This document shows positions 1 to 64,000 of a stretch of DNA of 64,000 nt, piece by piece. The position numbers and the translations under genes were made by a program. How positions within the stretch are numbered: the stretch's first letter is position 1; each line of letters starts with the position of its first letter. A model generated the notes under the pieces. That model was given only the letters and a program-made list of their open reading frames with translations, had not been told where the DNA came from and did no database searches. The stretch comes from Kibdelosporangium aridum (GTDB lineage Bacteria > Actinomycetota > Actinomycetes > Mycobacteriales > Pseudonocardiaceae): the NCBI RefSeq assembly GCF_900176515.1, contig NZ_FWXV01000006.1, positions 372,001-436,000 of the forward strand. Direction: 5' to 3'.

Positions 1-161
1 ATCTGACGCTCCTTGTCGAAGGAGCTGTCCGGCAGGTAGACGGACGTATTGCGTTCGATCACCAACTGGCCGCTGTCCAGGGCGGCTTCCACATGACCGC
101 TGCCGCCATCCATCCGTGCCACCGCATCGTCGTCGCTGAGATCACTGGGGTCCAGGACGCA
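1..161 (-). CDS. Partial MEDS-domain (DcmR-like sensory) protein, N-terminus unresolved
   Basis: One minus-strand frame is open from about 161 to the window edge. It reads CVLDPSDLSDDDAVARM, then VEAALDSGQLVIERNTSVYL and PDSSFDKERQ. This matches the middle of MEDS domains, where a [VI]-D-x-[ST]-D strand is followed by 'SGQL.V....YL..G.F..' . MEDS domains occur in actinobacterial sensors and anti-sigma-type regulators. The C-terminal part lies outside the window. There is no in-frame ATG or GTG that would include the usual N-terminal 'H.C..Y' part: the first usable starts are GTG at 122 and ATG at 113. The gene may therefore be truncated or frameshifted at its 5' end. The family call rests on pattern memory over about 50 residues. 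Confidence 0.45.
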
Positions 162-256
162 CGTCGAACTGTATGCCCCTCTACACCCGTCAGGGGGACG
201 CTCCCGGCAAGGCCACTGTCGGCCAATGCCGGATGCCGCCAGGTATTCCGGAGCGA

Positions 257-2437
257 CTAGCGACGAGCACTCCCGGGCCCGGGGACGTTCCAGCTGGACA
301 GATCCAGTTCGTGCAGGTCGGCGGGTTCGGGGGCGAAGTACCGGCCGAGGGCGGTGTCCGCGCCGATCTCGCGCCACCAGTCGGCCTGTTCGGCGGTTTC
401 GATGCCGTCGACGGTGATGGCCGCGCCCGCGAGGTGGGCGACCTCGATCAGGTCAGTCAGCGTCCGTGTGATCAGACTCGACTTGCCGGATCGCAGGCGT
501 TCCACGAGTCGGGGCGCGATCCGGGCGGACGACGCGGGCAGGTCTTCCAGGCATTCGATGTCGCCCGCGGCGCTGCCGAAGTCGTGGACCTCCATGGTGA
601 TGCCGTTGTCCGCGAGGACGCGGAAGTTGTCGACCGACTCGCCGCGGTCGGCCAGTAGGACCGACGCGGGCATGCTGATCCGCAGCAGCGAGGGGTCCAT
701 CTCGGCTTCCGTCAGGCGGATCAGGACCGCGCCGACCAGATCGGGGTCACAGGCCTGGTTCGCGGTCAACGCCATTGTCAGCGGTAGTGCGGTGCCGTGC
801 TCCGTGTTCCACCACTGGACCTGCTTACCGGCTTCGTCGAGCAGGGTGTCGCGCAGCGGCACGATCAGACCGGTCTGCTCGGCCAGTTCGAGGCACAGCG
901 AGTGCGAGATGACCTCGGACTCGTGCTCCCACCGCAACAGCGCCTCGAATCCGGCACGGCCGCCGTCGGACAGCCGGATCAGCGGACGGCACACGACCGT
1001 GATCTCGCCCATCTCCAGCGCGCCCGGCATCTGGGCGGCCAGGCTGAACCTGGAGCGGTCCCTGGCGTCCTCGGCCGAGTCGAACAGGCCCCACTGCCGT
1101 CTGCCGTTGGCTTTCGCGCGCCGCAACGTCATGTCCGCGGTCCGCAGCAGCTCGTTGACATCGGCGTCCGCGGGCGGCTTGTGCACCACGCCGATGCTCG
1201 CCGACGCGGCCACGCCCCGGCCGTCGAAGTAAATCGGTTCGGCCAGCTCCTCGTTGATCGACGCGATCATGCTGACCAGGTCCGGTGTGGTCTCGGAGTT
1301 CTGCACGATGATCGCGAACTCGTCACCGTCGAACCGGGCGACCATCGCGTTCTCGCCGGCCACCACGGCCCGCAGCCGTTGTGCCACGTTCATCAACACC
1401 CGGTCGCCGACGCTGCGGCCGAGGCCGTCGGTGATCATCGAGAAGGCGTCAAGGTCCAGGTGGTAGAGGGTCGCGCCGATGTCCGGATCCGCTTGGCGCA
1501 GCACGCTTTCCAGCCGCGTGGAGAAGTACTGCCGGTTCGGCAGGCCGGTCAGCACGTCGTGCAGCGACTGGTGCGACAGCTGGCCCTGCAGCAGCGACAT
1601 CTCGGTCTCGTCGTGCACGCTGACCAGCAGGTGGGTCGGTGTGGAACCGTTGTCGCGCAACACGGTTATCGACATGCTGGCGCGTACGGCTTCGCCGTCC
1701 TGGCGGATCAGCCTGCGCTGCTGGTGCAGCCGCTCGGCCCAGCCGTCGGCGAGGTCACGGCACGCCGCCTTGAGGAACGGCGCCTCGTCCGGGTCGACCA
1801 CGTCGAAGAGCGTCACGTCGTCGAAATCCGTGCGGTCCAACATGTTCTGCAACGCGGGGTTGGCGCGGACGAACGCGCCGGTCAGCTCGACGATGGCGAT
1901 CCCGCTCGGTGAGGAGGTGAAGATCGCGTCGAACCGGGCCTGGGTCGCGCGTGCCTGGCGCTGCGCGTCGGACCCGGCGCGGACCAGCGCCTCCTTGATG
2001 TCCTCCTGCTGGGTGAAGATGAACTGCCTTGCCGCTTCGAGGTAATCCGACGCGATCACGCCGAGCAGCTGGACCGCGCGCTCCTCGCGCTTGTCGTCGA
2101 TCCGGTAGAGCTCGGGCTCGCTCAGCAGCGCTTTGCCAAGCACGTCAATGGTTCTACGCAGACTCGTCGGACCGGTGCACCTCATGTCGACCAAGCGGGT
2201 GCCGACGCCGGTCGCGAGATCCGCGTTGAACGGCTCGCTCAAGGCCGCGTTGAACACGACGTCCACCAGCTCGTGCATGGCCTGGTCGATCTCCTGCTGG
2301 GAGAACGGCAGGTACGTGCTCGAGCTGAGCAGGTACGCCCACTTGCGGGCCACCTTGACGCGTGCCCTGGCGTGGTCCGCGGGTGTGCGGGCCGGGCCTG
2401 CGGGCGTACGCGAGCCGTCGTGGAGCGGTGAGGTCAT
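257..2437 (-). CDS. PAS-GGDEF-EAL protein with a degenerate EAL domain
   Basis: The protein has 726 residues and probably makes or senses cyclic di-GMP. An N-terminal helical region (about 25-160) has no family I can name. A PAS domain follows (about 168-285), then GGDEF (about 290-455) with signature DGDEF at 370-374 and metal aspartates in HLDLDAF (about 328-330). No RxxD inhibitory site precedes the signature. The EAL domain (about 470-715) keeps EALLR at 498-502. Its other metal and catalytic positions are changed: the usual N-x-S is MALTANQ, the usual E of 'ELTES' is M in RISMPAS, DDFG is HDFG, K-I-D is R-I-A, and E-G-V-E-T is DGIET. By family knowledge the EAL half is probably not an active phosphodiesterase. 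The ATG start is clear. The gene lies just upstream of the MEDS fragment. Confidence 0.88.
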   Translation of the reverse strand: MTSPLHDGSRTPAGPARTPADHARARVKVARKWAYLLSSSTYLPFSQQEIDQAMHELVDVVFNAALSEPFNADLATGVGTRLVDMRCTGPTSLRRTIDVLGKALLSEPELYRIDDKREERAVQLLGVIASDYLEAARQFIFTQQEDIKEALVRAGSDAQRQARATQARFDAIFTSSPSGIAIVELTGAFVRANPALQNMLDRTDFDDVTLFDVVDPDEAPFLKAACRDLADGWAERLHQQRRLIRQDGEAVRASMSITVLRDNGSTPTHLLVSVHDETEMSLLQGQLSHQSLHDVLTGLPNRQYFSTRLESVLRQADPDIGATLYHLDLDAFSMITDGLGRSVGDRVLMNVAQRLRAVVAGENAMVARFDGDEFAIIVQNSETTPDLVSMIASINEELAEPIYFDGRGVAASASIGVVHKPPADADVNELLRTADMTLRRAKANGRRQWGLFDSAEDARDRSRFSLAAQMPGALEMGEITVVCRPLIRLSDGGRAGFEALLRWEHESEVISHSLCLELAEQTGLIVPLRDTLLDEAGKQVQWWNTEHGTALPLTMALTANQACDPDLVGAVLIRLTEAEMDPSLLRISMPASVLLADRGESVDNFRVLADNGITMEVHDFGSAAGDIECLEDLPASSARIAPRLVERLRSGKSSLITRTLTDLIEVAHLAGAAITVDGIETAEQADWWREIGADTALGRYFAPEPADLHELDLSSWNVPGPGSARR

Positions 2438-2751
2438 TTCCCTCTGCCCAGTTCAGTGCCGGGTGGAGCCGGAGCGTGGATTACTCCGTGGCGAGAGCGT
2501 ACCGACTGTGGTGCTTGATCGGCCACGTGCCAATCGGCTTCGCTCGATCGGGTGAACAGCCTTCGGCGTTGATCAGGCCAGCCGTCGTCGGCGTCCGGCC
2601 TGATCACGGCCGTAAGCAGGGAAAATCCTTCCGTAGAGTAGGAACGGCGACATGACGCCATCGAGCGATCGGCGGGGGCGAATGGTCTGTCCGGCGGACC
2701 GTCGCCGCCAGTCGGATGTGACGCTCTGTCACCGGTAAAGCCGCTGATGGG
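2438..2751. other. Non-coding gap upstream of the GGDEF-EAL gene
   Basis: This 314-bp gap separates the degV stop from the GGDEF-EAL start, so it should hold the promoter of the latter. A small hairpin (GTGAC-GCTCT-GTCAC, 2718-2732) lies just downstream of degV and could act as a weak terminator. I see no RNA gene. A 75-codon minus-strand frame here reads as non-protein sequence. Confidence 0.5.
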
Positions 2752-3594
2752 CTATTCAGCTCTGGACACCGTGATGCCGACAGCGCCGGGCCCGACGTGC
2801 ACGCCGATCGAGGAGGACACCTCGGTGATGACGGCGTCGCGCACGTGGTTCAGCCGTGGCTTGAGTTCTTCGAGGATCGTGCTGGCGCGGCCCATGTTGC
2901 CGAAGTGCTCGACCGCGATGTCGACCATGCCTTCGCCCGCACGGGACACGGCGGTCTCGACCATCTTGCGCAGCGCCCGGTCGGTGCCGAAACCCTTGTC
3001 CTGTGGCGCGATCTGGCCTTCCTGGACGGTCAGCACCGGCTTGAGCGACAGCGCGCTGCCGACCAGGGCGGCGGCCGCGCCGATCCGCCCGCCGCGGCGC
3101 AGGTACTCCAACGTGTCCACGTAGATCAGCTCGGAGCTGGCACGGCACCGCTTGACGGCGGCGTCGATGACCCGGCGGGGGTTGCCGCCGGCCCCGGCGA
3201 CCCGGGCCGCGGCGAGCACGGCGTAACCCAGGCTCATTCCGCACGTGGCCGAGTCGACGATGTGCACGGGCATCCGCATCTGGCCGGCCGCGCGGCTGGC
3301 CGCCTTGCAGGTCTCCGACAGCCGGGAGGACACGTGGATCGACACGATCGCGTCGGCGTGCTGGGCGACCTGCTGGTAGAGCCGGTAGAAGGTGCCTGGG
3401 TCTGGCGGCGCGGTGGTGACCGGGGTCCGGTTGCGCATCGCGGAGATCAGATGGTCGGCGGGGACGAACTGCTCTTCGGCGACCTGGTCGCCGATCCTGA
3501 TCTGGATCTGGGCGATCGACACTCCCCACTGCCTGGCGAGATCCGCCGGAAGGCAAGCGGTGGAGTCGGTCACTACAGCTACACGGCCGTGCAT
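2752..3594 (-). CDS. DegV family fatty-acid-binding protein
   Basis: At 280 residues this is the normal DegV length. The N-terminal VAVVTDSTACLP is the classic DegV opening. The TTAPPDPGTFYRLY segment is the T-S-x-P ligand loop region, and SSRLSETCKAA and LEYLRRGGRIG are further family landmarks. DegV proteins bind a fatty acyl chain; in Firmicutes the related FakB proteins hand fatty acids to the kinase FakA. No FakA/DAK gene is in this window, so the role here is open. The start is an ATG and the gene diverges from etfB. Confidence 0.9.
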   Translation of the reverse strand: MHGRVAVVTDSTACLPADLARQWGVSIAQIQIRIGDQVAEEQFVPADHLISAMRNRTPVTTAPPDPGTFYRLYQQVAQHADAIVSIHVSSRLSETCKAASRAAGQMRMPVHIVDSATCGMSLGYAVLAAARVAGAGGNPRRVIDAAVKRCRASSELIYVDTLEYLRRGGRIGAAAALVGSALSLKPVLTVQEGQIAPQDKGFGTDRALRKMVETAVSRAGEGMVDIAVEHFGNMGRASTILEELKPRLNHVRDAVITEVSSSIGVHVGPGAVGITVSRAE

Positions 3595-3863
3595 GGGAAG
3601 CGAGATTAACTGTTATCACCCGGATGGACGCAATCAGTAGTGATCCACTTGGCCCGCCCAACCGTTTCCGTCGCACGTCACAGGCCCGGGTGAGTACCGT
3701 CACGCCGGGCATGTCGAGTGAAAATACTACCGATGGGTAACATAGCCCATGAGTGTCGCAGGCCACCGCGCCCGCACGGGGTCGGCGTGGGATCGTCTAC
3801 CCAACTGCAACAGCAAGGCCTCAAGAAAACAGCAAGTCGTGTACGGGAGGTCGAAGAAGACCC

Positions 3864-4649
3864 ATGCCTAACATCGTTGTCCTGGTCAAGCAGGTGCCTG
3901 ACACCTACTCGGAGCGCAAGCTCGCGAGTGCTGACCACACTCTGGACCGTGCGTCGGCGGACGCCGTGCTCGATGAGATCAACGAGCGCGCCGTCGAGGA
4001 GGCCCTGCAGATCAAAGAGGCGCAGGGCGGCGAGGTGACGGTGCTGACCGTCGGCCCCGAGCGGGCCACCGACGCGATCCGCAAGGCGCTGTCGATGGGC
4101 GCGGACAAGGCCGTGCACGTCAGCGACGAGTCGCTGCACGGTGCCGACATCATCCAGACCGCCAAGGTGCTGGCCAAGGCCATCGGCACAGTCGAGGGCT
4201 ACGACCTGATCATCGCGGGTAACGAGTCGACCGACGGTGTCGGCGGCGCGATCCCGGCCATGATCGCCGAGCTGCTCGGCCTGCCTCAGCTCACCCACGC
4301 GCGCAAGGTCGAGATCGACGGCAGCAGCGTGAAGGTGGAGCGGGAGACCGACACCGGTCGCACGTTCCTCGAGGCGAGCCTGCCCGCGGTGATCAGCGTC
4401 GGCGAGAAGATCAACGACCCGCGTTACCCGTCCTTCAAGGGCATCATGGCCGCCAAGAAGAAGCCGGTCACCACCCTCACCGTGGCCGACCTCGGCATCG
4501 ACGCGGGCGAAGTCGGCCTGGCGAACGCCGCCACCTCGGTACTCGAGTCGGCCCCGAAGCCGCCGCGTGCCGCGGGCCAGCAGATCACCGACGAGGGCGA
4601 CGGCGGCAGCAAGATCGCCGAGTACCTCGTCTCCCAGAAGCTCATCTGA
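3864..4649 (+). CDS. etfB: Electron transfer flavoprotein, beta subunit
   Basis: This 261-residue protein opens with MPNIVVLVKQVPDTYSERKL, the standard EtfB start. VLTVGPERATDAIRKALSMG and DLIIAGNESTDG are the nucleotide-binding landmarks of the family. EtfB binds AMP and contributes the hinge of the FAD site. With EtfA it accepts electrons from acyl-CoA dehydrogenases and similar enzymes and passes them to the membrane quinone pool. I chose ATG 3864 over an upstream in-frame start at 3753 because homology begins there and a purine-rich GGGAGG/GAAGAAGA tract precedes it. The next gene, etfA, starts 26 bp downstream, so the two form an operon. Confidence 0.95.
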   Translation: MPNIVVLVKQVPDTYSERKLASADHTLDRASADAVLDEINERAVEEALQIKEAQGGEVTVLTVGPERATDAIRKALSMGADKAVHVSDESLHGADIIQTAKVLAKAIGTVEGYDLIIAGNESTDGVGGAIPAMIAELLGLPQLTHARKVEIDGSSVKVERETDTGRTFLEASLPAVISVGEKINDPRYPSFKGIMAAKKKPVTTLTVADLGIDAGEVGLANAATSVLESAPKPPRAAGQQITDEGDGGSKIAEYLVSQKLI

Positions 4650-4675
4650 CCAGCCGCGAGGAGGAGAACACAGTC

Positions 4676-5635
4676 ATGGCAGAGGTTCTGGTCCTCGTCG
4701 ACGAACTCGACGGCGAGGTCAAGAAGGTCACTTACGAGCTGCTCACCCTGGCCCGCAGGCTCGGCGAGCCGTCGGCCGTCGTGGTCGGCGCGCCGGGCAC
4801 GGCAGGCAAGATCAAGGACGCGCTCGGTTCGTACGGCGCGGCCAAGGTCTACGTCGCGGAGTCCGACGACGCCGCTGGCTACCTGGTGACCCCGAAGGTC
4901 GATGTGCTCGCTTCCCTTGTGGAGCAGGCATCTCCGGCCGCGGTGCTGGTGCCGGCCACCGCGGAGGGCAAGGAGGTGTCCGGCCGCCTGGCGATCCGGA
5001 TCGGCTCCGGTCTGCTCTACGACGCGGTCGACATCGACGCCGACGGGACCACGACGCACTCGGTCTTCGGTGGCGCGTACACCGCGAAAGCCAAGGCCAA
5101 CAAGGGTGTTCCGGTCGTCTCGGTGCGCGCGGGCAGCGTTGAGCCCGAGCAGGCCGAAGGCGCGGCCGCGGAGAGCGCCGTCGAGGTGCCCGCGGTCGAC
5201 GCGGCCAAGGCCACCAAGATCACCGGCACCGAGCCGGTCGTCGGCGGTGACCGTCCGGAGCTCACCGAGGCGTCCGTGGTCGTGTCCGGTGGCCGTGGTG
5301 TCGCCAGCGCGGAGAACTTCGGCGTCGTCGAGGCGCTCGCGGACGCGCTCGGTGGCGCGGTCGGTGCGTCTCGAGCCGCGGTCGACTCCGGCTACTACCC
5401 GCACCAGTTCCAGGTCGGGCAGACCGGCAAGACCGTTTCGCCGCAGTTGTACATCGCACTGGGAATCTCCGGTGCGATCCAGCACCGCGCCGGAATGCAG
5501 ACCTCGAAGACGATCATCGCGGTGAACAAGGACGCCGAGGCGCCGATCTTCGAAATCGCCGACTACGGTGTCGTCGGTGATCTTTTCCAGGTCGCGCCGC
5601 AGTTGACCGAAGAGATCGGCAAGCGCAAGGGCTGA
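4676..5635 (+). CDS. etfA: Electron transfer flavoprotein, alpha subunit
   Basis: The protein has 319 residues, full length for EtfA. The N-terminal half is a nucleotide-binding-like fold ([16 protein letters not shown]). The C-terminal FAD domain has the diagnostic VVSGGRGV motif, [28 protein letters not shown], and [10 protein letters not shown] with [13 protein letters not shown]. It carries FAD and pairs with EtfB. A GAGGAGAA ribosome-binding site lies before ATG 4676. The operon closes at a strong terminator about 20 bp past the stop. Confidence 0.95.
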
Positions 5636-5656
5636 TCAAGATCATCCCAGTTGACG

Positions 5657-5692
5657 GCCCCCGCGCGGTTCTGCCGTGCGGGGGCTCTTTTA
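5657..5692 (+). terminator. Rho-independent terminator of etfBA
   Basis: A 12-bp GC stem (GCCCCCGCGCGG with CCGTGCGGGGGC, one G-T pair) closes a 5-nt loop. It is followed by the T-rich tract TCTTTTA, beginning about 20 bp past the etfA stop. Confidence 0.85.
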
Positions 5693-5833
5693 TTCCCTGA
5701 TCCTCGCCGTAAGTGATCTTCCCGACGACATCGTCCTATGGGGTGACCCCGTCTCAGGGTATTCACCTATTTTCCACTGACGAGTCAGAAAGTCGGCTTG
5801 TCGAAGGTCATCTATCGCGAGTAGAACGATTCC

Positions 5834-6616
5834 ATGACTCAGGCGCAGGTGCTCGTCAGTACCGCTCAGCCCGGAACCGATCTGCCGGAGGACGCACCTC
5901 GTTACTCACTGCTGCTCGCTCGCGACTCCGAGGAAGTCGTCGCTGCTCAGCGGCTTCGGTACCAGGTTTTCGCCGAGGAGATGGGCGCGACGCTCAAGTC
6001 CGGCGACACCGGGCTGGATGTCGACGAGTTCGACGAGCACTGCGATCACCTCGTGGTCCGCGAGGACCGCACGGGTGAGATCGTCAGCACCTACCGGTTC
6101 CTGCCGCCGGACCGCGTGCCCGCGGCGGGCAGGCTCTACTCGGAGACCGAGTTCGACCTCGGCGGAGTCCGGTCATTGCTGCCGGGCATCGTGGAGACCG
6201 GACGGTCCTGCGTACACCCGGATCACCGGTCCGGTTCGGTTGTCAGCCTGATGTGGGCGGGTATTGCCAGGTACATGCTGCTCACCGGGCGCACGATGCT
6301 CGCGGGCTGTGCCTCTGTGCCGCTCGGCGACGGTGGACACCTCGCCGCCGCGGTGTGGAACATGGTCAGGGACAACCACATGTCGCCGCCTGAGTACCGG
6401 GTGCGCCCGTTGCACCCGTGGCAGCCGGACGGAGTTCGCCCGGCTGCGCGCACCATGGTTCCGCCGCTGCTGAAGGGGTATCTGCGGCTGGGGGCGTGGG
6501 TGTGCGGTCCGCCGGCACTGGATCGCGACTTCAACGTCGCCGACCTGTTCGTGCTGCTGGACATCGCCAAGGTCGACCCGCGTTACGTGAAGTTCTTCCT
6601 GGGGGAGCAAGGGTGA
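5834..6616 (+). CDS. GNAT-fold N-acyltransferase of the OlsB (ornithine lipid/acyl-ornithine) type
   Basis: The protein has 260 residues. It begins with a short unstructured leader and then RYSLLLARDSEEVVAAQRLRYQVF, followed by EFDEHCDHLVV. This R-Y-x-V-F...D-x-D-x-x-D-H-L pattern is typical of OlsB-like acyl-ACP-dependent transferases. VETGRSCVHPDHR is the acyl-donor binding segment of the same family. By family knowledge the enzyme N-acylates ornithine or a similar amino acid as the first step of aminolipid synthesis. The next gene is an OlsA/PlsC-like O-acyltransferase overlapping it by 4 bp (GTGA), the arrangement expected for a two-step lipid pathway. The exact amino acid acceptor cannot be read from sequence. 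ATG 5834 has no strong ribosome-binding site. Confidence 0.8.
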   Translation: MTQAQVLVSTAQPGTDLPEDAPRYSLLLARDSEEVVAAQRLRYQVFAEEMGATLKSGDTGLDVDEFDEHCDHLVVREDRTGEIVSTYRFLPPDRVPAAGRLYSETEFDLGGVRSLLPGIVETGRSCVHPDHRSGSVVSLMWAGIARYMLLTGRTMLAGCASVPLGDGGHLAAAVWNMVRDNHMSPPEYRVRPLHPWQPDGVRPAARTMVPPLLKGYLRLGAWVCGPPALDRDFNVADLFVLLDIAKVDPRYVKFFLGEQG

Positions 6617-7479
6617 GGGGACATCTTTGGCAGCCGGAGTCACCGTGTGGCTCCAGCTGCATGTCGGGGAAAACGCCGACCGTCAGCCGGCCGCGCCGGT
6701 GGTGGCGGTTGATCACCGCGATCGCGGTACTGCTGACCGGGCCGTTCATCGCCATCGGGATGCCACTGTTGTCCAAGCGGGGCCGGGAAGGCGCCGTCCG
6801 CTGGTGGTTCCGTCGGATCGCGCGGTCGTTCGGCGTGCGCATCGAGGTCCACAACGGCAAGGTCCTGCGTGACTACGCCGACGCGGACCGCGGCGCGTTG
6901 GTGGCGTCCAACCACATTTCGTGGCTGGACATCGTCGCGGTGAACGCCGTACAGCCGATGCGCGCGCAGGCGAAGAAGGAAGTGGCTAGCTGGCCGATCA
7001 TCGGCAAGCTCGCGAACGCGGCTCGCACGGTCTACCTGGACCGGGAGAACCTCCGCTCGCTGCCGACCGCGGTGGACGAGCTGCGCAAGGCGATGCGCGG
7101 CGGTTCGTTGGTGAACGTCTCACCGGAGGGCACCACGTGGTGCGGGCTGGCCAGCGGCCGGTTCCGCCCGGCGATGTTCCAGGCGGCGATCGACGCCGAC
7201 GTGCCGGTGATCCCGTTCGTGATCCGGTACCGGTTGGCCGATGGCCGGGACACCACGGCGCCCGCGTTCATCGGCGACGAGACCCTGGTCACGTCGCTGC
7301 GCCGGACCGCGCGCACCAAGGGCTTGGTGATGGAGGTGCACGTGCTCGACCCGATCGAGCCGAGCAAAGCCGCCAACCGCAAGGAACTCGCCGCGATGAC
7401 GCATGCCGCGGTGCGGGACACGCTGGACCGCACGCAGACACTGCCGGAGATGGAACACCCGAAACTGGCCGTGGCATAA
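6613..7479 (+). CDS. 1-acyl-sn-glycerol-3-phosphate acyltransferase-like (PlsC/OlsA type)
   Basis: The protein has about 288 residues. It has an N-terminal membrane anchor ([20 protein letters not shown]), then the acyltransferase motif NHISWLDIV (H-x4-D), RTVYLDREN and the SPEGTT block. It transfers a fatty acyl chain to a hydroxyl, either on lysophosphatidate (PlsC role) or on the hydroxy-acyl chain of lyso-ornithine lipid (OlsA role). Coupling to the upstream OlsB-like gene favours the second role, as inference. I chose GTG 6613, which overlaps the upstream stop as GTGA and has GGGGGAG 7 bp before it. ATG 6661 (MSGKTPTV) is the alternative and has no clear ribosome-binding site. Confidence 0.82.
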
Positions 7480-7496
7480 CGGTTTCTTCGCTAGTT

Positions 7497-7512
7497 TCGC
7501 CGATGTGACCAT
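7497..7512 (+). repeat. 16-bp direct repeat, copy 1
   Basis: TCGCCGATGTGACCAT occurs here and, identically, at 8474-8489. Each copy carries the GTG start of the gene that follows it. Confidence 0.7.
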
Positions 7513-8485
7513 GCGGCTTTCCGTACTCGACACAGCGCCGGTGTGGCAGGGATCCACACCGGCGCAGTCGTTGCGTGACACAGTGGACCTGGCCAAGCAC
7601 GTCGAACGGTTCGGCTATCGGCGCTTCTGGGTGGCCGAACACCACCTCACCCCCAGCATCGCCAGTACCAGCCCTGCCGTGCTCGTCGGCCAAATCGCCA
7701 GCGCCACATCCACGATCCGGGTCGGATCGGGCGGTGTGCTGCTGCCCAATCACCCGCCGCTGATCGTCGCCGAACAGTTCGGCACATTGGCCGCCTTGCA
7801 TCCGGATCGGATCGACCTCGGCATCGGACGCGCACCGGGTTCCGATCCGGGCACCGTGCGCTTGCTGCGACGGTCCGAAGCCGGCTTTCCGGCCCAGCTG
7901 GCCGAGCTGAGGGGCTATTTCGCGAACGAAATGATCCCGGCGGCGGCACCCGTGTGGTTGCTCGGTTCGAGTGCCTCGAGTGCGCGGCTGGCGGGCGAAC
8001 TCGGTCTGCCGTACGCCTTCGCCCATCACTTCAACCCCGCGGACACCTTGCCCGCCGTGGCGGCTTATCGGGAGTCGTTCCAGCCGTCAGCGGCGTTGGC
8101 GCAGCCGTACGTACTGGTTTGCGCGCTGATGATCGCCGCGGACACCGACGAGCGCGCACAGTTCCTCGCCTCTTCGCTGGCGCTGATGATCGTCCGGATG
8201 AGCGCGGGCGGTCTGAACCACGGGCGCCACGTACCGCCGGAGATCGCGGTGAACCAGTCGTACACCGACGCGGAACGCCAGCTCGTCAAGGACAGGATGG
8301 CGCCTCGGATCATCGGCGGCCCGGACACCGTGCGGCGCGGGATTTCCTCGCTGCTGGCCAGCACAGGCGCCGACGAACTGATGGTCATCACGCTGATCCA
8401 CGACCAGGCCGAGCGGATCCGGTGCTACGAGCTGATCGCGGACTTGACCTCCAGTGGACTTGAAGTTGCAGACTCGCCGATGTGA
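7505..8485 (+). CDS. Luciferase-like (LLM) flavin-dependent oxidoreductase
   Basis: This 326-residue protein is a TIM-barrel flavoprotein of the bacterial luciferase family, using FMN or F420. Family marks are [12 protein letters not shown] at the start, [64 protein letters not shown] and YAFAHHF. This subgroup (often annotated as MsnO8-like) has no assigned substrate here. I chose GTG 7505 because its context is identical to the GTG start of the next gene; ATG 7511 is two codons in. The last codon overlaps the MFS gene start as GTGA, so the two are co-transcribed and may act on the same compound. Confidence 0.85.
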
Positions 8486-8489
8486 CCAT
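8474..8489 (+). repeat. 16-bp direct repeat, copy 2
   Basis: Identical to 7497-7512. Together the two copies bracket the LLM oxidoreductase gene exactly, from start to next start. Confidence 0.7.
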
Positions 8490-9843
8490 CACCGACACCG
8501 CCGCGGAGCCGAAGACTTCACTGTGGACAGCTCAATACCGTGCTGTCTCAATAGGTATGACGCTGTTGGTGACGCTGGTCGCGTTCGAGAACCTCGGTGT
8601 GAACACGGCGATGCCGCGAATGGTCGCGGATCTGCGCGGTGGCGAGCTGTACTCGTGGCCGTTCACGGTGTTCCTGGTCACGAGCCTGATCGCGAACGTT
8701 CTCGCCGGACGGCTGTGTGACCGGCGCGGTCCGGCGTTCGGCCTCTACACCGGCGTGATCCTGTTCATGGCCGGCCTGCTGGTCGCCGGGCTCGCCCAGT
8801 CGATGTGGATGCTGCTGATCGGCCGTGCGCTGCAAGGCCTTGGCGGCGGCACGATCTCGATCGCGATCTACGTGATGATCGCGTACGTCTACCCGGAACG
8901 GGTCCAGCCTGCCGCGTTCGGCATCCTCAGCGCGGCTTGGGTGCTGCCTTCGTTGGTCGGTCCCGCCGCGGCCGGGCTGTTGACCGAGCACGCGAGCTGG
9001 CGTTGGGTTTTCCTCGGCCTGGTGCCTCTTGCCTTGCTGGGAGCACTGTTGTTGCTGCCCGCCGTGCGCACGCTGCCTGCCCGGGTGGAGCAGACGGGCC
9101 CGGTCCGCGGCGGGTTGGTGCCCGCGGCGATCGCCGCGGCACTGGGGATCGCCGCGTTGACGTGGGCGGCGGAACACCCTTCACTGGCAACGATTTTGCT
9201 GGGCCTCGCCGGGTTGGCGATGCTGCTGCCCTCGCTGTTCCGGTTGCTGCCGAAGGGAACTCTGGCAGCACGGCCAGGGCTGCCGGTGACGATCCTGGCG
9301 CGTGGCCTGCTTGCCGGTGCGTACACCGCGATCGAGGTCTACGTGACGCTGACACTGACCGCTGTACACGGGTATTCGCCCGTGCTGGCCGGGCTTCCGT
9401 TGACCGTCGGTGCTTTGGCGTGGTCGGCGGCGGCCGTGCTCCCGGCGCGCAATCCCGATGTCGACCGGCTCGTGTTCGTCCGCTGGGGGTTCACGTTGCT
9501 TGCCGCGGGTGCGTTGGGGATGCTGCTGGTCACGCCGACATGGGGCTGGGGCTGGATTTCCTTTGCCGCGTGGATCGTGGCGAGTGCCGGGATGGGCTTG
9601 GGTTACTCCAGCCTGAGCGTGCTGACCATGCGGTATTCGTCTTTGCAGGAGCAGGGCGCCAATGCCGCGGCGTTGCAGGTGTCCGAGCGCGTGTTCAGCG
9701 CTGTGCTGGTCGGTCTCGGCGGCGTTTTGCTTGCCCTGCTGGCGTCCCCGCAACGGCCGTCGATCGCAATGGCCATTCTGGACGTCGCGATGGCCGTGAT
9801 CGCCGTGATCGGCGTTGTGCTGGTCCGGCCGGGCCGCAGGTAG
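8482..9843 (+). CDS. MFS transporter, DHA-type efflux pump
   Basis: The protein has 453 residues and about 12-14 hydrophobic helices. Motif A is recognisable as [18 protein letters not shown], and [12 protein letters not shown] is the helix-4 arginine motif of drug:H+ antiporters. The start GTG overlaps the LLM stop. The N-terminal [18 protein letters not shown]-like segment is typical of the DHA2-related group. Substrate is unknown; self-resistance or export of a product of the upstream oxidase is possible but is inference. A large hairpin follows the stop. Confidence 0.85.
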
Positions 9844-9847
9844 AGAC

Positions 9848-9897
9848 TCACCCCGCGCGGGCACTTTCCGCTCCGACAAGCGGCCCGCGCGGGGTGA
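9848..9897. terminator. Long inverted repeat between convergent genes
   Basis: TCACCCCGCGCGGGC pairs perfectly with GCCCGCGCGGGGTGA (15-bp stem, 20-nt loop). It sits in the 64-bp gap between the convergent MFS and sugar dehydrogenase genes, so it can serve both directions. Neither side has a strong T-run. Confidence 0.75.
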
Positions 9898-9907
9898 CCC
9901 TTTGTGT

Positions 9908-11956
9908 CTAGTTCAGTGCCACATTCATGATCCTGGTGTTGCTGTTGTTGCCTGTGCTGTCTTTGTCCCCATTGGACGTTGTCAGCCACAAGCCGCCGGT
10001 CACCGGGTTCGGCTCGACCGTGCGCAACCGGCCGTAGGTGCCCTGGAAGTACGCGACCGGGGTGTCCGTGCCGCTGCCGTTGATCTTCATGCGGTACAGG
10101 CGTTCGCCGCGCAGGCACGACATGAACAGCGTGTCGTTGACGATCGTGAGACCGCCGGGCGAGGCGCTGGACACGCCCCAGGTGCGGACGGGCTTGTTGT
10201 ACGCGGAGTTGCCGCAGCCCGAGCCGGACGTGCCCTCACAGCTGGGCCAGCCGTAGTTGCCGCCCTTCTTGATCAGGTTGAGCTCGTCCATCACCGAGTT
10301 GCCGAGCTCGGCTTCCCAGAGCCTGCCCTGCGAGTCGAACGCCAGGCCCTCGATGTTGCGGTGGCCAAGGCTCCACACGTACTTGCCGGGGAACGGGTTG
10401 TCTGACGGCACTGACCCGTCCGGGTTGAGCCGGAGGATTTTTCCGTTGAGCGAGTTGATGTCCTGCGCCCGGCTGCCACTCTGGCCGTCACCGACACCCG
10501 CGTACAGCTTGCCGTCCGGTCCGAACCGCAACCTGCCGCCGTTGTGGTACCTGTTGCGCACGATGCCGGTCAGCAGGACCTGGGACTGCCCCAGTGCACC
10601 GTTCTCGTACTTGATGCGGACGATCCGGTTGTCGCTTGGGCTCGTGTGGTAGACGTACAACCAGTGGTCCTGCGCGAAAGTCGGCGAGATCTCCAGCCCG
10701 AGCAGACCGCCCTCACCGTCCGTCCCGGACACGTTGGACACCGTGCCGACCGTGTTCTTGGTGCCGGACTGGGTGACCCGGGTGATCTTGTGGGTGTCGC
10801 GCTCGGTGTACAGCGCCGAACCGTCCGGCAGGTTCACCAGGCCCCACGGCACGTCGGTGCTGGTCGTGACCTGCTTGACCTCGCCGATGACGTCCCCGCC
10901 CGCCTTGGTCCGCACCGAGATCTCGTTGCTGGCGGCGGAAAGGTTCCCTGCGGCGTCGAAAGCCTTGACGGTGAACGGATACGTGGTGTTCGCCTTCAGC
11001 CCGCTGATCGTCGCCGAGGTTCCCGTCGCGGAACCGACCTGCTCGCCGGACGAATAGACGTTGTACCCCTTGACGCCGATGTTGTCCGTGGATGCGTTCC
11101 ACGCCAAGGAAACGCTATTGGCCGTGCTGGCGGTGGACCGTAGGTTGCCGGGCGCGGTCGGCGGTTCGTTGTCGACGACGTCCGGTGGTGTTTTGACCGC
11201 GACTGTGTTACTGGCTTGGGAGACGTTGCCTGCGCCGTCGCGTGCGTTGACGTAGAACCCGTAGTTCGTGTTCGGTGTCAGGCCGGTGATTGTGGTTGTC
11301 AGCGTGGCGCCGTCGACTGTCTTGACGAGTTGGCCGGTGTTGTAGATGTCGTACGCCACAACACCCTTGTCGTCGGTCGACGCGTCCCACGACAGCTTCA
11401 CGCTGGTCGACGTGATGTCGCTCGCCCGCGCGTTGCCTGGCGTTGTCGGCGGTTCGGTGTCGGCGCCGACCGTGCCGTAGACCTGGAATTCCTGCAGGGA
11501 GTAGCCGTACGCGGAGCCGGTCCGGCAGCGCGTGGTGCCGAAAACCCGGACGTAGCGGGCATTGCCGCCGACTGCGAGGTCGTCGACGCCGCCGTCCCCG
11601 GTCGTGGTCTCGTAGACAGTGCTCCACTGTGTCGCGTTGGTCGACAACTCGACGCGATAGGCCTTCGCGCACGACAGATCCCACGTCAGCTTGACCTGGC
11701 TGACCGCGGCGACGGCGCCGAGATCGACGTAGATCCACGCGGGATCGATGTTCTTCTGGCTCGCCCATCTGGTCGAAGTGCTGCCGTCGACGGCGTTCGT
11801 GCCCGCGTAGGCGCTGCCGCCGGTGGACGAGACGCTGACCGGCTTGTTCTGCGAAAGAAGGACGGGAGCCGCGGTGGCAGCGGGTACGACGGCGAATGTG
11901 AGGGCGACGGCCGCCAAGCCGGCCGCGCCCGCCCGCCATCGGGACAGGGGTACCAC
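9908..11956 (-). CDS. Secreted PQQ-type sugar dehydrogenase with F5/8C and two FN3 domains
   Basis: The protein has 682 residues. A signal peptide covers about 1-30. A discoidin-like F5/8 type C carbohydrate-binding domain (about 35-165: NAVDGSTSTRWASQ...WIYVDLG) follows, then two fibronectin type III domains (about 170-258 and 265-352; both read PPT.PGN.R). The C-terminal catalytic-type domain (about 355-682) is a soluble glucose dehydrogenase/GSDH beta-propeller: VPWGLVNLPDGSALYTER, GGLLGLEISP, YHNGGRLRFGPDGKLYAGVGDG, YVWSLGHRNIEGLAFD. In soluble PQQ dehydrogenases the 'GHRN' histidine-arginine pair lies near the cofactor. It probably oxidises sugars or polysaccharide ends outside the cell. 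The ATG start has upstream AGGAGGA-like purines. A LacI/cre-like operator lies upstream. Confidence 0.88.
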   Translation of the reverse strand: MVPLSRWRAGAAGLAAVALTFAVVPAATAAPVLLSQNKPVSVSSTGGSAYAGTNAVDGSTSTRWASQKNIDPAWIYVDLGAVAAVSQVKLTWDLSCAKAYRVELSTNATQWSTVYETTTGDGGVDDLAVGGNARYVRVFGTTRCRTGSAYGYSLQEFQVYGTVGADTEPPTTPGNARASDITSTSVKLSWDASTDDKGVVAYDIYNTGQLVKTVDGATLTTTITGLTPNTNYGFYVNARDGAGNVSQASNTVAVKTPPDVVDNEPPTAPGNLRSTASTANSVSLAWNASTDNIGVKGYNVYSSGEQVGSATGTSATISGLKANTTYPFTVKAFDAAGNLSAASNEISVRTKAGGDVIGEVKQVTTSTDVPWGLVNLPDGSALYTERDTHKITRVTQSGTKNTVGTVSNVSGTDGEGGLLGLEISPTFAQDHWLYVYHTSPSDNRIVRIKYENGALGQSQVLLTGIVRNRYHNGGRLRFGPDGKLYAGVGDGQSGSRAQDINSLNGKILRLNPDGSVPSDNPFPGKYVWSLGHRNIEGLAFDSQGRLWEAELGNSVMDELNLIKKGGNYGWPSCEGTSGSGCGNSAYNKPVRTWGVSSASPGGLTIVNDTLFMSCLRGERLYRMKINGSGTDTPVAYFQGTYGRLRTVEPNPVTGGLWLTTSNGDKDSTGNNSNTRIMNVALN

Positions 11957-12020
11957 AAGGTCCTCCGAATGATCGTGAAGGGACTACTCCGGATGCCCGC
12001 GGCGGATGAGGCGCGATCAA

Positions 12021-12034
12021 TGTAAACGTTTTCG
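12021..12034. promoter_or_regulatory. LacI/cre-like operator candidate
   Basis: TGTAAACGTTTTCG matches the catabolite-type consensus TGWAANCGNTNWCA at 13 of 14 positions. It lies 64 bp upstream of the sugar dehydrogenase start and 85 bp upstream of the divergent lipoprotein gene. Confidence 0.45.
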
Positions 12035-12118
12035 GTGTGTTTCGTCCAGTAATCCCGTTGCGGAAACGGCGTGCCGGTTCGCTAGGGTCCGCACCGGTAC
12101 TCACAAGGGGGTTCTCAA

Positions 12119-12871
12119 GTGAACAAGAGTGTGCTTTGCGCTGCCGTCCTGCTGATGGGACTGACCGCGTGCACATCGGACAACAGCGGTGCGGCACCTC
12201 CGCCTGAGGTGTTCGGCCCAGCGGGTTATCGCGGCCTGACACCAGGGATGACCAAGGAAGCGGCGCTGGCCACGGGGAAGCTGGCGGCCGCGCCGACGTC
12301 CAATCTGGACGGCTGCACGGACTTCAGCTATGCCGGCGGGCCCGCGCCCGACCCGGCGAGGATGGCGGCGGAGGACGCGGCCGAGAAGAAGTCCCGTGAG
12401 CTCAACGCCAAAGCCGACGAGGCCAAGAAGACCGCGGACCAGGGCGGGCAGAGGCAACCCGCGCAGAACGCGGAGCAGGCTGCGAAGAACGCGGAAGAGG
12501 CCGCGAAGGGCGCACAGCGGGCCGCGGAAAGCGCGCAGCTCAACGCCGACGCCACCATGGCAATGGTGGAACTGATGGAAAAGCGAGAAGCGCGTGACAC
12601 GGCGTTCTCGGCAGAAGGCGGCGCGTCCTTCGGCAAGGACGGCCTCCGCCAGCTCGCCGCCCCACCGGCCGCGAAAACCGCGGAAGGTATCAGCACGGGC
12701 TCGACGGTCGACGAGCTGAAGAAGGCCTACGAGGCTCGCGGTCTCAAGCTGGGTGAGAACGAGCGCTACCAGCTGGCGATCGCCGACAAGCCCAACTGGC
12801 ACTACGAGTTCACGGTGAAGGACAACAAAGTGACGTCGGTGTCCATCATCAGCTCGGCGGAGTGTTCCTGA
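12119..12871 (+). CDS. Alanine/glutamate-rich coiled-coil lipoprotein
   Basis: The protein has 250 residues, starting at GTG 12119 with an AAGGGGG ribosome-binding site. Its lipobox is LTAC (Cys at about 18), so it should be a membrane-anchored lipoprotein. Residues about 80-145 are strongly charged heptad-like sequence rich in A, E and K (AEQAAKNAEEAAKGAQRAAE), predicting a long helix or coiled coil. The C-terminal part (YQLAIADKPNWHYEFTVKDN) looks like a small folded domain. I do not recognise the family. The gene ends 23 bp inside the convergent membrane protein gene. Confidence 0.75.
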   Translation: MNKSVLCAAVLLMGLTACTSDNSGAAPPPEVFGPAGYRGLTPGMTKEAALATGKLAAAPTSNLDGCTDFSYAGGPAPDPARMAAEDAAEKKSRELNAKADEAKKTADQGGQRQPAQNAEQAAKNAEEAAKGAQRAAESAQLNADATMAMVELMEKREARDTAFSAEGGASFGKDGLRQLAAPPAAKTAEGISTGSTVDELKKAYEARGLKLGENERYQLAIADKPNWHYEFTVKDNKVTSVSIISSAECS

Positions 12872-13304
12872 CGCGGATTCGCTGGACGGCGTGGGTACAC
12901 GCGAGTACCACGGTGAGAAACAGCAGCGCAACGAGCACGTAGCCGGCCGGTGCGGTGGACAGCCCATCCTGGTTCAACAGGATGAGTGAGAACACGAAGT
13001 CGATTGTGGAGAATCCAGCGATCCACCATCCGAGCCACGGCGACCTGCCTGGCCGGATGGTGGCGCACGCCAACAGAAACAACAGCGGCACCAAGAACAG
13101 CAGGATCAACGTCATCCATGTGGCGATGCTGCTCGAACCCGAGGGCACGGACCAGATGACCAGTTCCCGCTTCGGTTCGGTGACGGGCACGACCATCAGA
13201 ACGGCCAGAACAGCGGTGACCACGCCGTAGCACCGGGCAAAGGCGGACGCGGTGGTGCGCTCGTCGAGTTCCCGTTCGAGGTACTCAATCCGCTCTTGGA
13301 GCAT
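12849..13304 (-). CDS. Four-helix membrane protein, unknown function
   Basis: The protein has 151 residues. The N-terminus MLQERIEYLERELDERTTAS is a short amphipathic or coiled-coil helix. Four hydrophobic segments follow (VVTAVLAVLMVVPV, MTLILLFLVPLLFLLAC, WWIAGFSTIDFVFSLILL, VLVALLFLTVVLAC). It is the last gene of the minus-strand EspC/WXG/DUF3558 group, 3 bp past the DUF3558 gene, so it is probably co-transcribed with it. No family is recognised. Confidence 0.7.
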   Translation of the reverse strand: MLQERIEYLERELDERTTASAFARCYGVVTAVLAVLMVVPVTEPKRELVIWSVPSGSSSIATWMTLILLFLVPLLFLLACATIRPGRSPWLGWWIAGFSTIDFVFSLILLNQDGLSTAPAGYVLVALLFLTVVLACTHAVQRIRVRNTPPS

Positions 13305-13307
13305 CGC

Positions 13308-13904
13308 CTAACCACCTAGGTTCTGAATGACGAACTCAGCGGCCGCCACCGACTTCGCACACCAGTCCACGCCTGGGGATTGGCTGAACCCCGCGACGTA
13401 GATGCCCCGGTCTGGACCTAGCGCGACGCTGACATTGCAGTCGGATGTGTGGTTGTCGTTCGGGAACATCTGCCGCTTCACTGCGGGGAAGCCACGGATC
13501 TCGAACGGTTCGAACACCGCGGCACGGTTGAGGTCGTTGGCTTCTTGGTAGGGCCGCAACAGTGTGTTCTTGTCCGGAAGGAGATCGACATCGAACGTTG
13601 TTTCTCCTCGTGACCAATGGCACCGTTCGGTCGCATCCAGCCGTTCGAGATCACCTAGGCCGAGAGTGGCGACCTGTGGTGGTGTGAGCGACTCGCAGGT
13701 CCGACCGGTGAACCTGCTCATGTCAAGCGTCCGAGACGCAGTCGGCGGCATTGTCGGCCTTGGCACGACCGACGAGCCGGAGCTGGATGGAGGTGCGGTC
13801 GGCGTGGTCGTGCTCGGTGGGGTCGCGGATGTCGGCGAGGGGTCAGCGGAGGTCCCGCATGCTGTCGCCAGCACCATGATCCCGATCATCACCTTGCGAA
13901 TCAC
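13308..13904 (-). CDS. DUF3558-like lipoprotein
   Basis: The protein has 198 residues, with lipobox ATAC (Cys at about 16) and a long Ser/Thr/Pro linker (about 20-60). The DUF3558 region (about 65-195) has the sequence RTCESLTPPQVATLG, a paired cysteine in RCHW, and SDCNVSVALG near the end. DUF3558 lipoproteins are abundant in Pseudonocardiaceae and mycobacteria and are often beside ESX-type genes. ATG 13904 overlaps the stop of the WXG-type gene (ATGA), indicating translational coupling. Confidence 0.8.
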   Translation of the reverse strand: MIRKVMIGIMVLATACGTSADPSPTSATPPSTTTPTAPPSSSGSSVVPRPTMPPTASRTLDMSRFTGRTCESLTPPQVATLGLGDLERLDATERCHWSRGETTFDVDLLPDKNTLLRPYQEANDLNRAAVFEPFEIRGFPAVKRQMFPNDNHTSDCNVSVALGPDRGIYVAGFSQSPGVDWCAKSVAAAEFVIQNLGG

Positions 13905-14863
13905 GACGGACCTCCGTCCAGTCGTTGGCCGATCAACCCCGGTGGCCGGTTCTGCTCCTCCTGGATCTTCTTGCGTTCCTGCTCGACCTTCGCGCCGAAC
14001 ACGGCCGGATCCCTGGCATCGTGGAAGAACTTTCCATAGTCGAAATCTGCGCCGGTCACATCGATCTCACGCTGCAGGGGTTCGAGGATTGGATTCTTGA
14101 CCTCCGCGAGGTCACGCTCCTGAACTTCGATCCACCTGGTGAGCTCGGCAAGGCCGTCGTGGAACGAGCTCTCCAGGTTGCTCCTCGCCCGGGTGTAGCT
14201 GGACACGACCTCCGGTGCCTCGCTGCCTTCGATCACCACCTCGCCGGTCTTGGCCCCGATGGCCACGAACGACTCGAGTCCCCAGCGGACTACGGTCGCA
14301 GCTTTGTCGGGCTTGCCGAATCCGGTGATGCACGCGGTGGCGATCTCGCTCAGAATGCCGATTGTCGCCTTGGTGTCCCGCTCGGCTTGTTTCTTCATCT
14401 CCTTGTCGCACGCGGCGATCGTGGCGTCAGCGAGCTCGTAGTAGTTGCGCCGGGCGTTGACCGCGAGAGAGTACGCGGTACCCATGCAGTGCGCGGCGAA
14501 CAAGATCTGCCGGTTCTGCTGCTCCATGAACGTCTGGATGTAGTTCATCTGGTCCATGAAGGCTTCGGCTCCCGCGCCGGTCCACTCGCCGAGTTTGATC
14601 GCCGCGGTGTTCAGCGTGGCCTTGGAGACCGCATCTTCGCCGGTGTCACGCGCGGCCTTCTGCATCCGCTCGAACTCGTCGATGATCCTCTGTGGTTCCA
14701 GGGACATGTAGGTCTCAGCGTCCATGACGATGTTCTTGATCAGCGTGTCCACGTACAGCCCGGCCGAAATCCATACCCCCGCCTTCGAGTACATCTCGAT
14801 GATCTTGCGGCCCAACCGGTTGGCGATGTCGTAGAGCTCTGCGTCCGTCTTCCAGTCGGCCAT
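13901..14863 (-). CDS. Large WXG-type (ESX/type VII-associated) protein
   Basis: The protein has 320 residues. The N-terminal half is helical and holds a W-x-G turn, GEWTGAGAEAFMDQM, at about 92-106. This is the hallmark of WXG100-related proteins and of longer type VII substrates. The middle (ITGFGKPDKAATVVRWGLESF) may be a small hydrophobic or toxin-adjacent region. The C-terminus ends in a charged helix and RPPGLIGQRLDGG. It lies 1 bp from the EspC-like gene upstream and overlaps the DUF3558 gene downstream. By family knowledge it may be exported with its small partner. No toxin domain is recognisable and no EccC/EccD machinery is nearby. Confidence 0.68.
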   Translation of the reverse strand: MADWKTDAELYDIANRLGRKIIEMYSKAGVWISAGLYVDTLIKNIVMDAETYMSLEPQRIIDEFERMQKAARDTGEDAVSKATLNTAAIKLGEWTGAGAEAFMDQMNYIQTFMEQQNRQILFAAHCMGTAYSLAVNARRNYYELADATIAACDKEMKKQAERDTKATIGILSEIATACITGFGKPDKAATVVRWGLESFVAIGAKTGEVVIEGSEAPEVVSSYTRARSNLESSFHDGLAELTRWIEVQERDLAEVKNPILEPLQREIDVTGADFDYGKFFHDARDPAVFGAKVEQERKKIQEEQNRPPGLIGQRLDGGPS

Positions 14864-14864
14864 G

Positions 14865-15161
14865 TCATCTTTGCCCGTCGGCTCGGCGGTAAAGATTCGC
14901 GATATAGCTCAGTGACTGGGCGACCTTCTCGATTCGGTCGCACCCGGCTATCTGCCGGAACGCCACGCTGTCGGTGAATCGCGCGTATGCGCCTTCCATC
15001 GCGTAGACCGGCTGGAAACGGCCTGGTCCTTCCAGCCCTTCGTGGGCCCTCAGGATGTTCGCGGGTGCACGAAGCGCATTGGCCACGGCGGGCAGTTCGT
15101 GATTCGCGACGTCTTCCAGCTTGGGCAGGCTGACGGTGAATCTGTCCATCGGTTTGGGCAT
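14865..15161 (-). CDS. EspC-like small WXG-family protein
   Basis: The protein has 98 residues from ATG 15161 (or 104 from GTG 15179). It reads FTVSLPKLEDVANHELPAVA, then RFQPVYAMEGAYARFTDSVAF, and is a helical hairpin typical of the EspC/DUF2580 group. These are small partners of ESX substrates. I prefer ATG 15161 because GGGAAG lies 10 bp upstream. It is the first gene of a minus-strand group with the large WXG protein, the DUF3558 lipoprotein and the membrane protein. It diverges from the cysteine desulfurase gene. Confidence 0.62.
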   Translation of the reverse strand: MPKPMDRFTVSLPKLEDVANHELPAVANALRAPANILRAHEGLEGPGRFQPVYAMEGAYARFTDSVAFRQIAGCDRIEKVAQSLSYIANLYRRADGQR

Positions 15162-15309
15162 CTCGACCAAGCTTCCCACTCGGTTTCGTTGTCCCTACTC
15201 CGACGACCACGTTACGTGATCAGTTCCGTGCGTGGTGTCACAATCTGGTCCGGTCTCTACCTGCCGTCGCGTGGGGCGTGACGTACGTCGCCGAATACAC
15301 TCATTAGCG

Positions 15310-16482
15310 ATGACCTATCTAGACCACGCGGCGACCACGCCGATGCTGCCCGAGGCAGTAGCGGCGATGACGGAGGCGCTGTCCATCAGGGGCAACGCTT
15401 CGTCGCTGCACACCTCGGGCCGTCGGGCCAGGCAGATGGCCGAGGAGGCGCGTGAGTCGATCGCTGAGGCACTGGGTGCGCGACCGTCCGAGATCATTTT
15501 CACGGCGGGTGGCACTGAGAGTGACAATCTCGCGGTTAAGGGCATCTACTGGGCGAGACGTAAGGAAGGGCGCCGCCGTGTGCTGGTGTCCGCCGTTGAG
15601 CACCACGCCGTCCTCGACGCGGCCGAGTGGCTGGAGGGCCACGACGGCGCCGAGTTGACGTGGCTGCCGGTGGACCGGGTGGGCCGGGTCAACGTCGACG
15701 CCCTCAAAGAAGAGCTTGACGACGATGTGGCGCTCGTCACGGCGATGTGGGCGAACAACGAGGTCGGCACCGTCAACCCGGTTCGGGAACTCGCCGAGGC
15801 GTGCGCCGAGCGTGGCGTTCCGTTCCACACCGACGCCGTGCAGGCCGTGGGTACGTTGCCGGTCGACTTCGGTGAGTCCAAGGCGAGTGCGTTGACCATG
15901 ACCGGGCATAAGCTCGGCGGCCCGATGGGCGTCGGCGCGCTGCTGCTCGGCAGGGACGTGCCGTGTGCGCCGTTGCTGCACGGCGGTGGTCAGGAGCGGG
16001 ACGTGCGCTCCGGAACCGTTGATGTGCCTGCGATTCACGCCATGGCAACGGCCGTCCGTGAGGTCACGAAGCACCGGGAAGAGCGGGCCAAGCAGCTCGC
16101 GATGCTCCGGGACGAGCTGGTAAACGCCGTGCGTGCGGCGGTCCCCGACGCGATACTCAACGGGGATCCGGGGCTGCCGGGCCACGCGCACTTCACGTTC
16201 CCCGGCTGTGCCGGGGACAGCTTGCTGATGTTGTTGGACGCCAAGGGAATCGAGTGCTCGACCGGCTCAGCGTGTACCGCTGGGGTCGCGCAGCCGAGCC
16301 ATGTCCTGCTCGCCATGGGCATGGATCCGGCGGCAGCGCGTGGTTCGCTCCGGTTCTCATTGGGGCACACGTCGACGAAAGCCGACGTGGACGCCTTGGC
16401 ACAAGCGATTGGACCGGCAGTGGAACGGGCCCGCACCGCGGGGTTGTCCGGAATGCGTCGATCCGCAGCGAAGGAGGTGTGA
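15310..16482 (+). CDS. Cysteine desulfurase (IscS/NifS class)
   Basis: The protein has 390 residues and opens with [12 protein letters not shown]. The PLP lysine is K201 in MTGHKLGGP, preceded by the PLP-binding stretch [10 protein letters not shown] and the [10 protein letters not shown] aspartate. The catalytic cysteine is C322 in [11 protein letters not shown]. The enzyme converts cysteine to alanine and delivers persulfide sulfur. It is directly followed, 2 bp after its stop, by mnmA, which needs this sulfur for tRNA 2-thiouridine. I chose ATG 15310 over an upstream in-frame start because it begins at the conserved N-terminus. Confidence 0.95.
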
Positions 16483-16484
16483 GC

Positions 16485-17561
16485 ATGCGCGTGCTCGCCG
16501 CGATGAGTGGTGGTGTCGACTCTGCCGTGGCCGCGGCACGGGCGGTGGCTGCCGGGCATGACGTTGTCGGGGTTCACCTTGCCCTGTCGGCGAAGCCGGG
16601 CACGCTGCGCACCGGGGCGCGTGGCTGCTGCACGATCGAGGACTCGCATGACGCGAGGCGTGCCGCCGACGTGCTGGGCATCCCGTTCTACGTCTGGGAT
16701 TTCGCCGAGCGGTTCACCGAGGAAGTGATCGAGGACTTCGTCGACGAGTACGCCGCGGGCCGCACACCGAACCCGTGCCTGCGCTGCAACGAGCGGATCA
16801 AGTTCGAGGCGTTGCTGGACAAGGCGCTGGCGCTCGGCTTCGACGCGGTCTGCACCGGCCACTACGCCCGGCTGACCACAGTGGACGGCAAGCCGGAGCT
16901 TCGGCGCAGCGTTGACTCCGAAAAGGACCAGTCCTATGTGCTCGCTTCGCTGACCGCCGACCAGTTGCGGCATGCGATGTTCCCGCTCGGTGACTCGACC
17001 AAGCCGCAGGTTCGGGCCGAGGCGGCCGAGCGTGGCCTGTCGGTCGCGGAGAAGCCGGACAGCCACGACATCTGCTTCATCCCGGACGGCGACACCCGCA
17101 AGTTCCTTACCGACAAGCTCGGCGAGCGCCCCGGCATGCTGGTTGACGACGAAACCGGTGCGGTGCTTGGCATGCACACCGGCGTGCACGGGTTCACCGT
17201 TGGCCAGCGCAAGGGCCTGGGCATCGACGCGCCCGCGCCGGACGGCCGCCCGCGGTACGTGCTGTCGCTGGAGCCGGTGTCCGGAAACGTCCGCGTGGGC
17301 ACGGCACAACGGCTGGAAGTCCAGGAAATCGCAGGTGAGCGGCCGATTTGGCCGTCCGGTGAGCCGATTGACGGGCTGACCGAGTGCGTCGTGCAGGTGC
17401 GTGCGCACGGAGGCACGGCGCCTGCTGTGGCCGAACTGGAGGACGGTGAACTGGTGATCCGGCTTGCTGAGCCACTGCGCGGTGTCGCGCCTGGTCAAGC
17501 GGCTGTGATGTACTGCGGCGACCTCGTGCTCGGCAGCGCGACGATCACACGGACTCGATGA
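16485..17561 (+). CDS. mnmA: tRNA-specific 2-thiouridylase MnmA
   Basis: The protein has 358 residues. The PP-loop is [12 protein letters not shown] (8-13). The two catalytic cysteines are C98 in NPCLRCN and C197 in [19 protein letters not shown] is the central-domain hallmark. MnmA thiolates U34 of Lys, Glu and Gln tRNAs with ATP and sulfur relayed from cysteine desulfurase. A strong AAGGAGGTG ribosome-binding site precedes ATG 16485 and lies inside the end of the desulfurase gene. The 3' end overlaps the convergent winged-helix gene by 17 bp. Confidence 0.96.
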
Positions 17562-18009
17562 CGAACCCCGCGTTGCGGTCGACCAGGTAGCCGACGCCGC
17601 GGACAGTGGTGATCGGGTCGATGCCCGGCCCGATCTTGCCGCGCAACCTGCGGACGTGCACGTCGACCGTGCGGCTGCCCAGGTGCTCGGCCACGCCCCA
17701 GACCTCGGCGAGCAGTGTGGAACGGCGGTGCACCCGGCCGGGGTTGCGGCACAGGAACAGCAGCAGGTCGAACTCCAGCCGCGTCAGCTCGATCGGCGTG
17801 TCCTTGACCAGGACGCGGCGGGAGTCCGGCTGGATGCGCAGTCTGGCCGGTGGCAGGGCACGCTGCTGTGGAACCTGCGCACCGTCGACGACCATCCGGT
17901 CGATCGGCAGGTCGACGGCGGTACGCAGGGTGTCGACCAGCCTGGCGGCCAGGTTCGGCGCCTGTTCGTTGTCGACGGTGAGCTGGACGATCACAGTCAG
18001 CTGTGCCAT
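17545..18009 (-). CDS. Orphan OmpR/PhoB-type winged-helix regulator
   Basis: The protein has 154 residues from ATG 18009; a TTG start 12 codons upstream is possible. The C-terminal half is a full Trans_reg_C domain: [33 protein letters not shown], then [16 protein letters not shown] and [10 protein letters not shown]. The N-terminal 60 residues ([18 protein letters not shown]) are not a receiver domain: there is no DD pair, phospho-aspartate or TS/K pattern. It therefore binds DNA without a classical phosphorylation switch. No kinase gene is adjacent. Similar stand-alone proteins occur in Pseudonocardiaceae. Confidence 0.82.
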
Positions 18010-18068
18010 GCGTTCATCCGACCGGCAGGCGCGTGCGGGTGTCAACGCCTCCCACCTGCTGATACCTC

Positions 18069-19022
18069 TTACTTGCTTGGGTTGATCACCAGCTTGCCGG
18101 TGGTCCGCCTGCCGCGCAGGGCTTCGTGCGCCTGCTGGACGTCGGACATGGCGTAGTCGCCGCCGCTGATCACTTTCAGCTTGCCCGCCTTGACCTCAGC
18201 GGACAGGTCCGCGAACGCCTGGTGCAGCAGCGGCGGGTTGCGGAAGGCGTGCGCCAGCCAGAAACCGCTGACCGTGGTGGAGTGCGCCATCAGTGCGGGG
18301 AGCGTGACCTCCTTGGGCTGCTCGCGGCTGGCCATGCCGTAGAACGCGAGCCTTCCGAAGGGTGCCAACGACTTCAGGCTTTCGTCGGTGACCCGGCCGC
18401 CGGTCATTTCGAGAACGACGTCGACGCGCTTGCCGCCGTTGGCCTCGATGATCGCCTTGTCGAGTTCCGGGGTCGCGGGGTCGAGGGCGACATCCGCGCC
18501 CAGCCGCAGCGCGAGATCGCGCTTTTCCTGGGTGCTCGCGGTCGCGATGACCCGGCCAGCGCCCATGGACTTGGCGAGTTGGACGGCGAGCGACCCGACA
18601 CCGCCGGCCGCGGCATGCACCACAATGGACTCACCTGGCTGGAAGTGCGTGGTCTTCTTCAGCAGCAGCCACGCGGTCATGCCCTGCACCAGCAAGGCGA
18701 CCGCGGAGACGTCGTCGACGCCTTCGGGGACGTCGAACGCCATGTACTTGTTGACCACGGCTTTCTCAGCGTACCCGCCGTGCCCGATCATGGCCGCGAT
18801 CCGCCTGCCGTCGGCGGTCCTGCCGACCACCTCACCACCAGGGATCAGCGGCAGCTCGGGGGAGGCGAGGTAGGAGTCCTCGACCTGATGCGTGTCCGCG
18901 TAGTTCACCCCGGCCCGGTCAACGTCGATGAGCAGCTCGTTCTCGCCCGCAACCGGATCGGGTACCTCGGTGACCTTGAGCACCTCGGGTCCACCGAACT
19001 CAGTGATCCGCACAGCCCGCAC
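18069..19022 (-). CDS. Zinc-type/quinone oxidoreductase (MDR family)
   Basis: The protein has 317 residues, from GTG 19022 with AAGGAGG 8 bp upstream. VRAVRITEFGGPEVLKV is the usual start of quinone oxidoreductases of the medium-chain dehydrogenase family. The NADPH site is HAAAGGVGSLAVQLAK. The structural-zinc cysteines of true alcohol dehydrogenases are absent, which fits the zinc-free quinone reductase branch. Substrate is unknown. The promoter region carries a perfect inverted repeat, TGAGACA-N11-TGTCTCA, suggesting control by a repressor that is not adjacent. Confidence 0.88.
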   Translation of the reverse strand: MRAVRITEFGGPEVLKVTEVPDPVAGENELLIDVDRAGVNYADTHQVEDSYLASPELPLIPGGEVVGRTADGRRIAAMIGHGGYAEKAVVNKYMAFDVPEGVDDVSAVALLVQGMTAWLLLKKTTHFQPGESIVVHAAAGGVGSLAVQLAKSMGAGRVIATASTQEKRDLALRLGADVALDPATPELDKAIIEANGGKRVDVVLEMTGGRVTDESLKSLAPFGRLAFYGMASREQPKEVTLPALMAHSTTVSGFWLAHAFRNPPLLHQAFADLSAEVKAGKLKVISGGDYAMSDVQQAHEALRGRRTTGKLVINPSK

Positions 19023-19044
19023 GTCCAACGCCTCCTTGTCGTCG

Positions 19045-19069
19045 TGAGACAGACTAACACTTTGTCTCA
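19045..19069. promoter_or_regulatory. Inverted-repeat operator upstream of the oxidoreductase
   Basis: TGAGACA-N11-TGTCTCA is a perfect 7-bp inverted repeat, starting 23 bp upstream of the oxidoreductase start codon. Its size and position suit a MarR/HxlR or TetR-type repressor. Confidence 0.5.
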
Positions 19070-19176
19070 TTCAAGGGACAATACTGCCAGTTTGTTCCCA
19101 CTGTGCCTGGCATCACCCGGGGGATGACCGGCGTGCATAGCTTGAATCTGGTCCAGGTGTCCGCCAGGGTGGGCGC

Positions 19177-19482
19177 GTGAAGTCGATCAAAGTGATGGCC
19201 GGCTACGAGTGCAGTCCGCTGTGGCTGACCGGCGGCGGCCACCTGTCGGCCTATGAGCTGCCCATTTCGGACACTCTCGCGGCCGAGCTGTGGGAGTGGG
19301 CGGGCATCTACGACGAGGCCATCGACCGCGAAGATCCACCGCGGTCCGGCTTCGAGACCACCGAAGCCGAGCGTCAGTTCTTCGTGCGAGGCGAGGAGCT
19401 GGCCAAGCGGCTGGCGGCCGAACTCGGCGACGGCTACTCCGTGAGTTACTGCGACAACGGCACGGTTCGCCCTATCTCGTGA
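19177..19482 (+). CDS. Small acidic conserved hypothetical protein
   Basis: The protein has 101 residues and is rich in E and D. It contains SPLWLTGGGHLSAYELPIS and LWEWAGIYDEAIDREDPPRSGF. The composition and even codon use look genuinely coding. I recognise no domain, although similar small proteins occur in actinomycetes. It diverges from the oxidoreductase and ends about 60 bp before the GH15 protein. Confidence 0.65.
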   Translation: MKSIKVMAGYECSPLWLTGGGHLSAYELPISDTLAAELWEWAGIYDEAIDREDPPRSGFETTEAERQFFVRGEELAKRLAAELGDGYSVSYCDNGTVRPIS

Positions 19483-19543
19483 ACCTTTGGCGTCACCCGA
19501 TTGGCCAATGTCGCTGGGTCACTGGGGGTGGTGTGATCCGGAC

Positions 19544-22500
19544 ATGCGACGGTACGTCTTGGTGCTGGTTCTGCTACTGAGCGTGATGTTCGTGAGTCCG
19601 GTGGCTCAGGCCCAGGTGGACCCAGGGGCGTTGTCCCACTTCGGGTTGGCGCGCAAGGACTGCGTTGGCACGGCCCGCAACACCACCAGCAAGGTGTGGT
19701 TCACGGTCGCGGACGGCGTGCTCTCCGACGTGTACGCGCCGACCATCGACAACACCAACGTGGAGACGCTGCAGTTCATCGTCACCGACGGGCGGACCTT
19801 CACTGACCTGCAGAGCCGCGACATGACGTACACCGTCAGCGCGGACAGGACCGGGATGGCCTGCCAGGTCCAGTCCAAGGCGAGGAACTACCAGCTCACG
19901 ACCGACTTCATCACCGACCCCGCTCGTAACTCTGTGCTCATCAAAGCGCGGCTGCAGGGCCCGCGGGATTTGAAGCTCTATGTGCGTTACGACGCGAGCA
20001 TCAACGGCAACGGCGGTGGTGGGCCGCTGAATGGTGGAGCGGACAGCGCCTCAGCGGACCAGCGCGCGTTGGTCAGCAGCGATCCGAATACCGTGACGAA
20101 CGCACCGAACCGTGACTACGGCGTCCCGTTGCATGGCGCCCTGGCGGCGAACAAGCCCTTCAAGGCCGTGAACAGCGGGTACGTGGGCACTGAGACGGAT
20201 GGGCTTGTCCAGCTGGACAAGAGCCGGGGGATCAAGCCGAACGCCAGGGCAGCCAACGGAAACGTGGTTCAGACAGCCCAGATCGACGGGCACGAAAGCA
20301 CTCTCGCGCTCAGCTTCGCGCAAAGCGCCAACCACGCCATACAAACCGCCGCCGAGAGCCTGTCCACGCCGTGGCACAGGACCTACGACCGCTACATCCA
20401 AGGTTGGCGGGACTACAACAGGAAACTCAATCACACTGACGACTGGGTTTCGGTCAACGTCCTGAAAGCCAGTGAGGACAAGACATTTCCTGGCGCGATC
20501 GTCGCTTCCCTCGGCAGCCCATGGGGGCATGCTGTCAGCGCGGGCGATCTGCCGGACGGCAAACCGGTGTATTTCGGTTCGTATCGCGAGATCTTCGCGC
20601 GTGACCTCTACGAGAGCTTCACCGGTCTGATGGCCGCTGGTGACCGCGAGACTGCGCGCGCGACGGTGACCTGGTTGTTCAACCGGCAGCAGCAGCCGGA
20701 TGGGCGGTTCCCGCGCAACTCCATGGTCAACGGCAAGAAGGCGCCGGACTCGGGTGGGGATCAGCTCGACGAGACCGCGTATCCGATCCTGATGGCGCTT
20801 CAGGCCGGGTTCGACCGGGATCGCCGGCTGTATCCCAACATCCGCAAGGCCGCCGACTTCGTTGTCGCGCACGGTCCTTCGTTCGGGTCGGAGCGCTGGG
20901 AGGAGCAAAGCGGGTATTCGCCGTCGACCATCGCGGCCGAGATCGCCGGACTCGTCGCCGCCGGGGTGATCGCCAGCCGCAACGGCGACCAGCAGCGGGC
21001 GAGGGTCTACTTCGCGACCGCGGACCACTTCCAGCGCAGCGTCAAGGGCTGGACCGTGGTCGGCGGGCACTTCATCCGGCTGTCCAAGACCGGCGACCCG
21101 AACGCCCCGGTCGAGTACAACCTGGGCAACGGCTCGATCACCGTCGACCAACGGTCTGTTGTGGACGCCGGGTTCCTCGAACTGCCAAGGCTGGGCATTC
21201 TGCCCGCGGACGATCCTGAGGTTGTGAGATCGCTGGACCGCGTGGACCAGACGATCAAACGAGAAACGCCGAACGGGCCCGGCTGGTACCGCTACGGAAC
21301 CTCGAATCCAGGTAGTGAAGACGGCTACGGCGACTGCTACGAGCCGGACGCCACCAGCTGTGCGCCGACTGGAAAGCCTTGGCCCACCGGGAATGTCGGC
21401 AGTGGACACCTGTGGCCGGTGCTCGCGGGCGAACGCGCCGAGCACTTGCTGCAGACCGGCGACAGGCGTGGCGCGCGCAAACTGCTCGAAGCCATGCGGG
21501 CGCAGGCTTCCGGCGTCGGCATGATTCCCGAGCAGATCTGGGAGAACCCGCCGGTGCCGAAGTCGCCTTACGGCAGCGATCCGGCCACCGCGAGCATCGG
21601 GTTCACACCTGGCCAGTCGGTGGGCTCGGCATCCCCGCTGACCTGGGCGCAAGCCCAAGCCGTCCGATTGACGCAGAGTATTTCGGCAGGACGTCTAGTC
21701 GAACAACCTGCCGAAGTCCGCGCGCGATACATCGAGCACGGAGCGCCGAGAAATATCCCGATCTCATTGCAGGCACCTGATTTGGTCTCCACGCCGACGG
21801 TTACCGTGACAGGAACGGCGCCTGCCGGGACAAGGATCGACGTCTCAGCCACCGCGACGGACGCCGGCGGAGCGACCACGGTCGTAACCACTCGGTCGAA
21901 CGGCACTTTCACCGCTGAATTGCCTGCTCAGCTGGGCACCAATGTGATCACCGCCGCGGCGAGCGAAGGCCGCGACACGGGTTATGCGCAACGCAATGTC
22001 GGCTCCGACTTCGTGTCCGGGACGGTGTTGCTGAACGTCACCGACCCGGACAACGACGACAACGGCCCTGGGACGTACGCCTATCCGGCCGCGGGTGATT
22101 TCCATCCTGGTGCCTTCGACATCCAGCAGTTCCAGGTGATCGACAGTGGTGAGCGGGTCATCCTGCGGACGAAGCTGCGCAACCTGACTCCGACGTTCGG
22201 TTCGCCGCTCGGCGCGCAACTGCTGACGATCTACGCCCGCGATCCGGCAGTCCCGGCGACTTCGACGAAGGCGCCTTACCCGACGCGTAACTACGAAGTC
22301 GATCCGTGGAACCGGATGATCGAGGTTCAAGGCTTCGCCGAGCCCGTGTTCGTGGACGCGAACGGTGTCCCGTTGGGTGACGCGTCCGTGCAAGCCAGTG
22401 AAACCGCCAGATTCATCACGATCAGCGTGGCGAAGTCGGCGCTCGGCAATCCGACGTCCTATGCGGTGGTGCTGACCGGGCAGGAAGGTGACAGTCCGGA

Positions 22501-22696
22501 CCGGGCACGCAGGTTCACCGCGACGCCCGAGCAGTACACCTTCGGCGTGTGCGCGCCGGGTGGAACGAGCCCGATCTGTGCTGTGGCGCCGACATCCGTG
22601 CCCAAGGCAGTTGACGTGATCACCCCACCCGGCGCCGATCAGGCCGTTGTGCTGGACCCGACGCGTGGGCCAGTCGTGGTCAAAGCGGTGTCGTAG
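19544..22696 (+). CDS. Secreted GH15 glucodextranase/glucoamylase-like enzyme
   Basis: The protein has 1050 residues from ATG 19544 (an upstream in-frame start at 19487 would bury the signal peptide). The signal peptide is RRYVLVLVLLLSVMFVSPVAQAQ. The N-terminal domain (about 25-270: VWFTVADGVLSDVYAPTIDNTN) is the glucodextranase N domain. The GH15 (alpha/alpha)6 barrel (about 280-690) includes GDLPDGKPVYFGSYREIFARDLYES, EEQSGYSPSTIAAEIAGLVAAG and GHLWPVLAGERAEHLL. The candidate acid/base is the Glu in RWEEQSGY and the second is the Glu in LAGERAEH. A small Ig-like stretch and a glucodextranase C-terminal-type domain (DPDNDDNGPGTYAYP) follow. It removes glucose from the ends of alpha-glucans outside the cell. 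Confidence 0.88.
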   Translation: MRRYVLVLVLLLSVMFVSPVAQAQVDPGALSHFGLARKDCVGTARNTTSKVWFTVADGVLSDVYAPTIDNTNVETLQFIVTDGRTFTDLQSRDMTYTVSADRTGMACQVQSKARNYQLTTDFITDPARNSVLIKARLQGPRDLKLYVRYDASINGNGGGGPLNGGADSASADQRALVSSDPNTVTNAPNRDYGVPLHGALAANKPFKAVNSGYVGTETDGLVQLDKSRGIKPNARAANGNVVQTAQIDGHESTLALSFAQSANHAIQTAAESLSTPWHRTYDRYIQGWRDYNRKLNHTDDWVSVNVLKASEDKTFPGAIVASLGSPWGHAVSAGDLPDGKPVYFGSYREIFARDLYESFTGLMAAGDRETARATVTWLFNRQQQPDGRFPRNSMVNGKKAPDSGGDQLDETAYPILMALQAGFDRDRRLYPNIRKAADFVVAHGPSFGSERWEEQSGYSPSTIAAEIAGLVAAGVIASRNGDQQRARVYFATADHFQRSVKGWTVVGGHFIRLSKTGDPNAPVEYNLGNGSITVDQRSVVDAGFLELPRLGILPADDPEVVRSLDRVDQTIKRETPNGPGWYRYGTSNPGSEDGYGDCYEPDATSCAPTGKPWPTGNVGSGHLWPVLAGERAEHLLQTGDRRGARKLLEAMRAQASGVGMIPEQIWENPPVPKSPYGSDPATASIGFTPGQSVGSASPLTWAQAQAVRLTQSISAGRLVEQPAEVRARYIEHGAPRNIPISLQAPDLVSTPTVTVTGTAPAGTRIDVSATATDAGGATTVVTTRSNGTFTAELPAQLGTNVITAAASEGRDTGYAQRNVGSDFVSGTVLLNVTDPDNDDNGPGTYAYPAAGDFHPGAFDIQQFQVIDSGERVILRTKLRNLTPTFGSPLGAQLLTIYARDPAVPATSTKAPYPTRNYEVDPWNRMIEVQGFAEPVFVDANGVPLGDASVQASETARFITISVAKSALGNPTSYAVVLTGQEGDSPDRARRFTATPEQYTFGVCAPGGTSPICAVAPTSVPKAVDVITPPGADQAVVLDPTRGPVVVKAVS

Positions 22697-22778
22697 TGGT
22701 CCAGACCTTGACACCGAGTAGGTGAGAACCTCACATTGGGTGAGTCGCCGCCGCGCCCTGCCAGGAGGGGACTGCACC

Positions 22779-24338
22779 ATGCGCAAATCCCGATTGTTCG
22801 GCAGCATTCTCACCGCGCTCGCGTTGGTGGCGTCCACGACACTGGCCGCGAGCCAGGCGCAGGCCGCGGTCGCCCCGATCGACAGCGTCGTTCCTGTCCC
22901 GGTTTCAGTGCAGTCCGTGCCCAACGTGACCTACAACCTCACGTCCGGTACGCAGATCCGGGCGGCAGCGGGCGCGACCGACGTCGCGAACCTGCTCGCC
23001 ACCACGCTCCGGCGGTCGACAGGGTTCGCGTTGCCGGTGTCGCAAGGGACCGGTGACGGCATCTCGTTGCAGTTGTCCGGCGCCGACCCCCAGGTCGGTC
23101 AGCAGGGATATCAGCTCGATGTCGCCGCTTCCGGCGTGACGATCAAGGCATCGTCGGCGGCAGGCCTGTTCGCCGGAACGCAGACACTGCGTCAACTGCT
23201 TCCGGCGAAGATCGAGGCATCCAGCGTCCAAACCGGACCGTGGCCGGTACCGGGTGCCCGCATCCTCGACTATCCGCGGTTCGCCCATCGCAGCGCGATG
23301 CTCGATGTGGCACGGCACTTCTTCACACCGGACGTGGTGAAGCGATACATCGACGAGATCGCCCTTTACAAGATCAACTACCTCCACCTGCACATGTCCG
23401 ACGACCAGGGCTGGCGGATCATGATCGACAGCTGGCCGCGCCTGGCGACGTACGGCGGCAGCACCCAGGTCGGTGGCGGTCCCGGCGGCTACTACACGAA
23501 GGCGCAGTACAGCGACATCGTCGCGTACGCCGCCGCACGGCACATCACGGTGATCCCCGAGATCGACATGCCGGGCCACACGAACGCCGCACTGGCCTCG
23601 TACGCCGAGCTGAACTGCAACAACACTGCCCCACCGCTGTACACCGGCACGAACGTCGGCTTCAGCTCGCTGTGTGTGCCGAAGGACGTGACGTACCGCT
23701 TCGTCGATGACGTCATCCGCGAACTCGCCGCTGTGACACCCGGCCCGTACATCCACATCGGCGGCGACGAGGCACAGTCCACATCAGACGCCGACTACCG
23801 GACCTTCATGAACCGAGTGCTGCCGATCGTGGCCAAGTACGGCAAGCAAACGATGGGTTGGCACGAGATCGCCAAGGTCAACCCACCGACCGGCGTGGTC
23901 CCGCAATACTGGGGCACGACCACATCGAACACTTCGGTGCGCGACGCGGCGGCGCGCGGCAACAAGATCCTGATGTCCCCGGCGAACAAGGCCTATTTGG
24001 ACATGAAGTACAACTCCAGCACACGGCTTGGGCTGACGTGGGCCGGATACATCGAGGTCCGGACGGCCTATGACTGGAATCCCGGTGCTCATTTGAGCGG
24101 GGTCGGGGAGTCGGCGGTGCGGGGCGTTGAGGCTCCACTGTGGTCGGAGACCATCGTGACCCGCCAGGACATCGAGTACATGGCGTTTCCCCGGCTGCCT
24201 GCGATCGCCGAGGTCGGCTGGTCGCCGTGGTCCAAGCACAACTGGGACCAGTTCCGGCAGCGCCTTGGGGCACAGGGGCCTCGCTGGACCGTGATGGGCA
24301 TGAACTATTACCGGTCTACGCAGGTTCCTTGGGCTTGA
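22779..24338 (+). CDS. Secreted beta-N-acetylhexosaminidase, GH20
   Basis: The protein has 519 residues, from ATG 22779 with AGGAGGGG 8 bp upstream. The signal peptide spans about 1-30 (SILTALALVASTTLAASQAQA). The GH20b N-domain reaches about 150. The catalytic barrel contains RSAMLDVARHFF, YLHLHMSDDQGWRI, VIPEIDMPGHTNAAL and HIGGDEAQS, whose D-E pair is the catalytic pair; the GH20 mechanism uses the substrate acetamido group. W residues in PQYWGTTT and GVEAPLWSE line the GlcNAc site. It probably releases GlcNAc from chitin oligomers or cell-wall and glycoprotein glycans. It lies 82 bp downstream of the GH15 gene on the same strand. Confidence 0.93.
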   Translation: MRKSRLFGSILTALALVASTTLAASQAQAAVAPIDSVVPVPVSVQSVPNVTYNLTSGTQIRAAAGATDVANLLATTLRRSTGFALPVSQGTGDGISLQLSGADPQVGQQGYQLDVAASGVTIKASSAAGLFAGTQTLRQLLPAKIEASSVQTGPWPVPGARILDYPRFAHRSAMLDVARHFFTPDVVKRYIDEIALYKINYLHLHMSDDQGWRIMIDSWPRLATYGGSTQVGGGPGGYYTKAQYSDIVAYAAARHITVIPEIDMPGHTNAALASYAELNCNNTAPPLYTGTNVGFSSLCVPKDVTYRFVDDVIRELAAVTPGPYIHIGGDEAQSTSDADYRTFMNRVLPIVAKYGKQTMGWHEIAKVNPPTGVVPQYWGTTTSNTSVRDAAARGNKILMSPANKAYLDMKYNSSTRLGLTWAGYIEVRTAYDWNPGAHLSGVGESAVRGVEAPLWSETIVTRQDIEYMAFPRLPAIAEVGWSPWSKHNWDQFRQRLGAQGPRWTVMGMNYYRSTQVPWA

Positions 24339-24826
24339 CGCGGGATCCGGTCGGGTTCTGGGCGGAGTTCGTGTCCTTTTAGCCTGCATTCCCCCGGGTG
24401 CGGCCGATGTCGGTGTGTTCGGTCAGGATGATGACCATCATGGCGAGGCGCCATGAGTGTTCGGCGTCTCGCGGCGTTGGGCGGCGGCCAGTGGGGGTTG
24501 CCGCAGGATGGTTGCGTGGGCGCGTGTATTCCCTCGAAGCGTGCCTCTGTGCTGCCCCACCGGACCAAATCCCCGATCCCGTGAAGCGGTGCGGCTTGTG
24601 GACAACTGGACCACGACAGCCCAGAACTGTCAGACCCCCATGGTTGACTGAAATCGGGGGATCCCCCAGGCGGGGGCTGGGCTTGGAGGTGCGGCCGCAG
24701 AGTATCTCAGGGGTCTGACAAGGCTTGCGGCGTTGTGCTGATGGGGGATGAACATGTCGTTCGAAAGGAGGACTCGGTGTTCACTCGCCGCCGGTAGCGT
24801 GCGGGGCCAGCGTCAAAGGGGGAGCG
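24339..24826. other. Long non-coding gap containing an inverted-repeat element
   Basis: This 488-bp gap has no convincing reading frame. It holds the 93-bp inverted-repeat element at 24628-24720 and, inside that, the palindrome GGGGGATCCCCC. Short minus-strand stretches look vaguely protein-like but are interrupted; a decayed gene is possible and unproven. Confidence 0.55.
24628..24720. repeat. 93-bp element bounded by 11-bp inverted repeats
   Basis: TGTCAGACCCC (24628-24638) is repeated exactly inverted as GGGGTCTGACA (24710-24720). The interior holds a 12-bp palindrome (GGGGGATCCCCC) and a GC-rich stem-forming segment. This is the form of a small non-autonomous mobile or REP-like element. 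No flanking target duplication is evident. Confidence 0.5.
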
Positions 24827-25531
24827 TTGAGCGTTGGACTCGTACTGTCGCTTGGTGGTTTGGCACTGATCGACTCGACCAGTATCGGGACCCTGTTCAT
24901 CCCGATCTGGCTGTTGCTCGCGCCCGGCCGGGTGAAGGTCGGCCGGATTCTGTTGTACCTCGGCACCATCGCGGTCTTCTACTTCGGCGTTGGCCTGCTC
25001 ATCTCGCTCGGCGCGGGCGCGGCGATCACTGCTTTCGGTGAGGCGATGAAGACCAAGGCCGTGTTGTGGGGCCAGCTGGTTCTTGGGGTCGGGTTGTTCG
25101 TCCTGAGCTTCCGGTTCGACCCCAAGAGGCGGAAGGGGAACGGCGGTGCCATTCAGCGTTGGCGTGAGCGGGCGATGTCGGAGCAGACGTCGGTGCGCTG
25201 GTTGATGGCGCTGGCGTTGCTCGCTGGGCTGACGGAGGTCGCCACGATGCTGCCTTACCTCGGTGCGATTGGCCTGATGACGACGTCGGGACTCAGTGCG
25301 TTGGCCATCCTCACGCTGCTCGCGGGGTACTGCGTTGTCATGATCGTTCCGGCTGGGGTGTTGCTCGCGGCGCGCATGACGGCGCGGAGCATGGTCGAAC
25401 CGGTGTTGCAGCGGCTCAACAACTGGATCATGCGCAACGGGGCCAGTGCGACGGGCTGGCTTCTCGCCATCGCGGGGTTCCTCGTTGCCCGTGACGCCGC
25501 CGTCAGGCTGTTCTGGCCCCACCTGATGTAG
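24827..25531 (+). CDS. GAP/Sap (sulfolipid-addressing-like) family membrane protein
   Basis: The protein has 234 residues and about six membrane helices. Its start is TTG 24827 with AAGGGGGA upstream. VGLVLSLGGLALIDSTSIGTLFIPIWLLLAPGR is the typical N-terminal block of the GAP family, and LPYLGAIGLMTTSGLS and AGYCVVMIVPAGVLLAAR are the second half of the repeat. In mycobacteria related proteins help move glycolipids across the membrane. The substrate here is unknown. Confidence 0.85.
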   Translation: MSVGLVLSLGGLALIDSTSIGTLFIPIWLLLAPGRVKVGRILLYLGTIAVFYFGVGLLISLGAGAAITAFGEAMKTKAVLWGQLVLGVGLFVLSFRFDPKRRKGNGGAIQRWRERAMSEQTSVRWLMALALLAGLTEVATMLPYLGAIGLMTTSGLSALAILTLLAGYCVVMIVPAGVLLAARMTARSMVEPVLQRLNNWIMRNGASATGWLLAIAGFLVARDAAVRLFWPHLM

Positions 25532-25544
25532 CTACTCTCCCGCT

Positions 25545-26945
25545 GTGGCTGATCTCGCTTACCTCTCGGCGACCGATGCGATCGCACTGTTCCGCAGCGG
25601 GGAGCTGGCACCGGTCGAGCTGATGACGGCGGTGGTCGAGCGGGCTCAGCTGGCCGAGCCCGCGATCAACGCCTTCACCGACCGGTACTTCGAAGACGCG
25701 CTGGACCAGGCGCGGGAGGCCGGGGACCGGTACGCCAGGGGCGAGCAGCGGCCCTTGGAAGGCGTGCCGGTCGCCATCAAGGAGGAGCAGCCGATCGCCG
25801 GCCTGCCGTGGCGGGAAGGCTCGAACCTGCTCCGCGACAACGTGGCCACGCAGACGCACCCGATCGTGGAGCGGATCATGGCGGCCGGTGGGATCGTGCA
25901 CGCTCGCACGACCACGCCCGAGTTCTGCTGCGCGGGCTTCACGCACAGCGACCTGTGGGGCGTGACCAGGACGCCGTGGAACCTGGAGTACTCGTCGGGC
26001 GGGTCGTCCGGTGGTTCGGGGGCCGCCCTCGCCGCGGGCTCCGCGACGCTCGCGACCGGTTCGGACGTCGGCGGCTCCATCCGGATTCCGGCGTCGTTCA
26101 ACGGCGTCGTCGGCTTCAAACCGCCGTACGGCCGGGTGCCGAGCATGCCACCGGCCAACTTGGACTCGTATTGCCACGACGGTCCGATGGCCAGGACGGT
26201 CCCGGACTGTGCGCTGTTGCAGAACGTGATCGCCGGCGCCCATCCGCTCGACCCCGTGTCGCTGCCCGCGCCTGCCGAGCTCGCGATCGGCGAGGCAGAC
26301 GGCCGCAGAGTCGCGTTGTGCATGAACCTCGGCGACTACCCGGTCGAGCCCGATGTCGCCGCCGCGACCCTGCGGGCAGCCGAAGCGCTCAAACAGGCAG
26401 GCGTGCACGTCGAGGAAATCGAGCTGCCGTGGACACGGGCCGAGATCATGGCGGCCGCGTGGGCCCACTACGGCGCCATCTTCGCCCCGATGATCGAGGC
26501 CGCCGCCGAGGGACGTCCGGTTCTGCGGTACACCAACGACTTCCTCACAAGAGCGAACGAGGCGGGGACGTTCTTCGACGCCATGCTGATCGAAGCCAAG
26601 ATCCAGGACGACCTCGGTGAGGTCTTCCAGCGCGCGGACGCCCTGCTCTGCCCCACATCCGGCATACCGGCTCTGCTGGCCGGTGAGGACTATGTGGACA
26701 CTCCGCTGATCGTCAACGGCGTCCGGCTGGAGCACAACCTCGAGGCGCCGCTGACGATCCCGTTCAACATCGCCAGCCGGTGCCCGGTGCTGAGCGTGCC
26801 GTCGGGCCTGGCGGGAAATCGAGTGCCCACCGGCGTCCAGGTGGTCGGCCGTCCTTATGACGACCAAACGGTCTTCACACTTGGCAACATCATCGCCTCG
26901 GCCAACCCCTGGTACTGCACGAAGTCGTGGTCGCCGCCGATTTGA
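25545..26945 (+). CDS. Amidase-signature family amidase
   Basis: The protein has 466 residues from GTG 25545. The Ser-cisSer-Lys triad is intact: K79 in VPVAIKEE, S154 in SGGSSGGSGAALAAG, and nucleophile S178 in GSDVGGSIRIPASF; the 75- and 24-residue spacings are those of the family. It hydrolyses a carbon-nitrogen amide bond of an unidentified substrate. It is not GatA, since gatC and gatB are absent and the C-terminal part differs. It starts 13 bp after the GAP-family gene and may share its transcript. Confidence 0.92.
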   Translation: MADLAYLSATDAIALFRSGELAPVELMTAVVERAQLAEPAINAFTDRYFEDALDQAREAGDRYARGEQRPLEGVPVAIKEEQPIAGLPWREGSNLLRDNVATQTHPIVERIMAAGGIVHARTTTPEFCCAGFTHSDLWGVTRTPWNLEYSSGGSSGGSGAALAAGSATLATGSDVGGSIRIPASFNGVVGFKPPYGRVPSMPPANLDSYCHDGPMARTVPDCALLQNVIAGAHPLDPVSLPAPAELAIGEADGRRVALCMNLGDYPVEPDVAAATLRAAEALKQAGVHVEEIELPWTRAEIMAAAWAHYGAIFAPMIEAAAEGRPVLRYTNDFLTRANEAGTFFDAMLIEAKIQDDLGEVFQRADALLCPTSGIPALLAGEDYVDTPLIVNGVRLEHNLEAPLTIPFNIASRCPVLSVPSGLAGNRVPTGVQVVGRPYDDQTVFTLGNIIASANPWYCTKSWSPPI

Positions 26946-27026
26946 CGCCCCATTGGGCAGTTCCCCTTACCCATCCGCCACGACGCCGTTACGCTGCGAA
27001 AGAAGGCGGGCTTGGAGGGGGAGCCG

Positions 27027-30000
27027 ATGGCGCGTCCGGAAAAACCTGTATCGAGTCACGACCCCGCACTGGCGGCTTTCGCAACCGATCTCCGCAGGCT
27101 CAGGGCCGAGGCGGGCACTCCGACGTATCGCGAGCTCAGCGCGGTCGCGCACTACTCGTCAACGGTTTTGTCCGAAGCGGCGAGCGGCAAAAGCCTCCCC
27201 ACGCTCGCGGTCACGCTCGCCTTTGTCCGCGCCTGTTCGGGTGACGTGGACAGCTGGCGTGCCCGATGGCTGGAAATAGCCGAAGATTCCGGCGAGAAAC
27301 CGGACGAAGAAGCGCCTTATGTCGGGATGACCGCGTTCCAGCCGGACGATGCCGGGAAATTCTTCGGCCGGGAAGAACTGGTCGAGGACATCCGGGCCAG
27401 GCTGCGGGAGAGATCATTTCTGGCGGTGTTCGGTGCATCGGGGGCAGGGAAATCTTCGGTCCTGCGAGCGGGACTCGCCGCGGCCTGGATCAAAGAGAAG
27501 AAGCCGGTCCTGGTGGTCACGCCAGGCGCCCACCCGCCACACCCGCAGGCCGAGAACGACCTCCTGGTCGTCGTCGACCAGTTCGAAGAGCTGTTCACCC
27601 TGTGCGAGGACACGGCCGAACGGGACCGTTTCATCCAGCGGATACTGGCGTTGCCCAAGGTCGTGATCGGAGTACGAGCGGACTTCTACGCCCACTGCGC
27701 GCAGTACCCAGCGCTCGTCGAAGCCCTCAAGGACGCCCAAGTCCTCATTGGACCCATGACGCCGGGCGACCTCAGCCGTGCCATCACCGCACCGGCCGTG
27801 CACGCCGGGTTCATGGTTGAGACGGCGCTGGTCTCGCGACTGACCGCGGAGGCCGTGGGTGAGCCTGGAGTCCTGCCGCTGTTGTCGCACGCGTTGCTGG
27901 AGACCTGGCGACGTCGACGCGGCAACCGGATGACGCTCGCCGGATACGAGGAGACCGGCGGACTCCAACACGCGATCGCTCGTACGGCCGAAGAGGCGTT
28001 CCTGGCCTTGAACGACGCTCAGCAGGTGATCGCCCAGCAGGTCATGCTGCGCCTCGCAGCCGTCGGTCAAGGAACGGACGACACCAAGCGCCGTGCCAGA
28101 CGGCAGGAGTTCGACGACAACCCCGGCACCGTGGTGGTCCTGGAACGCTTCGCACAGGCCAGGTTGATCATGCTCGACCAGGACTGTGTCGAGGTCGTGC
28201 ACGAGGTCCTGATGCGCAGCTGGCCGCGGTTCGCTGAGTGGCTGTCCGCCGACCGGGAAGGGCGGCGAGTGCATCGGCAGCTCACGTCGGCCACCGACGA
28301 ATGGGAGTCGCACGGGCGCGACCCCGGCACGCTCTACCGTGGCATTCGGCTCACCGTGGCGCGGGATTGGGCGAACTCCCATCAAGATCTCCTTTCCGCA
28401 AGGGAAAAGGCGTTTCTCCATGCCAGCAACACCGCGGAAACCATGGAGTACCGGAGAACCCGCAGTCGCGCCAGACGACTGAAACAGCTCGTCGCGCTGC
28501 TCGTCGTCTTGGTGTTGGTCGCGGTCGGTGGTGTTACGACGGCTGTCATGAACGAGCAGAAAGCGGCGGAGCAGCACCAGTTGGCCATTGTGCGCAAAGC
28601 CGTCAACGATGCGAACGCCATGCGAACCGCCAATCCCGCGTTGGCACGTCAAATCGCGTTGGCGGCGTACCGGTTGGCGCCCATTCCGGAGGCGCGAGAC
28701 GCCTTGATAAGCATCACGGCTTCGCCCAACGCGACCAGGGTGGCCGGTAGTGCCGGTCCGATCCGTTCGGTGGCGTTCAGCCCGAAGGGTCGGTTACTCG
28801 CGACAGGCAGCGAGGACAAGAACGTCGTGGTGTGGGATGCCGACTTCGCCACCCCGCGGATGATAGCGACTCTCATCGGGCACGAGGACGTTGTCAATGC
28901 TGTCGCCTTCAGCGCCGATAGCCGGACGTTGGTCTCGGCGAGCCGGGACAACACGGTCCGCCTGTGGAACGTTTCGAACCCGAGCAACCCTCAGCGCCTG
29001 CACGTCCTTACCGGGCACACCGGCGGCGTGACATCACTCGCGTTCACCAAGGACGGCCGGACACTGGTGACGGGAAGCACGGACGGAACCATCCGGCTAT
29101 GGGATCTGACCAACCCGGCTTCACCACAACGCATCGGGCTGCTCAGTGAGCTTGGTGAAATCACGGCGGTTGCCGTCAAACCGGACGCGGACGTCCTGGT
29201 ATCCGGTGGCAGAGACGGTATGGTCCGGCTTTGGGACATCGCTGACGCGAGAAATCCCGTCCCGCTCACCACTCTCGACAGGCACATCCGAGCGTCGGTA
29301 CTCGCGGTCGCGTTCTCTCCCGACGGCCGGACGCTGGCCACATCGGGCACTGATTGGGTGGCGCAGCTGTGGGACGTCAGGGAGGTATGGAAACCAACAC
29401 CGGTAAGTGTCCTCACTGGACAGTTCTTGGCGTTGTCGTTCAGCGCCGACAGTCAGACGCTCGCCGCGGCCGGCAGTGACAGCGAAGTCCGGTTGATCGA
29501 CGTCACCGAGCCTGCCCGGCAGCAGCCGATGACCACAGTCATCGGGCACAGCAACGATGTCTGGGCGGTCGCGTTCAACCCGGAGACGCAGGTGGTCGCT
29601 TCAGGCGGAGCCGACCACACGGTACGGCTGCAGAATCTCGCCGAGTTCACCGTTCTCGGGCAGATCGACACCGTGCTGGCCGTGACACACCGGCGAAAGG
29701 ACCGAACGGTCGCAACCGCTGGGGTGGATGGCTTGGTGCGGCTGTGGCGCACGCAGTCCGTCGGACGGGCTCGTCTGCTCGCCACGCTGAAAAGCAGTCC
29801 AGGGCCGGTCGCGTTCAGCGCCGACGGCGACATCCTGGCGGCAGGTGGCCGAGACGGCACCGTGAAGTTGTGGGACGTCGCCGATCCGACTGCGCCGAAA
29901 GAGCTTCCGTCCTTGGGCGGCCGTCAGTCGGCTGTCGGGAAGATTGCGTTCAGCCCGGACGGCAAAATCGTGGCGACGGGCGGCGAGGGGATGGACCGGA

Positions 30001-30671
30001 CCGTGTGGCTGTGGGACATCTCCGCGCGGTCGAAGCCGGTGAGCATCGGGTTCGTGTTCGGCACCGGCGGCGACATCGGCCCGCTCACGTTCAGCGCGGA
30101 CGCCCGCACCCTCGCGGTCGGTTCGGCGGACAACGCGAAGCTCTGGGACGTCACGAACCCCGGTTCGCCCAGGGGTTTGGTGACCACGAACCAACTGAAC
30201 TCGATCCTGGTCTTCAGCCCGGACAGCCGGGTCATCGCCGCGGCGGGCCGGGACAGCGCGGTCCGGCTGTGGGACGTGTCCGAGCCGCAGCGGCTCCATG
30301 TGATCGGCACACTTGCGGGGCACACCGCGGGAATCTCGTCGATCACGTACAGCCCGGACGGCAGGAGACTGGCCACGGCCAGTCCCGACGGCAGCGCGCG
30401 GGTCTGGGACTTGTCCGATCCCCGGTCGCCACGGCTGGAGGTCACGTTGACCGGCCACACCGCGGCGATCCACGAAGTGATGTTCACCGACGACCACGCC
30501 CTGATGACCGTGTCGAGGGACAATCTGGCCAGGCGGTGGGAGATCGACACGGACGTCGCCGCCCGTCGAGCTTGTAGGTCTTCCATGCAACCGATGACCG
30601 TTGCGGAGTGGCAACAGTACTTCCCGTCGTTGCCGTTCCAGCAGCCTTGTCCGGACTACAGTGCGAAGTAG
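27027..30671 (+). CDS. HTH-nSTAND1 NTPase with membrane helix and 14 WD40 repeats
   Basis: The protein has 1214 residues, from ATG 27027 with GGAGGGGGA upstream. An XRE-like helix-turn-helix (about 12-80: LRRLRAEAGTPTYRELSAVA) comes first. The nSTAND1 NTPase domain (about 95-420) has Walker A GASGAGKSS at 136-144 and Walker B DLLVVVDQFEELF at 178-190. A single membrane helix lies at about 488-507. Fourteen WD40 repeats (about 575-1190), each like 'AFSPDGRTLATGS.D..VRLWD', make two seven-bladed propellers. By family knowledge STAND proteins are signal-triggered oligomerising switches, including antiphage and developmental regulators. The propeller should sense a ligand, on the opposite side of the membrane from the HTH if the helix is real. 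No adjacent effector gene is seen. Confidence 0.9.
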   Translation: MARPEKPVSSHDPALAAFATDLRRLRAEAGTPTYRELSAVAHYSSTVLSEAASGKSLPTLAVTLAFVRACSGDVDSWRARWLEIAEDSGEKPDEEAPYVGMTAFQPDDAGKFFGREELVEDIRARLRERSFLAVFGASGAGKSSVLRAGLAAAWIKEKKPVLVVTPGAHPPHPQAENDLLVVVDQFEELFTLCEDTAERDRFIQRILALPKVVIGVRADFYAHCAQYPALVEALKDAQVLIGPMTPGDLSRAITAPAVHAGFMVETALVSRLTAEAVGEPGVLPLLSHALLETWRRRRGNRMTLAGYEETGGLQHAIARTAEEAFLALNDAQQVIAQQVMLRLAAVGQGTDDTKRRARRQEFDDNPGTVVVLERFAQARLIMLDQDCVEVVHEVLMRSWPRFAEWLSADREGRRVHRQLTSATDEWESHGRDPGTLYRGIRLTVARDWANSHQDLLSAREKAFLHASNTAETMEYRRTRSRARRLKQLVALLVVLVLVAVGGVTTAVMNEQKAAEQHQLAIVRKAVNDANAMRTANPALARQIALAAYRLAPIPEARDALISITASPNATRVAGSAGPIRSVAFSPKGRLLATGSEDKNVVVWDADFATPRMIATLIGHEDVVNAVAFSADSRTLVSASRDNTVRLWNVSNPSNPQRLHVLTGHTGGVTSLAFTKDGRTLVTGSTDGTIRLWDLTNPASPQRIGLLSELGEITAVAVKPDADVLVSGGRDGMVRLWDIADARNPVPLTTLDRHIRASVLAVAFSPDGRTLATSGTDWVAQLWDVREVWKPTPVSVLTGQFLALSFSADSQTLAAAGSDSEVRLIDVTEPARQQPMTTVIGHSNDVWAVAFNPETQVVASGGADHTVRLQNLAEFTVLGQIDTVLAVTHRRKDRTVATAGVDGLVRLWRTQSVGRARLLATLKSSPGPVAFSADGDILAAGGRDGTVKLWDVADPTAPKELPSLGGRQSAVGKIAFSPDGKIVATGGEGMDRTVWLWDISARSKPVSIGFVFGTGGDIGPLTFSADARTLAVGSADNAKLWDVTNPGSPRGLVTTNQLNSILVFSPDSRVIAAAGRDSAVRLWDVSEPQRLHVIGTLAGHTAGISSITYSPDGRRLATASPDGSARVWDLSDPRSPRLEVTLTGHTAAIHEVMFTDDHALMTVSRDNLARRWEIDTDVAARRACRSSMQPMTVAEWQQYFPSLPFQQPCPDYSAK

Positions 30672-31378
30672 ACGATCGTTCCGGCGATCAGCAGGCCGTA
30701 TCCGGCTGCCGCGATCCGCATCAGCAGCACCTGGGTCTGCTCCGGCCACCGCGTGAAACCCAGCAGCCAAGCCAAACCAGGCATGATCAGGATCGCGTGC
30801 ATCGGTACCGCGTGCGCAGGCTTCAACGCGCCGGCCGTCGTGTAAGCCAGTTCAGCGTTGCCCGTGCGTACCGCGGTGACACCGGTCGCGATCATCACGG
30901 CCCCTACCGCCAGCGCGACGAGCAGTGCGGCGAATCCGAACCGGAGTGCCAACTGCATGGTCCGGGTCTGTACGGTACGGAAAGCCGCCACGGTGAACGC
31001 GATGGTCACGGCGATGAGCACGAAACCGCCGCCGGCCAACGTCATCGAGATCGTCGAGTCGAACGGCGTCTCGAAGTTGAAATGCGACGGACGCCCGCGC
31101 CACGCCTGCATCGTGATCAGTGCGACCTCGACGACGCTCGCCGCGTAGAACACCACCAGCAGGAACGTCCGCAGGCCTTGCTGGATCCGCAGAAACGAGG
31201 TCGCCCACACGGCCGCGCCGACCGTAAGCCCGAATGACAATCCGAATGTCATGGGCTTACGCATCGACAACGGGCCCATCCAGGTGCCGCCGGTGACCAG
31301 GAGCACGACCAGATGCCCGAGCCCGCTGAGCAACAGCAGGCCCCCGATGATGTAGCCGACGCGATCTATGGTCCTCAT
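30656..31378 (-). CDS. Six- or seven-helix membrane protein, unknown function
   Basis: The protein has 240 residues with evenly spaced hydrophobic helices (VGYIIGGLLLLSGLGHLVVLL, FLLVVFYAASVVEVALITMQ, GGFVLIAVTIAFTVAAF, HAILIMPGLAWLLGF, AGYGLLIAGTIVYFAL). Conserved-looking charged spots are LSMRKPMTFGLSFG and FNFETPFDSTISM. Similar proteins are annotated only as hypothetical membrane proteins. It overlaps the end of the WD40 gene by 16 bp, tail to tail. Confidence 0.75.
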   Translation of the reverse strand: MRTIDRVGYIIGGLLLLSGLGHLVVLLVTGGTWMGPLSMRKPMTFGLSFGLTVGAAVWATSFLRIQQGLRTFLLVVFYAASVVEVALITMQAWRGRPSHFNFETPFDSTISMTLAGGGFVLIAVTIAFTVAAFRTVQTRTMQLALRFGFAALLVALAVGAVMIATGVTAVRTGNAELAYTTAGALKPAHAVPMHAILIMPGLAWLLGFTRWPEQTQVLLMRIAAAGYGLLIAGTIVYFAL

Positions 31379-31436
31379 GCGGCCAATGCTCGCCGCTGCA
31401 CCCGGCCGGGTCGTCCGCTTGGAAGCGTCACCGCAG

Positions 31437-31454
31437 GTACGTCATGGGACGTAC
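31437..31454. promoter_or_regulatory. Perfect inverted repeat between two minus-strand genes
   Basis: GTACGTC-ATGG-GACGTAC lies 2 bp past the dehydratase stop and about 60 bp upstream of the membrane protein start. It may be an operator for the latter or a short terminator stem; no T-run follows. Confidence 0.4.
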
Positions 31455-31455
31455 G

Positions 31456-32331
31456 TCAGGCCGGTGACCAGTCTGTATTCGCCCCACAGAGGATCAAACA
31501 GGCCAATTCGCCCGGCACCTCGCCTGCCAGCCAGGCGGCCAGCGTCGCGGCCGCGGCCGGTTCGACGGCCAGCCGGAACATCTCCCAGAGCAGGTCGCGG
31601 GCTTCGATGATCTTGTCGTCGTTGACGAGCACCGACACCGGCTGCGCCGCCTGCAGGATTTCGAACGGAAGCTGTCCGGCCCTGGTCGCACCCAACGCCG
31701 ACGAGGCGACCGAGTCCACACGCGAGTCGACCGGCGTACCCGCGGCCAGTGCCTCGTGCAGGCAGCAGCAATTGGCCGGTTCGACCGTCACGAGCTTGCG
31801 GCCGTCCGCACTCAACGCCGTTCCCGCGGCGAGCCCGCCACCGCCGACGGCGACCACGATCGTGTCCACATCAGACGCGTCCGCGACGATCTCGGCGCCC
31901 ACCGTTCCCTGCCCGGCGATCACGTCGGGGTGGTCGTAGGCGGGGAGGTACATTCCCGGCTGTTCCTGGGCCAGTTTTGCTGCCTCGGCGTAGTTTTCGC
32001 CTGCCCTGACCAGTTCCGCGCCCGCCTGGACGATCCGCCGGGCCTTGCTCTCCGGCACCGATTCCGGCGCGTACACCGTCGCCGGGATGTCCAGCACCGA
32101 CGCCGCTTCGGCGACGGCCATGCCGTGGTTGCCGCCGGACGCGGTCACCACCCGGTCCGGTTTTCCGCCTGCCAGCAAGGCATTCAACGCACCACGGAAC
32201 TTGAACGATCCGGTGCGCTGCAGGTGTTCGAGCTTCAACACGAGCGGCTTGCCGTCGATCTCGGTCCGCAGCAAAGGGGTTCTGCGGGCGTACGGTTCGA
32301 TCCGGGCTGCCGCGAGCTCAACGTCCGTCAC
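31456..32331 (-). CDS. PLP-dependent threonine/serine dehydratase-like enzyme
   Basis: The protein has 291 residues. It has a fold-type II PLP site: lysine in RTGSFKFRGA, the phosphate/asparagine loop in TASGGNHGMAVA, and the glycine-rich loop VGGGGLAAG. It lacks the C-terminal ACT regulatory domain of biosynthetic IlvA, so it resembles catabolic dehydratases or serine/threonine racemases, and is about 30 residues shorter than typical ones. It probably deaminates L-threonine or L-serine to the 2-oxo acid. The unusual stretch ANCCCLHEAL replaces the usual 'ep......' segment near the active-site cap. Confidence 0.85.
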   Translation of the reverse strand: MTDVELAAARIEPYARRTPLLRTEIDGKPLVLKLEHLQRTGSFKFRGALNALLAGGKPDRVVTASGGNHGMAVAEAASVLDIPATVYAPESVPESKARRIVQAGAELVRAGENYAEAAKLAQEQPGMYLPAYDHPDVIAGQGTVGAEIVADASDVDTIVVAVGGGGLAAGTALSADGRKLVTVEPANCCCLHEALAAGTPVDSRVDSVASSALGATRAGQLPFEILQAAQPVSVLVNDDKIIEARDLLWEMFRLAVEPAAAATLAAWLAGEVPGELACLILCGANTDWSPA

Positions 32332-32649
32332 CTGGTCATCCTACGTCCAGGACGGGGTGGCACAGATCACGACCGCTGGCTGGACCATCGAGCCAGGGGG
32401 TGCTCCTCGCGGAACTGAACAGTGGTTAGGTAGAGGGTGTGGCGCGGGGGGCGCGGGCGCGACACGCCCCCCGCACCACGTCTCAGGGGCTCCAATATTT
32501 CTTACTTGTCGAAGCCGCTCGTGTGCGCGTTGTCGCGACGAGTGAGATGACGGTATGTGGCCTAGACCATCTCGTCAATGGGTCTAGACCTCCATGCTGC
32601 ATAGCGGTGCGATGAAATCGAGTGGGACCCGATCCGCCACACTGTCGGC
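32332..32649. other. Divergent promoter region with hairpin and operator-like repeat
   Basis: This 318-bp gap separates the dehydratase from the MetE-like gene. It holds a strong stem-loop at 32439-32479 (14 of 15 bp paired, GTGGCGCGGGGGGCG with CGCCCCCCGCACCAC) and the inverted repeat at 32563-32590. I see no coding sequence and no recognisable SAM or cobalamin riboswitch. Confidence 0.55.
32563..32590. promoter_or_regulatory. Operator-like repeats upstream of the MetE-like gene
   Basis: TAGACCAT and ATGGGTCTA form an inverted repeat with a one-base insertion. The second arm sits in the perfect palindrome GGTCTAGACC (32581-32590), which ends 59 bp before the GTG start. Confidence 0.4.
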
Positions 32650-33687
32650 GTGACGAACACGCCCTGGTCACCAGGAACCGCCACCGGTGTCGGCTCGATG
32701 CCGGGCACCGATCCGCTCGAGGCCGCAAACGTTGTCGTCGGCGAATTGCCGGATTTGCCGTTCCTTTCCGAGCTGCCCGGCCGCGGGCTGGGCGCGGACA
32801 TCATCGGCCGGACCGCGGCCCTGCTGGTCGACCTGCCGATCGAGGTCGTGCCGTCCGGATATCGGACGGCCGCGCGGCCCGGTCATGAGCACCGCCATGC
32901 CGTCGACTTGCTCAGGCGGGACATCGACGCCCTTGAGGAGGCCGTTGAACGCGCAGGCGTCCGGCCGCCCGTGATCAAGGTCCAGGCGGCCGGACCGTGG
33001 ACACTCACGGCCGGAATCGAGCTCGCCCGAGGCCACCGGGTGCTGACCGATCATGGCGCGCTTCGTGAGTTCGCCGACTCGCTCGGCGAAGGCCTCGCGC
33101 TGCACGCCGCCGAAGTCAGCCGTCGCCTGGAGACCCCGGTGGTCGTTCAGCTCGACGAACCGAGCCTGCCGACCGTCCTGGCGGGAGCGTTGCCGACGGC
33201 GTCGGGCTACGGCACGGTCCCCGCAGTCGCCGAGCCGGACGCACGGGACGTCCTCGCCGGCGTCGTCAAGGCCGTCGGCGAGGCCACGAACCAGCCGGTG
33301 ATCGTGCATTGCTGCGCACCACGGCCGCCGGTCGGACTGTTCCGTGCCGCGGGCGCGGATGCGCTGGCCATCGACGCCACGCTGCTCGAAGGCATCCCGG
33401 CATCCTTGTCCGACCAGCTGGGCGAGGCCTGGGACGCGGGCGTGACCCTGCTTCTCGGCCTGGTGCCCGGCACCACGCCGTCCCGGCCGCCGACCCTCGC
33501 GCAGGCTGCCAAGCCCGCGCTGGAGCTCGTCGACCGGCTCGGTTTCCCCCGTTCACTGCTCGCCGAACGGGCTATCCCCACTCCGACATGTGGCCTGGCG
33601 GGTGCCGATGCCACGTGGGCGCGCCGGGCGCTCGGCCTGGTCCGAGATGTCGGTAGGGCATTCGTCGAACCACCGGAAAGCTGGTGA
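32650..33687 (+). CDS. Short MetE-like (cobalamin-independent methionine synthase C-domain) protein
   Basis: The protein has 345 residues from GTG 32650. ATGVGSMPGTDPLEAA is the standard opening of the actinobacterial 'core MetE' group. VIKVQAAGPWTLTAGIEL, VVVQLDEPSLP, VIVHCCAPRPPV and LLLGLVPGTT hold the zinc-type His and Cys residues. It has only the catalytic half of MetE and none of the N-terminal folate-binding half. Such proteins may transfer a methyl group from a donor other than folate. I recall a mycobacterial orthologue next to ligA, matching the backbone order seen here. Confidence 0.82.
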   Translation: MTNTPWSPGTATGVGSMPGTDPLEAANVVVGELPDLPFLSELPGRGLGADIIGRTAALLVDLPIEVVPSGYRTAARPGHEHRHAVDLLRRDIDALEEAVERAGVRPPVIKVQAAGPWTLTAGIELARGHRVLTDHGALREFADSLGEGLALHAAEVSRRLETPVVVQLDEPSLPTVLAGALPTASGYGTVPAVAEPDARDVLAGVVKAVGEATNQPVIVHCCAPRPPVGLFRAAGADALAIDATLLEGIPASLSDQLGEAWDAGVTLLLGLVPGTTPSRPPTLAQAAKPALELVDRLGFPRSLLAERAIPTPTCGLAGADATWARRALGLVRDVGRAFVEPPESW

Positions 33688-33703
33688 GTGGTTTCATACA
33701 CGC

Positions 33704-34837
33704 ATGTCCCGGGTCGACCGACGAACTCTGTTGCTCGCGGCTGGCGCAGCCCTGGCAGGGGGATGCACGGCCCAGCCTGCGCCGCCGCCAGCCAAGCCCA
33801 CGCTGGCGCCGACCGTCACGAGCACGGGCACCGGCCGCAGGGTCAACCGGCCAGGAGACCCGAAGGCCAAGCCGGACGCACACAAGATCCTGGCGTGGAT
33901 GAACACGCTGCCCCAGCGTGACAGCAAACGTGTGGTCGCCGGGCAGCAGCTCAGCGCCGACGCCCGCGCCGACTACGAGAAGCTCTTCCGCGGGATGACC
34001 CGTAAGTTCGGCAAGACGCCCGCGTTGATCGGCGCGAGCTTCGACGGCTACTGGAAGCGCGAGACCATCCCCGTGCTGATCAACCACTGGCGGGCAGGCG
34101 GCCTGGTCACCATGGAGTTGCACCGGCCGAACCCGTTCCTGCCCAAAGTCGACCCGGAGTCCTACCGCGGTGACCTGTGGGCGCCCAAGGGCGATTTGAG
34201 CTCGCTGCTGGCTGACGCCAAACCCAGCCCGGCACGCAGCCGCTGGCGCAAGGACGTCGAACTGCTCGGCGACATCATCCAGGAACTGGACGAGGCGGGC
34301 GTGACGCTGATCCTGCGGCCGTTCCACGAGGCCAACGGGATCTGGTTCTGGTGGGGCCAGGACTACAAGACCGGCAAGAGCGATTCGATCAAGCTGTACC
34401 GCGACTTGTACACCTATCTCACCGAGACCCGGGATCTGCACAACATCCTGTGGGCGTTCTCGCCCGCGAGACCGTGGGACGGGCCACGGATGAGGTATTA
34501 CCCGGGCGACGACATCGTCGACATCATGGGGCCGACGAGCTACCTGAACACGGTCAGCTTCGCGGTGGAAGGCCAGGCCGAGGACATCTCCGACATGCTC
34601 GCGCCGGAACGCCCGATGGCACTGCTGGAAGTGGGTTCCGGCGAGCCGTTCGACGGCAGCTGGAAATCGACCGAGATCATCGACAAGATCCGCACCCGTT
34701 ATCCGCAAATGACGATGTTCAACTGCTGGCACGGCTGGGTCGATGCGAAAGTCGCGCTGATCGAGGTCAGTGAAACCGACAAATTGATGAACGACCCGTG
34801 GGTCATGTCGCTGGAGAACATCGACTGGCGCGGTTAG
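33704..34837 (+). CDS. GH26 beta-mannanase-like lipoprotein
   Basis: The protein has 377 residues. The N-terminus SRVDRRTLLLAAGAALAGGC combines a Tat-like twin arginine with a lipobox (Cys 21). The GH26 barrel has acid/base E209 in RPFHEANGIWFWWG and nucleophile E309 in MALLEVGSGEP; these are the two family signatures. LITELHRPNPF-like TMELHRPNPF and HNILWAFSPARPWDG are further landmarks. It should cleave beta-1,4-mannan or a related beta-glycan at the cell surface. It starts 17 bp after the MetE-like gene. ATG 33704 was preferred to several upstream in-frame starts that lie inside that gene. Confidence 0.88.
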   Translation: MSRVDRRTLLLAAGAALAGGCTAQPAPPPAKPTLAPTVTSTGTGRRVNRPGDPKAKPDAHKILAWMNTLPQRDSKRVVAGQQLSADARADYEKLFRGMTRKFGKTPALIGASFDGYWKRETIPVLINHWRAGGLVTMELHRPNPFLPKVDPESYRGDLWAPKGDLSSLLADAKPSPARSRWRKDVELLGDIIQELDEAGVTLILRPFHEANGIWFWWGQDYKTGKSDSIKLYRDLYTYLTETRDLHNILWAFSPARPWDGPRMRYYPGDDIVDIMGPTSYLNTVSFAVEGQAEDISDMLAPERPMALLEVGSGEPFDGSWKSTEIIDKIRTRYPQMTMFNCWHGWVDAKVALIEVSETDKLMNDPWVMSLENIDWRG

Positions 34838-35229
34838 AGGGGGCGCAGCCAGGCGCAGGGAAGCGTCATGGTCTCGCCGGTCGGCCTGCTGACGATCTGG
34901 CCGGTCACCGCGTCCTTCAGCACACCCTCGACGACGTAGTCGACATCCGTTGGCAGGCCTAGACGTTCCGCGGCTTCCGGCGGCAAAGGCGTGCTGACAC
35001 GGGAAGTTTCCGCAACGCGGACTCCGGTGACCGCGGGCTCCCCGCTGAGCACTTGGCCGGTTGCTGTCACGGTCAGGTCGAATTCGTGTGTCGCCTCTAG
35101 GGTCCAGGAGAGCATCAGCAGGTCGGCCTCGGCTTTGCTGGGATCACCCGTGATGAACCGGGCAGGGTTGTCCCGTTGGGTGATGCGTACCCGATAGGTC
35201 TGGCCGACCTCGACGTCGTGCGGACGCAT
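34834..35229 (-). CDS. Conserved hypothetical protein, beta-rich
   Basis: The protein has 131 residues from ATG 35229 (MRPHDVEVGQTYRVRI); a longer reading of the frame adds unlikely Arg/Cys-rich sequence. It alternates short hydrophobic strands (LSWTLEATHEFDLTVTATGQV, VDYVVEGVLKDAVTGQIVS), suggesting a small beta fold. No family is recognised. It overlaps the GH26 gene end by 4 bp, tail to tail. Confidence 0.6.
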   Translation of the reverse strand: MRPHDVEVGQTYRVRITQRDNPARFITGDPSKAEADLLMLSWTLEATHEFDLTVTATGQVLSGEPAVTGVRVAETSRVSTPLPPEAAERLGLPTDVDYVVEGVLKDAVTGQIVSRPTGETMTLPCAWLRPL

Positions 35230-35354
35230 GACAACAGGATGCCCTATCCGGTCGCGCTCGTACCCCGTGCGACTACTCACACGTCCTGGCCAAGGAAGGT
35301 TTCTGCAGCGCGAACCTCGCATAACGGACACGGCTGTGTGACTATGGAGGGTTC

Positions 35355-37127
35355 ATGGGGAAACGATGGATGACAGCCGCACTGGCCGGCGTCATCGGCT
35401 CGACGATGCTGGTCAGTCCCGCCGCCGCGAGCCTGCATCCGTGCGCCGCCGCGACAGAGTTCTGTGAAGGCACTGTGGAAGTCCCGTTGAACTGGGCGGA
35501 TCCGCAGTCCGAAAAGATCACCATCCCGTTCACCTTCCGGCCGCACAGCGACCGTGGCAGGCCGTCCGCGGGTGTCATCGTCGGCTTGGCAGGCGGTCCC
35601 GCCGCGGGGATGAAGCAGCCCAAGGACATGGAGAAAACGGTCCAGCCATTGCTGACCACCTACGGCATGCTCGCCGTCCAACGCCGAGGTTTCGGTGTGG
35701 CAGGGGGACTGCACTGTGACGACGTGGACGTGTACGAACCCGGGACCATCACCGCGTGCGCCGAGCGGCTCGGCCCGAGAATCCAGTACTTCACGACCGA
35801 CCAGCGTGTCGCTGACGTCAACGCGGTGCGTGCCGCGCTGGGTGTCCCGAAACTGGTCCTGTACGGCATCTCCTACGGCAGCCTCGACGGCCCGGCCTTC
35901 GCGGCCCGTTATCCGCAGCACGTCCAGGCCGCCATCTTCGACAGTCCGACGCTGTCCTTCGATCCGCGAACCGGTTACGCCTCAGGCTTTGTCAACCAGG
36001 AGGCCATGAACAGCATCACCGGCGCGCTCGACCACGCGTGCGCACAGTCGCGTGCTTGCCGTGAACTGCCAGGTGACGCTGGTTCCCGGATGGCGAAGGT
36101 GGCGCAGATGCTGCGCACGAACCCCGATCCGGCGATACCGATGCGGAAACTTCTGGGGACGGGGACTGTCTACGACCCGATGACGGCTCGCGAAGCCAAT
36201 GCCGCGTTCGTCGCGTACGCCAACGGTGACCGCGCGCCCTTGCATCGGCTCGCGAGACTTGTCGACTATCTTGACGGCGACCCCAACGACCTGCTGCGAA
36301 CTGCGGGTATGGGCTTCCTTTCCTTCCTCTGCAACGATATCGGCTGGCCGTACGCCAGGAACGCCACGCCCGCGCAGCGGGTGGCCCAGCTGGCCGCCTA
36401 CTACGAACGGAATCCTGAATATCCCCTTACCTCAGCGGAAATCGACGGCGAGGCGGGTTTCGTGACGGAATGGTGCGCCTACTGGCCGACGCCTCGCGCC
36501 GCGCCGCCAGTCCCGCCGAACGCCAAGTTCCCGGACATCCCGGTCCTCACCATCGCCGGCACTTTCGACTGGGGCGCAGCCGAGAACGCGGAGACGTTGG
36601 CTGCCATGTTCCGTGACGGCCGCAGTCTGGTTGTGCCTTTCGCTGGCCACGCCACGTCGGTCAGCTTCGACACGACGTATGAAACCTGTGTCTCCACTGC
36701 GGTGCGGAACTTCATCATTGGCCAGCGCCGGCTGCCTTCGTGCAGCGGCGAGAACTTCGTTGCGCTCGGCCGTTTCCCGTTGACCAGCGAAGCCTTGTTG
36801 ACGACGACGTTCCACACGGCCATGGACGCGCTGGCGTCCCGGATTCCCAACTCCTACACGGTGAACACCCGGCCCGAAATGCCCGGCCTGCGTGGCGGGA
36901 AGGTCACCTTCGACGGCCCGAAAGCGACTCTGCACGACGTCCGGTACACCACCGACACGGTCGTGTCCGGCGAGATCCGATTCACTGGGACACAAGCCGA
37001 AGCCGACTTGACCGCGAACGGAAAACGCGTCCAGCTGACGTGGAAACCATTCGAGGCCAAGGAGAACATGTGGGTCACCGGCGCAGTCGACGGCAAGCGG
37101 TTCGCCCGCTGGCTGCCGGTCACCTAG
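35355..37127 (+). CDS. Secreted alpha/beta hydrolase, tripeptidyl-aminopeptidase-like
   Basis: The protein has 590 residues with a signal peptide (MTAALAGVIGSTMLVSPAAAS). The domain order fits the Streptomyces SlpD/Tap family: an N-terminal segment with paired cysteines, the oxyanion-side GLAGGPAAG, nucleophile Ser in YGISYGS, and the C-terminal TAP-like region (IPVLTIAGTFDWGA, then the histidine in VVPFAGHATS). The catalytic aspartate is probably D in GTFDW. It may trim tripeptides or esters outside the cell. The last about 120 residues are an extra domain beyond the usual family length. Confidence 0.85.
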   Translation: MGKRWMTAALAGVIGSTMLVSPAAASLHPCAAATEFCEGTVEVPLNWADPQSEKITIPFTFRPHSDRGRPSAGVIVGLAGGPAAGMKQPKDMEKTVQPLLTTYGMLAVQRRGFGVAGGLHCDDVDVYEPGTITACAERLGPRIQYFTTDQRVADVNAVRAALGVPKLVLYGISYGSLDGPAFAARYPQHVQAAIFDSPTLSFDPRTGYASGFVNQEAMNSITGALDHACAQSRACRELPGDAGSRMAKVAQMLRTNPDPAIPMRKLLGTGTVYDPMTAREANAAFVAYANGDRAPLHRLARLVDYLDGDPNDLLRTAGMGFLSFLCNDIGWPYARNATPAQRVAQLAAYYERNPEYPLTSAEIDGEAGFVTEWCAYWPTPRAAPPVPPNAKFPDIPVLTIAGTFDWGAAENAETLAAMFRDGRSLVVPFAGHATSVSFDTTYETCVSTAVRNFIIGQRRLPSCSGENFVALGRFPLTSEALLTTTFHTAMDALASRIPNSYTVNTRPEMPGLRGGKVTFDGPKATLHDVRYTTDTVVSGEIRFTGTQAEADLTANGKRVQLTWKPFEAKENMWVTGAVDGKRFARWLPVT

Positions 37128-37441
37128 CCGCAGCAGAACGGATCGTCGCAGGGCTTGCCGACTTCACTGCCGTACGCCACGAGGTTCTCGACGGGTGCGA
37201 GGACCTCGTCGGCGTTGGTCAGCAATGGTGCCGACCGGTCGTGAGGACGGCCCCAGCTCGGCGGAGTGCCGTCGATGTCGAATCGGGGCACACCGTCCAC
37301 GAACAGGGTCCACATCGCGTGGTCCGGGAAGCAGTTGAGGCGCAGCACCCACCAGTGGCCGTCGACATCGGCGGCGACGGGGAATCGGTCGTTGCCGGTC
37401 CGTTGCCACCGTGGTTCGGCCTGCAGCTCTGGAGGCGCCAT
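37124..37441 (-). CDS. Small conserved hypothetical protein
   Basis: The protein has 105 residues, aromatic-rich: VDGHWWVLRLNCFPDHAMWTLFVDG, DIDGTPPSWGRP, and a C-terminal CDDPFCCG. The paired cysteines at the tail could bind metal. Similar proteins of this length are common in actinomycetes without a function. It overlaps the end of the upstream hydrolase gene by 4 bp, tail to tail, and follows the sdh operon at 9 bp. Confidence 0.68.
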   Translation of the reverse strand: MAPPELQAEPRWQRTGNDRFPVAADVDGHWWVLRLNCFPDHAMWTLFVDGVPRFDIDGTPPSWGRPHDRSAPLLTNADEVLAPVENLVAYGSEVGKPCDDPFCCG

Positions 37442-37450
37442 ATGGCCAGT

Positions 37451-38202
37451 TTAATGCTTCGCGGGTGACCGGGTGGCCGCCTTGAGCGCGTCCCGGTTCA
37501 GCCGCCCGATCGCCTCGAGCGGAATTCCCTTTGGACACACGACTGTGCACTCGCCGGAGTTGGTGCACCCGCCGAAGCCCAGGTCATCGTGGGTGTCGAC
37601 CATGTCGAGCGCTCGGCTGTACCGCTCAGGCCGGCCTTGCGGCAGCAGCCCGAGATGTGTCGTCTTGGCGGCCGTGAACAGCATCGCGGAACCGTTGGGG
37701 CACGCGGCAACGCAAGCGCCACAACCGATGCACGCCGCGGCCTCGAACGCGTTGTCCGCGTCTTCCTTTGGCACCGGAACAGCGTGGGCGTCCGGTGCGC
37801 TGCCGGTGGGCGCGCTGATGTAGCCGCCTGACTCGATGATCCGGTCGAACGCCGAGCGGTCCACGACCAGGTCCTTGATCACCGGGAACGGCTTGGCGCG
37901 CCACGGTTCGATGACGATCGGCACGTTCGGGTCGAAGCTGCGCATGTGCAGCTGGCAGGTGGTGGTCAGCTTGTTCGGGCCGTGCGCGTTTCCGTTGATC
38001 ATCAGCCCGCACATGCCGCAGATGCCCTCGCGGCAGTCGTGGTCGAACGCGATCGGCTCCTCGCCTTGGCTGATCAGCCGCTCGTTGAGCACGTCGAGCA
38101 TTTCGAGGAAGGACATGTCCGGCGTGATGTCGTCGACGACGTACATCACCAGCCTGCCCTTGTCGAACTGGTTGTCCTGGCGCCAGACGCGCAGGGTGAA
38201 CC

Positions 38203-38206
<4 letters not shown>
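37451..38206 (-). CDS. sdhB: Succinate dehydrogenase/fumarate reductase iron-sulfur subunit
   Basis: The protein has 251 residues, with GTG 38206 overlapping the sdhA stop as GTGA. All three clusters are present: [2Fe-2S] in [15 protein letters not shown] and the following TTTC, [4Fe-4S] in [12 protein letters not shown], and [3Fe-4S] in [15 protein letters not shown]. It relays electrons from the flavoprotein to the quinone at the membrane anchor. The frame runs further upstream but that part lies in sdhA and is not protein-like. Confidence 0.93.
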
Positions 38207-40119
<1,913 letters not shown>

Positions 40120-40122
40120 CGG

Positions 40123-40824
40123 CTATCCCACCAATCCGGTGATAACGGCGAACGGCACGGACAGGAACCCAACGGTGAGCACGAAGGCGAACCCGAAGGA
40201 GAAGGTCTGGATGGCTTTCTGCCGCGCCGCGCTGGACGCCCCCAGGCTCTGTAGCGCGCTCCACAACCCGTGCCGGATGTGGAAACCCAGTGCGATCACC
40301 GCGGCCGCGTAGAACAGAACCACGTACCAGCGCTGGAAGGAGGCGACGACGTTGTCGTACACCGCCAGATGAACGCCGTTCGGGTTCAGCACGCCCGCGG
40401 TCAGATCCAGGATGTGGTACACGATGAACAGCGCCAGAATCACGCCGCCCCAACGCATTGTGCGAGCCGCGTAACTGCCTTGCACCTTCGTGCGGTGTTT
40501 GTAGCCGGCCGGGCGCGCCTTCTGCGCGCGCCGAGCCAGCTGGATGGCAGCCGTCATGTGCAGCACCACGGCGGCGACGAGACCGACCCGGGCCACCCAG
40601 ACGAAGCCTTCGTAGCCCAGCAGGCCGTCGAGCAGTTCACGCAGCCAGACCGCGTATCCGTCGATGTTGTCCCGGCCAAGGAAGATCTTGAGGTTCGAGG
40701 CCATGTGCACGGTGACGTACAGCAGCATGGCCAGGCCCGTCACGCCCATCACGGCTTTCTTGCCGATGGTCGACGACCAGATCCGCCCCGGAGTGCTGCG
40801 CCGGGCCGCCTCGAGCACTGTCAC
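40123..40824 (-). CDS. sdhC: Succinate dehydrogenase cytochrome b subunit
   Basis: The protein has 233 residues from GTG 40824. It has about five membrane helices: GKKAVMGVTGLAMLLYVTVHMASN, VARVGLVAAVVLHMTAAIQLA, WGGVILALFIVYHILDLTAG, VVLFYAAAVIALGFHIRHGLWSA and FAFVLTVGFLSVPFAVITGLVG. The histidines in TVHMASN, VLHMTA, IVYHILD and GFHIRHG are heme-b ligand candidates, the two-heme pattern of type-B anchors. It anchors SdhAB and reduces quinone. The gene diverges from a lysR gene 71 bp away. Confidence 0.88.
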   Translation of the reverse strand: MTVLEAARRSTPGRIWSSTIGKKAVMGVTGLAMLLYVTVHMASNLKIFLGRDNIDGYAVWLRELLDGLLGYEGFVWVARVGLVAAVVLHMTAAIQLARRAQKARPAGYKHRTKVQGSYAARTMRWGGVILALFIVYHILDLTAGVLNPNGVHLAVYDNVVASFQRWYVVLFYAAAVIALGFHIRHGLWSALQSLGASSAARQKAIQTFSFGFAFVLTVGFLSVPFAVITGLVG

Positions 40825-40882
40825 AGCACTCAGTAAGCACCTTCGCCGATGAGTCGTCCAATATATCGAAACGCTCAATTTG

Positions 40883-40897
40883 ATAGTCTCGAACTAT
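40883..40897. promoter_or_regulatory. LysR-type T-N11-A box overlapping the lysR start codon
   Basis: ATAGT-CTCGA-ACTAT is a perfect inverted repeat containing T-N11-A (40884/40896). It overlaps ATG 40896. A second, weaker inverted repeat (TATCGAAA and TTTGATA, 40864-40885) lies next to it toward sdhC. Confidence 0.6.
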
Positions 40898-41813
40898 GGA
40901 AAGGGTTGACCGGCTCACCTTGCAGCAGCTCAGGTACTTCCTGGCGGTCGCGGACACCAAGCACTTCACCAGGGCCGCCGAGCAGGCCGGTGTGGCGCAA
41001 CCCTCACTGTCCAAGCAGGTGCAGAGCCTCGAATCGGAGCTCGGAACGCCCCTGTTCAGCCGGGTACGCGGCAACGTCACGCTGACCCCGGCAGGAGAGG
41101 CGCTGCTGCCGATCGCCCGTCGCATCCTCGCCGACGTGGACACCGCCCGCCACGAGGTCGCCGAACTCGTCGGCCTGCGTCGCGGGCGCTTGCGTGTCGG
41201 CGCCACACCCAGCCTGTGCGCAAGCGTTTTCGCTGACGTCCTCGCCCGGTTCCACGCGGCCTACCCGGGCATCCGCTTGCTCGTAGAGGAAGGCGGCTCA
41301 CGGGATCTGTCGCGTTCGCTGCTGCGGGGCGACCTGGACCTCGCGTTGATCATCGTTCCGCCCGAGGGACCCGATCCGGCCTTGACGACTCGGGTGGTGT
41401 TGCGGGAGGACCTGATGGTGGCGTCCGCGGCGAGCCTGCCCCCGCTGGTGAACCGGCCGACGATCCGCCTGATCGATCTACGTGACCGTCCGATGGTCAT
41501 GTTCCGTCAGGGTTATGACTTGCGCGAGACCACGCTTCAGGCTTGCCGTGGCGTGGGGTATGAGCCACGCCTGGCCGTCGAGGGCGGTGAAATGGACGCG
41601 GTGTTGCGCTTTGTTGAGGCGGAATTGGGCGTCGCCATCGTGCCGAGCATGGTTCTCGCCAACCGTCCAGGGTTGCGTGGCATTCCCATTGCCCCGCCTG
41701 GCTTGAGTCGCACGGTTGCGTTGGCTCATCGCACGGACGTGCCGCCGACCAACGCGGCTCGTGCGTTCAGCGAGGTGCTGATGGAACACGTCGCAACTCT
41801 TCAGCCCGCGTAG
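40896..41813 (+). CDS. LysR-family regulator, divergent from sdhCAB
   Basis: The protein has 305 residues. The N-terminal winged helix is LQQLRYFLAVADTKHFTRAAEQAGVAQPSLSKQVQSLE, then RVRGNVTLTPAGEALL. The periplasmic-binding-like effector domain follows (about 90-300: RGRLRVGATPSLCASVFADVL). The divergent layout and the T-N11-A box over its own start suggest autorepression and control of the sdh genes. The co-inducer is unknown; a succinate- or C4-acid-like signal would fit by inference. Confidence 0.92.
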   Translation: MERVDRLTLQQLRYFLAVADTKHFTRAAEQAGVAQPSLSKQVQSLESELGTPLFSRVRGNVTLTPAGEALLPIARRILADVDTARHEVAELVGLRRGRLRVGATPSLCASVFADVLARFHAAYPGIRLLVEEGGSRDLSRSLLRGDLDLALIIVPPEGPDPALTTRVVLREDLMVASAASLPPLVNRPTIRLIDLRDRPMVMFRQGYDLRETTLQACRGVGYEPRLAVEGGEMDAVLRFVEAELGVAIVPSMVLANRPGLRGIPIAPPGLSRTVALAHRTDVPPTNAARAFSEVLMEHVATLQPA

Positions 41814-42235
41814 ACCGTGGTGTTGGTGGTGATGAACTGGGCCGTTCCGGTTTTGACCATGAGCGCGTCCGGGACGGGGCCGCCTGGGGTCGGCTGCATC
41901 GCGGGGGACTGCACGGTGAACGTGGCCTGGAAGGTCTGACCTTTGATCAGGATCTTCGGGCCGTTCTGCGACTGGATCGTCAGGTTCGACGGGGCCAGCG
42001 TGAGCGTCAGCATGCCGGTTCCCGGCGTCACGAAAGGCGGTGCTGTGTAAGGCAACGGGCCTCGCAGCGACTGCGGCAGCTCGTCGCCCTGCAGGCAGAC
42101 GAACTGGCCGTTGACCTGGACGTCCGTGCTCGAACCCTTGAGCGGTACGGGAGCTTGGATGGCCGGCACGATCACCGGGGGCGGGATGGTGATCTGGACC
42201 ATGTCCCCCGTTTTGATGACGAAGTCGCTCGGCAC
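41801..42235 (-). CDS. Hypothetical protein of unknown function
   Basis: The protein has 144 residues from GTG 42235. It is rich in beta-type sequence: VIKTGDMVQITIPPPVIVPAI, STDVQVNGQFVCLQGDELP, GMLTLTLAPSNLTIQSQNGPKILIKG and TAQFITTNTTVYAG. The even, Thr/Pro-rich sequence and 'V.VNG..VC..GDE' resemble PAAR-like or phage-baseplate-associated small proteins, but I cannot confirm it. No tail or secretion genes are nearby. It lies 50 bp downstream of the GH4 gene on the same strand. Confidence 0.6.
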   Translation of the reverse strand: MPSDFVIKTGDMVQITIPPPVIVPAIQAPVPLKGSSTDVQVNGQFVCLQGDELPQSLRGPLPYTAPPFVTPGTGMLTLTLAPSNLTIQSQNGPKILIKGQTFQATFTVQSPAMQPTPGGPVPDALMVKTGTAQFITTNTTVYAG

Positions 42236-42285
42236 CTCAGCAGGCTCTCACGAGATTCCCGCAGATCCATGCACCTTTGGGCGGC

Positions 42286-43626
42286 TCAAGGTGCTCGGAA
42301 CGCGCTGAGCTCGGGAAACGCCGCCACGTAGCCGTCGAGCGTGGCCGCGGCGGCGGCCACGGAGTCGACGAGCGGGTGCGTGGCCATCGCGAACAGCGCG
42401 TCCGCCCGGTTCTGCGACTTCGCGGCCTGGATCGCGGCCTGTTCGCAGCCCTTCACCTGCAGCATCAGGCCGAGGCTGTGCGGGTCGACGGGACCGGTCG
42501 CGATCGGCCGTGGCCCGTTGCCGTCCACGAAACACGGCACCTCGACCACCGAATTGCCCAGTCCCGCAACGACTCCGCGGTTGCGTACGTTGAGGATCAG
42601 CTGGTCGGGCCGATTGCGCGTGATCGAGTTCATCAGCCGCAGCGCCACCTGCTCGTACCCGCCGCCGTCCATGTCGCACGCGGCACGGTCGGTCATCCCG
42701 GCGACCGCCCGGCCTTCGGCGAGGTACGTGCTCTCCCGCTCGGATCGTGTCTCCAGCCAGGCCTGCAGTGCGGCCTGCGGGTTCTCGCCGATCCGCTCGT
42801 AGAACGACTTCTGCTGGTCCTTCAGGAATTCGCCGCGGGTGGTCTCCTGGGCGCGCATCTGCTCCAGCGTCTCCCGCGCGAAATAGTAATAGTGCAGGTA
42901 CTCGTTCGGCACCGAGCGCAACGTCCGCAACCATTGCGCGCCAAAGAGTTTGCCCTCTTCGAACGAGGTCAACGCGGTCTCGTCGCCGAACAGGCCGGGC
43001 AGCACGTCATGGCCGTTCACCATCACCCTGCGCAGCCAGCCGAGGTGGTTCAGGCCGACGTAGTCGAACGTCGCGTCCGATTCGGACACTGCAAGGGCGG
43101 CAGCCACCCTGCGGCACAAGCCCACCGGCGAGTCGCAGATGCCGATCACGCGGTCGCCGAGCACGGAGGACATCGCCTCGGTGACGATCCCGGCCGGGTT
43201 GGTGAAGTTGATGACCCACGCGTCCGGTGCGCGCCGCTCCACTTGCCTGGCGATGTCCATGGCTACCGGGACGGTCCGCAGTGCGTAACAGATTCCGCCT
43301 GGGCCAACGGTTTCCTGGCCCATCAGGCCGTGCTTCAGCGGTATCCGCTCGTCCAGGCTGCGGCCGCCGAGGCCGCCGACCCGGATCGCCGAGAACACCA
43401 TGTCCGCGCCGGACAACGCGTCGTCGAGCGATGTCGTCATCCGGATCTTCGGCCGCCACGCGGCGCCCTGCGCCTGCTGGTCCAGCACCGCGCCGATCGC
43501 GGTCAACCGCGGTACCAGCACGTCCTGCAGCACGATCTCGTCGACCAGCCGGTCCGGATCGGCCAGCAGACTATGGTGCACGAGCGGCACCCGGAACCCG
43601 CCACCGCCAAGGATCACCAGCTTCAT
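42286..43626 (-). CDS. GH4 family NAD/metal-dependent glycosidase (6-phospho-glycosidase-like)
   Basis: The protein has 446 residues. The NAD-binding start is MKLVILGGGGFRVPLVHHSL. The metal/cofactor region is INFTNPAGIVTEAM, then GICDSPVGLC, and GLNHLGWLRR. GH4 enzymes use NAD+, Mn2+ and an oxidation-elimination route. The four-residue signature here reads CDSP, in the position where 6-phospho-beta-glucosidases are said to have CNVP and 6-phospho-alpha-glucosidases CDMP, so a phosphorylated glycoside is likely by family analogy. No PTS genes are nearby, so phosphate may come from the PfkB kinase in the divergent operon. ATG 43626 overlaps the deoR-type gene stop (ATGA). Confidence 0.88.
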   Translation of the reverse strand: MKLVILGGGGFRVPLVHHSLLADPDRLVDEIVLQDVLVPRLTAIGAVLDQQAQGAAWRPKIRMTTSLDDALSGADMVFSAIRVGGLGGRSLDERIPLKHGLMGQETVGPGGICYALRTVPVAMDIARQVERRAPDAWVINFTNPAGIVTEAMSSVLGDRVIGICDSPVGLCRRVAAALAVSESDATFDYVGLNHLGWLRRVMVNGHDVLPGLFGDETALTSFEEGKLFGAQWLRTLRSVPNEYLHYYYFARETLEQMRAQETTRGEFLKDQQKSFYERIGENPQAALQAWLETRSERESTYLAEGRAVAGMTDRAACDMDGGGYEQVALRLMNSITRNRPDQLILNVRNRGVVAGLGNSVVEVPCFVDGNGPRPIATGPVDPHSLGLMLQVKGCEQAAIQAAKSQNRADALFAMATHPLVDSVAAAAATLDGYVAAFPELSAFRAP

Positions 43627-44375
43627 GCCTTGAGCACCTCAACCCCCACCTCTCGCATGGCCCGCACGCCCGGACCGGTCGCGTCCGCGTTGGTCACCAG
43701 CACGTCGATCTCCTCGGGGCCGCAGATCCTGGCGAGCCCGCCACCAGGGAACTTGCCGCGATCGGCGAGCAGGACGACCTGATCGGCGGCGGCCACCATG
43801 GCCCGCTTCAACGGAACCTCGACCACGGTGTCGTCCATCACCGACCCGTCGTCACGAACCCCAGCCGCACCAAGGAAAACCCGGTCCGCGCGGACTTGCC
43901 GTAACGCGTCTTCGGTCAAAAACCCGACCATGGAACGGTAATTGCGCCGCACGACCCCGCCGAGCAGGATCAGCTCGACCGCGTTGTCGTCGGCAAGCTC
44001 TTCGTACACCGCGAGGTTGCTTGTCAGCACGGTGATTTCGCGGCCACGCAGGTGCGCTGCCAGCCTGTGCGTGGTCGTCCCGATGTCCAGCAGGACTGAT
44101 TCCCTGTCCTGCACAAGCGTCGCGGCCGTTTTGGCCACCGCGTCCTTGTCGCCGCAGTCCTCGCTGGCCACGCGGTCGAACGGGCGCTCGTGCGACGGCG
44201 CGAGCACCGCGCCACCGTGCACCCTGGTCAGCACCCCTTCGCGCTCGAGCCAGATCAGATCACGGCGGATAGTCGCCGGGCTGGTGGCCAGTTGTTCGCA
44301 CAGCGCGGTCACCGACGCTGACCCATCCTGAGTCAGACAGCGCAGGATCTCGGCGTGACGGCGCTGGGGGAGCAC
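43623..44375 (-). CDS. DeoR-family transcriptional repressor
   Basis: The protein has 250 residues from GTG 44375. The winged helix is RHAEILRCLTQDGSASVTALCEQLATSPATIRRDLIWLEREGVLTRVHGGAV, the DeoR signature. The C-terminal effector domain has SVLLDIGTTTHRLAAHL and DRVFLGAAGV, and binds a phosphorylated sugar in this family. It is coupled to the GH4 gene and diverges from the PfkB-ABC operon. It is therefore the likely repressor of both, released by a sugar phosphate. Confidence 0.92.
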   Translation of the reverse strand: MLPQRRHAEILRCLTQDGSASVTALCEQLATSPATIRRDLIWLEREGVLTRVHGGAVLAPSHERPFDRVASEDCGDKDAVAKTAATLVQDRESVLLDIGTTTHRLAAHLRGREITVLTSNLAVYEELADDNAVELILLGGVVRRNYRSMVGFLTEDALRQVRADRVFLGAAGVRDDGSVMDDTVVEVPLKRAMVAAADQVVLLADRGKFPGGGLARICGPEEIDVLVTNADATGPGVRAMREVGVEVLKA

Positions 44376-44390
44376 AAGTGAACAATATCA

Positions 44391-44415
44391 GTCAGATTAC
44401 GTCAGACAACTTGTC
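44391..44415. promoter_or_regulatory. DeoR operator candidate with 10-bp-spaced repeats
   Basis: GTCAGATTAC is followed directly by GTCAGACAAC, two direct repeats one helical turn apart, and the second runs into the palindrome GACAA-C-TTGTC (44405-44415). It lies between the divergent DeoR and PfkB genes. Confidence 0.5.
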
Positions 44416-44466
44416 AATTCTTTGCAGATGGGTGCAGACTCGCGGGATCGCGAAAGGAGGCGCACG

Positions 44467-45516
44467 GTGTCGACCGATCCAGCGGCTGGGGGCCCTGAGC
44501 TGGACATTCTTCTGTCGGGGACGGTGTTCCTCGACATCATCTTCACCGGCCTCGATCACCTGCCGCAGCCGGGCACGGAGGTCTGGGCGACCGGGCTGGG
44601 GTCCAGTCCGGGCGGAATTGCCAACCTGGCCGTCGCGCTGAGCAGGCTGCAGTTGCGGACCGGGCTCGCCGCGGCGTTCGGCGAGGACGCGTACGGCGAC
44701 TTCTGCTGGGACGTGCTGGCAGACCAGGAAGGCGTGGATCTCACTCACTCCAGGCGGTTCTACGGCTGGCACTCACCGTTGACCGTGTCCATGGCGATCG
44801 ACAGGGACCGCAGCATGGTCACGCACGGCCACGCGGCGCCGATCAGCGCCGACGAGCTGCTCGATCCGCCGCCCGCGACCAAGGCGTGTTTCGTGCACGT
44901 CGATCTGCACGCCGACCAGTGGGTGAAGAAGGCGAAAGAACAAGGTGCGCTGCTGTTCGCCGACGTGGGGTGGGACCCGACGGAGCGTTGGGAACCGTCC
45001 ATGCTGAGGCAACTGCTGAACGGGTATGACGTGTTCTTGCCCAACAGTGTCGAGGCGATCAGCTACACCAGGTCGGACGACGTCAAGGCGGCGGCGAAGT
45101 CGTTGGCGGAGATCGTTCCCGTTGTCGTGGTCACCAGAGGCGGCAACGGTGCGTACGCCATCGATTCGAGCACGGGCGAAGAAGCCGAGGTCAAGGGCCT
45201 GAACGTGGCTGCGCTCGACCCGACTGGCGCCGGTGACGTGTTCGGTGCGGGGTTCGTGGTCGGCACGCTGGCCGGTTGGTCCTTGGCCGACCGGGTGCAT
45301 TTCGCAAACCTGTGCGCGGCTTTGTCCGTGCAACATTTCGGCGGCTCGCAGTCCGCGCCGGGCTGGGGTGACATCGCGGCGTGGTGGCGGCTGGTTGGCC
45401 GCCGGGACGAACGCGAGCTGCGTGGCTACACGTTCCTCAACGACCTGCTGCCCAGCCATGGTGACACCAAGGTCCGTCGAGCGAGCGCGACCATCGGATT
45501 GCGAGGAATATCTTGA
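44467..45516 (+). CDS. PfkB-family carbohydrate kinase
   Basis: The protein has 349 residues. GTG 44467 has AAAGGAGG 6 bp upstream. It has the N-terminal PfkB loop PGGIANLAVALSRL and the C-terminal anion-hole signature DPTGAGDVFGAGFVVG with its catalytic Asp. FHVDLHADQW-like HVDLHADQW and ADVGWDP are substrate-side blocks. It phosphorylates a sugar or nucleoside, using ATP. It begins the ABC operon and overlaps the solute-binding-protein start (TTGA). This makes it the likely source of the phosphate recognised by GH4 and DeoR. Confidence 0.9.
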   Translation: MSTDPAAGGPELDILLSGTVFLDIIFTGLDHLPQPGTEVWATGLGSSPGGIANLAVALSRLQLRTGLAAAFGEDAYGDFCWDVLADQEGVDLTHSRRFYGWHSPLTVSMAIDRDRSMVTHGHAAPISADELLDPPPATKACFVHVDLHADQWVKKAKEQGALLFADVGWDPTERWEPSMLRQLLNGYDVFLPNSVEAISYTRSDDVKAAAKSLAEIVPVVVVTRGGNGAYAIDSSTGEEAEVKGLNVAALDPTGAGDVFGAGFVVGTLAGWSLADRVHFANLCAALSVQHFGGSQSAPGWGDIAAWWRLVGRRDERELRGYTFLNDLLPSHGDTKVRRASATIGLRGIS

Positions 45517-46826
45517 GGCTGATGGCTCTCGCGGCCGTCGCGGTGGTTCTTGCCGCGTGCGCGCCAGGATCGGAGAACAAGCCGGCTCAACAACCTGCTG
45601 GGGAAGTGAAGACCGACGTCGCCGCGATGGGCGACGTGACACTGACCATCTGGGACCAGGAAACCCGTCCCGCGCAGGAAGCGCAGATCAAGGAACTGAA
45701 CGCGCGGTTCCAGGCCAAGTACCCGAACATCAAGCTCAACCGGGCGGCACGGTCGTTCGACGATCTGCGCAGCACGATCAAGCTGGGGCTGACCGCCAAC
45801 GACGCGCCGGACGTCGCCCAGGTCAACAACGGCAAGCAGGACTTGGGCGCGTTCGTCAAGGCCGGTCTGCTGCGCCCAGTGGACGCCTATGCCACTGCTT
45901 ACAAGTGGACGGAACGTTTCCCGGAGTCCGTCCGCAAGCTCGCGAGCTATCCGGACAGCGGCGATGTACTCGGCCAGGGCAAGCTCTACGGCGTTCCGCA
46001 GACCGGTGAACTGGTCGGGATCTGGTACAACAAGGCCAAACTGACCGAGCTCGGCCTGCAACCGCCGAAGACGTGGGAGGAGTTCGACGCGGCGCTGGCG
46101 AAAGCCAAGTCCGCGGGCCAGGTCGCGCTGCAGATCGGGAACTTGGAGAAGAGCTCGGGCCCGTACCTGCTCGCGCTGGCCATGCACCGGTTCAGCAACC
46201 CCGCGGACGAAGCCAAAATGGCCACTGGCACGGCGGACGCGAACTGGCTGACCGAGCCCAACCGCCAAGCCGCGCGGCAGGTCGCCGACTGGGTCGACAA
46301 GGGGTATCTGACAACGGGTTTCGCCGGTCTCAAAGGTGATGACGCGACCGCGAAGTTCGCTTCGGGCGAGGGCGTTTTCCATGTCAACGGCACGTGGAGC
46401 CTGGCGACGTTGAAGGACGCGATGAAGGACAACGTCGGCTTCGTGCTGCCGCCTGGTGGCACGGTGACCGGCGGAACCGGGTTGCCGTGGGCGATCAGTT
46501 CGAAGTCTCGCAACCCGGACGCGGCCGCCGCGTACATCGACTTCATCACCACCCAGGACGCGATGAAGGTGGTCGCTTCCAGCGGGAACTTGCCGGTCCT
46601 CGACGCCGCCCAGCAACCAGGATCGGGTCCCGAACGGGACGTGCTGGACAAGTGGCAGGAAGCGTCGACCTCGCAGAAGATGGTGCCGTACTTGGACTAT
46701 GCGACGCCGAACGCGTACGAAGTGGTCGGCGGCGCGGTCGAGCAGTTGATGGCCAAGCAACTGGACGTGGAGGCGTTCCTCGGCAAGCTCCAGGCTGACC
46801 TGGAGTCGAGCCGTGGCGGTCGGTGA
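45513..46826 (+). CDS. ABC transporter sugar-binding lipoprotein
   Basis: The protein has 437 residues from TTG 45513. The lipobox is VLAAC (Cys 16). The fold is that of family 1 extracellular solute-binding proteins: VTLTIWDQETRPAQEAQIKELNARFQAKYPNIKL, DAPDVAQVNNGKQDLGAF, LYGVPQTGELVGIWYNKAKLTELG and FHVNGTWSLATL. The trailing PGSGPERDVLDKWQEASTSQKMVPYLDYATPN is the hinge-side C-domain. The bound sugar is not identifiable. It overlaps both neighbours. Confidence 0.92.
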   Translation: MRLMALAAVAVVLAACAPGSENKPAQQPAGEVKTDVAAMGDVTLTIWDQETRPAQEAQIKELNARFQAKYPNIKLNRAARSFDDLRSTIKLGLTANDAPDVAQVNNGKQDLGAFVKAGLLRPVDAYATAYKWTERFPESVRKLASYPDSGDVLGQGKLYGVPQTGELVGIWYNKAKLTELGLQPPKTWEEFDAALAKAKSAGQVALQIGNLEKSSGPYLLALAMHRFSNPADEAKMATGTADANWLTEPNRQAARQVADWVDKGYLTTGFAGLKGDDATAKFASGEGVFHVNGTWSLATLKDAMKDNVGFVLPPGGTVTGGTGLPWAISSKSRNPDAAAAYIDFITTQDAMKVVASSGNLPVLDAAQQPGSGPERDVLDKWQEASTSQKMVPYLDYATPNAYEVVGGAVEQLMAKQLDVEAFLGKLQADLESSRGGR

Positions 46827-47673
46827 ACCGAGGCGGGTGGGGTATCTGTATGCCCTGCCCGCCCTGCTCGTCTACGCGGCCTTCCTGCTCTTTCCGTTGC
46901 TGCACAGCGGATGGCTGTCCCTGTTCGACTGGGACGGACTGTCTTTGGGGACATGGGCAGGGTTGTCGAACTACGCGGACATGTTCTCCGAAGAAGGCGC
47001 CGGCGCGGCCTTCGGGCACGTGGCCGTCCTGATCCTGTTCTTCTCGGTGCTGCCTGTCTGCATAGGACTCGTACTGGCGACGGCACTCCATAGGGTGCGT
47101 ATACGTGGGTTGCCGTTCTTCAGGACCGTACTGTTCCTACCGCAGGTCATAGCTATGGTCGTGGTGGCTGTGGCCTGGCAAAGAATCTTCGCGCCGGACG
47201 GCGCATTGAATTTTCTCCTTGGTACACAAGGGAAAGCCTGGCTCGGCGACTCCGCGACGGCCCTGCTCGCGGTCGGAATTGTCGGTACGTGGGTGCAGAC
47301 TGGCCTCGCGATGGTTTTGTTCCTCGGTGGGATCGGGAAGGTCTCCGCCGACCTGTTCGACGCCGCCCGGCTGGACGGCGCCGGACCGGCGGGGGAGTTC
47401 CGCTCGGTGATCCTTCCGGCGTTGCGAGGGGAGATCGGGGTGGCACTGACGCTGACCGTGATCGCCGCGCTGCGCACGTTCGACTTGGTCTACATGATGA
47501 CCCCGTTGGGCGGGCCGGGCGGCTCGACGACCGTGCCCGCGTACGAGATCTACCAACGCGCCTTCCACACCGGCCAGGTCGGCTCAGCCGCCGCGATCGG
47601 TGTGGTCATCACGGTTCTGGCGTTCCTGGTGACGTACGTGATCACGCGGGTCGCGGGGAGGGAGCGAGCATGA
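46813..47673 (+). CDS. ABC sugar permease, MalF/UgpA type
   Basis: The protein has 286 residues and six membrane helices. The cytoplasmic EAA loop is FDAARLDGAGPAGEFRSVILPAL, which contacts the ATPase. GTG 46813 overlaps the solute-binding gene by 14 bp. It pairs with the next permease in a type I importer. No ATPase gene is present in the operon, so a shared MsiK-like ATPase encoded elsewhere is expected, as is usual in actinomycetes. Confidence 0.9.
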   Translation: MAVGEPRRVGYLYALPALLVYAAFLLFPLLHSGWLSLFDWDGLSLGTWAGLSNYADMFSEEGAGAAFGHVAVLILFFSVLPVCIGLVLATALHRVRIRGLPFFRTVLFLPQVIAMVVVAVAWQRIFAPDGALNFLLGTQGKAWLGDSATALLAVGIVGTWVQTGLAMVLFLGGIGKVSADLFDAARLDGAGPAGEFRSVILPALRGEIGVALTLTVIAALRTFDLVYMMTPLGGPGGSTTVPAYEIYQRAFHTGQVGSAAAIGVVITVLAFLVTYVITRVAGRERA

Positions 47674-48476
47674 CCGTCTCCCGGTTCGAACGCGTCGGCA
47701 CCTATCTCGTCCTCGGTGTCTTCACCATCTTCGCTCTCTATCCCATGCTGTCCATCCTCTTCACCGCGTTGCGGTCCGAAGTGGTCGGACAAGGCGGGAT
47801 CCACTGGGAGAACTTCGCGAAGGCCTTCGACGAGGCCCGGTTCGGCAGCTACCTGTTCTCCAGCCTCCTGGTCAGCGTTTCGGTCGTCGCTCTGACGGTC
47901 GTGCTTTCGATCCTGGCCGCGTATGCCTTCGGCACCATGCACTTCCGTGGCCGCGACGCCCTGTTCTACCTGATGTTGCTTGGCCTCACCGTGCCGAGTG
48001 AGGCCGTGGTCGTCCCGCTCTACTACGACCTGCGCGACCTTGGGCTGACAGATACCTATGCCTCCCTGATCCTTCCGCAGGTTGCCCAGTCCGTCGCGTT
48101 CGGGGCGTTCTGGATGCGGACGTATTTCCGGTCGACCTCGCGCGGCATTGTCGAGGCCGCAAGGCTCGACGGCGCCGGGCATTGGCAGACACTCTGGCGG
48201 GTGTTGGTCCCGATGGGGCGGCCCGCGTTGGTCACGTTGATCGTGCTGGTGTTCATGTGGACGTGGAACGAGTTCCTGCTCGCCCGGGTCATGATCACCA
48301 GTGAGGCGTTACGCACGGCCCCGTTGGGCCTGCAGTTCTTCTCGGGCCGGTCCGATACCAGTGTGCCGCTGCTCGCGGCCGCTTCGGTGCTGGTCGCACT
48401 GCCGGTGGTGGTGCTTTATCTGTTCCTGCAAAGACATTTCATCCGCGGCATGGTGGATGGCGCGGTCAAAGGCTAG
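47670..48476 (+). CDS. ABC sugar permease, MalG/UgpE type
   Basis: The protein has 268 residues, with ATG 47670 overlapping the upstream stop (ATGA). Six membrane helices are evident and the EAA loop is IVEAARLDGAGHWQTLWRVLVPMGRPAL. It is the second membrane half of the importer. The frame extends upstream into the first permease gene but the MTVSRFERVGTYLVLGVFTI start is the natural one. Confidence 0.92.
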   Translation: MTVSRFERVGTYLVLGVFTIFALYPMLSILFTALRSEVVGQGGIHWENFAKAFDEARFGSYLFSSLLVSVSVVALTVVLSILAAYAFGTMHFRGRDALFYLMLLGLTVPSEAVVVPLYYDLRDLGLTDTYASLILPQVAQSVAFGAFWMRTYFRSTSRGIVEAARLDGAGHWQTLWRVLVPMGRPALVTLIVLVFMWTWNEFLLARVMITSEALRTAPLGLQFFSGRSDTSVPLLAAASVLVALPVVVLYLFLQRHFIRGMVDGAVKG

Positions 48477-48487
48477 GAGAGGAAACA

Positions 48488-50935
48488 GTGCGCTGGGTTG
48501 CCCTGCTACCCCTTGTTCTTCTCGCCGGTGCGACAGCGGTTCCCGCTCAAGCGGTCGAACGGGATCGTGCGGAGCTGGACGTGCTCTTCGTCGGCGCGCA
48601 CCCGGACGACGAAGCGGGCTCGCTCGCTGCGCTCGGCCAGTTCAAAGTCCGGTCCGGCGTGGTCACGGTGACGCGTGGCGAAGGCGGCGGGAACGCCGTA
48701 GGCACCGAGGAAGGCCCGGAGCTCGGCCGGCTGCGTGAGGCCGAGGAGAGACGTGCGGTCGGCAAAGCCGGGATCACCGACGTCTTCAACCTGGACAAAG
48801 CCGACTTCTACTACACCGTCAGCTCGCCGCTGACCCAGCAGGCATGGGGCCATGAGGACTCGCTCGGCAAGCTGGTCCGGGTGATCCGGCAGACCAAGCC
48901 GAAGGTCGTGATCACGATGGACCCGGCGCCCTCGCCGGGCAACCACGGCAACCACCAGTACGCGGCGCGGCTGGCGATCGAGGCATTCGACAAGGCGGCT
49001 GATCCGAAGGCGTTCCGTGAACAGGGTTTGCGCCCATGGTCGGTGTCCAGGTTGTTCACCAGTGGCCTGAAAGGCGAGCGGACCCGCGGCCCGAACTGCG
49101 TCAGCGCCTTCACCCCGACCGAGCCGACCGACCGGGTCTGGGGCGTGTGGGCGGGCGCGTCGGCGTATGGCGGGCAGACGTGGGCGCAGGTCGAGCGAGC
49201 CGCGCAACGTGAGTACGCCAGTCAAGGCTGGGCCGGTTTTCCCGACGTGCCAACCGATCCCGCGCAGATCGGGTGTGACTATTTCACCCAGATCGCGAGT
49301 CGGGTGCCGTATCGCGTCGACAACCGCGGCCCGCTTGGCATCCTCGAAGGCGCGATCGTCCCAGGCGAACTGCCGTTGGGGACGAAGCTGTCGGCGAAGC
49401 CCTCGAAGTACGCCGTGACAGCGGGATCCCAGGTGAAGATCGATGTGACGTCGTCCGTGCGCGGCCCCGTCACATTGACCCCACCTTCTGGATGGACTGT
49501 TCGAGGTGACACCGTCACGGTTCCCGCCGATGCCAAGCCCGGCAAGGCGCGGATCGGTGTCCGTGTCGCCAGTGGCGGGAAGTCCGGATCCACCGAGGCA
49601 TTAGTCGAGGTCGTGCCTGCGCTGACGGCCACGCAGCAGCCGCTGCCGCAGGTCGCGCAGTACCAGCAGTGGGCACAGGAGGTCGGGCACCTTGAGCTGG
49701 CCAACTTGGTCGCGCCGGTGTTGGCCCTGCCGTCCGGTGGCAGCCGGGATATCGACATCACGATTCGCAACCAGAGTGACGTCGCGCGGGAGGGCGCCGT
49801 CTCGTTGACGATGCCTGCGGGGTTCGAGGCGAGTCCCGAGCAGCGCTTCCCGAGCCTGGCGCCCGGTGCGACCGCGGTCGTGAAGTTCTCGGTCCGCAAC
49901 ACCGATCCAGCACTGCCGACTGGAATGCGTGGCGGCGACTACCGGTATGCGATCAACATTTCGGGCACCACCGCGCACGCCGCGTTGGAACTCGTACCCG
50001 CGACCACGATTCAGCAGGCGGGTGTTTCGCCTGTGGTGGACGGGGTTTCCGGGACAGGAGAGTATCCAGGGCCGGAATTGGACATCTCGTCGCGCTGGGA
50101 AGGCGATGACTGTACGTCGGTCAACGACTGCTCGGCGACCGCCCGACTGTCCTGGCGGGACGACACATTGTTCGCCTTGGTCACAGTCACTGACGATGTA
50201 CTCGGTACCCGGCTGGCCACGGCGGACTGCAAACGGCATTGGCGCACCGACTCGGTCGAGCTGACCATCGACCCGCGTGGCCGTTCGGAGAACACCTCGA
50301 CCACCTACAAGCTCGCCGTTCTGCCTGCCACCGCGGAAGGACCGCCGTGCGCGTTGCGGGACGCGGACAACAAACAGGGTGGTGCGCCCGGTGTGCGGGT
50401 CGCGTCGAAGATCACGGAAACGGGATATGTCGTCGAGGTCGCTGTCCCTCTTTCGGAGGTACCCGGCGCGGTCGATCCGGCTTCCACCGGCCTGAACGTC
50501 CTTGTGTACGACTCGGACACGCAGGACCGAACTGGGCAAACGCGAATCGGATGGTCCACTTGGGGCGGCGTGCAAGGGGATCCGTACCGCTGGGGACGTG
50601 CCAAGCTGGACGGTTACACACCGCCACCGGACCGGCCGATCGATCCGCCCGCGCCGGTACTTCCGTTGGAGGCATTGGCCTCTGTGGATTCCCCTCAATC
50701 GCTCGAGCAGTCCATTCGGCTCGGTCTCGCGCCCGGCGCGGCACCGGCCGCCAGACCGATCCATATCCGCCACGGATTCCTGCTGACCAGCGAAAAGGGG
50801 ACGGCCTATGTGTTCGCCAACGGGCAACGGCATGTGCTGCAAGTGGCTCCAGGACTGACAAAACTGCCGCATGGCCAACTTTTGTTGGGGTTCGTCACGA
50901 CGAGAGGAGCGACCGCCGCGGCTGAATCACGCTAA
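48488..50935 (+). CDS. Secreted PIG-L deacetylase with CBM9-like domain
   Basis: The protein has 815 residues. GTG 48488 has AGGAGAGG upstream, and a signal peptide covers about 1-22. The PIG-L domain has the zinc and catalytic motif AHPDDE at 37-42, RLREAEERRAV, and the second metal histidine in NHGNHQYAARLA. A beta-rich linker with VTSSVRGPVTLTPP and NEW3-like sequence follows. A C-terminal CBM9/DOMON-like module (about 520-700: DCSATARLSWRDDTLFALVTVTDD) may bind a glycan. PIG-L enzymes remove N-acetyl groups from GlcNAc-linked molecules. It closes the ABC operon 12 bp after the permease gene. Its exact substrate is unknown. Confidence 0.88.
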   Translation: MRWVALLPLVLLAGATAVPAQAVERDRAELDVLFVGAHPDDEAGSLAALGQFKVRSGVVTVTRGEGGGNAVGTEEGPELGRLREAEERRAVGKAGITDVFNLDKADFYYTVSSPLTQQAWGHEDSLGKLVRVIRQTKPKVVITMDPAPSPGNHGNHQYAARLAIEAFDKAADPKAFREQGLRPWSVSRLFTSGLKGERTRGPNCVSAFTPTEPTDRVWGVWAGASAYGGQTWAQVERAAQREYASQGWAGFPDVPTDPAQIGCDYFTQIASRVPYRVDNRGPLGILEGAIVPGELPLGTKLSAKPSKYAVTAGSQVKIDVTSSVRGPVTLTPPSGWTVRGDTVTVPADAKPGKARIGVRVASGGKSGSTEALVEVVPALTATQQPLPQVAQYQQWAQEVGHLELANLVAPVLALPSGGSRDIDITIRNQSDVAREGAVSLTMPAGFEASPEQRFPSLAPGATAVVKFSVRNTDPALPTGMRGGDYRYAINISGTTAHAALELVPATTIQQAGVSPVVDGVSGTGEYPGPELDISSRWEGDDCTSVNDCSATARLSWRDDTLFALVTVTDDVLGTRLATADCKRHWRTDSVELTIDPRGRSENTSTTYKLAVLPATAEGPPCALRDADNKQGGAPGVRVASKITETGYVVEVAVPLSEVPGAVDPASTGLNVLVYDSDTQDRTGQTRIGWSTWGGVQGDPYRWGRAKLDGYTPPPDRPIDPPAPVLPLEALASVDSPQSLEQSIRLGLAPGAAPAARPIHIRHGFLLTSEKGTAYVFANGQRHVLQVAPGLTKLPHGQLLLGFVTTRGATAAAESR

Positions 50936-50956
50936 GGGCGGTACTTTTCCGCGCCG

Positions 50957-50974
50957 TCCTACGTCACCGTAGGA
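50957..50974 (+). terminator. Hairpin downstream of the PIG-L gene
   Basis: TCCTACG-TCAC-CGTAGGA is a perfect 7-bp stem with a 4-nt loop, starting 22 bp past the operon stop. A short T-run (GTTTC) follows. It may instead be an operator for the next frame. Confidence 0.45.
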
Positions 50975-51007
50975 GTTTCGGTCCCCTACTTTCCGAGAGG
51001 GTGCTGG

Positions 51008-51316
51008 ATGACCGCTTTATCCGGCCAGCGGATGCACTACTGCGGCAAATGTGTGTCCGGCGAGCACGATCTCGGGATCGACAACTGGGAGACGAAATTC
51101 TGCCGGTTGCAGCGCGAACTGTGCCAATGCGACTGCGACTGCCCCTACTATCGCGTCCTGATCGAGGAACCCCGCTGCCATCGGCGCCGAACCCCGCGCC
51201 GATGGCACGCCGGAACCCGCCACTCCCGCAACTGGGCCCGCCGCCACCTGCACGAAACCATCGGCCCACCCATCCTCAGCCCCGAGGAATACATCGACGG
51301 CCCCCGATCCACATAG
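51008..51316 (+). CDS. Small cysteine-rich hypothetical protein
   Basis: The frame has 102 codons. It starts MHYCGKCVSGEHDLGIDNWETKF after an 8-residue lead, and then RLQRELCQCDCDCPYYR. Eight cysteines in the first about 57 residues, including C-x2-C and C-x-C-x-C-x-C, suggest a metal-binding small protein. The C-terminal half is Arg/His-rich and less convincing. It is not certain that it is expressed. It lies between the carbohydrate operon and the 22-bp repeat array. Confidence 0.42.
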   Translation: MTALSGQRMHYCGKCVSGEHDLGIDNWETKFCRLQRELCQCDCDCPYYRVLIEEPRCHRRRTPRRWHAGTRHSRNWARRHLHETIGPPILSPEEYIDGPRST

Positions 51317-51328
51317 GACCCCACCCCA

Positions 51329-51360
51329 CCCAAGCCACCCCACGCCCAAGCCGCCCCACT
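51329..51360 (+). repeat. 16-bp tandem repeat, two units
   Basis: CCCAAGCCACCCCACG is followed directly by CCCAAGCCGCCCCACT, 14 of 16 bases identical. It lies in a C-rich tract just before the 22-bp array. Confidence 0.55.
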
Positions 51361-51377
51361 CGCGCACCCGAGCCCGC

Positions 51378-51641
51378 GCTCCGCCACAGCGAAACCCCCT
51401 TCCGGCGCCGCGACATACACGTTCCGGCATGGCGACATGCGCGGTCCGGCACGGTGACATACACGTTCCGGCACGGTGAGGTCTCCGTTCCGGCACAGCG
51501 AGATCTCTGTTCCGGCAACCGTGACATGCGCGTTCCGGCACTGCGAAGTCCTCCTTCCGACACGGTGAGATACCCCTTCCGACACAGCGACTTCGCCGTT
51601 GCCGCACCGTGAAGTGGCCGTTGAGCCATCGTGAAGGCACC
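51378..51641 (+). repeat. Degenerate 22-bp tandem array, 12 units
   Basis: Units start at 51378, 51400, 51422, 51444, 51466, 51488, 51510, 51533, 51555, 51577, 51599 and 51621. All are 22 bp except one of 23 and the last of 21. Units 2-10 begin [TG]TCCG[GA]C and carry a central G[TC]GA. The commonest form starts TTCCGGCACGGTGACATA and ends CACG. The outer units (1, 11, 12) are the most diverged. Two helical turns of DNA are about 21 bp, so equivalent bases face the same side. Confidence 0.85.
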
Positions 51642-51754
51642 CTGCAGCCGCCACGCAGCCGCCGTGGGATCCAGTGTGAAGTTCGCTGAATTGCACTGCC
51701 GTTGTCCCGCGACCTACCCATGTGGACGTGCCTGTCGCGGTCGCATAGTGGACT

Positions 51755-51785
51755 CGGGAGTCATACCCTTTGGCTATGACTCCCG
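51755..51785. promoter_or_regulatory. Perfect inverted repeat across a lysR start codon
   Basis: CGGGAGTCATA-N9-TATGACTCCCG is an 11-bp perfect inverted repeat. Its right arm contains ATG 51776. It includes a T-N11-A (51764/51776), as expected for LysR autoregulation. Confidence 0.6.
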
Positions 51786-52687
51786 ATCTGGAGTCGTTGC
51801 GTCTGCTGGTGCTGGTCGGGGAACTGGGCAGCATCGGCAGGGCGGCGGCCAAGCTGGGCATCGCGCAGCCCTCGGCGAGCAAGCGGCTGTCCAGCCTTGA
51901 GCGCAAGTTCGGGTTGGCCCTGGTCGACCGGACGCGTCGTGGGTCGGCGCTCACGCCGGACGGACGTGTGGTCACTGACTGGGCGAGACGTGTGCTCGAC
52001 GAGCTGAACGTCCTGGTCACCGGGGCCGAGGCGCTGCGGTCGAGGCGTGCGGCCGAACTCCGCGTCGCGGCCAGCCTGACCGTCGCCGAACACCTTGCGC
52101 CGGGCTGGATCGGCGAGCTGCGCCGGTCCAGCAATGACCTTTATGTCGGTCTTGTCGTGACCAACTCCAGCTTGGTCTGCGATCTTGTCCGGGGTGGTGA
52201 GGTCGATCTCGGCTTTGTCGAGTCGCCGACCGTGCCAACCGAACTGTCCGCGCGCCGGGTTGCGACCGATCGGCTTGCCGTGGTCGTCCCGCCTGGTCAT
52301 GCCTGGGCACGTCGCCGCAAACCACTCACCGCGGCGGAGCTGGCGGAGACTCCGCTGGTCGTCCGCGAGCACGGTTCCGGGACGCGGGAAACCTTGGAGC
52401 GAGCACTGCGTCGGGCCAAAGTGGGCGCGCTGCATCCCGTCGCCGAGCTCGGGTCGACGACAGCTGTGCGTAGTGCGGTCGTTGATGGCGCCGGACCTGC
52501 TGTCCTCAGTGTTCTCGCGGTCGACGCCGACCTGTCCGAGGGGCGTCTCGTCGAGGTTGCCGTGGACGGGCTGGATCTCCGCCGCCAACTTCGTGCGGTT
52601 TGGCCTGGTGGACGCCGCCTCCTCGGCTCAGCGGCCGAGTTGCTCGCCGTCGCGCTGCGGGCGTCAGGGACCGACCGCGATGGGTGA
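51776..52687 (+). CDS. LysR-family transcriptional regulator
   Basis: The protein has 303 residues from ATG 51776 (a TTG two codons upstream is possible). The HTH is LESLRLLVLVGELGSIGRAAAKLGIAQPSASKRLSSLERKFGLALVDRTRRGSALTPDG. The effector domain spans about 90-295 (AAELRVAASLTVAEHL, LVVREHGSGTRETLERAL), which resembles CysB/CbbR-type members. Its target is not obvious: it is convergent with a lipoprotein gene, and the nearest upstream feature is the repeat array. The start codon lies inside a perfect palindrome. Confidence 0.9.
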   Translation: MTPDLESLRLLVLVGELGSIGRAAAKLGIAQPSASKRLSSLERKFGLALVDRTRRGSALTPDGRVVTDWARRVLDELNVLVTGAEALRSRRAAELRVAASLTVAEHLAPGWIGELRRSSNDLYVGLVVTNSSLVCDLVRGGEVDLGFVESPTVPTELSARRVATDRLAVVVPPGHAWARRRKPLTAAELAETPLVVREHGSGTRETLERALRRAKVGALHPVAELGSTTAVRSAVVDGAGPAVLSVLAVDADLSEGRLVEVAVDGLDLRRQLRAVWPGGRRLLGSAAELLAVALRASGTDRDG

Positions 52688-53407
52688 TCCCGCGCCGGTG
52701 ATGAGCACCCGTGCGCCCAGCGGCGAGCGAAGGGTGACCTCGAACGGGCGCATTTCGCTCCTGCCCGGCGCGCACGGCCGGGTGTTGCCCGCCGTCGCGT
52801 AAACCGTCACGGACGTCGCTGATTCCTTTGCCTCGCCTCGAAACACAGGCGGGCCGGAGCCTGGACACGGTTCCGGGCTGTGGAGCAAGGACACCGTTAG
52901 TTTCAGCCCGTCGAGCCGTGCGGGCGGCGTCTCCCAGGAGAACTGCGGGATTTTGCCGAGCTTCCAGAACGCGGTCGGCGTCAACGCGGGCCACTCGATG
53001 ACCGGCGATGTGTCGAACCGCCAGACCGGCAGCGTCACGTCGCCACGATCGGTCTCGAACTGCGCGGAGGTCAGCGTTGCCTGCACGGCCGGGCCGCTGC
53101 GGTACGCACCCATCGCGGTCACGGCTTCGTCGGCGCTGATCGTTCGCAGTTCAGCCGGGCCGTCCGGCAGCGTGACGGCCATCGTCGCTGGTGGCGTGGG
53201 CGCCGACGCCAGCGTCACGCTCATCCCCGGCTTCGGCAGCGGATCGAGCAGCACGATCGGCCGAGGTTTGCTGTCGACGGGGAATGCGGTCCAGTCCAGG
53301 TCCGGGTGCGTCACACTCGCCGTCTGCGGCGACACGGGCGGTCGCTGCGAAGACTCCGTACATCCGGCGAGCACGAGCACCGGCACCATCAACCAGATCG
53401 TGCGCAC
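52664..53407 (-). CDS. Lipoprotein of unknown function
   Basis: The protein has 247 residues from GTG 53407, with GGGGGTGG upstream. The lipobox is VLAGC. The rest is beta-strand and proline-rich with Pro-Thr pairs and two C-terminal cysteines (EPCPGSGPP, TRPCAPGR). TVTVYATAGNT-like segments suggest a small adhesive or binding domain. No family is recognised. It overlaps the lysR gene by 24 bp, tail to tail. Confidence 0.7.
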   Translation of the reverse strand: MRTIWLMVPVLVLAGCTESSQRPPVSPQTASVTHPDLDWTAFPVDSKPRPIVLLDPLPKPGMSVTLASAPTPPATMAVTLPDGPAELRTISADEAVTAMGAYRSGPAVQATLTSAQFETDRGDVTLPVWRFDTSPVIEWPALTPTAFWKLGKIPQFSWETPPARLDGLKLTVSLLHSPEPCPGSGPPVFRGEAKESATSVTVYATAGNTRPCAPGRSEMRPFEVTLRSPLGARVLITGAGSPIAVGP

Positions 53408-53471
53408 GGACCACCCCCAGGAAATCTCGTTCTCCAAGTGGACGTGTCCGGGGACGGCTAGGTTGTCGTGA

Positions 53472-56241
<2,770 letters not shown>

Positions 56242-56279
56242 CCCCGATGCGCGAAATCGCGTCGCCCCAACCACCTTCG

Positions 56280-56765
56280 CTAGCGACCGGCAGAACCATC
56301 GCGTGACGTTGCCAGGAAATGGAAGCAGCCTGCTTCCTGACTCCGGACATGCACGAAAGCCACTTCCGGCTGGCTCAGCACGTCCTTCAGCGCGGCCTCG
56401 TGGTCGTCCTCGTTGCCCAGGAAAGTGATGTGGTCATAGGCCCGGGCGCCGGTGTGGTCAAAGGGGTTCAGGATCGCTTTGCTGCGCAGGTGTGATGCGG
56501 GGTACTGGTCCGTGGCCGAGTACCCCGCACACGCCTCGTAGTGCACGAACACCGGTCCCGCCTCCATCCACGGACTCGCCGAGTCCCAAGGCGAGTAGCA
56601 GATCAGCGCGATGTCCTCGTCCTGCGATGCCTTGCGCAGGCAGCAGCGCAGCGGCTCCCAGCCCTCCGCCACGCGCAACTGCCACTTGTTGCCGAACTCG
56701 TCCTTGCCTTCTTCCCGCATTGCTTCCAGTCGCTCCACCGGGATCGCCGTGTACTGAATCTCCAT
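56280..56765 (-). CDS. DUF1203 family protein
   Basis: The protein has 161 residues. RCCLRKASQDEDIALICYSPWD, AGPVFVHYEAC and an arrangement of His and Cys residues (HLRSKAILNPF, DHITFLG) match DUF1203, a small family of unknown function with a possible metal site. It is convergent with ligA at 38 bp. ATG 56765 is the natural start. Confidence 0.8.
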   Translation of the reverse strand: MEIQYTAIPVERLEAMREEGKDEFGNKWQLRVAEGWEPLRCCLRKASQDEDIALICYSPWDSASPWMEAGPVFVHYEACAGYSATDQYPASHLRSKAILNPFDHTGARAYDHITFLGNEDDHEAALKDVLSQPEVAFVHVRSQEAGCFHFLATSRDGSAGR

Positions 56766-56778
56766 GGCTCAAGCGTGC

Positions 56779-58089
56779 TCAGGAGCGCCGTTCTGTGCTG
56801 GCGGTTTCCGGACTCCGCATCCGGGCTCGTCGCGCCAGGACCGCGATGGAGAACAAGGCGACCACGGCCAGGACGATGATGTACGCCGACACCGACAGCG
56901 ATGTGCCGGTCGACTCCAGCAACAACACCATGATGAACGGCGCCAGCCCGCCGCCGAGGACCGCGCTGATCTGGTAGCCGAGGGACGCGCCGGTGTACCG
57001 CATCTCCGGGGTGAACAGTTCCGCGAACAGCGCGGCTTGTGGGCCGTACATGATGCCGAGGAACGTGCTCGCGATGAAGCTGCTGACGGTGATCGCGAAG
57101 TAGTTGCCAGTGTCTATGAGCAGGAACATCGGTATTGCCCAGATCATTATCCCGACAGCGCCGAACGCGTAGATCCGGATACGTGGCACGCTGTCCGACA
57201 GCTTCGCCGCCAGCGGGATCACTACGAATTGGGTGAGGCTGACCAGGATCGTGATCGTCAGCACGGGACCGCGCGGCAAACCGAGATGCCGCGTGGCGTA
57301 GTCGAGCACCCCGGTGAGCAGGATGTAGAACGTCGCCGTGTTCACCGCGAACGAGCCACCGGCGAGCAACACTGTGCCGAGGTGCTTGCGCAGAACCACG
57401 CGCAACGGTGATCCACGATGCTCCTCGGCGGCCATTTTTGCTTCCGCGGCACGGAATTCCGGCGTCTCCTCGACCCTGGTGTGGATGAACCATGCCAGCA
57501 CCAGCACGAAAATGCCGACCAGGAAAGGAATTCGCCAGCCCCACGACGCGAAGCCGGAACCAGTCACCTGAACCGCGAGCAGGAACACAGTGTTCGCCAG
57601 CACGACTCCAATAGGGACACCGAGCTGGACGAAACTGCTGTAGAGGCCACGCTTTCCTGCCGGCGCGTACTCTGCCGCCAGCAGCATCGCGCCACCCCAC
57701 TGCGCACCGACCGCGAGCCCTTGCAGAACTCGCAGCACCACCAGCAGAATCGGCGCCATGATGCCGATCGACTGGTAGGTCGGCAGCAGGCCGATCGCCG
57801 TCGTCGACAGGCTCATGATCACCAATGCGGCCACCAGCATCGGCTTACGGCCGCGCTTGTCGCCCAACTGACCTGCGATGATCCCGCCGATCGGGCGGGC
57901 GGCGAAGCCGACTGCGAACGTCGCGAACGAAGCGAGCACTCCGGCGACGGGGTCGTCCGCCGGGTAGAACTGGCGGCCGAACACAAGTGCGGCCGCCACG
58001 CCGAAGATGAAGTAGTCGTACCACTCGACTGCCGCCGCCAGGCCTGCCGCTGTCGCGATCCTCCGCCGATGCCGGACGTCGTTGTCCAT
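56779..58089 (-). CDS. MFS transporter, metabolite:H+ symporter (MHS/ProP-ShiA) type
   Basis: The protein has 436 residues and 12 membrane helices. AAGLAAAVEWYDYFIFGVAAALVFGRQFYP is diagnostic for the MHS group, and motif A is GQLGDKRGRKPML. Known members carry proline/betaine, shikimate, citrate or other organic acids. The start is ATG 58089 (a TTG three codons upstream is possible). Its promoter region holds a half-degenerate copy of the CTAAGC-type palindrome, tying it to the neighbouring catabolic genes. Confidence 0.9.
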   Translation of the reverse strand: MDNDVRHRRRIATAAGLAAAVEWYDYFIFGVAAALVFGRQFYPADDPVAGVLASFATFAVGFAARPIGGIIAGQLGDKRGRKPMLVAALVIMSLSTTAIGLLPTYQSIGIMAPILLVVLRVLQGLAVGAQWGGAMLLAAEYAPAGKRGLYSSFVQLGVPIGVVLANTVFLLAVQVTGSGFASWGWRIPFLVGIFVLVLAWFIHTRVEETPEFRAAEAKMAAEEHRGSPLRVVLRKHLGTVLLAGGSFAVNTATFYILLTGVLDYATRHLGLPRGPVLTITILVSLTQFVVIPLAAKLSDSVPRIRIYAFGAVGIMIWAIPMFLLIDTGNYFAITVSSFIASTFLGIMYGPQAALFAELFTPEMRYTGASLGYQISAVLGGGLAPFIMVLLLESTGTSLSVSAYIIVLAVVALFSIAVLARRARMRSPETASTERRS

Positions 58090-58133
58090 GAGCCTCAACC
58101 TCGCTGAAGAAGTAGGGGCTTGCGTCGTCTGAA

Positions 58134-58149
58134 GTTAGCAACCGCTTAG
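58134..58149. promoter_or_regulatory. Degenerate copy of the CTAAGC palindrome upstream of the MHS transporter
   Basis: GTTAGC-AACC-GCTTAG: on the minus strand it reads CTAAGC-GGTT-GCTAAC, one perfect half-site and one diverged half. Its spacer GGTT matches the copies at 60435 and 61253. It lies 45 bp upstream of ATG 58089. Confidence 0.5.
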
Positions 58150-58195
58150 TATGCCGTCAACGGACGCATGCGGAAGTCGTTACAGCACAGACAAG

Positions 58196-58969
58196 TCAGA
58201 GCTCTTCGAGTTTGCGCTGGAGCTTGTTCATCCCGCCGATCCAGCGGTCGTTCTGGGTGGCGCGGGCCGCGTAGTACTCGGCGACCTCCGGGTGCGGCAG
58301 GATCAGGAACGAATCTCCGGCCAGTGCCTTGACCACTGTGTCCACGACCTGCTCCGCGGTGATCGCGGTCGGCCCCATCAGGAACTTGCCGCCCGGACCG
58401 GTTTTCTCCAGCATCTCGGTACGGACCCCTTGCGGGCAAATGGCTTGTACACCGATCCCGCGATGCTTGTACGTCGCCAGCAGCCATTCCGCGAAGGCCA
58501 AGGCGCCGTGCTTGGTGACCGAATAGGACGCTGAGCCAAGGCTGGTGAGCAGCCCCGCCGCGGACACGGTCGCCAGGAAGTGCCCACGGCCACGCTCAAG
58601 CCACGCGGGCAGCAGCGCGCGGGCCGCGCGGACGTGTGCCATCACGTTGATGTCCCACGTGCGCGCCCAGTCTTCCTCCGGTGCGTCCGCCCCGCCCAGC
58701 GGCGCGATTCCGGCGTTGGCGCAGAACATGTCGATCTCGCCGAGCGCCGAACGGGCTGCGTCAACAAGCCGGGCGACGCCTTCCTCGCTCGCCGCGTCCC
58801 CGACGACCGCGGTGGCGCCGAGTTCCGACGCGACTGAGGAAACCGCATCGTCCACATCGGCCAGAACCAGGCGGGCTCCCTCGGCGGAGAACCGGCGGGC
58901 CAGCGCCGCGCCGATGCCGCGGCCCGCGCCGGTGATGACGACGCCGGAGTCCTTCAGTGTGAAGCTCAC
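58196..58969 (-). CDS. Short-chain dehydrogenase/reductase
   Basis: The protein has 257 residues, with GTG 58969 overlapping the upstream SDR stop (GTGA). Rossmann glycines are VVITGAGRGIGAALA, and NADH/NADPH choice follows LADVDD. The catalytic set is N in NAGIAP, S in TVSAAG and Y-x3-K in YSVTKHG. The C-terminus QNDRWIGGMNKLQRKLEEL is a helical tail typical of some acyl-CoA/terpenoid SDRs. It is the second gene of a two-SDR operon that diverges from a tetR gene. Confidence 0.9.
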   Translation of the reverse strand: MSFTLKDSGVVITGAGRGIGAALARRFSAEGARLVLADVDDAVSSVASELGATAVVGDAASEEGVARLVDAARSALGEIDMFCANAGIAPLGGADAPEEDWARTWDINVMAHVRAARALLPAWLERGRGHFLATVSAAGLLTSLGSASYSVTKHGALAFAEWLLATYKHRGIGVQAICPQGVRTEMLEKTGPGGKFLMGPTAITAEQVVDTVVKALAGDSFLILPHPEVAEYYAARATQNDRWIGGMNKLQRKLEEL

Positions 58970-59718
58970 AGGCCACCGCCCAGCGTGATGCCGCCGTCGA
59001 GGGTCAGTGTCTGCCCGGTGATCCAGCTGGCCTCGTCGGACAGCAGGAACGCGACCGCGCTGGCGATGTCGCTCGGCACACCGAGCCGCTTCAGCGGGTA
59101 GAAGTTCGCCACCGCTTCCTCGTTGTCCTGGACCAGTGCCTCGGCGAACTTCGTCTTCACGATCGCGGGCGCGACCGCGTTCACCCGGATGCCCGGGCTC
59201 AGGTCGACGGCCAGTTCCATGGTCAGCCTGATCAGGGCCGCCTTGCTCACGCCGTACATGCCGATACCGGGCGAGGCGCGCAGGCCGGCGATCGACGCCA
59301 CGTTCACGATCGACCCGCCGTGCTCGCCCATCCACGCGTCGCGTGCCTTGCGGGTCCACGCGAGCGGCGCGAGCACGTTCACACCGAGGATCTTGGCCGC
59401 CGCGCCCGCGTCGATGTCCACGATCGGGCCGAACACCGGGTTGATGCCGGTGTTGTTGACCAGCATGTCCACCCGGCCGAAGGCCTCCATCGTCCGGGCG
59501 ATCGCCTCGTCCTGGTGTGCGGCGTCATCCGCCTTGCCGGGTACGAAGATCGCCCGATCCGGCCCGCCGAGCTGGCTGGCGGCCTCTTCGAGCGCCTCCG
59601 GCTTGCGCGCGGTGATGCACACCTTCGCGCCGCGCTCGGTCAGTTCCTTCGCGATGCCGAAGCCGATGCCGCGACTGGCACCGGTGACGATCGCCACCCG
59701 GTCCTTGAACGACGTCAC
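58966..59718 (-). CDS. Short-chain dehydrogenase/reductase (FabG-like)
   Basis: The protein has 250 residues. It reads VAIVTGASRGIGFGIAKEL, NNTGINP (in place of the usual NNAG), S in NVASIAG and Y-x3-K in YGVSKAALI. PSDIASAVAFLLSDEASWITGQTLTLDGG is the standard SDR end. It probably oxidises or reduces a 3-hydroxy group on an acyl-CoA or alicyclic ring. A CTAAGC-N4-GCTTAG operator lies 16 bp upstream of its start, on the divergent side shared with tetR. Confidence 0.92.
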   Translation of the reverse strand: MTSFKDRVAIVTGASRGIGFGIAKELTERGAKVCITARKPEALEEAASQLGGPDRAIFVPGKADDAAHQDEAIARTMEAFGRVDMLVNNTGINPVFGPIVDIDAGAAAKILGVNVLAPLAWTRKARDAWMGEHGGSIVNVASIAGLRASPGIGMYGVSKAALIRLTMELAVDLSPGIRVNAVAPAIVKTKFAEALVQDNEEAVANFYPLKRLGVPSDIASAVAFLLSDEASWITGQTLTLDGGITLGGGL

Positions 59719-59733
59719 GAGTGCCGTCCTTTC

Positions 59734-59749
59734 CTAAGCACGCGCTTAG
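59734..59749. promoter_or_regulatory. Palindromic operator between SDR and tetR genes
   Basis: CTAAGC-ACGC-GCTTAG is a perfect 6-4-6 palindrome between the divergent genes, 16 bp from the SDR start and 21 bp from the tetR start. Confidence 0.75.
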
Positions 59750-59769
59750 CGTGCGACTACTGTTTGGCT

Positions 59770-60384
59770 ATGACGATGTCGCAGCCCGCCGACCTGTGGC
59801 CGGACGTCAAACCGGACGCTGCCCGACGGCTGATGTTCGCCGCGGTCGAATCCTTCGCCAAGGTCGGCTTCCACGCCACCACGACGAGGGACATCGCCAC
59901 TGCCGCCGGGATGAGCCCGGCGGCGTTGTACGTGCACTTCCCGTCCAAGACTGCCCTGCTGTTCGAGATCAGCCGCACCGGCCACGAGCGGGTGCTCACG
60001 CTGGTCCAGGACGTGATCGACCAGGGCGATCCACCCGTTGACCGGATGCGCCTGCTGGTCGAGAGGTTCGTCGAATGGCACGCCAAGCGCCACATCGTGG
60101 CCCGTGTCGTGCAGTACGAGTTGGGGGCGCTGCCCGAGCACGAGTACACGGTCGTGGCGGGCTTGCGGCGCCGGATCGAGCAGGCCGTCCAGTCGTTGAT
60201 CACCGACGGCGTGCGGGCCGGGGTCTTTTCGGTCCCTGACGAGAAGGTTGCCGCGCGAGCCGTGCTGTCACTGGGCATCGACGTGGCGCGGTGGTACAGC
60301 GAGCGGGCGCGCAAAACACCGAGGGCGCTCGGGCGTGAGTACGCCACCCTCGTGCTGCGCATGCTGGGTTCCTCCGCGGAGTAA
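59770..60384 (+). CDS. TetR-family repressor (first of two)
   Basis: The protein has 204 residues from ATG 59770. The HTH is RLMFAAVESFAKVGFHATTTRDIATAAGMSPAALYVHFPSKTALLFEI, which is canonical for TetR. The ligand domain follows. It diverges from the SDR operon, with a single palindromic site in the shared promoter, so it probably represses that operon and itself. An acyl-CoA-type effector is suggested by the neighbours. Confidence 0.93.
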   Translation: MTMSQPADLWPDVKPDAARRLMFAAVESFAKVGFHATTTRDIATAAGMSPAALYVHFPSKTALLFEISRTGHERVLTLVQDVIDQGDPPVDRMRLLVERFVEWHAKRHIVARVVQYELGALPEHEYTVVAGLRRRIEQAVQSLITDGVRAGVFSVPDEKVAARAVLSLGIDVARWYSERARKTPRALGREYATLVLRMLGSSAE

Positions 60385-60406
60385 GCAGTTCTCGTTGTCC
60401 AGTAGA

Positions 60407-60422
60407 CATACCAGCTGGTATG
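60407..60422. promoter_or_regulatory. CATACC palindrome, copy 1
   Basis: CATACC-AGCT-GGTATG is a perfect palindrome. It lies between the convergent ends of tetR (60384) and the enoyl-CoA hydratase gene (60461), where no promoter is expected. A CTAAGC site follows 12 bp later. Confidence 0.7.
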
Positions 60423-60434
60423 CGAATCTGCATA

Positions 60435-60450
60435 CTAAGCGGTTGCTTAG
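60435..60450. promoter_or_regulatory. CTAAGC palindrome, copy in the convergent gap
   Basis: CTAAGC-GGTT-GCTTAG is identical, including spacer, to the copy at 61253-61268. It lies 10 bp past the stop of the hydratase gene. Confidence 0.75.
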
Positions 60451-60460
60451 CTCACACCAT

Positions 60461-61243
60461 TCACGAGGGGTATGGCGGGAACTCCGGCGGGCGCCGCTCC
60501 AGCCAGCTCACCACGCCTTCTTTGGCCTCCGGGTGCAGGAACGACTCGGCCATCAGCTCGGCCGCCCGATCACCCGACTCGGCCAGCGGGATCGCCGCCT
60601 CGTCGAGGATCTGCCGCTTCATCACGGCCATGGACCGCGGGGCGCTGTAGGTGGCCAGCTCGGACGCGTACGCCTTGGTCGCGGCGAGCAACTCCTCCGC
60701 CGGGTAAACCTCCTGGACCAGGCCGTATGACAACGCGTCCTCGGCGACGAACGTCCGGCCGGACAGCAGCAGGTCCATCGCGCGGCCCCGGCCGACCAGG
60801 TCGGGCAGCAGCTGGGCGATCCCGTACTCGGCGATCAGGCCGCGCCGCGCGAACGCGGTGGTGAACTTCGCCCCGGCCGCTGCGAACCGGACGTCGGCCG
60901 TGCAGGCGATGACGAAGCCGAGACCGGCACAGCCGCCGTTGATCGCGGCGATCACGGGCTTGCCGACGAAAGCCGCCGACAGCACGTACTCGACCTGGAA
61001 GTCGATGCCGCCTTCGGGGATGTCGTCGGCGAGGACGTCGAGGTCAGCGCCGGGGCAGAAGGAGTTGCCCGCGCCGGTGACAACGATGGCACGCACGCCC
61101 GTGTCGGCTTCCAGTATCCGCAGGACCTCGCCGTACCGGCGTTCCATCGCCAGGTTCATCGCGTTGTTGCGGTCCGGCCGGTCGAACGTCACCGTCGCCA
61201 CGCCGGAGTCCACCGAGTAGCGCACGCCGTCCTCGAGTGTCAT
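60461..61243 (-). CDS. Enoyl-CoA hydratase/isomerase (crotonase) family protein
   Basis: The protein has 260 residues with the crotonase fold: VATVTFDRPDRNNAMNLAM, then the oxyanion loop PGADLDVLADDI, and VIAAINGGCAGLGFVIACTADVRFAAAGAKFTTAFARRGLIAEYG. The positions of the two classic hydratase glutamates appear to be V (in GLGFVIA) and A (in TTAFARR). A glutamate does follow in GLIAEYG, as in many actinobacterial crotonases. A role other than straight hydration of 2-enoyl-CoA, for example isomerase or ring cleavage, is possible. Both flanks carry the same pair of palindromes. Confidence 0.88.
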   Translation of the reverse strand: MTLEDGVRYSVDSGVATVTFDRPDRNNAMNLAMERRYGEVLRILEADTGVRAIVVTGAGNSFCPGADLDVLADDIPEGGIDFQVEYVLSAAFVGKPVIAAINGGCAGLGFVIACTADVRFAAAGAKFTTAFARRGLIAEYGIAQLLPDLVGRGRAMDLLLSGRTFVAEDALSYGLVQEVYPAEELLAATKAYASELATYSAPRSMAVMKRQILDEAAIPLAESGDRAAELMAESFLHPEAKEGVVSWLERRPPEFPPYPS

Positions 61244-61252
61244 GTCGACATG

Positions 61253-61268
61253 CTAAGCGGTTGCTTAG
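61253..61268. promoter_or_regulatory. CTAAGC palindrome upstream of the hydratase gene
   Basis: CTAAGC-GGTT-GCTTAG lies 9 bp upstream of the hydratase start, in the divergent gap before the second tetR gene. Confidence 0.75.
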
Positions 61269-61291
61269 GTCACGTCGAGGTTTGACGAGGA

Positions 61292-61307
61292 CATACCGAG
61301 CGGTATG
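61292..61307. promoter_or_regulatory. CATACC palindrome upstream of second tetR
   Basis: CATACC-GAGC-GGTATG is perfect in the half-sites and differs from copy 1 only in the spacer. It lies 34 bp upstream of ATG 61342. Confidence 0.75.
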
Positions 61308-61341
61308 GTTGCCGTGTCTGGGAATACGGAGGTAGCCGACG

Positions 61342-61932
61342 ATGGCACGCAGGCCAGTCAACACCGCGTCCGGAGTGGACGACCGGTTGCTTGCCGAGGC
61401 CACGAAGCTGTTCGCCAAGCAGGGCTTCGACCGCACGTCGGTCCAGGAGATCGTCGAGGCCGCAGGCGTCACCAAGGGCGCGATGTACCACTACTTCGGC
61501 TCGAAGGACGACCTGCTGCACGAGATCTACGGCCGGGTGCTGCGCGAGCAGACCTGCCGGCTGGAGAAGTTCGCGGCCAGCGAGGCACCGGCGGCCGAGC
61601 GGGTCAGGGGCGCTGCGGCCGACGTCGTCGTCACCACCATCGAGAACCTGGACGATTTCAAGATCTTCTCGCAGTCCATGCACCACCTCAGCCCGGCCAA
61701 GCAACGGGCCGTGCGGGCCGAGCGCCGCAAGTACCACGAGCGGTTCCGTTCCCTGGTCGAGGAAGGCCAGCGCGCGGGCGATTTCCGTGACGACGTGCCC
61801 GCTGACCTGGTCGTGGACTACTTCTTTGGCTCCGTGCACCACCTCGGCGTCTGGTACCGGCGCAACGGCAGGCTTTCGCCGGCCCAGATCGCCGATCACT
61901 ACGCAGATCTGCTGCTCACCTCGCTGCGCTAA
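61342..61932 (+). CDS. TetR-family repressor (second of two)
   Basis: The protein has 196 residues. GGAGG lies 10 bp before ATG 61342. The HTH is RLLAEATKLFAKQGFDRTSVQEIVEAAGVTKGAMYHYFGSKDDLLHEI. The C-domain (VVDYFFGSVHHLGVWYRRNG) resembles the KstR2/AcrR-like group. It heads the co-directional SDR-MaoC-APH operon. One site upstream of it is of the CATACC type and one of the CTAAGC type; it probably binds one of them and the first TetR the other. Confidence 0.93.
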   Translation: MARRPVNTASGVDDRLLAEATKLFAKQGFDRTSVQEIVEAAGVTKGAMYHYFGSKDDLLHEIYGRVLREQTCRLEKFAASEAPAAERVRGAAADVVVTTIENLDDFKIFSQSMHHLSPAKQRAVRAERRKYHERFRSLVEEGQRAGDFRDDVPADLVVDYFFGSVHHLGVWYRRNGRLSPAQIADHYADLLLTSLR

Positions 61933-61952
61933 CACCTTCTGGAGGAGACTCA

Positions 61953-62702
61953 ATGACCAAGGTCGCGATCGTCACCGGTGCCGCGCGCGGCATCGGTGCG
62001 GCCGTCGCACGCAGGCTGGTAGCCGACGGGTTCGCCGTCGCGTTGCTCGACCTCGACGAGGCAGGCGTCAAGGAAGGCGCCGCCGCGATCACGGCCGAGG
62101 GTGGCAAGGCGATCGGCCTTGGCGTCGACGTCAGTGACACCGAGCAGGTGGAGGCGTGCGTCACCCGGATCGCCGACGAGCTCGGCCCGCCGGTCGTGCT
62201 GGTCAACAACGCCGGGATCACCAGGGACAACCTGCTGTTCAAGATGACCGACCAAGACTGGGACTCGGTGATCGGCGTCCACCTGCGTGGCTCGTTCGTG
62301 ATGAGCCGCGCGGCGCAGAAGTACATGACCGAGGCCAAGTGGGGCCGGATCGTCAACCTGTCCAGCACGTCCGCGCTGGGCAACCGCGGCCAGGCCAACT
62401 ACTCCGCGGCCAAGGCGGGCCTGCAGGGCTTCACCAAGACGCTGGCGATCGAACTGGGCAAGTTCGGTGTCACGGTCAACGCGATCGCGCCGGGCTTCAT
62501 CGCCACCGACATGACCGCGGCGACCGCCGAGCGGCTCGGGATCTCCTTCGAGGACATGAAGGCGGGCGCGGCGTCGCAGATCCCGGTCGGCCGGGTCGGC
62601 GAGCCGGAGGACATCGCGCACCTGGTGTCTTACTTCGTCAGCGAGGGCGCCGGGTTCGTGTCGGGACAGGTCGTGTACGCGGCCGGCGGGCCACAGGACT
62701 GA
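61953..62702 (+). CDS. Short-chain dehydrogenase, FabG-like 3-oxoacyl reductase type
   Basis: The protein has 249 residues. GGAGGAG lies just before ATG 61953. It has VAIVTGAARGIGAAVA, NNAGITRD (typical of FabG), NLSSTSALGNRGQANYSAAKAGLQGF with the S and Y-x3-K set, and EPEDIAHLVSYFVSEGAGFVSGQVVYAAGG. It probably acts on 3-hydroxy/3-oxoacyl thioesters. It lies 20 bp after tetR and 9 bp before the MaoC gene. Confidence 0.93.
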   Translation: MTKVAIVTGAARGIGAAVARRLVADGFAVALLDLDEAGVKEGAAAITAEGGKAIGLGVDVSDTEQVEACVTRIADELGPPVVLVNNAGITRDNLLFKMTDQDWDSVIGVHLRGSFVMSRAAQKYMTEAKWGRIVNLSSTSALGNRGQANYSAAKAGLQGFTKTLAIELGKFGVTVNAIAPGFIATDMTAATAERLGISFEDMKAGAASQIPVGRVGEPEDIAHLVSYFVSEGAGFVSGQVVYAAGGPQD

Positions 62703-62711
62703 GGAGGGCAC

Positions 62712-63164
62712 ATGCGGGTTTTCAAGGACGTCGACGAGCTCGCGGCCGCGAAGGGCGAGGTGCTCGGCACGGGTGAGTGGCGCGAGATCACCCAGGAGGC
62801 CGTGAACATGTTCGCCGACGCGACCGGCGACCACCAGTGGATCCACGTGGACGTGGAGAAGGCGAAAGCCGGTCCGTTCGGTGGCCCGATCGCGCACGGC
62901 TACATGACGCTGTCGCTGATCCCGGTGCTGGTCAGGGACATCTACAAGATCGAGAACGTGGCCATGGTGGTGAACTACGGCTCCAACAAGGTCCGGTTCC
63001 CCTCGCCGGTCCGGGTCGGCGCCAGGGTGCGTGCCACGTCGGAACTGCTGGACATCACGGACGTCCAGGGTGGCAAGCAGGCCGTCACCAAGGTCACCGT
63101 CGAGATCGAGGGCAGCGACAAGCCCGCGTGCGTCGCCGAGATCGTCAGCAGGATCGTTTCATGA
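62712..63164 (+). CDS. MaoC-type (R)-specific enoyl-CoA hydratase
   Basis: The protein has 150 residues, the length of single hot-dog MaoC hydratases. The catalytic D/H pair is in FADATGDHQWIHVD, followed by GPFGGPIAHGYMTLSLIP and NYGSNKVRFPSPVRVGARVRA. It hydrates an enoyl-CoA, probably feeding the adjacent FabG-like enzyme. ATG 62712 has GAGGAGGG directly upstream. Confidence 0.93.
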   Translation: MRVFKDVDELAAAKGEVLGTGEWREITQEAVNMFADATGDHQWIHVDVEKAKAGPFGGPIAHGYMTLSLIPVLVRDIYKIENVAMVVNYGSNKVRFPSPVRVGARVRATSELLDITDVQGGKQAVTKVTVEIEGSDKPACVAEIVSRIVS

Positions 63165-64000
63165 GCCTCCCGGGACTGGATCTTGAGAAGCTGCGCGGCA
63201 AGCTGGGTGACGGGCCGCTGTCGGCGGAGCTCGTCGAAGGCGGCCGTTCGAATCTGACCTATGTGGTCACTGACGGCACTCAGAAATGGGTGGTCCGAAG
63301 GCCTCCGCTCGGGCATGTGCTGCCGACCGCGCATGACATGGCGCGTGAGTACCGTGTGATCACGGCGTTGAAGGACACCAAGGTTCCGGTGCCGGGTACG
63401 TTGTTCCTTTGCCAGGACACCGAAGTGCTCGGTGCGCCCTTCTATGTCATGGAGTTCATGCCCGGGGTTCCGTATCGCAGCAGGGAAGAACTCGGCAAGC
63501 TCGGTCCGGAAAGGACACGGGTGATCGCGCTGAACCTGATCGACACCCTGGCCGACTTGCACGCCGTGGATCCCGTATCGGTAGGGCTCGGTGACTTCGG
63601 ACGCCCGGAGGGGTACCTGGAGCGTCAGCTTCGCCGGTGGGGCAAGCAGCTGGACGCGTCGCGCAGCCGTGACCTGCCTGGCATCGACCGGTTGCACGAT
63701 CGCCTGGCTGAACGGCTGCCTTCGTCAACCGAGGCGACGATCCTGCACGGTGACTACCGGCTGGACAACACGCTGGTGCTCGACGACAAGATCACCGCTG
63801 TGCTCGACTGGGAAATGTCCACTTTGGGCGACCCGCTCGCCGATCTCGGCCTCACGGTCGCGTACGCCACCCGCGAGGCGCCGGACGACTCGGTGATCGC
63901 GAACGTCAGCGGCGCGCCCGGCTACCCGAGCACGGACGAGGTGATCGACCACTACGCCAAGCGCACCGGCCGCGATGTGTCCAACTTGGACTGGTACATC
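63161..64000 (+). CDS. APH-fold phosphotransferase family protein (acyl-CoA dehydrogenase-associated), partial
   Basis: The gene starts at ATG 63161, overlapping the MaoC stop (ATGA), and runs off the window after 280 codons. ELVEGGRSNLTYVVTDG is the nucleotide-binding loop, HGDYRLDNTLV is the Brenner-type catalytic motif (Asp) and VLDWEMSTLGDPLADLG is the metal-binding D. This is the aminoglycoside-phosphotransferase-like domain that in many actinobacteria and animals precedes or pairs with acyl-CoA dehydrogenases (ACAD10/11-like). It may phosphorylate a hydroxyacyl substrate during its catabolism. Confidence 0.88.
   Translation, partial: MSLPGLDLEKLRGKLGDGPLSAELVEGGRSNLTYVVTDGTQKWVVRRPPLGHVLPTAHDMAREYRVITALKDTKVPVPGTLFLCQDTEVLGAPFYVMEFMPGVPYRSREELGKLGPERTRVIALNLIDTLADLHAVDPVSVGLGDFGRPEGYLERQLRRWGKQLDASRSRDLPGIDRLHDRLAERLPSSTEATILHGDYRLDNTLVLDDKITAVLDWEMSTLGDPLADLGLTVAYATREAPDDSVIANVSGAPGYPSTDEVIDHYAKRTGRDVSNLDWYI

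Follow-up and report, generated by a model that had tools for sequence, protein, structure and literature searches.

A conserved operator-like element behind the stop codon of a TetR-family repressor gene in Pseudonocardiaceae

Results

Genes and operator-like sites at the locus

The window analyzed here, a stretch of 64,000 nucleotides from Kibdelosporangium aridum (contig NZ_FWXV01000006.1, positions 372,001 to 436,000), carries genes in the order MFS(-), SDRa(-), SDRb(-), TetR1(+), hydratase(-), TetR2(+), SDRc(+), MaoC(+), APH-domain(+) and acyl-CoA dehydrogenase(+). TetR1 and TetR2 each match PF00440 and PF17932 above the cut-off, and entry 3vpr, which we take to be PfmR/TTHB023, is the second-best PDB match of both. 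Downstream of TetR2 (window 61953-64000; L019 6151-7362) lie genes for SDR, MaoC, APH-domain and acyl-CoA dehydrogenase proteins; this group presumably resembles hydroxyacyl-CoA breakdown with ACAD10/11-like parts. The features that concern us are the following.

56779..58089, minus strand: MFS, metabolite/H+ symporter-like transporter; adjoins the TetR1 3' end in some Amycolatopsis
58132..58160, minus strand: proposed MFS promoter TTGACG-17-TAACTT with operator variant CTAAGCGGTTGCTAAC (58149-58134); same layout in Amycolatopsis
58196..58969, minus strand: SDRa, short-chain dehydrogenase, other end of the inverted block (see below)
58966..59718, minus strand: SDRb, short-chain dehydrogenase, inverted-block gene divergent from TetR1
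59734..59749, unstranded: third CTAAGC palindrome, in the SDRb/TetR1 divergent promoter; perfect in 7/8 genus genomes, one mismatch in G005
59758-59763: TetR1 -10 TACTGT, read by eye
59770..60384, plus strand: TetR1, TetR family repressor (TetR_N, TetR_C_24)
60407..60422, unstranded: left CATACC-N4-GGTATG palindrome (centre AGCT), putative TetR2 operator; perfect in the window and G004
60431..60456, plus strand: conserved TetR1 3' element CATACTAAGCGGTTGCTTAGCTCACA, containing the left CTAAGC palindrome 60435-60450 (centre GGTT); conserved among congeners and in the family
60461..61243, minus strand: enoyl-CoA hydratase/isomerase (ECH_1)
61250..61278, minus strand: proposed hydratase promoter, read from the sequence: -35 TCGACG (61278-61273), 17 bp, -10 TAGCAT (61255-61250), 6 bp to ATG
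61253..61268, unstranded: right CTAAGC palindrome (centre GGTT), putative TetR1 operator within the hydratase promoter; perfect in 8/8 genus genomes
61282..61309, plus strand: TetR2 promoter TTGACG-16-TATGGT
61292..61307, unstranded: right CATACC palindrome (centre GAGC), putative TetR2 operator overlapping the TetR2 -10; perfect in 7/8 genus genomes, one mismatch in G006
61342..61932, plus strand: TetR2, TetR family repressor (TetR_N, TetR_C_24)

Two types of palindrome, CATACC-N4-GGTATG and CTAAGC-N4-GCTTAG, flank the hydratase gene as pairs in opposite order. A preliminary description had noted this mirrored arrangement, and we found both types perfect at both places, the two CTAAGC copies being identical. 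Its placing of the pairs also agrees with the coordinates: the left pair sits in the 76 bp that separate the stops of the convergent TetR1 (+) and hydratase (-) genes, and the right pair in the divergent hydratase/TetR2 promoter region, where its CTAAGC site, judged by eye, occupies the hydratase promoter's spacer. It had overlooked the third perfect CTAAGC site at 59734-59749 as well as a copy with two mismatches at 58134-58149, in the MFS promoter.

The 12.27-Mb genome contains just two perfect CATACC palindromes, those at 60407 and 61292, and three perfect CTAAGC palindromes. All five fall inside 1.6 kb; the chance expectation is about 0.37 per perfect palindrome type (independent bases, window's G+C). 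CTAAGC has no one-mismatch copies in the genome (backwards control, 19), while CATACC sites at two mismatches or fewer number 181 in total, compared with 132 for the backwards control. Each regulator has a palindromic operator-like site in its adjacent divergent promoter, TetR1 at 59734-59749 and TetR2 at 61292-61307. From this adjacency and from co-conservation we infer that the CTAAGC sites are operators of TetR1 and the CATACC sites operators of TetR2.

A promoter scan found a single promoter-like site in 58000-61500, that of TetR2; the scan is strict and also misses the hydratase and MFS promoters proposed above. The hydratase promoter layout resembles that upstream of the hydratase gene of G022. 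Because its -10 stands only 6 bp before the ATG (61243-61255), the hydratase transcript is probably leaderless. TetR1 looks leaderless too, with a -10-like hexamer six bases ahead of its ATG (59758-59770). Rfam gave no match in 58000-62000.

The left pair is degenerate in congeners, with a conserved core

In an exact-pattern search of 390 family genomes, the right pair (both sites no more than 31 bp apart) was found in seven, all belonging to the window's genus of eight; G006, the eighth, has one mismatch in its right CATACC site. The same kind of search returned the left pair from the window's genome alone. We considered and rejected the idea that the left pair is unique to this genome: alignment shows degenerate forms in the other six syntenic congeners, and the exact-pattern result is therefore misleading. 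The left CTAAGC copy is off by one or two bases in these six, by one in the nearest relative, G004. The left CATACC site has one mismatch in G007; the remaining four congeners have a longer TACC-type form, with TACC-N4-GGTA in three and a near match in one. The longer left CATACC-type site of relatives is CATACCNACCRGTCGGTAT.

Across seven congeners, 20 of the 22 core columns of the left CTAAGC element are invariant, versus 17 of 86 four-fold sites in TetR1 (Fisher p 8e-10, columns treated as independent). Flanking the core, invariant columns number 13/40 before it, a stretch that includes the CATACC site, and 5/38 after it. G007 alone among the seven aligned genomes has a long inverted repeat (L065 6781-6848), placed between the 3' end of the hydratase gene and the left pair, that looks like a terminator acting in both directions.

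Gene order implies inversion of a neighboring block, not of the hydratase gene

SDRa, SDRb, TetR1, hydratase and TetR2 follow one another as in the window in 7/8 genomes of the genus. Actinocrispum (G005/L076) has the order TetR2(-), hydratase(+), SDRa(-), SDRb(-), TetR1(+), with the SDRa-SDRb-TetR1 block reversed relative to the window. TetR2 lies on Actinocrispum's side of TetR1 in the 12 other outgroup loci where it is seen (L066, L067, L069, L071, L077-L079, L083, L088, L090, L093 and L099), and two Streptomyces loci (L145, L149) show a third arrangement, with TetR2 beyond the TetR1 3' end. In a TetR1 tree, the seven window-like genomes form one clade (97/90), Actinocrispum is its sister (98/95), and Amycolatopsis anabasis comes next (81/82). 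One block inversion on the branch to the seven explains both the gene orders and the tree, which together imply that the SDRa-SDRb-TetR1 block (~2.2 kb) was inverted once on that branch. Such an inversion would bring the TetR1 3' flank and its CATACC site against the hydratase 3' end. The hydratase promoter would already have had both site types, hence the mirrored look. By eye, Actinocrispum also has two extra genes between hydratase and SDRa (L063 6880-8140), for an HxlR-type regulator and an NmrA-type oxidoreductase.

The preliminary description had instead supposed that the hydratase gene was inserted or inverted together with its promoter, or that the identical 16-bp CTAAGC copies flanking it had served as recombination points. 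Comparing gene order in relatives does imply an inversion next to the left pair, but of the neighboring block: the divergent hydratase/TetR2 pair keeps its relative orientation in 8/8 genus genomes and in G022, from another genus, and nothing in the gene order suggests that the hydratase gene itself was turned. The two CTAAGC copies, whose flanks partly match (CAT.CTAAGCGGTTGCTTAG.TCAC), have the same orientation and hence are not an inverted repeat. Moreover, the left copy, variable in the six congeners as described above, is perfect in 1 of the 38 loci discussed below. We regard this account as very improbable and set aside the copies as recombination points.

An element kept behind TetR1 across the family

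We compared TetR1 loci from the best 80 of 582 relatives, six further genomes and the window, a top slice and not a census. The 89 flanks include two duplicates (G047 = L078 and G024 = L079), and counts are made on 87. In 38 of 40 Pseudonocardiaceae loci where TetR1 is divergent from SDRb (the 40 include L083, a metagenome bin assigned no further than Actinomycetes, which we counted with Pseudonocardiaceae), an element of the form CATACTAAGC-N4-(weaker half) lies 9-111 bp past the TetR1 stop, on the TetR1 strand. All 38 elements begin beyond the stop codon, downstream of TetR1's own promoter on the path of its transcript. The element is missing from two of the SDRb-divergent loci: L097, where the CATACC-type site alone remains, and L119. 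By these alignments, the element kept behind the TetR1 stop is represented in the window by the left CTAAGC site. This site is also older than the inversion, judging from its presence after TetR1 in Actinocrispum and six further genera (g10, g16, g21, g25, g27 and g41).

The element tracks this gene arrangement. Allowing two mismatches in the 250 bp after the stop, CATACTAAGCGNNNG was found in the 38 loci just described, in none of 25 Pseudonocardiaceae TetR1 loci lacking SDRb and in none of 22 Streptomycetaceae loci. On the opposite strand of the 89 flanks there was no exact match, the best being one at two mismatches; the control stretch 250-500 bp after the stop gave no exact match and two at two mismatches (one flank missing). 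Zero-mismatch matches to CATACTAAGCNNNNGNTNA in 11 genomes all fall at the TetR1 locus, the MFS and hydratase promoters there included. A count that presupposes no pattern agrees: of all 10-mers in the 250 bp that follow TetR1, CATACTAAGC occurs in the most loci (35/40), against at most 29 loci for any 10-mer in the final 250 coding bp and at most 11 and 9 in the two 250-bp stretches beyond this flank. Beyond the seven, in the remaining 31 loci, conservation reaches 90% at 13 of 22 core columns and at 0 of 78 flanking columns. The two half-sites differ: the weaker one takes 10 different forms in the 38 loci, with a perfect GCTTAG in the window only (1/38), and the CATACTAAGC half is far more constant.

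The gene after TetR1 changes from locus to locus. It is codirectional in 24 loci (MFS in 8, cut short in L091; deaminase in 10; epoxide hydrolase in 4; DUF1203 in 1; ABC substrate-binding protein in 1) and convergent in 14 (hydratase in 7, TetR in 3, DeoR in 2, SSF in 1, acyl-CoA dehydrogenase in 1). Next genes were chosen by a reading-frame rule; one representative of each type other than MFS and hydratase was checked in Pfam and the rest by eye. Given these differing neighbors, we conclude that the element is independent of the identity or direction of the next gene.

In some Amycolatopsis the element is part of an MFS promoter

Relatives in which the left pair is an active promoter of a conserved gene would, according to the preliminary description, speak against its reading. 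Some Amycolatopsis go part of the way, as their corresponding pair is located in the MFS promoter. In the seven loci of the Amycolatopsis orientalis group and in A. anabasis (eight loci, one with its MFS gene cut short), the element serves as operator in an MFS promoter of the form TTGACC-17-TAACTT (TAATTT in L087), accompanied by an upstream CATACC-type site. In Amycolatopsis thailandensis (L091 3290-3400), the MFS frame stops early after an intact promoter.

The Kibdelosporangium group carries both copies of the element, one in the MFS promoter and one at the TetR1 3' end. In five of its seven genomes the MFS gene, whose present place is behind SDRa, retains a promoter copy of its own (window 58160-58132) without a CATACC site, and the copy behind TetR1 has both operators without a -35 or -10. 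No MFS gene was found in the stretch fetched for G003 and G006. In G002 (L060 8960-10300) the MFS gene is broken by frameshifts, with no Ns there; its promoter operator has drifted and the TetR1 3' core is kept.

Our first idea, that the left pair is an MFS promoter orphaned by the inversion, could be only partly kept, because five of the seven inverted genomes retain an MFS promoter copy and Actinocrispum, without the inversion, has the promoterless form of the pair. Around the element, a -35 and -10 are present in the 8 MFS-type loci; by eye there is no -35 in the 7 Kibdelosporangium-group loci or in the 23 others. Three of these 23, all with a codirectional next gene (L090, L100, G033), show TAACCT at the place taken by TAACTT in the MFS promoters.

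Perhaps the pair is simply a remnant of an ancestral MFS control region, now without a role? Its identity with the MFS promoter in some Amycolatopsis, and the disappearance of -35 and -10 from the window, would suit that idea. However, conservation of the element exceeds that of four-fold sites, and it is kept in lineages with no MFS gene at this place, persisting in G003, G005 and G006, where none was found in the 15-16 kb fetched. The left element is, moreover, more palindromic in the window than in relatives. We consider a functionless remnant improbable.

What could a promoterless operator do?

The preliminary description had also suggested a transcript starting at the left pair. The strict scan recognized no -35/-10 there, although the minus strand does hold a conserved -10-like TAGTAT. 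Since no promoter is recognizable at the left pair, a repressor bound there would most likely act as a roadblock or insulator. The comparison shows conservation of the element in sequence, position and orientation; binding and function we infer. With slightly better than even confidence, we read the left CTAAGC site as an operator that belongs to TetR1 and lacks a promoter; set behind the gene of its own repressor, it would most likely work as a roadblock or insulator under that repressor's control. Bound repressor would halt polymerase exiting TetR1 and spare the neighbor, in the window from antisense transcription into hydratase; polymerase exiting the hydratase gene would likewise be kept out of TetR1. 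Arrival of inducer would release the block. In some Amycolatopsis the same element doubles as the MFS promoter's operator.

The surrounding sequence bears on this reading in several ways. No terminator-like hairpin was found in 60385-60460. A weak one does lie on the hydratase strand at 60332-60319, inside TetR1 (the stretch contains three hairpins of this kind, shuffles 1.3), and the hydratase transcript may therefore not need a roadblock. The 24 of 38 loci with a codirectional next gene leave room for a promoter-linked role there. The asymmetry of the half-sites counts against a roadblock, as a plain symmetric one does not predict it.

Unequal half-sites, together with the minus-strand TAGTAT, keep an antisense promoter as the main rival: an antisense transcript leading back across the TetR1 gene would be under TetR1 repression, which would make a feedback switch. 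Actinobacterial -10 elements follow TANNNT, which TAGTAT fits well. It lies within GCTTAGTATG, the minus-strand reading of the constant half. That half, GCTTAGTAT, is kept in 35/40 loci (as ATACTAAGC) while the other drifts, and GCTTAGTATG occupies the -10 position in four Amycolatopsis hydratase promoters (L081, L084, L087, L105). However, by eye the minus strand of the aligned groups lacks a -35 at 16-18 bp, the window scan (strict as it is) finds no such promoter, and the same half is also constant in the MFS promoters, where it falls in the spacer. We judge an antisense promoter rather unlikely, while taking it seriously.

Might TetR1 instead form repression loops between its sites at 59734, 60435 and 61253, some 700 and 820 bp apart? 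Looping would require at least two TetR dimers. The presence of three perfect sites within 1.55 kb would allow for it, as would a distance between the 5' and 3' sites that stays at 659-801 bp in the 38 loci; yet these distances showed no phase preference at any of five periods of 10.0-11.0 bp. We give looping little credence.

Discussion

The roadblock or insulator that we favor for the TetR1 element has partial counterparts in known systems. In the E. coli lac operon, operator O3 stands at the downstream end of the gene for its own repressor, LacI, and bound repressor can stop polymerase (PMC3711431). By analogy, the TetR1 element may be likened to O3 as an operator at its own gene's downstream end. 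The block at O3 yields a truncated lacI transcript and less LacI, in contrast to the TetR1 element, which stands 9-111 bp past the stop. Lying beyond the stop codon, it would leave a blocked transcript with the whole reading frame.

Controller proteins offer another comparison; C.Kpn2I, which is not known to belong to the TetR family, is one. It roadblocks transcription of its own gene, although its site, unlike the TetR1 element, is inside the coding region (PMC6237814). RolR of Corynebacterium glutamicum is, like TetR1, an actinobacterial TetR-family protein, and is said to repress by roadblock; its operator, however, lies within 100 bp after start sites, and the TetR1 element behind its own gene (PMC9210681).

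As for the CATACC sites, the TetR-family regulator of lipid genes PfmR/TTHB023 from Thermus thermophilus has a TACCGACCGNTNGGTN-type site (PMC7022988), and this resembles the longer left CATACC-type site of relatives given above. The CATACC-N4-GGTATG of the window is shorter than the PfmR consensus and matches only in part. Outside the genus, a 20-bp PfmR-type version upstream of TetR2 beats all 100 shuffles in 8/22 loci. Among the literature matches listed, judged by title and the start of the abstract, we found no description of a post-stop TetR operator, and the matches listed for the letters of the CTAAGC site look unrelated by title.

We suggest, tentatively and at somewhat less than even confidence, that this is a TetR repressor carrying family-wide a promoterless post-stop operator, which would be either an inducer-controlled terminator or insulator or a repressed antisense start. 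The element would move with its gene through inversions and changes of neighbor, and may become a neighbor's promoter-operator.

Operators are usually sought upstream of genes; here a conserved one stands behind the repressor gene in 38/40 loci. Such a post-stop operator would easily be taken for a promoter out of place or for the scar of a rearrangement, and the locus also shows how control sites can reach a new neighbor through a small inversion. Should the element prove to be a controlled terminator, operators placed past the stop codon may insulate repressor genes in a way so far overlooked.
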